Shown here: positions 1 to 32,313 of the stretch, in pieces
Layout of the letters: each line of letters opens with the position of its first letter
Numbering within the stretch: the first letter of the stretch is position 1
DNA from: Muribaculaceae bacterium
Lineage (GTDB): Bacteria; Bacteroidota; Bacteroidia; Bacteroidales; Muribaculaceae
Direction: 5' to 3'
Assembly: GCA_024400935.1 (NCBI GenBank)
Contig: JAKSLZ010000024.1
Span: 1-32,313, forward strand
DNA: 32,313 bases
Program-made: the position numbers and the translations under genes
The notes under the pieces: generated by a model
Seen by the model: the letters and a program-made list of their open reading frames with translations, nothing else
Told to the model about the DNA's origin: nothing
The model's database searches: none

Positions 1-4
1 GGTC

Positions 5-48
5 GGAAAACGAAAGTAGGAAGAAAACTACTTCGTTTTCCTCCTACT
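5..48. other. Two overlapping, mutually exclusive hairpins at window start
   Basis: Bases 5-19 pair with 28-41 (14 bp with one bulged A). Bases 15-28 pair with 35-48 (14 bp with one A-C mismatch). The two stems share bases 15-19, 28 and 35-41, so only one can form at a time. No gene precedes it inside the window, so it may be the 3' end of an upstream transcript or part of a leader. There is no clear T-run directly after the second stem. Confidence 0.4.
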
Positions 49-111
49 CGATTTGGCTCGTTTAGAGGTGTGCCGGCGCCAGTTGAGCCTTGCCTGACAA
101 AAACTTGAGTG

Positions 112-142
112 ATTTTTAAACTTTTAAACCCTTAAACCCTTA
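112..142 (-). repeat. Short copy of the 8-bp GTTTAA-type array
   Basis: Three exact-register units of form AACnnTTA (119-142), preceded by one degenerate unit. Read on the - strand this is TAAnnGTT, the same unit as the large array at 7673-7816, with central dinucleotides GG, GG and AA that also occur there. The last unit sits where the -33 box of the following gene would be expected. Confidence 0.6.
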
Positions 143-161
143 ATCTTTTGCTAAAAATCAC

Positions 162-169
162 TAACTTTG
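162..169 (+). promoter_or_regulatory. -7 box (TAACTTTG) before the RNA methyltransferase
   Basis: Exact match to the Bacteroidetes -7 consensus TAnnTTTG. It would give a very short leader before the ATG at 192. No TTTG lies at the usual 19-21 bp upstream; that position is occupied by the 8-bp repeat. Confidence 0.4.
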
Positions 170-191
170 CAAGAAATTCTGTGAAATAACG

Positions 192-1748
192 ATGAACGAG
201 AAATTTGAAATGGTAGCAAAGACCTTCAAGGGACTTGAAGGCGTATTGGCCGATGAGCTGAGAGCTCTTGGTGCTGAGGATGTTACCGAAGGCATACGCA
301 TGGTGGCCTTCAACGGAGATAAGGAAATGCTGTATAAGGCCAACTTCTGTTTGCGCACTGCATTGCGAGTTCTCAAACCCTTCTATAAATTCCGTGCCGG
401 AAATCCCGACGAACTTTATGAACAGGTGAAGCTCTTTGACTGGGAGCAGTTGATGACCGTCAACAAGACGTTCTCAATCGACGCTACCACATTTGGCGAG
501 GAGTTCAGTCACTCACGCTTTGTGACTTATCGCGTCAAGGATGCAATCGTGGACTACTTCAGCGAGCGCTATGACAAGCGCCCGTCAATCCGCGTCACTA
601 ATCCCGACATACGTCTGGACGTTCACATCTCGGGCAATGAGGTGACAATGTCGCTCGACTCGTCGGGCGAGCCCCTCTACAAGCGCGGATGGCGTGAGGC
701 TCAGACCGATGCACCCATCAACGAGGTGCTGGCTGCGGGCATCATCAAGCTGAGCGGCTGGGATGGTGAGAGCAACTTTGTAGACCCCATGTGTGGCTCA
801 GGCACATTCCTGGTAGAGGCAGCCCTGATAGCGGCCAACATCAACCCCGGTGTTTACCGCAAGGGATTTGCATTCCAGCAGTGGCCCGACTATGACGAGG
901 AACTCTTTGATAATATCTATAACGACGACAGCGGCGAGCGCGAGTTCAAGCACAAGATCTATGGCAGCGACATCAACGGCAAGGCCATAGCGATATCACG
1001 TGCCAACGTCAAGCGTGCCGGCGTGAGCAAGATGGTGGAGCTGGAGCTCAAGGCCATCGAAGACATCACCGAGGTGCCTGCGGCCGGTGTGGTTGTCACT
1101 AATCCTCCCTATGGCGAGCGTCTGCAGGTGGGCAACATCGAGCAGCTCTACAACACCATAGGCGAGAAACTCAAGAAGCTATACCGCGGATACAACGCGT
1201 GGATCATAGGTTACAGCCGCGACCACTTTGACGCAATAGGTCTGCGCCCCTCGCTGCGCTATCAGCTCAACAATGGTGCGCTTGAGTGCGAGTTGCGCCA
1301 GTATGTGATGTTTGACGGTTCGTTCAAGGACATGCGCAGCCGCGGAGAGTCAATCAAGAACGATGACTTCCGTGCAAGCGAAGACCGCCGCAATCTGCAG
1401 CGTCGCGAGTTCCACGAGACATTTGACCGTGGCGAGCGCCGTGACGAACGTCGTCCCCGCTTTGACCGTGATGACCGCCGTGACGATCGTCGTCCTCGCT
1501 TTGACCGTGACGACCGCCGTGACGACCGTCGTCCCCGCTTTGACCGTGACGACCGTGGCGGTGACCGCCGTCCCCGCTTTGACCGCGAGGGCCGCAAGCC
1601 GTTCCGCCCCTTTAGCCGTGAGCCCCAGCTGGGTGCCGACAAGGAGGTGACCATCGTGCATGGCCGCCGCAAGAGCTGGATGCGTCGTGACGTCAACGAG
1701 AACGATGCAAACTACGGCAAGAAGAATAACGACGAGAACAAGGATTAA
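192..1748 (+). CDS. THUMP-domain class I RNA methyltransferase (RlmL N-terminal-half type) with Arg/Asp-rich tail
   Basis: Probable SAM-dependent guanine-N2 methyltransferase acting on structured RNA, most likely 23S rRNA by analogy with the methyltransferase half of E. coli RlmL; the target is inference. Residues about 43-155 fit a THUMP RNA-binding domain. The Rossmann fold shows the SAM motif FVDPMCGSGTF at 196-206, GSDINGKA near 258-264 and the catalytic NPPY at 304-307. The conserved enzyme ends near residue 377. Residues 378-518 are a low-complexity, highly charged extension. It includes four 13-residue repeats sharing RPRFDR (starting at 421, 434, 447 and 460), encoded by 39-bp DNA repeats, and ends in a basic KSWMRR segment. 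Such a tail is probably disordered and RNA-binding, like RGG-type tails. The start at 192 follows a -7 box and begins directly at the domain. Separated from purD by about 230 bp. Confidence 0.88.
   Translation: MNEKFEMVAKTFKGLEGVLADELRALGAEDVTEGIRMVAFNGDKEMLYKANFCLRTALRVLKPFYKFRAGNPDELYEQVKLFDWEQLMTVNKTFSIDATTFGEEFSHSRFVTYRVKDAIVDYFSERYDKRPSIRVTNPDIRLDVHISGNEVTMSLDSSGEPLYKRGWREAQTDAPINEVLAAGIIKLSGWDGESNFVDPMCGSGTFLVEAALIAANINPGVYRKGFAFQQWPDYDEELFDNIYNDDSGEREFKHKIYGSDINGKAIAISRANVKRAGVSKMVELELKAIEDITEVPAAGVVVTNPPYGERLQVGNIEQLYNTIGEKLKKLYRGYNAWIIGYSRDHFDAIGLRPSLRYQLNNGALECELRQYVMFDGSFKDMRSRGESIKNDDFRASEDRRNLQRREFHETFDRGERRDERRPRFDRDDRRDDRRPRFDRDDRRDDRRPRFDRDDRGGDRRPRFDREGRKPFRPFSREPQLGADKEVTIVHGRRKSWMRRDVNENDANYGKKNNDENKD
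1452..1607 (+). repeat. Four in-frame 39-bp tandem repeats in the methyltransferase tail
   Basis: The units encode a 13-residue Arg/Asp/Pro/Phe repeat. The third base and a few residues vary, so the copies are diverged and not freshly amplified. Because the unit length is a multiple of three, slippage would change tail length without breaking the frame. Confidence 0.8.
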
Positions 1749-1753
1749 AGGCT

Positions 1754-1772
1754 GGTTCTTCTAATCAGAACC
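1754..1772 (+). other. Weak hairpin after the methyltransferase stop codon
   Basis: GGTTCT pairs with AGAACC around a 7-nt loop. It begins 6 nt after the stop, but the following bases are not a T-run, so it is a poor intrinsic terminator. The rest of the gap to purD (1773-1978) shows only a near-match to a -7 box, TTACTTTG at 1917-1924 (7 of 8 positions). Confidence 0.25.
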
Positions 1773-1978
1773 TGTAACTATATACAACAATACTCTTTTT
1801 GCAGAGTTCCCGCACAGCTTTTACTGATCTCATAGATAAATCATTTGATTAGTTATTCAGACCAAAAATCTTCGAGGTATGTGAGGGCTGCGCGAGATAG
1901 TCACGTTGCTGAATAGTTACTTTGACTCCACCTAAAATATTAAACTACAATTAAACCATAAAAAAATACTGTAACGCT

Positions 1979-3271
1979 ATGTCAAAGATCAATGTGTTGC
2001 TGCTGGGATCAGGCGGCCGTGAGTGTGCTCTCGCTTGGAAGATGAACCAAAGCGAATTGCTGGACAACCTCTATATTGCCCCCGGCAATGCCGGAACGGC
2101 AGCGCTGGGCACTAACTTGCCGCAGCTGTCGCCCATGGATTTTGAAGCAGTGGGCAAGGCAGCCGTTGAGCTGGGCATAGACTTACTGGTTGTGGGCAAC
2201 GAGGACCCTCTGGTAGCCGGCATCACTGACTATGTCAAGGGAAATGAGGCGTTGAAACACATCAAGGTGGTGGGTCCGTCGCAGGCCGGTGCCCAGCTTG
2301 AGGGCAGCAAGGACTTTGCCAAGGAGTTCATGAATCGCCACGGCATCCCCACTGCACAGCACATCAGCGTCACCGCCAGCAACATTGAGGAGGGATATGC
2401 CTTCCTCGACAAGCAGCAGGCTCCCTACGTGCTCAAGGCCGACGGCCTGGCAGCCGGCAAGGGCGTGCTCATCATTGACGACCTGGACGAGGCCAAGGCA
2501 GAGCTCAAGGCAATGCTCGACGGCATGTTCGGTGCATCGAGCGCAACGGTAGTCATCGAGCAGTTCCTCAGTGGCATCGAGTGCTCGGTGTTTGTGCTCA
2601 CCGACGACCGTGGTAGCTATGCGTTGCTGCCCGTGGCTAAGGACTACAAGCGAGTGGGCGAGGGCGATACAGGTCCCAACACTGGCGGCATGGGCTCGAT
2701 ATCACCCGTTTCGTTTGCCGACGCCGTGTTTATGGACAAGGTGCGCCAGCGCATCATTGAGCCCACGATCAATGGTCTCAAGCAGGACGGTATCTCTTAT
2801 TGCGGTTTTGTGTTCTTCGGCCTCATCAATGTGGGCGGAGAACCTTATGTGATTGAATATAATGTGCGCATGGGCGACCCCGAGACACAGTCGGTTATGG
2901 CCCGTGTAGACCAAGACCTCATAGCGCTGATGCTTCAGGCTACAGGCGAGCAGGGATTTGGCGAGAGCTTTACCGTCAAGGCCGATGAGCGCACTGCAGC
3001 CACAGTCATCATGACATCGGGCGGCTATCCCGGCAAGTATGAGAAAGGCAAGGAGATTACCGGCCTCGACGCAGTGGAGGGCAGTGTGGTGTTCCATGCC
3101 GGCACCAGCCTCAATGTTGACGGCCAGCTCGTCACCAGCGGTGGCCGTGTGCTTGCTGTGACCAGCCTTGCATGCGACAAGGATGCGGCTCTGGCCCTGA
3201 GCTACGGCAATGTGGCGCGCATAGCCTTTGACGGCAGTTATTGCCGTCGTGATATAGGTTTTGATTTATAA
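1979..3271 (+). CDS. purD: Phosphoribosylamine-glycine ligase
   Basis: GAR synthetase: joins 5-phosphoribosylamine and glycine with ATP, second step of purine synthesis, cytosolic. The 430-residue length is normal for the family. Visible motifs are the N-terminal GSGGRE (residues 11-16), the ATP-grasp segment VLKADGLAAGKGV around residue 151, NTGGMGSISP in the ATP-grasp domain, and the metal-binding EYNVRMGDPETQ near residue 293. The C-terminal domain is complete. First gene of a compact + strand cluster: the next gene begins 9 nt after its stop. Confidence 0.97.
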   Translation: MSKINVLLLGSGGRECALAWKMNQSELLDNLYIAPGNAGTAALGTNLPQLSPMDFEAVGKAAVELGIDLLVVGNEDPLVAGITDYVKGNEALKHIKVVGPSQAGAQLEGSKDFAKEFMNRHGIPTAQHISVTASNIEEGYAFLDKQQAPYVLKADGLAAGKGVLIIDDLDEAKAELKAMLDGMFGASSATVVIEQFLSGIECSVFVLTDDRGSYALLPVAKDYKRVGEGDTGPNTGGMGSISPVSFADAVFMDKVRQRIIEPTINGLKQDGISYCGFVFFGLINVGGEPYVIEYNVRMGDPETQSVMARVDQDLIALMLQATGEQGFGESFTVKADERTAATVIMTSGGYPGKYEKGKEITGLDAVEGSVVFHAGTSLNVDGQLVTSGGRVLAVTSLACDKDAALALSYGNVARIAFDGSYCRRDIGFDL

Positions 3272-3280
3272 AAAATACCG

Positions 3281-4264
3281 ATGGTAGCATACGATAAACT
3301 GAACGATATATTTAATGGCAAGTTGTTTCTTGCCGCCTCATGGTTTGCCATGATGCTTGCATCTATAGTGGCAGCCACTAGCGGCGAGGTGGTGCAGCAA
3401 GGCGACGGCAATGGCATCTTCTTTGACATCAGCAGTTCTTATGTGGGTTCTCCCGGGCTGTCGATGACCATTAACGTGCTGCTTGTAACCGCCATAGGCG
3501 TGCTCATGCTCATGCTCAACAAGGTGTTTAACTTTGTGCGCAGTGTCACTGACATGCTGGCCTCGGCGTTCTTCCTGTTGACGATGTCTAATCCGTTGAC
3601 ATGTTGTGCGTTCAATGCAGGAACAGCGCTTACTCTGGTGCTGGCCTTGGGTGCATTCTACACCTTTGGGTCCTACAACGATAAGCATGCGCAGCGCAGC
3701 ATCTTTCTCACTTTCACCATCATCACCTTCTGTGCATTGTTCCAGTGGGCGTTTGTGGTGTTGCTGCCGGCGTTCTTCATAGGTTTTTGTTATATGCGCA
3801 CGATGAACTGGCGCAGCTTCATGGCCACGCTGCTGGGCATCTTTGTGCCCTTCTGGATTGTGCTTGGCACCGGCATGGCTTCGCCGTTTGACTTCAAGCC
3901 TATTGCTACAGGACAAGCTTGGGCCACCCTTGAGCCCGGCCAGCTGCGCATGATGATAGTGAGCGTGTGTGTGACCGTAGTGGCAGTCATCGCCATCACC
4001 GCAGCCAACCTCTACACCATCATCAACTATCGCCTGCAGCTGCGTGTCTACAACGTGTTCTTTATGGTTATGTCGATACTCACCATCATAGCCATGGTGG
4101 TTGACTATCACGACATGCACATCTTTATACCCATCCTCAACCTGTGCCTGGCTGTGCAGTTCAGCCATGCCTACACCATCAGCACATTTACACACAGGTA
4201 TATATATGTCATTGTGCTCATAGTGTGGTCGATAGTGTCTTGCACAGGTATCTTATACATGTAA
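3281..4264 (+). CDS. Multipass inner-membrane protein, possibly DUF6427-like
   Basis: A 327-residue protein of unknown function with about 8-9 hydrophobic segments; examples are near residues 15-35, 57-75, 85-105, 112-130, 140-175, 180-200 and 225-250, with several more to the end. There is no signal peptide, catalytic motif or soluble domain, and few charged residues, many in short loops. It lies between purD and pdxB with gaps of 9 and 6 nt, so co-transcription is likely. From memory, an uncharacterised Bacteroidetes membrane family (DUF6427) is often found beside purD. The length and topology fit, but this was not confirmed by a search. No transport or enzymatic role can be assigned. Confidence 0.75.
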   Translation: MVAYDKLNDIFNGKLFLAASWFAMMLASIVAATSGEVVQQGDGNGIFFDISSSYVGSPGLSMTINVLLVTAIGVLMLMLNKVFNFVRSVTDMLASAFFLLTMSNPLTCCAFNAGTALTLVLALGAFYTFGSYNDKHAQRSIFLTFTIITFCALFQWAFVVLLPAFFIGFCYMRTMNWRSFMATLLGIFVPFWIVLGTGMASPFDFKPIATGQAWATLEPGQLRMMIVSVCVTVVAVIAITAANLYTIINYRLQLRVYNVFFMVMSILTIIAMVVDYHDMHIFIPILNLCLAVQFSHAYTISTFTHRYIYVIVLIVWSIVSCTGILYM

Positions 4265-4270
4265 TAAATC

Positions 4271-5239
4271 ATGAAAGTCATTGTTGAGGACCACATCCCT
4301 TATATCAAGGGCTTGCTGGAGCCGTGGGCTGTGGTCGAGTATCTGCCCGCAACAGCCATCACACCAGCTGCAGTGCGCGATGCACAGGCGCTGCTGGTGC
4401 GCACCCGCACACGGTGTGACGAGGCATTGCTCCACGGCAGCAGTGTCGAGTTTATAGGCACTGCCACCATAGGCACTGACCACATCGACCTGGACTATTG
4501 CCGTGACCGCGGCATAGCAGTGCACAACGCACCTGGATGTAACGCCCCGGCAGTGGCACAGTGGGTGCATGCAGCCATAGGCACATGGATGCTGCAGCAG
4601 GGCATCACCGACGCCTCGGCATTGCGTTTGGGCATAGTGGGCGTGGGCCACGTGGGAAGCATCGTGGCACGCTGGGCCACACAACTGGGTTTCCAGGTGG
4701 TGCTCAATGACCCTCCGCTGGGCATGATGGATAGCGTGGACGACTGTGACATAATTACTTATCACACCCCTCTCACCCGCACTGGACAGTGGCCCACGTG
4801 GCACTTGTGCGATGCCGGCATGCTGGAGCGTGCCACACGTTGCAGGCTCATCCTCAACGCATCGCGAGGCGGTGTGTGCGACAACGACGCCCTTGCTTCA
4901 TGGCACGGCGACGTGGCCATCGACTGCTGGGAGGGAGAACCCCACATCAGCCGTGCATTGCTTGATAAGGCCCTGGTGGCAACCCCCCACATAGCCGGCT
5001 ACTCGGCCGAGGGCAAGCAACGCGGCACAGCTATGGTTGTAGAGGCTGTGAATGAGCACTTTGGCATCAACGCTCCGGTCAATATGCCCCAGGCACCGCT
5101 TCTGGGTGCCGAGCTGGTAACTCAGTCAGCGATATTGTCGTCCTATAATCCTCTGGTTGACACCGCAATGCTGCGCAACGATCCCTCGTCATTCGAGGCG
5201 CTGCGCAATCACTATAACCTGCGCTCAGAGGTGCAGTAA
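4271..5239 (+). CDS. pdxB: 4-phosphoerythronate dehydrogenase (short form)
   Basis: Oxidises 4-phospho-D-erythronate to 2-oxo-3-hydroxy-4-phosphobutanoate in the DXP-dependent vitamin B6 pathway; cytosolic NAD enzyme of the D-isomer 2-hydroxyacid dehydrogenase family. Features include TATIGTDHID at 64-73, NAPGCNAPAV at 86-95, the NAD-binding GIVGVGHVGS at 121-130, the catalytic Arg in NASRGG (R199), DCWEGEP at 218-224, and the catalytic His in TPHIAGY (H240). The resemblance to E. coli PdxB is close. At 322 residues it is about 55 shorter than the E. coli enzyme: the end FEALRNHYNLRSE matches the E. coli segment before the last part of its dimerisation domain. The ATG lies 6 nt after the upstream stop. 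No terminator was seen after it. Confidence 0.93.
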   Translation: MKVIVEDHIPYIKGLLEPWAVVEYLPATAITPAAVRDAQALLVRTRTRCDEALLHGSSVEFIGTATIGTDHIDLDYCRDRGIAVHNAPGCNAPAVAQWVHAAIGTWMLQQGITDASALRLGIVGVGHVGSIVARWATQLGFQVVLNDPPLGMMDSVDDCDIITYHTPLTRTGQWPTWHLCDAGMLERATRCRLILNASRGGVCDNDALASWHGDVAIDCWEGEPHISRALLDKALVATPHIAGYSAEGKQRGTAMVVEAVNEHFGINAPVNMPQAPLLGAELVTQSAILSSYNPLVDTAMLRNDPSSFEALRNHYNLRSEVQ

Positions 5240-5369
5240 ATCTTGCATAAATATACAGGTAAATTTATGGTATATGCTGCAATTGTGTGGCATAAGTAGT
5301 GTTATTTTCCTATTTAGTGTTTGTTTTTGCCCGTTTTGTCCTGATAATGCCATTAAAATGGTGTAATCA

Positions 5370-5401
5370 TTTGCAATTTATAAAAAAATAAGGTAAATTT
5401 G
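5370..5401 (+). promoter_or_regulatory. Bacteroidetes promoter for the M6 protease gene
   Basis: TTTG at 5370-5373, a 20-bp spacer, then TAAATTTG at 5394-5401, an exact fit to the -33/-7 pattern. The expected transcript start is near 5407, giving a leader of about 40 nt before the ATG at 5448. Confidence 0.6.
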
Positions 5402-5447
5402 CGTCATTGTTTTAGGGGATTTATATATTAATATATAAAATAACAAT

Positions 5448-7667
5448 ATGATGATCACTTCAGAAGTTGGCAGAAGGCTGCTTTGTGCGGCAATGCTGTC
5501 TATATTGTTTTGTGTAAAAGCCCACGCAGTAGTTGCATGTCCTGATCCCTCTGTCGTCACACAACCCGACGGCACTAAACTCACCCTGATGCTACATGGT
5601 GACGAATGGTTCAACTATAACACCACTGCCGACGGATACACCGTCGTGAAGGATAATGACGGATACTACAAGTATGCCGCCCTCAATAACAACATGCTGG
5701 TGCCTAGCGCTGTTGTGGCGCATGACGGCATGCGCAGTGCCCAGGAGACATCCTGGCTCGCTGCTATAGGCAAGCATCTCACCCCTGATGCACAGTCAAT
5801 CGCTGCTATGCGCGCGCCTGCACGTCGCCTGCACGGCATGACGGGCCACTATGACTACAAGAACTTTCGTGGGCTGGTAATCCTGGTCGAATACAACGAC
5901 TGTCCATTCCAGTATGAAGACGCCCACGGCCTGTTTAACGGCATGGTCAACGACAAGGACTACCGTGGCTTCATGAGCAATGCCCAGTTCCCCGAATTGA
6001 TTCCCTACACAGGCTCAGTGCGTGATTACTTTTATGCCAGCTCGGCGGGCGAGTTTGACCCCGTCTTTGACGTTGTGGGCCCGATTAAGATCGACTACTC
6101 GCAGTATGACGCCAACAAGACGTCGGCAGCCCCGCTCCTGGTCACTGCAGCGCTCAAGGCAGCCGATGCCCAGGTCAACTATGCCGACTATGACCGCGAC
6201 GGCAACAAGAGCGTCGACATGGTGTTCTTCATCTTCTCGGGAGCCGGCAGCAACTTCTCGGGCAACGATCAGCGCCTGCTGTGGCCCCATGCCTCAACCA
6301 TCACATCGCTTTATCTCGACGGAGTGAGCTTTGGCCGCTATGCCTGTTCAACCGAGCTCTTCAGCCGTCCCGAGAGCAAGATAATCGACGGCATAGGCAC
6401 CATGTGCCACGAGTTCAGCCACGTGCTGGGCATCGCCGACCTCTATGACACCGACGGCACCAGCAGCGGTGGCAGCAGCGTCACACCGCGCAACTGGAGC
6501 GTGATGGCTCACGGCAACTACAACAACATGTCGCGCACCCCGTGCCTCTACAGCGTCTATGAGCGCTATGCGGCAGGATTCATCACACCTGAAACGATTA
6601 CCCGCAAGGGCAACTATAACCTGCGTCCGCTGGCCGAGGTCAACAACGGTTACCGCCTCGACAGTAATGTTCCCGGCGAATACTTCCTGCTCGAGACGCG
6701 CACCAAGACTGGCTGGGACGCTTATCTGCCCGGCGAGGGCATGCTCGTGTGGCGTGTAGACTCGACCGACGTTACCGCATGGGACAACAACAAGGTCAAC
6801 TGCAACCCGGCCCACAACCTGTATGAGCTGCTGCGTGCAGGCGGCGACTTGACCGCTGATGCGGCATCTGACCCCTTCCCCGGCTCGGCGGGCGTCACCT
6901 CTATTGACAATTACACTACTCCCAGTCTGCGCTCATGGACTGGTCGCAACGGCAACTACTCGCTCAGCAACATCACCCGCAACAGCAATGGCTCGGTGTC
7001 GTTTACCCTGGGTGTCACCCAGTATGAGACCATGGTTGAGGACTTTGAGGACATGGCCCTCACTACTGCCGACGCTACTAAGATTCAAGGCCGATACACC
7101 ATCTGGAGCCTCACCAAGGGTGCCCTGGTGGCCGAGACCGCAAGCGAGAACGGCGGCAACGGCACTAAAGCCTGCTCGATGCTGCGCAGCGGCATTGCCG
7201 AGAGCGGCAAACTGCCGTGGGAGGCACAGGGCCTGCAATATGACTTCTACAATCCCACCACGACCACAGCCGTAGTGCGCACTTACTGGCGTCAGCCCAA
7301 CTCCACATCGTGGGTTTCGCTCAAAAACGACGAGGGCCTCGAGACTGTATCAGTGCCCGCCCGCTCTAAGGTTACCGTCACCTTCAACAACACCTTCCCC
7401 GAGGGATGTGCACTGCGCATTGTGGAATACAGCGGCAGCCGCACCGACGTGTGCTACCTTGACGACATCGCCTTTACCGTTGTGAAAGAGGAGGAATCGC
7501 TTCCCGGTGACCTCAACGGCGACGGCAGTGTCGACGTCGTGGACGTGAATGTGCTGGTAAACAGCTTGCTCAACGGCATCGACCTTCCTGACGGCGACCT
7601 CAACGGTGACGGTGCGGTCGACATCGTCGATGCTAACTGGATATTGAACAAGATCCTAAATCCATGA
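5448..7667 (+). CDS. Secreted M6-family metalloprotease with C-terminal dockerin-like repeat
   Basis: Probable extracellular zinc endopeptidase of the immune-inhibitor-A/M6 type. A signal peptide covers about residues 1-27 (hydrophobic core, AHA before cleavage). The pro-region and N-terminal part include GLVILVEYND at 142-151, typical of M6 domains. The zinc site HEFSHVLGIAD at 321-331 fits HExxHxxGxxD. Residues about 540-680 form a beta-rich domain. Residues about 684-739 contain two calcium-binding repeats, DLNGDGSVDVVD and DLNGDGAVDIVD, each followed by a hydrophobic helix, the pattern of a type I dockerin. There are two adjacent ATGs (5448 and 5451); either keeps the signal peptide. It has its own promoter and no terminator before the 8-bp array. 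The substrate is unknown. Confidence 0.9.
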   Translation: MMITSEVGRRLLCAAMLSILFCVKAHAVVACPDPSVVTQPDGTKLTLMLHGDEWFNYNTTADGYTVVKDNDGYYKYAALNNNMLVPSAVVAHDGMRSAQETSWLAAIGKHLTPDAQSIAAMRAPARRLHGMTGHYDYKNFRGLVILVEYNDCPFQYEDAHGLFNGMVNDKDYRGFMSNAQFPELIPYTGSVRDYFYASSAGEFDPVFDVVGPIKIDYSQYDANKTSAAPLLVTAALKAADAQVNYADYDRDGNKSVDMVFFIFSGAGSNFSGNDQRLLWPHASTITSLYLDGVSFGRYACSTELFSRPESKIIDGIGTMCHEFSHVLGIADLYDTDGTSSGGSSVTPRNWSVMAHGNYNNMSRTPCLYSVYERYAAGFITPETITRKGNYNLRPLAEVNNGYRLDSNVPGEYFLLETRTKTGWDAYLPGEGMLVWRVDSTDVTAWDNNKVNCNPAHNLYELLRAGGDLTADAASDPFPGSAGVTSIDNYTTPSLRSWTGRNGNYSLSNITRNSNGSVSFTLGVTQYETMVEDFEDMALTTADATKIQGRYTIWSLTKGALVAETASENGGNGTKACSMLRSGIAESGKLPWEAQGLQYDFYNPTTTTAVVRTYWRQPNSTSWVSLKNDEGLETVSVPARSKVTVTFNNTFPEGCALRIVEYSGSRTDVCYLDDIAFTVVKEEESLPGDLNGDGSVDVVDVNVLVNSLLNGIDLPDGDLNGDGAVDIVDANWILNKILNP

Positions 7668-7672
7668 GATTG

Positions 7673-7824
7673 TAAAAGTTTAAAAGTTTAAAGGTTTAAA
7701 AGTTTAAAGGTTTAAAGGTTTAACCGTTTAAGGGTTTAAAGGTTTAAAGGTTTAAAGGTTTAATGGTTTAATGGTTTAACCGTTTAACCGTTTAAGGGTT
7801 TAAGGGTTTAAGGGTTTGCCGGTT
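7673..7824 (+). repeat. Tandem 8-bp array, unit TAAnnGTT, 18 copies plus one degenerate
   Basis: Exact 8-bp register from 7673 to 7816; a nineteenth, degenerate unit ends at 7824. Six positions (the hexamer GTTTAA across unit borders) do not change, while the central two bases vary among AA, AG, CC, GG and TG. It starts 6 nt after the protease stop and ends 67 bp before the giant surface-protein gene. No spacer sequences and no ORF. A three-unit copy lies at 119-142 on the other strand. Confidence 0.95.
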
Positions 7825-7891
7825 AAATCATCTAAAACGACTATAACAACTATAAATAATTTATTACTAACCAATTAATTCACAAAACGAG

Positions 7892-10800
7892 ATGAAAAGA
7901 AAGAAATCTTTCATTGGACTTGCAGCGGCTATAGCCGTTACAGTCTTCAGCGCTCAGGCGTATGAAACAATCTCGCAGGCCTTGGCTACTGTCAATCAGG
8001 ATGCCCCGGCCGCTACCGCTAAGGCCTCTAAGGGTCAGGCTGGCGTTGCCGTCTATGGCGACATCACAGCCACTCCCACGAGCGACTTCAAGGCCCCGGC
8101 TAGCGAGAATGCCACCAAGAGTGCAAACAAGGCGCCCCGCAAGGTTGCGTCAGTGAATGAACTCGAAGGCAAGTATGTGCTCACTGGCACATCACTGCTC
8201 ACTTCGGGCTACAATGGTGTGTGCGTCACCATCAGCGCAGGTGCTGACAACGCTATCACCATCAGTGATTTCTGGTCAGCAGGCTACAGTACTGTGCTCA
8301 ACGGTACTTTAGACCCCGCTACCGGCGTGCTCACCTTCCCCTACCAGGTGATGGGACAGCACGAAACCTATGGCGACATCGTTTTCGCAAAGACCGATCT
8401 CTCCAACGGTAACCCCGCCAACGAGCCTGTTACCGCTCATGTTGCTGCCGACGGCTCTATCGCCTTCGACGATGCATGGGGTGCTTATGTAAAGGCTACT
8501 CCCACTGCTACAACATGGAGCATGTTCTCGGTTGTTAACAAGGCCGAGATGGAGAAGTGCAACGCTACATTCACAGGCAAGAAGCACGCCGACGGCACTA
8601 CCGAGAGCTATGGCGTTGTATTCAAGCAAACAAGCGAGAACGTAGCAGTTATTAAGAACCTGGGTAACTATGGCCAGACTGTTTCGATTGAACTCAACCG
8701 CAACAAGACTGCCAACATTCCCTCGTCGCTCATCGCCTACAACGCTACTTACGGCGACTTCTACAGCTACAACCTCACATTCACCGAGACCGGTGCTTCA
8801 CTCAGCACCGCCGATGCTGTGACAACCGCCGCTACCGACCTCAAGCAGCTCAACTGGACAGGTTGGGGTGTCGTTACCGGTAACCTGCAGGGTTCACGCT
8901 ATCTCGTAGCTGCTTACGACGAGTGTAACATCACTACCGATGCCGACATCACTTATCCTTCTATCTCAGTTACCGACTGGGAGGGCGAGGGCACCGAGGC
9001 ATCTCCCTACCTGATCAAGCAGCGCGACGACCTTATCCTCCTCAGCGACAAGGTTGCCGAGATCTCTGACTTTGACTGGACTACACCTCCCCAGACAAGC
9101 GCTTACTGCCGTGCCTACATGGGCAAGTACTTCAAGGTGGTTAACGACATTGACATGGACGGCTACAAGTTCACCCCCATCGCCAACGACTGGCAGCACT
9201 CGTTTGCCGGTACATTCGACGGCGACGGCCACACTATCAGCAACCTCCACGTTGACAAGAAGGCTGCTTATGCAGGTCTGTTTGGCCGCACCGACACCGT
9301 TTCTGTTATCAAGAACGTGAAGCTCGACGCTCCCGTTATCAAGAGCACCGGCAACTATGCTGCAGCTCTCGTGGGCTGGTCACTGGGTACTATCGACAAT
9401 GTCGAGGTTACCAATGGTACCCTCGAGGTTACTAACTATGGCGTAGGTGCTGTGGCTGGTATCGGCTATTCAGTAACCAACTGTACTGTTAAGGATACCG
9501 AGATCACTGGTTACGGCTACACCGGTGGTGTTGCAGGTGAGGTTCACATGCCCATCACTAACTGTGTTGCAGAGGGCGTTAACATCGTGAGCGCTACTGC
9601 AAGCAGCAGCACTCCCGGTCTCCCCATCGGTGGTGTTGTGGGTAACCTCTACATGACCGACATGGAAAATTGCCACTTCACAGGTGTTATCAACGGTTAT
9701 AAGCTCTACTCTGAGTATCAGTCTATCGGCGGTCTCGCTGGTTGGGCATCAGGCGCTAAGGTTAAGAACAGCTTCGCAACCGGTACACTCATGGGTTACA
9801 ACTCAGGCGCTATCGTGGGTGGTGCTGTAGGTTTCCTGCGTGGCGACATGGAGAACTGCTTCTTCCGTGGCGACATCCAGGCAATGTCTACCCGCTCTTG
9901 CGGTGGTGCAGTGGGCCGCATCCAGGCTTACAGCATCGACGGCACCGAGACCTTCGAGTCTTCAATGAAGAACGTTTATGCCGCTGCCAGCGTTAAGGCT
10001 GAGTGCTACCAGTACCAGTCACAGGTCAACAAGCAGAACAACGAGATCGTGGGTACCATCATCGACGGTTCTCACCCCGTCTTCACTAACGTTTACTTCG
10101 ACAAGCAGGTGTGCAGCCTCACTCAGAGCGAGTTTGGCGCTAACACTGCCGACCTCGTGGGTGCAGCCGGTCCCGCTGGCTTCGACGCAAGCGCATGGTC
10201 GTTCACCGAGGGTCAGTATCCCGCACTCAAGGGTCAGGAGACAACCGAGGCTTCTAAGTTTGCAACTGTAGCCGTTGTTTTGCCCCAGGGCGCTACATTC
10301 GACAAGTTCACTAAGAACGCTACCATCAACAAGAGCGGCAACACTGTAGTGGGCTTCTACAAGGGCGGTATCCTCTCTAACGCTGGTCACTATGCAACCA
10401 TCAGCGGCAACCAGATTGTGCTCAACGACAAGTCAGAGTTTGGTAACGACACCATTATGGTTTACAATGCTCAGCTTGGCGTGAACTACATCCATGTTGT
10501 TAAGATTGCTCCCATCCCCTTCGAGGGTGCTGGTGTTGAGGACGATCCCTTCCTGCTCAAGACTAAGGCTGACATGATCAAGCTGTCAGAGATGACAACG
10601 GTAAATCATCAGCTCTTCCCCGACACTTACTTCAAGATTTGCAACGATATCGACCTCGAGTATGATCCCGCATTCCTGGGTATCTGTACCGATGCCGGTG
10701 ACGCTCACAACTACTTCGCAGGTGTGCTCGACGGTGACGGCCACTTCATCCACAAGATGAAGATGAACGGCATCGTATGGCAGACTGAGCCCCAGCCTGG

Positions 10801-13800
10801 TATCTGGGGAACACTCAACACCTCGGCTTGTAAGTCTTACAAGGGCCTCGTGGGTCGCCTCGATGCTGCTGGTGTTGTCAAGAACGTCAACATCGCCGAC
10901 GACTGCGACCTCTTGTTCTACGGTACATCGGGTGCTGTCGTAGGTTACAACGGCGGTCTCGTTGAGAACTGCCGCAACTACACTGACCTTACCGGTATCT
11001 CTTGCTGGATTGGTGGTGTATCTGGTCAGAACCTCAAGGACGGTAAGATGAAGAACTGCTACAACGAGGGTCACATCACTGGCGGTTATGGCCAGGTGGG
11101 TGGTATCGTTGGTAACACTGTAGGTCTTGTAGAAAACTGTATGAACGTGGGTCGCGTTGAGATTCGCCAGCTTGCTACCAACTATGCTACCCAGCTGCAG
11201 TCTTGCGGTGGTATCTCTGGTACATCATCAAGCGGCGGTCACTTCGTTAACTGTGTTAACGCCGGTACCGTATCGGCTCAGCTCAAGCGCGCCGGTGGTA
11301 TCACTGGTTACTGGAGCCCCGTTTCAGCAACTTCTACCGCTTCTTATTATAAGAATGACATGATCAACTGTATCAACTATGGTACAGTGATGACTGGCGA
11401 TGCAGCCACTATGGGTGCTATGGCTGGTGGTGAGTCACAGAGTACCTCTGAGGAAATCAGCGGTAACTACTGGGACAAGCAGCTCCTCGACATCGCTGCC
11501 GACTGTAACGCTGACCACGCTGGCATGAACGGCGTTGAGACTAGCGTTCTCACTTCGGGCCAGGCTCTCGAGGGCTATGACACTGAGGTATGGCAGTTTG
11601 AGGCTGGCAAGTATCCCGTCCTCAAGCAGTTTGCCGATATCCCCATGGTTCAGAAGGCTGCTAATGCCCTCGTATCTATGCCCGCCGGCGTAACAGCTAA
11701 GAACCTCACTGCCGACGCTACCGTGACTGGCGCTACTCCCGCTCTCACCCTGGGTGACAAGTTCTCTATCGAGGGCAACGTGGTTAAGGGTCTCCCCGCA
11801 ACTCAGGAGGTTGTTAACGATACCCTTACTCTCACAAGCGACAAGTTCGTTAAGGTTGTTCCCATCTCGGCTCTTCCCACTAATCCCCTCATGGGTAGCG
11901 GTACTGAGGAAGATCCCTGGCAGCTCCACAACGCTCAGGAGTGGAACGCTCTTGCAGCATTCATGTCTAACACTGCCAACAACCTCGCTGGTGAGTATGT
12001 TAAGGTAATGAACGACATCGACTTCACTAACGAGCCCGCAGGTATCACTCCTCTGGGTGCCGACGGTGTTACTCCGTTTGCAGGTAACTTCAATGGTAAC
12101 AACTGCACCGTTGGCGGTTACAGCTATGTAACCAAGGTTGCAGGCGAGGGCGGTCTCTTCGGTACAATCGCTGCCGATGCCGAGGTTTATGACCTCACCG
12201 CTGCCGGTAACATCGAGGGTGGCCTTGGCGGTGCTAAGGGTACTACTAAGCTCGGTTATGTAGGTGGTGTTGTAGGTAAGCTCTATGGTAAACTCACTAA
12301 CGTTAAGAATACAGGTAACGTAACAGGTATCGCAACTTATGCTGCCGGTATCGCTGCTTATGCTTACCAGGGTTCTAAGTTTGACGCTTGCGTTAACGAC
12401 GGCGAGGTTAATAACTCAGCTGCTAACGTAGCAGGTATCGCTGCTTATGCTTATGAGACTGTTGAGTTCAACAATTGCGTTAACAACGGTACTCTTACAT
12501 CGGCTACCGCTACAGGCTATGTAGCAGGTATTGCATCTTACGCTCTGCCTTCTACTTACAACAACTGTGTTAACAACGGTGACATCAACGGCGGTACAAG
12601 CGCCGGTATCGTTGCTAACGTTGCTGGTAAGGCTGGCTTCGGTCCTTACACATTCAACAAGTGTGTTAACAACGGTAGCATCACCGGTAACGCTACCCTG
12701 GGTGGTATCACTGCTATGCAGGGCGCAACCGCTGGTAACAACGTATGTAACTACACCGAGTGCGAGAACCACGGCGACATCACTTGTAACGCTACATCGG
12801 CAGTAAGCTCAAGCTCTACAGCCGGTATCGCTGCATTCTACAGCGCTGGTTCTACATTTGACGGTTGTGTCAACGATGGTAACATCACTAACACCAAGAG
12901 TGTTTACACTGCTGGTATCACTGGTTACTACAAGGGCTCAGCAAGCGCTACTTATCCCGTTGTTGTCAAGAATTGTGTCAACAAGGGTGGTGTAGTTGCC
13001 GAGGGTCAGCAAATCGCTGGTATCATCGCTTATGTAAGCAACTATGTCAACATTGACAACTGCGTCAACTATGGCGACATCGAGCAGGGCACATGGGGTG
13101 CTGCAGGTATCTGCTACACATTCACCGGTGCTAACAGCTCGCTCACTAACTGTATCAACTATGGCGACGTTACTGTAGGTACTTACCTGGCTGGTGGTAT
13201 CGTTGGTAACAACGCTAACAATGCTTCAGTTCTCAAGGGTTGTATCAACGTGGGTAACATCGCTTCTAATGTAGCCGAGACTGCTACTAGCAACAACTAT
13301 GGCGTGGGTGGTATCGCCGGTCAGGCTTACACAACCGTAACCGACTGCTTCAACGCTGGTGCCGTTAGAGGTCAGGTAGGCGTAGGTGGTATCGTTGGAC
13401 GTCCCAGCTACTACGCTTCACAAGCTCGCACTCAGCTCGTCAACTGTGTCAACATTGGCGCTATTGAGGGTAAAGCAGGCTGCGCAGGTGCTCTCATCGG
13501 TACCGAGGCAGGCAATGAGGCTAAGTACTGGGGTGACAACAACAGTGCTACTAACTGCTACTACCTCAACGACTTTGGCCATATGCTTGGAGCCGAAGAA
13601 GCTGGCCTTGGCTGTGGTGACTACAATCCCGTGGGCACAGGCATGTCAGTTGCTGAACTTGCATCTCTCGACATGAATGCAGGTCAGGGCAATGGCGACG
13701 CCAACATGGCTCCCGCCGAGGGCGCTTGGTACAAGGCTGACTATTGCTTCCCCATTCCTGCTGTTGGTAAGGACAATGGCGCTATTGCTGCCGAAATCGC

Positions 13801-14224
13801 AGCAGTAGTTCTTGCCGAGGGTGACACTTATGACAACGTTACTTACTACCAGTTCAACGTGGGTGCTCCTGCAGGTGTTGAATGGGCAGTATTTAACAGC
13901 GAAGAAGAGCCCTCAACTCTCATTGAGATCAGCGGCAACGACGCTCAGGTTACCGAGGCATGCGAGAACATCGTGGTTCTGCTCGAGGTAACAGGTGCTA
14001 ACGACGTAATTGAGACGACCAACATCTGGCCTCTCGTCCTCAATGTAACCGACGTTCCCACTGGCATCGACGAGACTACAGTAGGTAAGGTTGTTGCTAG
14101 CGAGGCTTACTACACCGTTAACGGTGCTAAGGTAGAGAAGCCCGCACAGAAGGACGGTCAGGTTTACATCGTGGTACGTCAGTTCACTGACGGCACAATG
14201 AAGGCCATCAAGATCCGCAACTAA
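7892..14224 (+). CDS. Giant secreted surface protein with GLUG-like repeats and Por-type C-terminal tail
   Basis: A 2110-residue protein of unknown function. A signal peptide covers about residues 1-23 (ends FSAQA before YETIS). Three long modules open with the same signature, G-x-G-T/V-E-x-x-P-[YFW]-L/Q near residues 364, 878 and 1334, followed by a DIDMDG/DIDLEY-type strand and a string of GLUG-like repeats (VGGVVG, AGGIAG, AGIAAYA and similar). From about 1400 to 1900 the repeats take the form NNCVNNGDI...AGI every 20-30 residues, predicting a long right-handed beta-helix or solenoid. The C-terminus, about 2072-2110 (YYTVNGAKV...GQVYIVV...MKAIKIRN), resembles type IX secretion sorting tails. 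Glycine and alanine codons are mostly GGT/GCT, unlike GGC/GCC in the neighbouring protease, which suggests high expression. Likely role, adhesion or glycan binding at the surface, is inference. A terminator follows. Confidence 0.85.
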   Translation: MKRKKSFIGLAAAIAVTVFSAQAYETISQALATVNQDAPAATAKASKGQAGVAVYGDITATPTSDFKAPASENATKSANKAPRKVASVNELEGKYVLTGTSLLTSGYNGVCVTISAGADNAITISDFWSAGYSTVLNGTLDPATGVLTFPYQVMGQHETYGDIVFAKTDLSNGNPANEPVTAHVAADGSIAFDDAWGAYVKATPTATTWSMFSVVNKAEMEKCNATFTGKKHADGTTESYGVVFKQTSENVAVIKNLGNYGQTVSIELNRNKTANIPSSLIAYNATYGDFYSYNLTFTETGASLSTADAVTTAATDLKQLNWTGWGVVTGNLQGSRYLVAAYDECNITTDADITYPSISVTDWEGEGTEASPYLIKQRDDLILLSDKVAEISDFDWTTPPQTSAYCRAYMGKYFKVVNDIDMDGYKFTPIANDWQHSFAGTFDGDGHTISNLHVDKKAAYAGLFGRTDTVSVIKNVKLDAPVIKSTGNYAAALVGWSLGTIDNVEVTNGTLEVTNYGVGAVAGIGYSVTNCTVKDTEITGYGYTGGVAGEVHMPITNCVAEGVNIVSATASSSTPGLPIGGVVGNLYMTDMENCHFTGVINGYKLYSEYQSIGGLAGWASGAKVKNSFATGTLMGYNSGAIVGGAVGFLRGDMENCFFRGDIQAMSTRSCGGAVGRIQAYSIDGTETFESSMKNVYAAASVKAECYQYQSQVNKQNNEIVGTIIDGSHPVFTNVYFDKQVCSLTQSEFGANTADLVGAAGPAGFDASAWSFTEGQYPALKGQETTEASKFATVAVVLPQGATFDKFTKNATINKSGNTVVGFYKGGILSNAGHYATISGNQIVLNDKSEFGNDTIMVYNAQLGVNYIHVVKIAPIPFEGAGVEDDPFLLKTKADMIKLSEMTTVNHQLFPDTYFKICNDIDLEYDPAFLGICTDAGDAHNYFAGVLDGDGHFIHKMKMNGIVWQTEPQPGIWGTLNTSACKSYKGLVGRLDAAGVVKNVNIADDCDLLFYGTSGAVVGYNGGLVENCRNYTDLTGISCWIGGVSGQNLKDGKMKNCYNEGHITGGYGQVGGIVGNTVGLVENCMNVGRVEIRQLATNYATQLQSCGGISGTSSSGGHFVNCVNAGTVSAQLKRAGGITGYWSPVSATSTASYYKNDMINCINYGTVMTGDAATMGAMAGGESQSTSEEISGNYWDKQLLDIAADCNADHAGMNGVETSVLTSGQALEGYDTEVWQFEAGKYPVLKQFADIPMVQKAANALVSMPAGVTAKNLTADATVTGATPALTLGDKFSIEGNVVKGLPATQEVVNDTLTLTSDKFVKVVPISALPTNPLMGSGTEEDPWQLHNAQEWNALAAFMSNTANNLAGEYVKVMNDIDFTNEPAGITPLGADGVTPFAGNFNGNNCTVGGYSYVTKVAGEGGLFGTIAADAEVYDLTAAGNIEGGLGGAKGTTKLGYVGGVVGKLYGKLTNVKNTGNVTGIATYAAGIAAYAYQGSKFDACVNDGEVNNSAANVAGIAAYAYETVEFNNCVNNGTLTSATATGYVAGIASYALPSTYNNCVNNGDINGGTSAGIVANVAGKAGFGPYTFNKCVNNGSITGNATLGGITAMQGATAGNNVCNYTECENHGDITCNATSAVSSSSTAGIAAFYSAGSTFDGCVNDGNITNTKSVYTAGITGYYKGSASATYPVVVKNCVNKGGVVAEGQQIAGIIAYVSNYVNIDNCVNYGDIEQGTWGAAGICYTFTGANSSLTNCINYGDVTVGTYLAGGIVGNNANNASVLKGCINVGNIASNVAETATSNNYGVGGIAGQAYTTVTDCFNAGAVRGQVGVGGIVGRPSYYASQARTQLVNCVNIGAIEGKAGCAGALIGTEAGNEAKYWGDNNSATNCYYLNDFGHMLGAEEAGLGCGDYNPVGTGMSVAELASLDMNAGQGNGDANMAPAEGAWYKADYCFPIPAVGKDNGAIAAEIAAVVLAEGDTYDNVTYYQFNVGAPAGVEWAVFNSEEEPSTLIEISGNDAQVTEACENIVVLLEVTGANDVIETTNIWPLVLNVTDVPTGIDETTVGKVVASEAYYTVNGAKVEKPAQKDGQVYIVVRQFTDGTMKAIKIRN

Positions 14225-14246
14225 TCACTGCAAATAAAATCAGCTG

Positions 14247-14262
14247 GGCCCCACACGGGGCC
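14247..14262 (+). other. GC-rich hairpin after the giant gene
   Basis: GGCCCC and GGGGCC pair around the 4-nt loop ACAC, 22 nt after the stop codon and just before the terminator hairpin. It may protect the 3' end of the mRNA. Confidence 0.4.
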
Positions 14263-14286
14263 TGACTGATTGGTTCCAATAGAAAT

Positions 14287-14318
14287 GGGCGACCTCACAC
14301 CGAGGCCGCCCATTTTTT
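14287..14318 (+). terminator. Intrinsic terminator of the giant surface-protein gene
   Basis: A 10-bp stem (14287-14296 with 14302-14311, one A-C mismatch) with a 5-nt loop, followed by ATTTTTT. Confidence 0.8.
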
Positions 14319-14449
14319 ACTTTTAGTGTCCGGTAAAAAAAAATTTTTTCACAGAAAACAAGTGCTAAACAGGAATGAAATGGAGAAGAAATAGCTATCA
14401 TCCAGAAATCAAGTGTAGGCTGGTGCCAAGGACAAAAACAGAAATCCAC

Positions 14450-14610
14450 CCCTTGCGTATGTGAGGGCCCTCGTGCCTCGGGACCGATGCTGGTGTTGTG
14501 TGTTTGAGCTATTGAGCAAGCTCACATCTCAAACACACAACACCGTCATCACTGGTTTCGCCACCCCTCACATCCACAAGGCGATAAACCAAGAAAAAGC
14601 ATCTGTCAGA
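14450..14610. other. Structured non-coding element, copy A
   Basis: The gap 14319-14633 holds no gene. It has a perfect 17-bp inverted repeat (14492-14508 with 14528-14544) whose loop contains TGAGCAAGCTCA, then a second pairing (GGTTT near 14554 with AAACC near 14586) and the core CAAGGCGATAAAC at 14577-14589. The same ordered landmarks occur in copy B at 17745-17900 with different stem sequences. The sense strand is unknown. A weak hairpin at 14612-14630 follows the Sel1 gene stop on the - strand and could serve as its terminator. Confidence 0.5.
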
Positions 14611-14633
14611 CCATCCCAGTCACAGGGATGCTC

Positions 14634-16619
14634 TTACCAGCTGTACACACCTAGGCTGCGCAGATTGTCCTGTGCATTTTCAATTCCTTGCCGTGCGGCT
14701 AGCTTATACCATTTTATGGCCTCATAGTGGTCCTGTTCTACTCCCTGTCCATTTTGATAACACACTCCCAAGTTATTTTGTGCGGAGGCATCACCTTGTT
14801 CAGCGGCCTTTTTGTACCACTTTACAGCCTCGTAGTAGTCCTGTTCTACTCCCTGTCCATTTTTGTAACACACTCCCAAGTTGAATTGTGCAGAGGCATG
14901 ACCTTGTTCCGCAGCTTTTCTGTACCACTTCACAGCCTCGTAATAGTCCTGAGCCACCCCTTGCTTATTGTGATAGCAAACTCCCAAGTTGAATTGCGCC
15001 TGGGCATTACCTTGTTCAGCGGCTTTGCGATACCACTTTACGGCCTCGCTGTAGTTCTGAGCTACCCCTTCCCCATTTTTATAACAGAGTGCCAAGTTGA
15101 ATTGAGCTGAGGCATCACCTTGTTCCGCGGCCTTTCTGTACCACTTCACGGCCTCGCTGTAGTTCTGAGCTACCCCTTCCCCATTTTTATAGCAGAGTGC
15201 CAAGTTGAATTGTGCTGAGGCGTTTCCTTGTTCTGCGGCCTTGAGATACCACTTCACGGCCTCGCTGTAGTTCTGAGCTACCCCTTCCCCATTTTTATAA
15301 CAGAGTGCCAAGTTGTATTGTGCGTCGGCGTCACCTTGTTCCGCGGCCTTTCGGTACCACTTCGCGGCCTCGCTGTAGTTCTGAACTACCCCTTGGCCAT
15401 CTTCATAGCAGACTCCCAAGTTAAATTGTGCATCGGCATTACCTTGTTCAGCGGCCTTAGTGTACCACCTGACGGCCTCGTAGTAATCCTGTGACACACC
15501 CTCACCATTTCTATAGCAGACTCCCAAGTTAAATTGTGCATTGGCGTGACCTTGTTCAGCGGCCTTAGTGTACCACCTGACGGCCTCGTAGTAATCCTGT
15601 GACACACCTTGCCCGTTGTCATAGCACCATCCTAAGTAAAATTGTGCCCGGGCGTCACCTTGTTCCGCGGCCTTTCTGTACCACTTCACGGCCTCGCTGT
15701 AACTCTGAGCCACCCCTTGCCCATTGTAATAGCACCATCCCAAGTTAAATTGTGCATCTGCATCACCTTCCATCGCTTCGATTTGGTAGATTTCATAGAT
15801 ATCGTATGCTGTTGCAACGGTGTCCGCGGCTTCTGCAATTTCTACAACTTCTACATTAGCCTCTATCTCTTGTTCTGCTGCTTTGCGGTACCACATTACA
15901 GCTTCTTTATAGTTCTGTTCTACCCCTTGCCCATTTTCATAACATCCTCCTAAGTTGAATTGTGCCTGGGCGTGTCCTTGTTTGGCGGCTTTTGTGTACC
16001 ACTTCACTGCCTCGCTGTAGTTCTGTGGCACACCGTTCCCTTTTTCATAACAGAGTGCTAAACTGTATTGTGCATCGGCATCACCTTGCTCAGCGGCTTT
16101 CGAGTACCACTTGACAGCCTCATAATAGTTTTGATTAACGTTTTTGCCATAGTAATAGCATTCGCCCAAATTGTATTGCGCATATGCATCACCTTGCATT
16201 GCATTGATTTTGCAGGCTTCGATGTCAATGGTATCACATACTTCAACTGCAGAATCCTCATATTCCCAAACTTCTGCTTCCACAACATCCCAGTCTTTTT
16301 CTACAGTCTTCGTTTTGGAAACATTGAGTTTTCCTCTTGATGATTTTTGTGATTTTTCCTTCTTCTTAGCTGCTTGCTCTGCCGCTCTTTTTTTTGCTGC
16401 TTGCTCGGCGGCCTTTTTCTTTGCAGCTTCCTCTGCTCTTTTCTTTGCAGCTTCCTCGGCTGCTTTCTTTTTGGCGGCTGAGTTGTCCTTCTTGGGAGCT
16501 GTGGTCTCCTTTTTAGCGGGAACGTCAAATTTCAGTTTGCCTTGGGTTGAGGCAAATGTGGTGGTTGGGCACATGGCGCATGCGGCCAGGATTACTATGA
16601 TTATGCTAGAGAACTTCAT
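14634..16619 (-). CDS. Secreted Sel1-like repeat protein (13 repeats)
   Basis: A 661-residue protein; Sel1-like repeats usually form alpha-solenoids that bind other proteins, and no partner can be named. An N-terminal secretion signal is followed by STQG near residue 25; LAAC at 11-14 could also be a lipobox, so lipidation is uncertain. Residues about 36-95 are Lys/Ala/Glu-rich, probably a charged helix or coiled coil. Thirteen 36-residue repeats (AQFNLGVCYxNGQGVxQxYxEAVKWYRKAAEQG type) occupy 144-250 and 286-645. The 35-residue break at 251-285 resembles residues 110-143, which precede repeat 1, so a linker-plus-three-repeat block seems to have been duplicated. The DNA shows matching 108-bp repeats, some nearly identical. 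The paralogue lies 85 bp upstream on the same strand. Confidence 0.9.
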   Translation of the reverse strand: MKFSSIIIVILAACAMCPTTTFASTQGKLKFDVPAKKETTAPKKDNSAAKKKAAEEAAKKRAEEAAKKKAAEQAAKKRAAEQAAKKKEKSQKSSRGKLNVSKTKTVEKDWDVVEAEVWEYEDSAVEVCDTIDIEACKINAMQGDAYAQYNLGECYYYGKNVNQNYYEAVKWYSKAAEQGDADAQYSLALCYEKGNGVPQNYSEAVKWYTKAAKQGHAQAQFNLGGCYENGQGVEQNYKEAVMWYRKAAEQEIEANVEVVEIAEAADTVATAYDIYEIYQIEAMEGDADAQFNLGWCYYNGQGVAQSYSEAVKWYRKAAEQGDARAQFYLGWCYDNGQGVSQDYYEAVRWYTKAAEQGHANAQFNLGVCYRNGEGVSQDYYEAVRWYTKAAEQGNADAQFNLGVCYEDGQGVVQNYSEAAKWYRKAAEQGDADAQYNLALCYKNGEGVAQNYSEAVKWYLKAAEQGNASAQFNLALCYKNGEGVAQNYSEAVKWYRKAAEQGDASAQFNLALCYKNGEGVAQNYSEAVKWYRKAAEQGNAQAQFNLGVCYHNKQGVAQDYYEAVKWYRKAAEQGHASAQFNLGVCYKNGQGVEQDYYEAVKWYKKAAEQGDASAQNNLGVCYQNGQGVEQDHYEAIKWYKLAARQGIENAQDNLRSLGVYSW

Positions 16620-16704
16620 GATAGACGGTAAGTGTGAATGTTATATAAAAAGAAGTGCCGGCAAGCCACGATGGAGGGTTTGCGGGCGGTTGTTGGGGTG
16701 GTTG

Positions 16705-17265
16705 TTACCAGCTGGTGATGCCCATTCTGTTTAGATTTCCTTTTGCCTGTACATTGCCTTGTTTGGCTGACAGCTTAAACCACTTGATGGCCTCGTCGCG
16801 AGACTGCGTCACCCCTTGGCCGTTGTAATAGCAAAGCGCTAAATTGAACTGTGCCGTGGCATCACCTTTCTCGGCTGCCTTGCGGTACCATTTCACTGCT
16901 TCGTAGGCATTTTGTGTAACCCCCTGTCCGTTTTTGTAACAAAGCCCCAGGTTGCATTGTGCCTTGATGTGACCTTGATTTGCTGCGATTCTGAACCATT
17001 TTGCTGCCTCGTAGTAGTCTTGTCTAACCCCTCGCCCCTTGTAGTAGCATAGGCCCAGCTGGTATTGTGCTTTAGTGCTGCCTTTCTCGGCGGCGCGGCC
17101 ATATTGCTTGTATGCCTCAGTGTTCACATCCTTTTGTGGTACCTGGGCAGTTTTGCTTGTGGTGGAACGCTCAAATTTTAGCTGTCCTTGGGTTGAGGCA
17201 AATGTGGTGGTTGGGCACATGGCGCATGCGGCCAGGGCTGCTATGATTATGTTATAGAATCTCAT
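16705..17265 (-). CDS. Short secreted Sel1-like repeat protein (3 repeats)
   Basis: A 186-residue paralogue of the gene at 14634-16619. The signal region is almost the same (CAMCPTTTFASTQG) with the same secretion/lipobox ambiguity at LAAC. It lacks the Lys/Ala helix and has three Sel1-like repeats (about residues 58-170), ending in LNRMGITSW, which parallels LRSLGVYSW in the long protein. About 145 bp covering the 5' end and upstream flank are nearly identical in the two genes (16535-16680 and 17183-17330), showing a tandem duplication. Probably the first gene of a two-gene transcript from the -7 box at 17345-17352. Function unknown. Confidence 0.88.
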   Translation of the reverse strand: MRFYNIIIAALAACAMCPTTTFASTQGQLKFERSTTSKTAQVPQKDVNTEAYKQYGRAAEKGSTKAQYQLGLCYYKGRGVRQDYYEAAKWFRIAANQGHIKAQCNLGLCYKNGQGVTQNAYEAVKWYRKAAEKGDATAQFNLALCYYNGQGVTQSRDEAIKWFKLSAKQGNVQAKGNLNRMGITSW

Positions 17266-17344
17266 GATGGACGGTAAGTGTAAATGTTATATTAAATGAG
17301 GTACCGGCAAGCCGCGATGGGCGGTTGCGGCCGGATTGCTTGCG

Positions 17345-17352
17345 CAAAGTTA
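17345..17352 (-). promoter_or_regulatory. -7 box (TAACTTTG) before the Sel1 gene pair
   Basis: Exact TAnnTTTG match on the - strand, which would give a leader of roughly 75 nt. No good -33 box was found at the usual distance. Confidence 0.35.
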
Positions 17353-17413
17353 ACAATAAAAACTGAAACTTTGCTGTTTCAGAGGTGGATATTGGGTGGA
17401 ATGGGGTATATTT

Positions 17414-17445
17414 AGCCGTGTGCAGCGCGTTTTTACGCGCTGTCC
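17414..17445 (+). repeat. 32-bp hairpin element, copy 1
   Basis: Identical over 32 bp to the reverse complement of 23996-24027; similarity continues about 6 bp further upstream. It contains CAGCGCGT-TTTT-ACGCGCTG, an 8-bp stem with a T loop. It ends exactly 27 nt before the operator-like palindrome at 17473, the same spacing as in copy 2. Confidence 0.9.
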
Positions 17446-17472
17446 CCTTGGTGTGCCTTCAAACCCATTGTA

Positions 17473-17488
17473 GTGCAAACGATTGCAC
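17473..17488. promoter_or_regulatory. LacI-type operator-like palindrome, site 1
   Basis: GTGCAAACGATTGCAC, an imperfect 16-bp palindrome with central CG, fitting the general LacI/GalR-family form TGnAAnCGnTTnCA. Its centre is 61.5 bp before the -7 box at 17542. Confidence 0.6.
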
Positions 17489-17519
17489 ACATGAAATGCA
17501 TAACAAAGTGATAATTTTT

Positions 17520-17549
17520 TTTGCATTAAGGCAATTGGTTGTAATTTTG
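17520..17549 (+). promoter_or_regulatory. Promoter P1 with no gene behind it
   Basis: TTTG at 17520-17523, an 18-bp spacer, then TAATTTTG at 17542-17549. The start is expected near 17555. The transcript meets a strong terminator at 17662-17701 and no ORF of useful size lies between (the ATG near 17609 is followed by AAA TAA). Confidence 0.55.
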
Positions 17550-17554
17550 TAGCG

Positions 17555-17701
17555 TAAAACACATACACATAGTTTTTTCATAACGACACAAGTTGATATA
17601 AAGGTTTTTGATGAAATAACAAGGTTGCATTTACAACAGTTTTAGGAATTAAGAAGTGGTCCATCCGCTGCATCTACCCTGATGCAGCGGATGCAGTTTT
17701 T
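17555..17701 (+). ncRNA. Candidate small RNA or attenuated leader (about 145 nt)
   Basis: Defined by promoter P1 and the terminator at 17662-17701. The body is A/T-rich and has no coding potential. It may be a stand-alone sRNA controlled with the amylases through operator site 1, or the 5' end of a long leader reaching amylase 1 when the terminator is read through. Expression has not been shown. Confidence 0.4.
17662..17701 (+). terminator. Strong intrinsic terminator after P1
   Basis: A perfect 13-bp stem (17662-17674 with 17681-17693) and a 6-nt loop, followed by CAG and TTTTT. Confidence 0.8.
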
Positions 17702-17744
17702 ATACACCTCTAGTTTTGTGAGAAAATTTTACAAAAACGTTAAA

Positions 17745-17900
17745 AAACCCTTGTGAGGATGGGGGCAGTAGCCCCTGATGGCTTGAACGCATGTTTTAAT
17801 CTCGTGAGCAAGCTCCCGGAAAAATCCATGTGTCCATGCCATCACCTTCCTGTGGAATGCTTTCGTCCTCAGCAAGGCGATAAACAGGAAATGCTGGAGC
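17745..17900. other. Structured non-coding element, copy B
   Basis: Landmarks in the same order as copy A: CCCTTG, a short stem (GGGGC 17762-17766 with GCCCC 17771-17775), then a longer stem (17787-17793 with 17828-17834) enclosing TGAGCAAGCTC at 17805-17815, CATCAC at 17841-17846, a further pairing (TTCCTGT at 17848-17854 with ACAGGAA at 17885-17891), and CAAGGCGATAAAC at 17874-17886. Stem sequences differ from copy A but still pair. An 81-codon frame on the - strand (17729-17974) is open here but interrupted in copy A. Confidence 0.5.
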
Positions 17901-17931
17901 GTGAGGTGTTTTTGTGTTGCCCGGGTGGGGC

Positions 17932-17947
17932 GTGCAATCGTTTGCAT
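17932..17947. promoter_or_regulatory. LacI-type operator-like palindrome, site 2
   Basis: GTGCAATCGTTTGCAT, the same motif as site 1 in reverse orientation with one end base changed. Its centre is 62.5 bp before the -7 box of amylase 1. Confidence 0.6.
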
Positions 17948-17978
17948 TGCATAATTTTTAAACAAAAATGCCAAAAAC

Positions 17979-18009
17979 TTTATTAAAGCGCAAATTATCA
18001 GTATATTTG
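17979..18009 (+). promoter_or_regulatory. Promoter P2 of amylase 1
   Basis: TTTA at 17979-17982 (variant -33), a 19-bp spacer, then TATATTTG at 18002-18009. The expected start is near 18015, giving a leader of about 32 nt. Confidence 0.6.
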
Positions 18010-18046
18010 CAGTAAAATAGAAAAACTATATACCTATCAAAAAATT

Positions 18047-20053
18047 ATGAAAAAATTTCTCTTATCACTTGCTGCGCTCGCAGCTCCCATCATGATGATG
18101 GCTCAGGGCTGGCCAGCACAGTATGACGGCGTCATGCTGCAGGGATTCTATTGGGACTCTTACAAAGACACCCAGTGGGCTAAATTCACTTCTCAGGCCG
18201 ACGAGCTGGCCGAGTCTTTTGACCTCATCTGGGTTCCCCAGAGCGGTTATTGTGGAGGCACTTCTATGGGTTACAACCCCAAGTATCTCTTTGACAACTA
18301 CACAAGCTCGTTTGGCAACGAAACAGCCCTGCGCACAATGATTAACACCTTCAAGGCCAAGGGTACCGGCATCATTGCCGACGTGGTAATCAACCACCGT
18401 CAGGAGAGCGGCAAGTGGGTAGTGTTCCCCAAGGAGACCTACAAGGGCGAGACTATGCAGCTCGTGTCGACCGACGTGGTTAAGAACGACGACGGCGGCA
18501 AGACTAAGGAATATTGCGATGCCAACGGCTACGAACTGTCGCAGTACAACGACAGCGGCGAGGGCTGGGACGGCATGCGCGACCTGGACCACAACAGCCC
18601 CAACGTGCAGAAGATTTGCCAAGCTTATCTTGACAAACTCATGAACGACCTGGGTTACACCGGCGTGCGCTATGATATGGTTAAGGGTTATGCCTCTAAG
18701 TTCACCGGCCTCTACAACAGCACCGCCAAGCTGCAGTTCAGCGTGGGCGAGTACTGGGACGGCAACGTGAGCTCAGTGACTAACTGGATCAACGGCACCA
18801 AGGTGGACAACGTGATCCAGAGCGCTGCATTTGACTTCCCCTTCCGCTATACAGCTCGTGACGTGGTCAACAACAAGAACTGGGCTGCACTGGCCAACTC
18901 GAGCATCGCTCGCCAGAGCGCTTACAGCCGCTATGCAGTGACCTTCATCGAGAACCACGACACCGAGTACCGCTCAAGCAGCTATCCCCAGGATCCCATC
19001 AAGGCCGACACCCTGGCGCTCAACGCCTTCATGCTGTCGATGCCCGGCACTCCCTGTGTGTTCCTCAAGCACTGGCTGGCATATAAGGAGGACATCAAGC
19101 AGATGATTGCAGTGCGCAAGCTCGTGGGTGTGCACAACCAGAGCCGCCCCACAACACTGGCATCACAGAAGGACTACTTCGTGTCACAGACCGCTACCAC
19201 CAAGAGCGGCAAGAAACTCATCGTGATGGTGGGCAAGGTGCCCCAGAGCGTTATCGACCAGCGTGCCAACGGCTGCACCTGCGTTGCCAAGGGTTACCAC
19301 TACTCGATGTGGGTGCCCAACGACATGGAGACCGCATGGTGCGACAAGCCCAGCGGCGAGTATAACAACAACGTGAGCGTGACACTGCAGGCCGTTACCG
19401 CAACTGGCAAGCAGCTCGTCTACAGCACCGACGGCGGCAGCACATGGACCAACGCAGCCGACGGCCAGATCCTCAACATCAACAAGAACACCACTCTCAC
19501 AGTGGGTCTCAAGGACGGCAGCAACGTTGTGGGCCAGATTACCCGCAACTACACCATCAAGGTGGTTGAGCCCTTCGATCCCTATCCCGTGACCGTTTAT
19601 GTTAAGGATCCCACAGTTGCTCCTTACAACTGGACAAGCGTTTATTGCTGGGCATGGGACGACGACAAGACCCTCACTAACAGCAAGGCTTGGCCCGGCG
19701 ACGAGATGACTCAGACCAAGGAAATCAACGGTGACAAGTTCTACTACCGCTCGTTTGACATTATTGCTAAGGACTACACCTTCAACTTCATCTTCAGCCA
19801 GAAGGGTACTCCCCAAACTCTCGACGTCATGGGCATCAACAAGGACATCTACCTTGAGCTGGATGCACTCAGCGGAGACAAGTACACCGTCAAGGACATC
19901 ACCAATAACTACATTGGCATCAACGACATCATCGTCGATGAGGTTGTTCCCGCCGATCCCGCATGGTATGACCTCAACGGACGCCGCTATGAAGAGAAGC
20001 CCACAACCCCCGGCTTCTATATCCACAACCACAAGAAGTTTGTCATCAAGTAA
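18047..20053 (+). CDS. Secreted GH13 alpha-amylase with starch-binding domain and Por-type tail
   Basis: Hydrolyses alpha-1,4 bonds in starch-like glucans outside the cytoplasm. The signal peptide is about residues 1-19 (MMMAQ). GH13 landmarks are DVVINH at 112-117, GVRYDMVKGY with nucleophile D210, VGEYWDG with acid/base E235, and FIENHDT with D305. After the catalytic barrel, about 435-505 resembles a chitobiase-type beta-sandwich (VSVTLQA, YSTDGGSTW). Residues 513-606 resemble a family-26-type starch-binding module (VYVKDP, AWPGDEM, IYLEL). Residues 638-668 (WYDLNGRRYEEK...GFYIHNHKKFVIK) look like a type IX secretion sorting tail. The paralogue amylase 2 is very similar in the N-terminal 300 residues but ends in a dockerin-like domain instead. 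Preceded by promoter P2 and operator site 2; followed by a terminator. Confidence 0.94.
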   Translation: MKKFLLSLAALAAPIMMMAQGWPAQYDGVMLQGFYWDSYKDTQWAKFTSQADELAESFDLIWVPQSGYCGGTSMGYNPKYLFDNYTSSFGNETALRTMINTFKAKGTGIIADVVINHRQESGKWVVFPKETYKGETMQLVSTDVVKNDDGGKTKEYCDANGYELSQYNDSGEGWDGMRDLDHNSPNVQKICQAYLDKLMNDLGYTGVRYDMVKGYASKFTGLYNSTAKLQFSVGEYWDGNVSSVTNWINGTKVDNVIQSAAFDFPFRYTARDVVNNKNWAALANSSIARQSAYSRYAVTFIENHDTEYRSSSYPQDPIKADTLALNAFMLSMPGTPCVFLKHWLAYKEDIKQMIAVRKLVGVHNQSRPTTLASQKDYFVSQTATTKSGKKLIVMVGKVPQSVIDQRANGCTCVAKGYHYSMWVPNDMETAWCDKPSGEYNNNVSVTLQAVTATGKQLVYSTDGGSTWTNAADGQILNINKNTTLTVGLKDGSNVVGQITRNYTIKVVEPFDPYPVTVYVKDPTVAPYNWTSVYCWAWDDDKTLTNSKAWPGDEMTQTKEINGDKFYYRSFDIIAKDYTFNFIFSQKGTPQTLDVMGINKDIYLELDALSGDKYTVKDITNNYIGINDIIVDEVVPADPAWYDLNGRRYEEKPTTPGFYIHNHKKFVIK

Positions 20054-20066
20054 ATAACCTCATCAG

Positions 20067-20110
20067 CTTAGCCCTGGCGACCACAAGTAGGTGCCAGGGC
20101 TAAGTTTTTT
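20067..20110 (+). terminator. Intrinsic terminator after amylase 1
   Basis: A perfect 12-bp stem (20067-20078 with 20093-20104) and a 14-nt loop, followed by TTTTTT. The GH53 ATG is only 21 nt further on and no promoter boxes fit between, so GH53 may depend on read-through. Confidence 0.9.
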
Positions 20111-20131
20111 GTATTAAAGACTAAAAACATC

Positions 20132-21427
20132 ATGAAGAAATTGTTTTTATTGCTCGCGGCAGTGCTCACGATGGTGGGCGCACAGGCCCAGCATGCAGGC
20201 GGTGACGTGTCGCTGCTCACCAGGTATGAGCAGAACGGCGCCACCTACTATGACGTGAACGGCAAGCGCATCACTAACATGCTCGCTTACTTCAAGCAGC
20301 AGGGCTGGACGCTGTTGCGCGTGCGCCTCTTTGTTGATCCCTCGCAGGCATCAAGCGCCGACAAGGGTCAGGGCGTGATTCAGGACCTCGACTACGTTAA
20401 GGCTCTGGGTGCTCGCATCAAGGCCGCCGGCTTCAAGCTCATGCTTGACTTCCACTACAGCGACTCGTGGGCCGATCCCGCTAAGCAGTACACTCCTGCC
20501 GCATGGGTGGGGCAGTATGACGCAGAACTCAACACCACACTATACAACTACACCCGCGACTGCCTCCAGGCAATGGTCGACGCTGGCGCTACGCCCGACT
20601 ATATCCAGACTGGCAACGAGATCTCTTACGGCATGCTGTGGGGAGCACAGGGCGCTTCTTCGCTCAAGAAGTGCTACTATAACAACGATGCCAACTGGCC
20701 CCGCTTCACCACTCTGCTCAAGAGTGCCGGCAAGGCTTGCCGCGAGGTGTGCCCCAATGCCAAGATTGTGATACACACCGAGCGCGTGGGTAACATCAAC
20801 GTCATGGACCAGATCTATACCCGCATTGGCGACGCCGGTGTCGACTACGACGTGATAGGCCTGAGCTACTATCCTTACTACCACGGCTTCCTGCCTCAGC
20901 TGGAGAATGCGTTGGTGCGCCTGTCTCGCTACAGCGACAAGGAAGTGATGATTGTGGAGACCGGTTACTACCACAATTACCAGCCCGAAAACATCTCCTT
21001 TGACTACAGTGCCACTTATCCCATCAGCGACGACGGGCAGCTTGCGTTTACCAATGCGCTGATCGAGACCTGCAAGAAGTTCAAGCAGGTGAACGGCATC
21101 TTGTGGTGGTGGCCCGAGGCCAACGAAAAAGGCCTGGACTGGAACACTAAGCGCGTGACTGACCAGTGGTATAACGCAGGACTGTGGGACAATAGCACCG
21201 GCCGCGCACGCAAGGCTGTGGCTGCCCTGGGCACCTACGCTGGCTGGAACACTATCGTGGGCGATGTGAACGGCGACGGTGTAGTTGACATTACCGATAT
21301 CAATGCAGTTGTAAACCAAGTGATGACCGCCGCTGGCCAGTATGACGAGAAGTGCGACATCAATGGTGACGGTGTGGTTGACGTGAGCGACATCAACGCT
21401 GTGGTTAACATCGTTATCAATGGGTGA
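20132..21427 (+). CDS. Secreted GH53 endo-beta-1,4-galactanase with dockerin-like end
   Basis: Arabinogalactan endo-beta-1,4-galactanase family, cleaving beta-1,4-galactan side chains of pectin. The signal peptide is residues 1 to about 20 (VGAQAQ). GH53 motifs include LLRVRLFVDP at 61-70, DFHYSDSWADP at 106-116, QTGNEISYGMLW with the likely acid/base E163, and VMIVETGYY with the likely nucleophile E276. Residues about 375-431 form a dockerin-like domain: DVNGDGVVDITD and DINGDGVVDVSD, each followed by a helix with IN-A-VVN. The family does not act on starch, so its place between two amylases is unusual and suggests a mixed plant-glycan secretome. It sits behind a terminator with no visible promoter, is followed by the hairpin array at 21433-21520, and faces amylase 2. 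Confidence 0.92.
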   Translation: MKKLFLLLAAVLTMVGAQAQHAGGDVSLLTRYEQNGATYYDVNGKRITNMLAYFKQQGWTLLRVRLFVDPSQASSADKGQGVIQDLDYVKALGARIKAAGFKLMLDFHYSDSWADPAKQYTPAAWVGQYDAELNTTLYNYTRDCLQAMVDAGATPDYIQTGNEISYGMLWGAQGASSLKKCYYNNDANWPRFTTLLKSAGKACREVCPNAKIVIHTERVGNINVMDQIYTRIGDAGVDYDVIGLSYYPYYHGFLPQLENALVRLSRYSDKEVMIVETGYYHNYQPENISFDYSATYPISDDGQLAFTNALIETCKKFKQVNGILWWWPEANEKGLDWNTKRVTDQWYNAGLWDNSTGRARKAVAALGTYAGWNTIVGDVNGDGVVDITDINAVVNQVMTAAGQYDEKCDINGDGVVDVSDINAVVNIVING

Positions 21428-21432
21428 GTTTT

Positions 21433-21526
21433 AAGAACGGCGCACAAGTGCGCCTATAAGGACGGCACTGCGTGCCTTTAAGAACGGTGCATTCGCACCT
21501 ATAAGAACGGGCGTTTGCCCTATAAG
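21433..21526 (+). repeat. Array 1: four tandem hairpins after the GH53 stop
   Basis: Units of 20-25 nt. Each has a linker of form TATAAGAAC (small variations) and a short hairpin: 21439-21454 (GGCGCA/TGCGCC), 21464-21476 (GGCAC/GTGCC), 21486-21499 (GGTGC/GCACC) and 21509-21520 (GGGC/GCCC). Stem sequences differ but pairing is kept. The first linker starts 6 nt after the TGA stop. Confidence 0.9.
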
Positions 21527-21587
21527 AATTTAAGACTTGGGACTTAATATTTTATGACATTTAGGTTCTAGTTATAGGTTATTATGT

Positions 21588-21624
21588 AAGGACTCCCGTG
21601 CCGGTGATTGGCACGGGAGTCTTT
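21588..21624. terminator. Terminator between convergent GH53 and amylase 2
   Basis: A perfect 12-bp stem (21591-21602 with 21610-21621) and a 7-nt loop, followed on + by TTTATATA. It lies midway between the two inverted hairpin arrays. It is weaker on the - strand because the T-run is poor. Confidence 0.75.
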
Positions 21625-21690
21625 ATATATGTCCTGCAAAACTAGAGCTCTAATATCTAAATATCTTAAGCTCTTAAAATCTTAGTCTCA

Positions 21691-21785
21691 TATAGGCGCA
21701 GTCATGCGCCGTTCTTATAGGTGCGAATGCACCGTTCTTAAAGGCACAACGTGCCGTCCTTATAGGCACGCAGTGCCGTTCTTAC
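21691..21785 (-). repeat. Array 2: four tandem hairpins after the amylase 2 stop
   Basis: Mirror image of array 1 on the opposite strand. Hairpins are 21765-21777, 21743-21755, 21720-21733 and 21695-21710 in transcript order, joined by the same AAGAAC/AAGGAC linkers. The stem set (GGCAC, GGCAC, GGTGC, GGCGCA) overlaps that of array 1 but is in a different order. The first linker starts about 5 nt after the amylase 2 TGA. The rest of 21527-21690 holds only the shared terminator and A/T-rich sequence. Confidence 0.9.
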
Positions 21786-21789
21786 AAAT

Positions 21790-23859
21790 TCATTTGCTCA
21801 GGATGATGTTGAGGACGGTGTTGACGTCGGTGATGTCGATTGTGCCGTCTTCGTTTACATCAAACTGCTTGCCGTTGATGCCGCTCAGTATCGCATTCAT
21901 CAAGGCATTGATGTCGGTGACGTCAACCTCGCCGTCGCCGTTCACGTCGCCCTTGAGGCCGGGATCTTCGGGCTTAACAACTGTGCCCATGATGCCGTTC
22001 TCGTTATAGTAGCCGCCGTTGGTAAAGATGAAGTCGCTTGTTTGGGGAGCGCCTGAGCCTGTGCTGAATACCACGCCGGTGGGCACTTTGTCGCTCATTG
22101 TACCGCCGTCCCACAGATACACTGTGTGGCCATTCTCGGCCTTGCCCACGCTCTTGAGAGCCTGTCCGGGCCATGTGCCGCCGGTGAAGTTCACGTTCTG
22201 GTCGCCCCAAATCCATGCGTTGGGAGCGCTGTAGGTGCTGTTGCCCTCAAAGTAGCAGAACCAGTGGCCGTCGATCCACTTGGCACACTCGGGCAGGGTA
22301 GTGGGCTCGTCGCCACCGCCGGTGTACTGCTTGGTCACGTCGGTATAAGCGGTTGTGCCGTTATACTTGAGGTAGATGTCGCTTGTGATGCCAGCGATGT
22401 CGGCTGTCTGTGAGCCGTCACCGTTGTTGAGCACGAGGTTGAGCGAAGCAGCCTTGTAGGTAGTGGTGTACCACTTTGTGCCGTCGCTGGTGGTTGTGGT
22501 CTTGCTCAGCTTGTCGCCGGGCCATGTTGCCGAGAGGGTAGTGCTGAGGCCTGTCCATGCATACACATAGGGTGCCGAGGTTGCGTTGACATAGACGTTG
22601 ATGTCCTTGACCTCATCGCCGCCGCCACCGCCGCCACCGATGTCGGTGCCGTCGCTCACGTAGTAAGCATAGTTAGTGCCGGTGCTCACGAGGTTGTAGC
22701 CCTTAGTGTCAACGCCTGTAACATAGCCCACGATGATGAGCACTGAGCCCTTGGTGCCCTGCACCTTCATCACGTATCCACCGCTGCGTGTGCCCTGCTG
22801 GATGATGCTGCTGTTGTTGTTGATGCCAGCGGCCTTGCGGGCGTTGATCATCTTGCCTATCTCTTCCTGATACTGTGTGAAATGGGGCATGAAGATACAG
22901 GGAGTGCCGGGGAGTGCCAGGATGAATGCGTTGGCAGCAAGCACGTTCTTGCCCAGCTTGTTGTAGTCATCGCGATAGGTGTCGTGGTTGTCGACGAATG
23001 TCACTGCATACTGGTTGTAGTTGGGGTCGCCGGCGAGTCCCTTGTAGTTGAGCTCGCTCCAGTTTTCGTTACCAAAAGCGCGGTTCATGACAAACTTCAA
23101 GGGGAAGTCAAACGCTGCGCTCTCATATCCGGTGCCCTTGATCCAGTTGCCCACCAGGTCGTGGTTGCCGTCATAGTACTCGCCCACGCTGAACTGGGGC
23201 TTAGCGCTCTGGTTATACATCTTAGTGTACTGTGCGCCATAGCCCTTGACCATGTCATAGCGGAATCCCGCATAGCCCAGGTCGTTGAGCAGATAGTCGA
23301 GGTAAATCTTGATGTTGTTCTGCACGTTGGTGCTGGTGTGGTCCAGGTCGCGCGATCCGTCAAAGTTCTCGCCGGTGTCGTAGTTGCCGCTTACCTTGTA
23401 TCCGTTGCCCGCTGCCTCGTCGTTCTTGCAGATGTCGGCAAGGCTCCATGTCATGGTGTGTCCGTTCCATGTCTCAGTGGGGAAGTCGCACCAGTTCTTC
23501 TCGCCGTTGCGATGGTTGATCACCACGTCCTCGATGATTCCCACGCCCTTGGCCTTGTAAGTGTTGATCATGTTGCGCAGGGTGGTCTCGTTGCCGAATG
23601 TGCTGGTCTGTCTGAACCAGTACACGGGGTTGTAACCCATGCTCTTGCCTCCGCAGTAACCTGAGTTGGGCACCCAGATGAGGTCAAAGTACTGCGAGTA
23701 GAGGTCAGCCTTAGAAGTGAGAACTGTCCACTGCGACTCGCTGAAGCTGTCCCAGTAGAATCCTTGCAACATCACACCGCTATAGTTAGCGGGCCAGCCC
23801 CCTGCCTGCATCAGTACAGGTGCAGCAGCGGCTATCAAACCGAGGAGAAACTTTTTCAT
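21790..23859 (-). CDS. Secreted GH13 alpha-amylase with two C-terminal beta domains and a dockerin-like end
   Basis: Paralogue of amylase 1, acting on starch-like alpha-glucans. Signal peptide residues 1 to about 19 (VLMQAG). GH13 residues are DVVINH at 111-116, GFRYDMVKGY with nucleophile D202, VGEYYDG with acid/base E227, and FVDNHDT with D293. A run of seven Gly (408-414) links to a family-26-type starch-binding module at 419-510 (VYVNATSAPYVYAW, TWPGDKL, IYLKY). Residues 525-625 form a second, related domain (NAWIWGDQ, TWPGQAL), and 634-689 a dockerin-like domain (DVNGDGEVDVTD, DVNEDGTIDITD). The catalytic half matches amylase 1 closely but the C-terminal half differs, so the tail was exchanged after duplication. 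It has its own promoter P3 and operator site 3, and is separated from the upstream dockerin/SusF-like gene by a terminator. Confidence 0.94.
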   Translation of the reverse strand: MKKFLLGLIAAAAPVLMQAGGWPANYSGVMLQGFYWDSFSESQWTVLTSKADLYSQYFDLIWVPNSGYCGGKSMGYNPVYWFRQTSTFGNETTLRNMINTYKAKGVGIIEDVVINHRNGEKNWCDFPTETWNGHTMTWSLADICKNDEAAGNGYKVSGNYDTGENFDGSRDLDHTSTNVQNNIKIYLDYLLNDLGYAGFRYDMVKGYGAQYTKMYNQSAKPQFSVGEYYDGNHDLVGNWIKGTGYESAAFDFPLKFVMNRAFGNENWSELNYKGLAGDPNYNQYAVTFVDNHDTYRDDYNKLGKNVLAANAFILALPGTPCIFMPHFTQYQEEIGKMINARKAAGINNNSSIIQQGTRSGGYVMKVQGTKGSVLIIVGYVTGVDTKGYNLVSTGTNYAYYVSDGTDIGGGGGGGDEVKDINVYVNATSAPYVYAWTGLSTTLSATWPGDKLSKTTTTSDGTKWYTTTYKAASLNLVLNNGDGSQTADIAGITSDIYLKYNGTTAYTDVTKQYTGGGDEPTTLPECAKWIDGHWFCYFEGNSTYSAPNAWIWGDQNVNFTGGTWPGQALKSVGKAENGHTVYLWDGGTMSDKVPTGVVFSTGSGAPQTSDFIFTNGGYYNENGIMGTVVKPEDPGLKGDVNGDGEVDVTDINALMNAILSGINGKQFDVNEDGTIDITDVNTVLNIILSK

Positions 23860-23890
23860 AGTGTATAGTTTTTGTGTTATTGTCTGGTAA

Positions 23891-23921
23891 CAAAGTTAGT
23901 GCAAAAACGCTTACTTTGAAA
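23891..23921 (-). promoter_or_regulatory. Promoter P3 of amylase 2
   Basis: On the - strand: TTTC at 23921-23918 (variant -33), a 19-bp spacer, then TAACTTTG at 23898-23891. The expected start is near 23885, giving a leader of about 25 nt. Confidence 0.6.
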
Positions 23922-23952
23922 CAGTGTGCCGGTCATTACAATATAAATTATA

Positions 23953-23968
23953 GCGCAATCGTTTGCAC
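23953..23968. promoter_or_regulatory. LacI-type operator-like palindrome, site 3
   Basis: GCGCAATCGTTTGCAC, the same motif as sites 1 and 2 with one end base changed. Its centre is 62.5 bp before the -7 box of amylase 2. Confidence 0.6.
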
Positions 23969-23995
23969 AGCAACTGGTTTGACGGAGAATCATTA

Positions 23996-24027
23996 GGACA
24001 GCGCGTAAAAACGCGCTGCACACGGCT
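23996..24027 (-). repeat. 32-bp hairpin element, copy 2
   Basis: The reverse complement is identical to 17414-17445. It ends 27 nt before operator site 3 on the - strand, the same spacing as at site 1. The rest of 24028-24101 shows nothing further. Confidence 0.9.
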
Positions 24028-24101
24028 GAATATCCTCCATCTCCTTGTGTTTTTCGCCTTCAGCGCTTCTTTTACTACAATTTAGATCTATTATAGTCCA
24101 C

Positions 24102-24138
24102 AAAAAAAAGGGCTATCGCCGTTGTGGTGATAGCCCTT
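24102..24138 (-). terminator. Terminator of the SusC-to-dockerin/SusF-like gene run
   Basis: On the - strand a 10-bp stem (24138-24129 with 24117-24108), then a run of T from the A tract at 24102-24109. It lies 38 nt after the stop of the last gene and upstream of the amylase 2 promoter. Confidence 0.85.
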
Positions 24139-24175
24139 GGTATTGTGCCTAGAGTTTCTCTAGGTTAACTCATGA

Positions 24176-25492
24176 TTAGTTGAGCACGATGTTGAGAACA
24201 GCGTTGAGGTCGCTGATGTCAGCAGTACCGTCACCTGTTACGTCAGCTGCGGGATAGTCGCTTATGCTTGCGCCGCCGAGCATGATGTTGATGATGATGT
24301 TAGCGTCGCTGATGTCTACAGTGCCGTCACCGTTCACATCACCCTTAACGGGTTCGGGACCGTCAGCAGCCTCAACCTTGAAGGTAAGAGCTGTGGGGTT
24401 GAAGGTTACAACGTACTTGCCGTCGCAAACCATCTTGTAAGAAGCGTCGCCGTTAGTTGAGAGCTGAGTAGCAGTCTCAACACCTGCAGTTACGTCCTCG
24501 TTAGCCTCAAGGGGACCGAAGCGGAATGCGTTGATAGCATCCCATGAGCCCTTAGCGCCTGTGAATACGAAGTAGTTGTCGCCAGTGAATTCAAACTCGC
24601 AAGTGTAGTTGTCACCGTCCTGAACGAGCTCAACGGGGTTTTTGGGATCCCAGTTGCCGAATGCTGAACCGATAACATAGTACTTCTGAGCGGGCTCCTC
24701 AGTTGAAACAACGGTCATAGTGCGAGCGTTGAGGTCAACAGTTACCTTGTAGTAACCCTGTGCGAGCTCGAAGCTGTAGTCAGTACCCTCGTCGCCGAGT
24801 GCGATAGCTGTACCGAGCTCCTCAGTTACGCTGTACTGGTTGTAGATAGCGCCGAAACGATAGGGAGCGATACCTGCCCAGTTAGAAGCGACCTTAGAGA
24901 GAGCTTTTGTGAAGCTGAAGTTAGCAGCGCTGTCAGCGATAGCGATCTCAGCGGTGTAAACTACGTTGTCAGCAGTAGTCATCTTGGTACCCTCGTTGGT
25001 GTTCCAAGCCTGACCGTTTACAGTACCCATGATGTAGAGGCCGTCGGGAACGATCTCTTCGGGCTTAATATCACTGTTGGGGTGAACTACGAGAGTGAGC
25101 TCTTCAAGGTTGAAGGTAAGGGTGTAGTTACCTTCTGACTCGATAAGGAATGCGTTGTCAGTGTCGATACCCATCTCGTTGCAGGCGATTTCCTGGTCGA
25201 AGTTGGTAGCGTTGATAGCGTAGTTGTTCCAGGGAGCAGCGATGCGATAGTCATGGATGCCGTCCCAGTCGCTTGAAGAAGCGCCCTTCTGAGTTGTGAA
25301 GCTGAAGTAAGAGCTTGCCTCGAAGTCAGCAGTGTAAGTGAAAACGTTACCATCAGTTGTCTGCATCTCCATGGGATTAGCGGGATCCCAACCGGTACCT
25401 GCACCGCAGTTACCAAGAATGTAAACATTAGCAGCCTGCATACCGAAGATAGAAGCAGCGGCTAAGCACATTGAAGCGAAAAATTTCTTCAT
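24176..25492 (-). CDS. Secreted SusF/SusE-like starch-binding protein with dockerin-like end
   Basis: A 438-residue non-catalytic protein. The signal peptide is residues 1 to about 20 (FGMQA), cut by signal peptidase I: no lipobox, unlike the two lipoproteins upstream. Three beta-rich repeats start near 23 (VYILGNCGAGTGWDP), 152 (LYIMGTVNGQAWN) and 271 (YYVIGSAFGNWDP). Each has the aromatic pattern (W-D, Y-x-F, F-x-F) of SusE/SusF starch-binding modules; affinity for starch is inferred. Residues about 382-438 form a dockerin-like domain (DVNGDGTVDISD, DVTGDGTADISD). It therefore combines glycan binding with a docking or sorting module and lacks its own membrane anchor. Last gene of the Sus-type run, 111 nt after the preceding gene across a strong hairpin and an 18-bp palindrome. 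Confidence 0.85.
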   Translation of the reverse strand: MKKFFASMCLAAASIFGMQAANVYILGNCGAGTGWDPANPMEMQTTDGNVFTYTADFEASSYFSFTTQKGASSSDWDGIHDYRIAAPWNNYAINATNFDQEIACNEMGIDTDNAFLIESEGNYTLTFNLEELTLVVHPNSDIKPEEIVPDGLYIMGTVNGQAWNTNEGTKMTTADNVVYTAEIAIADSAANFSFTKALSKVASNWAGIAPYRFGAIYNQYSVTEELGTAIALGDEGTDYSFELAQGYYKVTVDLNARTMTVVSTEEPAQKYYVIGSAFGNWDPKNPVELVQDGDNYTCEFEFTGDNYFVFTGAKGSWDAINAFRFGPLEANEDVTAGVETATQLSTNGDASYKMVCDGKYVVTFNPTALTFKVEAADGPEPVKGDVNGDGTVDISDANIIINIMLGGASISDYPAADVTGDGTADISDLNAVLNIVLN

Positions 25493-25520
25493 AGTTTTTG
25501 TTTTGTTTTTAATTGGTTTA

Positions 25521-25538
25521 TAATTGAACGTTCAATTA
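25521..25538. promoter_or_regulatory. Perfect 18-bp palindrome before the dockerin/SusF-like gene
   Basis: TAATTGAACGTTCAATTA, a complete palindrome 28 bp upstream of the ATG. With no loop it would fold poorly as RNA, so a DNA-binding site is more likely. It is unlike the LacI-type sites. Confidence 0.45.
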
Positions 25539-25541
25539 AGA

Positions 25542-25576
25542 AGATTGGTCGGGCCGGAACCGAACCCGACCAATCT
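25542..25576 (-). other. Strong intercistronic hairpin
   Basis: A perfect 12-bp stem (25542-25553 with 25565-25576) with an 11-nt loop, between the SusF-like lipoprotein gene and the dockerin/SusF-like gene. It has no strong T-run on the - strand, so partial termination or mRNA end protection is more likely than full termination. Confidence 0.65.
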
Positions 25577-25603
25577 CATAATTGTTTTTGTTAGTCTAAT
25601 GGA

Positions 25604-26734
25604 TTACTCCTCAACTGCCTCGAAGTAGAATGACTTGAGGAGGTCGTTGAAGTAAACCTTGTAAGTACCTGCGGTGCCCTTGATGTTGTCACCACCCACG
25701 CAAGTGCCCAGGGGGAATGCTGCTGAACCCCAGTCGAAGCCGCACCAGTCACCGTTAGCACAGAACTTGAACTCGCAGTCGGTTGCGAATGTAACTGAAG
25801 AGCTCCAGTCGTGGTTCTCGAGAGTTGCGTTAGTAGTTTCGGGAGTCATGAGATCCTCACCGGGTGACCAAGCGTTAGCCTGCCATGAACCGGGCATTGC
25901 CATTGCTGTGAATACGTCGCCGGCAACGTCGAGCTTCTCGTAAGAGATTGTGAGAGTCTTAACGTTGAAGACAATCTTGTAGTAACCCTCGTCGAGTTCG
26001 GGCTTGAAGGGATTGAGGTTACCCTTGGCAGCTGCGTCGTCAGCGCTGGTGATAGCGCCGTCGTCCTTGCTGGTGCCGATCACGGGATAGCGGCTACCCT
26101 CTTTCTTGTAGATCCAGAATGTAGAAGCCTTGTCGAGCTTGCAAGCATAGATGAGCTCCTCGTAGTTCTCTGAGTTGGGGAACATAGCCACGCAAGCTGA
26201 AGCGAGGTGACTGCCTGTACCGTTACCCATGCAGTTACCGCTGATGTACCATACCTCGGGAACAGGAACGGGAACGATGGTAACATTGAGGGGTACATAC
26301 TTGTACTCGCTGCGAACTGCCTGGCCCTTAACCTTAGTGTAAGCAGTGATTGCCATGTTCATGTGACGGAGCACGCTCTGTGTGCCGCACACCTTGATGA
26401 TAGCGCTGGTAACCTCGCTCTTGAGTGCCTTACCGTCCTCAAAGGTGCGAAGGGGAGTTGACTTTGTAGATTCCTCGTTGAAGAGCTCTACAGCATATTC
26501 AGTGGTTGCACCTTCAACATTTGTCAAAACGTGGGGTTTGAAAATCTGAATAGTGTCAACGCCTTCCATCTCGTTGAAATCGAATGTCTCGGTTTCAGTA
26601 GCTGTGAATTGTACCTCGAAGGGTGCCTCGGGGTCATTGCTCATTGGATTAGCCCAGTCCTTGAAGTCCTCAGTACAAGAAGAGAGGAGACCGGCTGCCA
26701 AAGCTATTGATAAAATTGATGCAAATTTTTTCAT
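25604..26734 (-). CDS. SusE/SusF-like outer-membrane starch-binding lipoprotein (second copy)
   Basis: A 376-residue surface lipoprotein: signal peptide with lipobox LSSC (Cys 20) followed by TEDFKDW. The N-terminal part, about 40-150, is a SusE-type Ig-like domain. Beta modules begin near residue 160 (VWYISGNCMGNGTGSH) and near residue 270 (VFTAMAMPGSWQANAWSPGED, ending AGTYKVYFNDLLKSFYFE), similar to SusE/SusF starch-binding repeats. It is expected to hold glucan at the cell surface for SusC/SusD. Position, 78 nt after the first SusE-like gene, suggests the SusF slot, though the domain layout is SusE-like. Separated from neighbours by strong hairpins on both sides. Confidence 0.85.
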   Translation of the reverse strand: MKKFASILSIALAAGLLSSCTEDFKDWANPMSNDPEAPFEVQFTATETETFDFNEMEGVDTIQIFKPHVLTNVEGATTEYAVELFNEESTKSTPLRTFEDGKALKSEVTSAIIKVCGTQSVLRHMNMAITAYTKVKGQAVRSEYKYVPLNVTIVPVPVPEVWYISGNCMGNGTGSHLASACVAMFPNSENYEELIYACKLDKASTFWIYKKEGSRYPVIGTSKDDGAITSADDAAAKGNLNPFKPELDEGYYKIVFNVKTLTISYEKLDVAGDVFTAMAMPGSWQANAWSPGEDLMTPETTNATLENHDWSSSVTFATDCEFKFCANGDWCGFDWGSAAFPLGTCVGGDNIKGTAGTYKVYFNDLLKSFYFEAVEE

Positions 26735-26762
26735 AAGTAAATTGTATCGTTTTAATTCTCTC

Positions 26763-26797
26763 GCTGCATGGGGGTCATGGTTGTGACCCCCGGCAGC
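26763..26797 (-). other. Strong intercistronic hairpin between the two SusE/F-like genes
   Basis: An 8-bp stem GGGGGTCA/TGACCCCC (26770-26777 with 26784-26791) extended by GCTGC/GCAGC (26763-26767 with 26793-26797). No T-run follows on the - strand. It probably affects mRNA stability or gene dosage within the operon. Confidence 0.65.
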
Positions 26798-26812
26798 TCG
26801 AGATATTAGTTA

Positions 26813-27973
26813 TTACTCAATGCGGCCTGTATCCTTAGAGAAGTTGAGATAGAACTTCTGGCCAGCCTTACCGTCAACGCGCTCCTGATCGTCGCCAGCG
26901 CCACGATAAGAGATCTTGTCGCCGTCGAGGCCCACGATGAACTCGCTCTGCCACCAGTCGTGGCCGGGGATCTTAACGTAAGCACGTGCACCGCCGTCGC
27001 CTGATACATCGTTAGTGAATTCGGGTGATACGAATTCGCCGTCGGCAGTTGTGGGAACAGTGAACATACAGCCTTCTTCCTTCTCCTTCCAGTCAGCGTT
27101 CGGGGTGATTGTACCCATCAGCCATACCTCGGGCTTGTTGAAGGTTACGGTGTACTTGATGTCACGGCCTTCTACATTGCACTTAACGATCATCAGGTAC
27201 CAGCCGGGCTTGCTTGATGCGATGTTGCCACCGCCGTCGATGATCTCGTCGCCGAGTTCGCTCTCAGGATCGATTGTGATGCCTGCGAAGCCAACCTCGC
27301 CACCGTCCCAAGCAGTGTTAGTGTTGAACTTGATACCGCTATCGTCGATGTAAACAAGGTGCCACAGCTTGTCGGTCTCGCCGTAAGTCTGAGCCATGCT
27401 CACGCAGTTATCCCAGTTCCAACCGCAGAAGTTACCTACTACGTAGAGAGTTTCGGGAGTCTGTACGGGAGGCAATGAGAACTCGAGAGCCACGTCCTTG
27501 ATAGAAATGACGTTACTCAGGATGCGAGATTGCTCAATCGCGTCACCAGTGGTTGTAGTCATGACAGCCTCGGCCTGGAAGTAAACGGGAATATTCATGG
27601 GGAAGTCTTCCTCGGTTGCACCGTGCCATACCATCATGTCAGTAAGGGTGCTTGCCAGTGTAGCAGCGTCGAGCTCCAGGGTGGGAGTCTTAGAGTTGAC
27701 CTCAAAGAAAACCTTGTTGCTCATGTCGGCTTCGGTAGCAATCCACACGTTATAAGTTGTAGCCGCGGGATAGCCGTAGTCGGGCTGGCTGCAAGTGAGT
27801 GTGATAGTCGATGACTTAGCCAGCTCCACAGTCACATTCTCCAGGGGAGAAGGATTGAGCACAAATGAGTTGGGCTCGGCAAATGTGGGATTTGAGCCAT
27901 TGTCATCGCTACATGCTGTGAACAGTGCGAGGCTGCACAGCATCAGTAATGTTGACTTGATATATTTTTTCAT
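26813..27973 (-). CDS. susE: SusE-like outer-membrane starch-binding lipoprotein
   Basis: A 386-residue surface lipoprotein: lipobox FTAC (Cys 21) followed by SDDNGS. Residues about 35-150 match the SusE N-terminal domain (FVLNPSPLENVTVEL, ATTYNVWIATEADMSN, LTDMM). Residues about 200-280 (LYVVGNFCGWNWDN, WYLMIVKCNVEGRDIKYTV) and 285-380 (VWLMGTITPNADW, KFYLNFSKDTGRIE) are beta modules of the starch-binding type. It would capture malto-oligosaccharides beside SusC/SusD. It starts 35 nt after the susD stop. The symbol is by position and domain; substrate specificity is not proven. Confidence 0.85.
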   Translation of the reverse strand: MKKYIKSTLLMLCSLALFTACSDDNGSNPTFAEPNSFVLNPSPLENVTVELAKSSTITLTCSQPDYGYPAATTYNVWIATEADMSNKVFFEVNSKTPTLELDAATLASTLTDMMVWHGATEEDFPMNIPVYFQAEAVMTTTTGDAIEQSRILSNVISIKDVALEFSLPPVQTPETLYVVGNFCGWNWDNCVSMAQTYGETDKLWHLVYIDDSGIKFNTNTAWDGGEVGFAGITIDPESELGDEIIDGGGNIASSKPGWYLMIVKCNVEGRDIKYTVTFNKPEVWLMGTITPNADWKEKEEGCMFTVPTTADGEFVSPEFTNDVSGDGGARAYVKIPGHDWWQSEFIVGLDGDKISYRGAGDDQERVDGKAGQKFYLNFSKDTGRIE

Positions 27974-28008
27974 TGTATCTTAATCTCAATTATTAATAAT
28001 ACATTTAA

Positions 28009-29718
28009 TTACTTGTAACCGTCGTTTTGCTTGAGGTTCTTGTTAGCGATGATGTCTGAAGAGGGAATCGCAAAGATGTTGCGGAATGCCTCGAAGTTGC
28101 GGCCATTGAATTCGCCACCCTTCCATTGCCAGATGTAGTCGCTGTTGCCACCGAACTTGCCGAAGCGGATGAGGTCGGTGCGGCGGTGACCCTCGAAGTA
28201 GAACTCACGGCCCCACTCGTCAAGGATGTCCTGAAGGTTCTTAACCTCCTTGGCCGAAGCGTTTGCACGGTCGCGGATGATCTTAACCATTGCAGTTGCT
28301 GTGGGCCATTGACCCTGGCGGGCAGCAGCCTCGGCAACGATCAGATAAGCCTCAGCCTTGCGGAGCATGAACACGTCCATGTCGGGGTGAGTGGGATCGG
28401 CTGTTGTGCTGTTGTCGGTAGTGAGGTTGTTGAACTTAGCAACGCCATAACCCTGCTTGAATGTAGCGGGATCCTCGATGTTGAACGAGCGGCCCTTAGT
28501 GTCGAAGAGAGCACGGTCGTCGCCAGCAGCAACGTAAGTTTCATAAGCAGCGAGACCCTCGGGAGCATCGTCCATGGGGAAGAACAGACGCACGAGGTCG
28601 GGACGAGCGCGGTTACCGCCCCAAGCCTGGCCGCTAACGCCGTTAACGGCGCGCTTAGCCTGATCCTCGAAGAAGTCGTCATAGCGCAGGTCGTGCATGT
28701 CACCGTCGTGGGTTGAAGCCATGAGGAACAGTGATACACCCCAAGAAGTGGTGCGTGCACCGTCGCTCAGGATGGGGAAGATAGCCTCGTCGGCTGCAGA
28801 GGTCTTGTCGTTGTCACCCATGAACAGCATCTGGTAGGGAGTGAACTCCCAGTCCTCTGTCATAGTGTGGTCAGTACCGGGCTCGGTGAGGGTTACTTTC
28901 TCCTTGAAAGAACCTGTTGTGTTGAGCTGGTAGGGAGAGTCAACAACCTTCTGAGCATACTTCTGAGCGTCGTCCCAGCGAGCCTTGCCAGTGTAAACCT
29001 CAGCGTTGAGGTAGAGGCGTGCGAGAAGCAGCCAGGCAGCTGCCTTGTCTACGCGGCCGTAGCGGGGATCACCCTTGCGGTGGGGAGCTGCATCGGCGAG
29101 TACACAGTCCTTGCTCTCGGTTTCGCCAGCGATTGCGAGGAGCTCGCTCTCAATAAAGTCAAATGTCTGTGAGCGATTGTACTGAACGGGCTTGTCGCTA
29201 GAGATAGTAGTGGTGAAGGGGATGTTGCCAAATGCGTCCATCATCATTTGGAACTGGAATGCGCGCAGGAAACGTACCTCGGCAGTCATTGTAGCGTCGT
29301 GGCTGCTGAAGTCCTTCAGATACTGGTTGCAGTAAGAGATACCCACAGCCAGGCGGTAGTAGTAACCGCGCAGCATGGGATGAGATGCATCATAAGTGTT
29401 GTAGCAGTAGCTGGGAACACCCTCATCACCCCAACCGCAGATTGCCTCGTCGGTTGTGAGCTCCTGGCTGTTCCAGAACTGGCGATAAAGGCCAGATGTA
29501 CCGCCGTCGATACCGTCAACGTCGCAGTCGCCGTCAGCACCACCGTTGCCGGCGAGTGCAAAGTTAGCGTAGCACTTGTTGAACAATTGTCCGGGTTCTA
29601 CCTCAGTCTGCAGTGAAGGGTCGATGGGCTCAACATGCAGGTCATTGAGGCAAGAAGAAAGTCCACCAGTCAGCAGGAGAGCTGCTGCGGGAACGATATA
29701 TTTAAAAATCTTGTTCAT
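28009..29718 (-). CDS. susD: SusD-family outer-membrane glycan-binding lipoprotein
   Basis: A 569-residue surface lipoprotein that caps the SusC channel and binds the glycan. Signal peptide with lipobox LSSC (Cys 23). The SusD fold shows typical segments: VRFLRAFQFQMMMDAFGNIPF around 147-170, AAWLLLARLYLNAEVYTG in the TPR-like helices, MLRKAEAYLIVAEAAARQGQ, and the C-terminal REFYFEGHRRTDLIRFGKF. Length is normal for the family. It starts 24 nt after the susC stop. Assignment to starch rests on the neighbouring SusE/F-like proteins and amylases. Confidence 0.95.
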   Translation of the reverse strand: MNKIFKYIVPAAALLLTGGLSSCLNDLHVEPIDPSLQTEVEPGQLFNKCYANFALAGNGGADGDCDVDGIDGGTSGLYRQFWNSQELTTDEAICGWGDEGVPSYCYNTYDASHPMLRGYYYRLAVGISYCNQYLKDFSSHDATMTAEVRFLRAFQFQMMMDAFGNIPFTTTISSDKPVQYNRSQTFDFIESELLAIAGETESKDCVLADAAPHRKGDPRYGRVDKAAAWLLLARLYLNAEVYTGKARWDDAQKYAQKVVDSPYQLNTTGSFKEKVTLTEPGTDHTMTEDWEFTPYQMLFMGDNDKTSAADEAIFPILSDGARTTSWGVSLFLMASTHDGDMHDLRYDDFFEDQAKRAVNGVSGQAWGGNRARPDLVRLFFPMDDAPEGLAAYETYVAAGDDRALFDTKGRSFNIEDPATFKQGYGVAKFNNLTTDNSTTADPTHPDMDVFMLRKAEAYLIVAEAAARQGQWPTATAMVKIIRDRANASAKEVKNLQDILDEWGREFYFEGHRRTDLIRFGKFGGNSDYIWQWKGGEFNGRNFEAFRNIFAIPSSDIIANKNLKQNDGYK

Positions 29719-29742
29719 TGTTCTTGTTACTTTAGAGTTGCA

Positions 29743-32313
29743 TTAGAAATTCAGATTGAGACCCACGAGGAATGAGAAGGGACGGGGGTAAACGTTGTTG
29801 TCGATGCCACCGAATACCTCAGGATCGATACCGTTGTACTTGGTGATGCAGAACACGTTGTTTACAGTAGCGTAAACACGGCCACCGATGCCGTTGTAGC
29901 TTGAAGTCTTAGCAAGACCGTTGAAGCTATAACCCAGGGTGATGTTGTCCATCTTCAGGAATGAGCCGTTCTGTACCCAGCGGTCGCTCAGAGTTGAGTA
30001 AACGTCATAAGTCTGCCAGCCATAGTCAACAGCGCTCTTGAGACGGTTATTAAGGTAAGTACCAGATACGTTCTCAAGGATTGAAGCGGGACCTACGTTG
30101 CGGAAACCGCACTCAGTGTCGTTGAATACATAGTTGCCAAGGTTAGCACGCATGTTGAAACCGAAGTCCCAGTTCTTATAGTCAAGGCGTACGTTGAAGC
30201 CCATTGAAACGGGAGCCATCGGGCTCTTGTAGAAGTACTTGTCCTTGTCGCTGATAACGCCGTCGCCGTTGCGGTCTACAAATACACCCTCCATGGGCTT
30301 GCCATTCTGGTCATATACCTGCTGGTATACATAGAATGAGCTTGCGGGGTGACCTACAGCGTGTGCCTGGCAGTTAGCACCTGTACCGGCGCTGATGCCA
30401 CCTGTGGGAACGAAGTAGTCGGGATCGTCGTCGATGAGCTCAGTAATCTTGTTCTGGTTGTAAGAGAAGTTGTAGCCCAGGTTGAGGGTAACGTCCTCAG
30501 TCATGATGGGCTTGTAGTTGATTGCAAACTCAACACCGGTGTTCTTGAGTGAACCGATGTTCTGGTTAACCTGGTTGCGGAAGTTGCTCATTGCAGCTAC
30601 AGCAGCATAGTTGATCAGGTCAGTGGTCTTCTTCTGGTAAACGTCGAGGTTACCGGTGATGCGGTTGTTCATGAAACCGAAATCGAGACCTACGTTAGCA
30701 GTTGCAGTGGTCTCCCACTTGAGAGCGGGGTTGTAAGCGTTGGGGCGTGCGAGTGAGCCGTCGCCTGCAACGTCATAGAAGCTACCGCGTACGCCTGAAG
30801 ACATTGAGTAGTTAGCGAAGTAACCATAGTCACCCACGCCGTCCTGCTGACCGGTGAGACCGTAACCCAGACGGAGCTTGAGGTCGCTCAGAGCGTCAAC
30901 GTCATTGAGGGCGCCTTCCTTCTTGATGTTCCACATCAACGCAGCGCTGGGGAAGTAACCCCACTGGTTGTTAGTGCCCAGGTAGTTGAAACGAGAGCTA
31001 CCGTCGGCACGCATGGTGAATGTAAGGTAGTACTTCTCAGCATAAGTGTAGTTCATACGACCGAAGAACGAAACGAGGTAGCTTTCAGTGCGGAAGCCGA
31101 GGCCGTTGTTCTGCAGTGTGTGAGTGTGCTCCTGACCAGCCTGGGGAAGTGCTGAGTTAGTGGGATAGTAGCTGAAGTATTCGCTATTCTCCTTGCGCCA
31201 GAAGTGCTGCCACTCATAACCACCCATGATGTCGAAGTGGTGGTTGTCGTTGAAGTCCTTGTAGTACTGTGCATAAGTAGAGAGTGTGAGGTTCTCCTTG
31301 CTCTGGTTTGACCAGCCGTTGCTGCCCCAGTAGCATGCGTTGGGGCTCCAGGGAGCCACTACTGTGGTCTGCTTACCGCCAGTGAAGTCACCACCCAGGG
31401 TGAGGTGGAGGCGCAGGTCCTCGAAACCGTGGATCTTGTAGTCGATGTCGGCGCTACCGGTGAAGGCGTGGCTCTTAGCACGGTCGTCCTTTGCTTCCAG
31501 GATTGCAACGGGGTTGCGGGGAGCGTTGGTGTTAGTGATCATGGGCCAGTTAGCGTCGGCGAGGGCTGAGTTAGAAGTGAGCCACTCGAAGTAACCACCG
31601 AAGTTGTCAAAACCGGGAGCCATCACGGGCTGAGTGGGGTCGAAACGCACTGCGTTGCCGATTGCACCACCGTCAGCATAACGGTTCTTACCATACATGT
31701 ACTTAGCGTTCAAGTTCATGGTCAGGTGGTCGTTGAACAGTGAGGGGTTGAGGTTAGCTGCTACAGTGTAACGCTCGAAGCTTGAAGTCTTGAGGATACC
31801 CTGGTCGTTAGTGTAACCCAGTGAGAGGCGGTAGGGGAGCACTGAACCTACTGAACCGGCAACCTGGAGGTTGTGGTCGTGGCTGTAAGCTGTGCGGTAG
31901 ATTTCCTTCTGCCAGTCGGTGTTAGCAGTACCGAGAGCTGCGAGAGCTTCCTCTTCGCGAGGGTTGCCAGCATAAAGGGCCTTAACGAAAGCGCGATACT
32001 CGTCGCCGTCCATGAGCTCGAGGCTCTTGCGGTGAGTGTTCACAGTGAAGCTGCCGTTGTAAGATACATTGGGCTTCTGGCCGCGTTTACCCTTCTTGGT
32101 TGTGATGATGATGACACCGTTAGAACCACGGCTACCATAGATAGCGGCTGCCGATGCGTCCTTGAGCACGTTGAAGCTCTCGATATCATTGGGGTTGATC
32201 ATAGCAAGACCGTTGGGGAAACCCTTAACGCCACCGTTGTCCAGGGGCACACCGTCAACGACGATGAGGGGGTCATTGCTTGCGTTGAGTGAGCTACCAC
32301 CACGGATACGGAT
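29743..32313 (-). CDS. susC: SusC-family TonB-dependent outer-membrane transporter (5' end outside the window)
   Basis: Partial gene: the reading frame stays open to the window edge, adding 21 codons ([21 protein letters not shown]) before the first internal Met at 32250. About 857 residues are present; the missing part holds the signal peptide, carboxypeptidase-like domain and TonB box. The plug domain shows [51 protein letters not shown], a hallmark of the family. The beta-barrel follows to a C-terminal GLNLNF ending in Phe. It imports oligosaccharides bound by SusD across the outer membrane using TonB energy. Probable first gene of the operon in view; its promoter lies beyond the window. 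Confidence 0.96.

Follow-up and report, generated by a model that had tools for sequence, protein, structure and literature searches.

The systems closest to the repeats described here are the REPs and BIMEs. Where a genome is rich in REPs, convergent REPs are found no more than 20 bp from both ORF 3' ends, their GTAG termini often give a TAG stop, and dimers with the tag on the outside are common (PMC3733652). E. coli REPs located less than 16 nt from a stop codon have been reported to stall ribosomes and to lower translation (PMC12306157). The substrates of IS200/REP enzymes are short hairpins in single-stranded DNA whose foot is flanked by a tetranucleotide (PMC6006769). Two further lines of work concern hairpins as DNA. 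GNA or GNNA loops together with at least two G-C pairs make extra-stable DNA mini-hairpins, GCGAAGC having a Tm of 78 C (PMC4686876). Template switching is reported to create perfect stems, to change both arms instantly and to keep the loops, with some DNA-stable loops enriched (PMC8794818). A literature search over titles and abstract openings, which covered the Sodaliphilus literature in part and subscription journals thinly, returned no description of the linker-hairpin arrays presented below.

The window, that is, the whole 32,313-nt stretch of DNA that was analysed, is contig 58 of a 2.84 Mb assembly that is 77% complete; all genomes used here are fragmented assemblies. Two convergent arrays of four linker-hairpin units can be read directly in its sequence right after the stop codons of two genes, as the initial annotation had described. 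Its unit size of 20-25 nt holds for the short tandem units with the exact range narrowed to 21-25 nt, and its gene names agree with Pfam except for the number in "amylase 2", for which no support was seen. The plus array (21430-21520) begins 2 nt past its stop codon and the minus array (21786-21695) begins 3 nt past its own, and each unit consists of a 9-nt linker and a hairpin, with the stems in the order listed in Table 1. The two arrays face one another across a common hairpin and are inverted copies, with 95% complementarity across 59 nt. Directly 3' of the fourth plus unit lies a degenerate linker run, TATAAGAATTTAAGAC. The linker TWTAAGRACGG has seven exact matches within the window, none of them outside the two arrays, while unit eight carries one mismatch; with up to two mismatches allowed, 43 matches were found versus 16.9 expected. 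RNA folding z-scores for array plus terminator were -6.8 and -10.1, much of which comes from the terminator hairpin. Over the whole window, Rfam gave no match at the gathering score, and a simple terminator scan had no entry for the terminator-like hairpin.

Table 1. Coordinates of the two arrays, the hairpin between them and the adjoining genes in the window.
Feature	Coordinates	Strand	Details
GH53 glycoside hydrolase, C-terminal dockerin	20132..21427	+	Pfam; stop TGA 21425-21427 abuts plus array
Plus array unit 1	21430..21454	+	linker TTTAAGAAC; hairpin GGCGCA-CAAG-TGCGCC; antisense loop CTTG
Plus array unit 2	21455..21476	+	linker TATAAGGAC; hairpin GGCAC-TGC-GTGCC; antisense loop GCA
Plus array unit 3	21477..21499	+	linker TTTAAGAAC; hairpin GGTGC-ATTC-GCACC
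Plus array unit 4	21500..21520	+	linker TATAAGAAC; hairpin GGGC-GTTT-GCCC
Long terminator-like hairpin between arrays	21583..21629		arms 21583-21602 and 21610-21629
Minus array unit 1	21765..21786	-	linker TGTAAGAAC; hairpin GGCAC-TGC-GTGCC; antisense loop GCA
Minus array unit 2	21743..21764	-	linker TATAAGGAC; hairpin GGCAC-GTT-GTGCC
Minus array unit 3	21720..21742	-	linker TTTAAGAAC; hairpin GGTGC-ATTC-GCACC
Minus array unit 4	21695..21719	-	linker TATAAGAAC; hairpin GGCGCA-TGAC-TGCGCC; antisense loop GTCA
Alpha-amylase with CBM26, C-terminal dockerin	21790..23859	-	Pfam; stop TGA 21792-21790 abuts minus array

Elsewhere in the window, about 18 tandem TTTAANNG octamers occupy 7673-7817, a few nucleotides 3' of the stop of the gene at 5448-7667. 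This octamer array is without hairpins, and the octamer is similar to the linker. At one locus of another genome (L200 in G004), octamers pass straight into linker-hairpin units.

The arrays occur throughout the window's own genome (G000) and in very few others. The pattern CTWTAAGRACG matched 79 times in this genome versus 13 times for the reversed pattern. When 101 genomes belonging to the genus Candidatus Sodaliphilus were searched for a linked pattern, TAAGRACG..CTWTAAGRACG, three had it, with 62 copies in the window's genome and 13 and 3 in the other two, and the remaining 98 gave no match; the reversed control matched once in the window's genome and once in another. When 84,980 species were scanned, a set that may omit the window's own genome, 84 stretches matched. 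Eight of them came from two Candidatus Sodaliphilus assemblies, including the only two stretches with two matches, while the other 76 had one match each. The viral-contig scan gave 24 stretches with one match apiece, which we have taken as chance. Twenty fetched loci of the window's genome, two of which (C4 and C103) match inside coding sequence only, contain 25 arrays of at least two units. The arrays sit between genes and have 2-8 units of about 16-27 nt placed head-to-tail. A hairpin-run detector reported 24 runs in these array loci versus 3 in Markov sequence, and 4 versus 0 in the transposase loci of the same genome. In stretches from eight congeners, the printed runs were unlike linker-hairpin arrays by eye, although in some of these genomes the count was above the Markov control: 10 versus 5 (G005), 3 versus 0 (G002), 3 versus 1 (G004) and 2 versus 0 (G008).

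Relative to genes, these genome-wide copies are not placed at random but are enriched at stop codons. By script, 17 of the 25 arrays begin at a same-strand stop, with the AAG of the linker at -2 to +12 nt from the stop end. The number rises to 19 with two cases added by eye: C64, where the ORF caller picked another ORF, and C124, where a variant first unit contains the stop. The remaining six comprise one array with the stop inside it, one that begins 63 nt past its stop with a terminator in between, and four that are the antisense members of facing pairs. Counted by intergenic gap, 18 of 20 (two by eye) carry an array at a same-strand stop, whereas a positional null, rough in that gap sizes and gene directions were entered by hand, expected 1.8 and never exceeded 7 across 20,000 draws. 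In several arrays the TAA of the linker doubles as the stop TAA, and the first hairpin mostly starts within 15 nt of the stop. An obvious terminator follows several arrays on the 3' side, as judged by eye. Five facing pairs were found in this genome (C53, C56, C58, C80 and C108). The host genes include pgi, leuS, infB, rmlB, yebC, pyrH and era, and are so varied that gene function is not the common factor.

We then quantified how well the variable stems keep their pairing. From G000, G031 and G004 we parsed 139 linker-bounded inserts, 98 of at least 11 nt and 41 shorter; a few chance inserts, some within coding sequence, are kept in the insert, pairing and loop counts. Perfect terminal stems of 4 bp or more, closing loops of 5 nt or fewer, were present in 84 of the 95 inserts of 11-18 nt. 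The four outer positions are paired in 83.6% of the 61 distinct inserts, compared with 11.0% after the 3' arms were re-dealt and a maximum of 24.6% across 5000 shuffles. Stems are therefore paired better than shuffled sequence. There are 16 distinct perfect stems in 50 distinct inserts, and certain loops, among them TGC, TAAC, TTT and TGGC, are each found on several stems. The covariation statistics covered three of the six length classes, with 34 of 58 distinct inserts. In these classes, both the covariation score and the proportion of paired cells were larger than in all 500 shuffles and all slid controls, whereas the counts of covarying pairs and of pair types were not consistently above controls.

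The initial annotation had taken changed stems with kept pairing to point to selection on RNA or ssDNA structure. Selection on RNA would be expected to tolerate G·U more, so the finding that G·U is as rare as A·C weighs toward DNA: each occurs three times among 433 pairs in 90 inserts with at most one non-Watson-Crick pair. This count leaves out the 5 of 95 inserts with two or more mismatches. Trimming hid one more unit with a terminal G-T (in G031), and the insert that carries one of the three G·U pairs is likely a chance one. The loops differ between strands. None of the 49 distinct hairpins with 3-4 nt loops has a GNRA, UNCG or CTTG (CUUG) loop on the sense strand, and none reads GN(N)A there. 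On the antisense strand, 20 of the 49 have GNA (7) or GNNA (13) loops, four have CTTG and one has UNCG. Repeated inserts are not independent, and distinct counts are the fairer ones; by distinct loop sequence, GN(N)A accounts for 10 of 31 antisense versus 0 sense. As a control, 548 hairpins were taken from 32 fetched loci of the window's genome after masking the arrays; these split evenly between the strands, 56 and 56. Only 3 of the 13 antisense GNNA loops are GNRA, so antisense RNA does not explain them. The GN(N)A rule covers 41% of distinct large hairpins and 57% of all units; in the window it covers 3 of 8 hairpins, with CTTG in one more. With ViennaRNA DNA parameters, folding energies differ little between the strands and are zero for the 7-mers, so the strand argument depends on published mini-hairpin data. 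Extra-stable d(GCGNAGC) mini-hairpins are known mainly from oligonucleotides and aptamers. In the arrays, the antisense strand reads GCGNAGC in 27 of 35 seven-nt inserts, and the sense strand in none. These inserts and the GNA/GNNA loops resemble the mini-hairpins of Hirao and co-workers (described in PMC4686876), the likeness being one of sequence and the setting here a genomic repeat. The covariation carries a DNA-like signature, with no G·U excess and with GNA/GNNA loops restricted to a single strand.

Blocks of several units are repeated next to unrelated genes. For example, three loci (C49, C51 and C101b) share a GCCTGC-hairpin, a mini-hairpin and GGACTTCGTCC at 91-94%. A second linker family, TTTTCRGARCG, has 40 matches in the window's genome versus 7 for the control, and its linked pairs occur in 3 of 101 genomes (27 in G000, 14 in G043 and 4 in G031). 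Seven inserts are common to both linker families, and hairpins and linkers look separable by this comparison; two of the seven are large hairpins, and the other five, of 7-8 nt, are too short to exclude independent origin. By eye, loci of the second family (L352, L367, L346 and L064 in G000, L344 and L364 in G043, L345 in G031) have both mini and larger hairpins, some beginning at a stop and others lying antisense to their neighbours.

Orthologous arrays of G031 hold their position at leuS, era and the C64 gene, and in each of them one hairpin slot is replaced in both arms; some of the replaced or neighbouring units are imperfect. At infB, the one gene compared widely, the array is present in 2 of 30 genomes, and the first unit in G004 is imperfect and unlike that of the window's genome. 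Array-free sites include era in two genomes, G013 and G043, in which the following gene is unchanged and begins about 30 nt past the stop, pyrH in G004, and infB in G031, where the downstream sequence differs. After the pgi stop, G031 has a different repeat. Several orthologous arrays suggested that new units are added at the stop-proximal end, but the two yebC arrays differ at the opposite end, and we gave up this idea. Post-stop sites that carry arrays in the window's genome bear other, short tandem repeats in the sister species (L314 at pgi in G031, L326 at era in G022), of a GGTTAA/ATCGA type and a TATTAAAG type, hinting that post-stop repeats turn over by type. Template switching as reported in PMC8794818 predicts the pattern of the arrays without RNA selection. 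Both-arm changes, one loop on different stems and the DNA-stable loop type are common to the two; in that source the hairpins are those of RNA genes, chiefly rRNA, whereas the arrays are dispersed and tandem.

We also searched for Y1 transposases. Y1_Tnp matches numbered 12 in the window's genome; G031 and G004 together gave 13, of which 12 passed the cut-off. By the strict linker pattern, none of the fetched flanks contains an array (0 of 12 and 0 of 13, with two lone partial matches), the flanks being about 1-1.5 kb, shorter at contig ends, and all three genomes incomplete. By eye, seven Y1 genes (L209-L215) have the Y---Q--HH signature of TnpA subclass 1.2, whose members are generally without typical IS200 end structures according to PMC6006769; several of the seven are flanked by long palindromic or tandem repeats. 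Three longer Y1 genes (L216-L218) have inverted repeats around GGGACAGTCCC or GAACCGTCC, which are perhaps the atypical structures reported for Bacteroidetes subclass 2.6 in the same source.

How do the arrays compare with REPs and BIMEs as a whole? Both are short tagged palindromes on the 3' side of genes, within about 20 bp, with the tag end serving as a stop; both form facing dimers with the tag outside and lineage-specific families, several per genome (PMC3733652). The arrays are likewise palindromic repeats of the 20-40 nt kind in many extragenic copies, located just downstream of ORFs and present in opposite orientations, as the counts above indicate. By contrast, they have no unpaired GTAG or CGTC tag. 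The tag of the arrays is AAGRAC, or CRGARC in the second family, and only GGAC linkers read CGTC on the antisense strand; the invariance of AAGRAC is built into the pattern used for searching, and variant forms occur, for example TAAGAGC in C124. REP stems tend to be alike within a family, while array stems vary and span 2-7 bp. Unlike REPs associated with RAYTs (REPtrons), no array flanks a Y1 transposase gene in the fetched flanks. Because place and layout are those of REPs but the tag, the stems and the missing transposase linkage are not, we file the arrays as a REP-like variant outside the GTAG/CGTC families. In summary of their structure, each unit joins a directional tag (TWTAAGRAC or TTTTCRGARC) to a short hairpin on its 3' side, units run head-to-tail, and arrays usually begin at a stop codon, some facing each other. 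Stems vary with pairing mostly kept, one strand shows a preference for one type of loop, and unrelated genes have blocks of units in common. From the sequence comparisons, we consider that the arrays probably represent a lineage-restricted REP-like DNA repeat of Candidatus Sodaliphilus (probability of roughly 0.55). Of the roles initially proposed, an amplifying repeat element fits best.

Alternatively, the arrays might be a selected 3'-UTR RNA element, in which the transcribed hairpins would shield the mRNA from 3' exonucleases or delay the ribosome at termination and compensatory mutation would keep the pairing. The pairing above controls, the mostly sense orientation directly after stops with several arrays standing before a terminator (by eye), and a first hairpin that usually starts no more than 15 nt from the stop, where E. 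coli REPs are reported to stall ribosomes (PMC12306157), all agree with such a role. Nevertheless, we regard it as rather unlikely, given that G·U is no commoner than A·C and that sense loops of the GNRA, UNCG and CUUG types are missing, both of which leave the RNA-selection reading of the initial annotation unsupported; besides, intrastrand template switching is able to rewrite both arms at once (PMC8794818). Six of the 25 arrays, among them the four antisense arrays and the one behind a terminator, do not begin at a same-strand stop, which speaks against a strict 3'-UTR role. The absence of the linked pattern from 98 of 101 congeners and of the infB array from most genomes compared points the same way. 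The reported ability of template switching to create and maintain hairpins, to keep loops and to enrich DNA-stable loops (PMC8794818) also favours a purely mutational by-product, with slippage expanding the AT-rich post-stop octamer and template switching seeding and perfecting hairpins, nothing being mobile or selected. The octamer array of the window also starts a few nucleotides past a stop, and the G004 array joins octamers to linker-hairpin units. However, the same hairpins and unit order appear at unrelated genes and two large hairpins stand under two linkers, which suggests copying between loci and makes a by-product unlikely.

Could a transposase move the units instead? An unlinked Y1 (HUH) enzyme of the RAYT type might recognise the antisense-strand hairpins. 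The window's genome encodes such enzymes, with seven of its 12 Y1_Tnp matches carrying the signature by eye, and the array hairpins with their adjacent short motif resemble the substrates of IS200/IS605 elements and RAYTs (TnpA-REP) in PMC6006769. Unlike those systems, an enzyme-repeat linkage was not found: the examined transposase flanks hold no array and several carry other palindromic repeats (by eye), so that we consider a RAYT-type element improbable. Facing pairs, one of them between the convergent window genes, and a directional linker would also suit sites for protein binding or for nucleoid organisation and supercoiling, a role suggested for the BIMEs of E. coli, but with only 25 arrays found in a 2.8 Mb assembly this seems very improbable.

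Within the preferred reading of a REP-like DNA repeat, a possible mechanism can be outlined. Units would spread as blocks copied between arrays, through gene conversion or template switching at common linkers. Stems would be rewritten and perfected as DNA, with antisense-strand GNA/GNNA mini-hairpins priming intrastrand template switching. Template switching and block copying would together account for the covariation with no need for selection. If the gene is affected, this would be secondary, with 3' UTR hairpins no more than 15 nt from the stop influencing translation termination or mRNA decay as reported for E. coli REPs. Neutral spread alone does not explain the tight placement at stop codons, which function could. 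We tentatively extend this outline to a self-propagating repeat whose heritable unit is a single-stranded DNA mini-hairpin, a proposal that we hold doubtful as yet: selection or copying would act on the antisense GNA/GNNA loop and its G-C foot, hairpin-primed template switching would rewrite the stems, and the stop-codon placement would be set by an enzyme, either of the host or of the HUH type, or by a replication intermediate where transcription ends. If true, this would be a genome-scale demonstration of strong "RNA covariation" without RNA selection. Covariation is commonly taken as proof of functional RNA, and the arrays offer a test bed for RNA selection versus template switching, being young repeats with sister species and array-free sites at hand. 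With them, the REP-like repeats would gain a member that has variable stems and an AAGRAC tag and comes from a genus of gut Bacteroidales. The arrays would also show that REP-like repeats are able to dock precisely on the stop codons of housekeeping genes.

Other tandem repeats were also seen. At two loci (L070 and L071), TAGATAGCCTATATAGCC-like tandem repeats lie between the array and the next gene. In the window, 108-nt tandem repeats occupy 14707-16130 within the ORF at 14634-16619.
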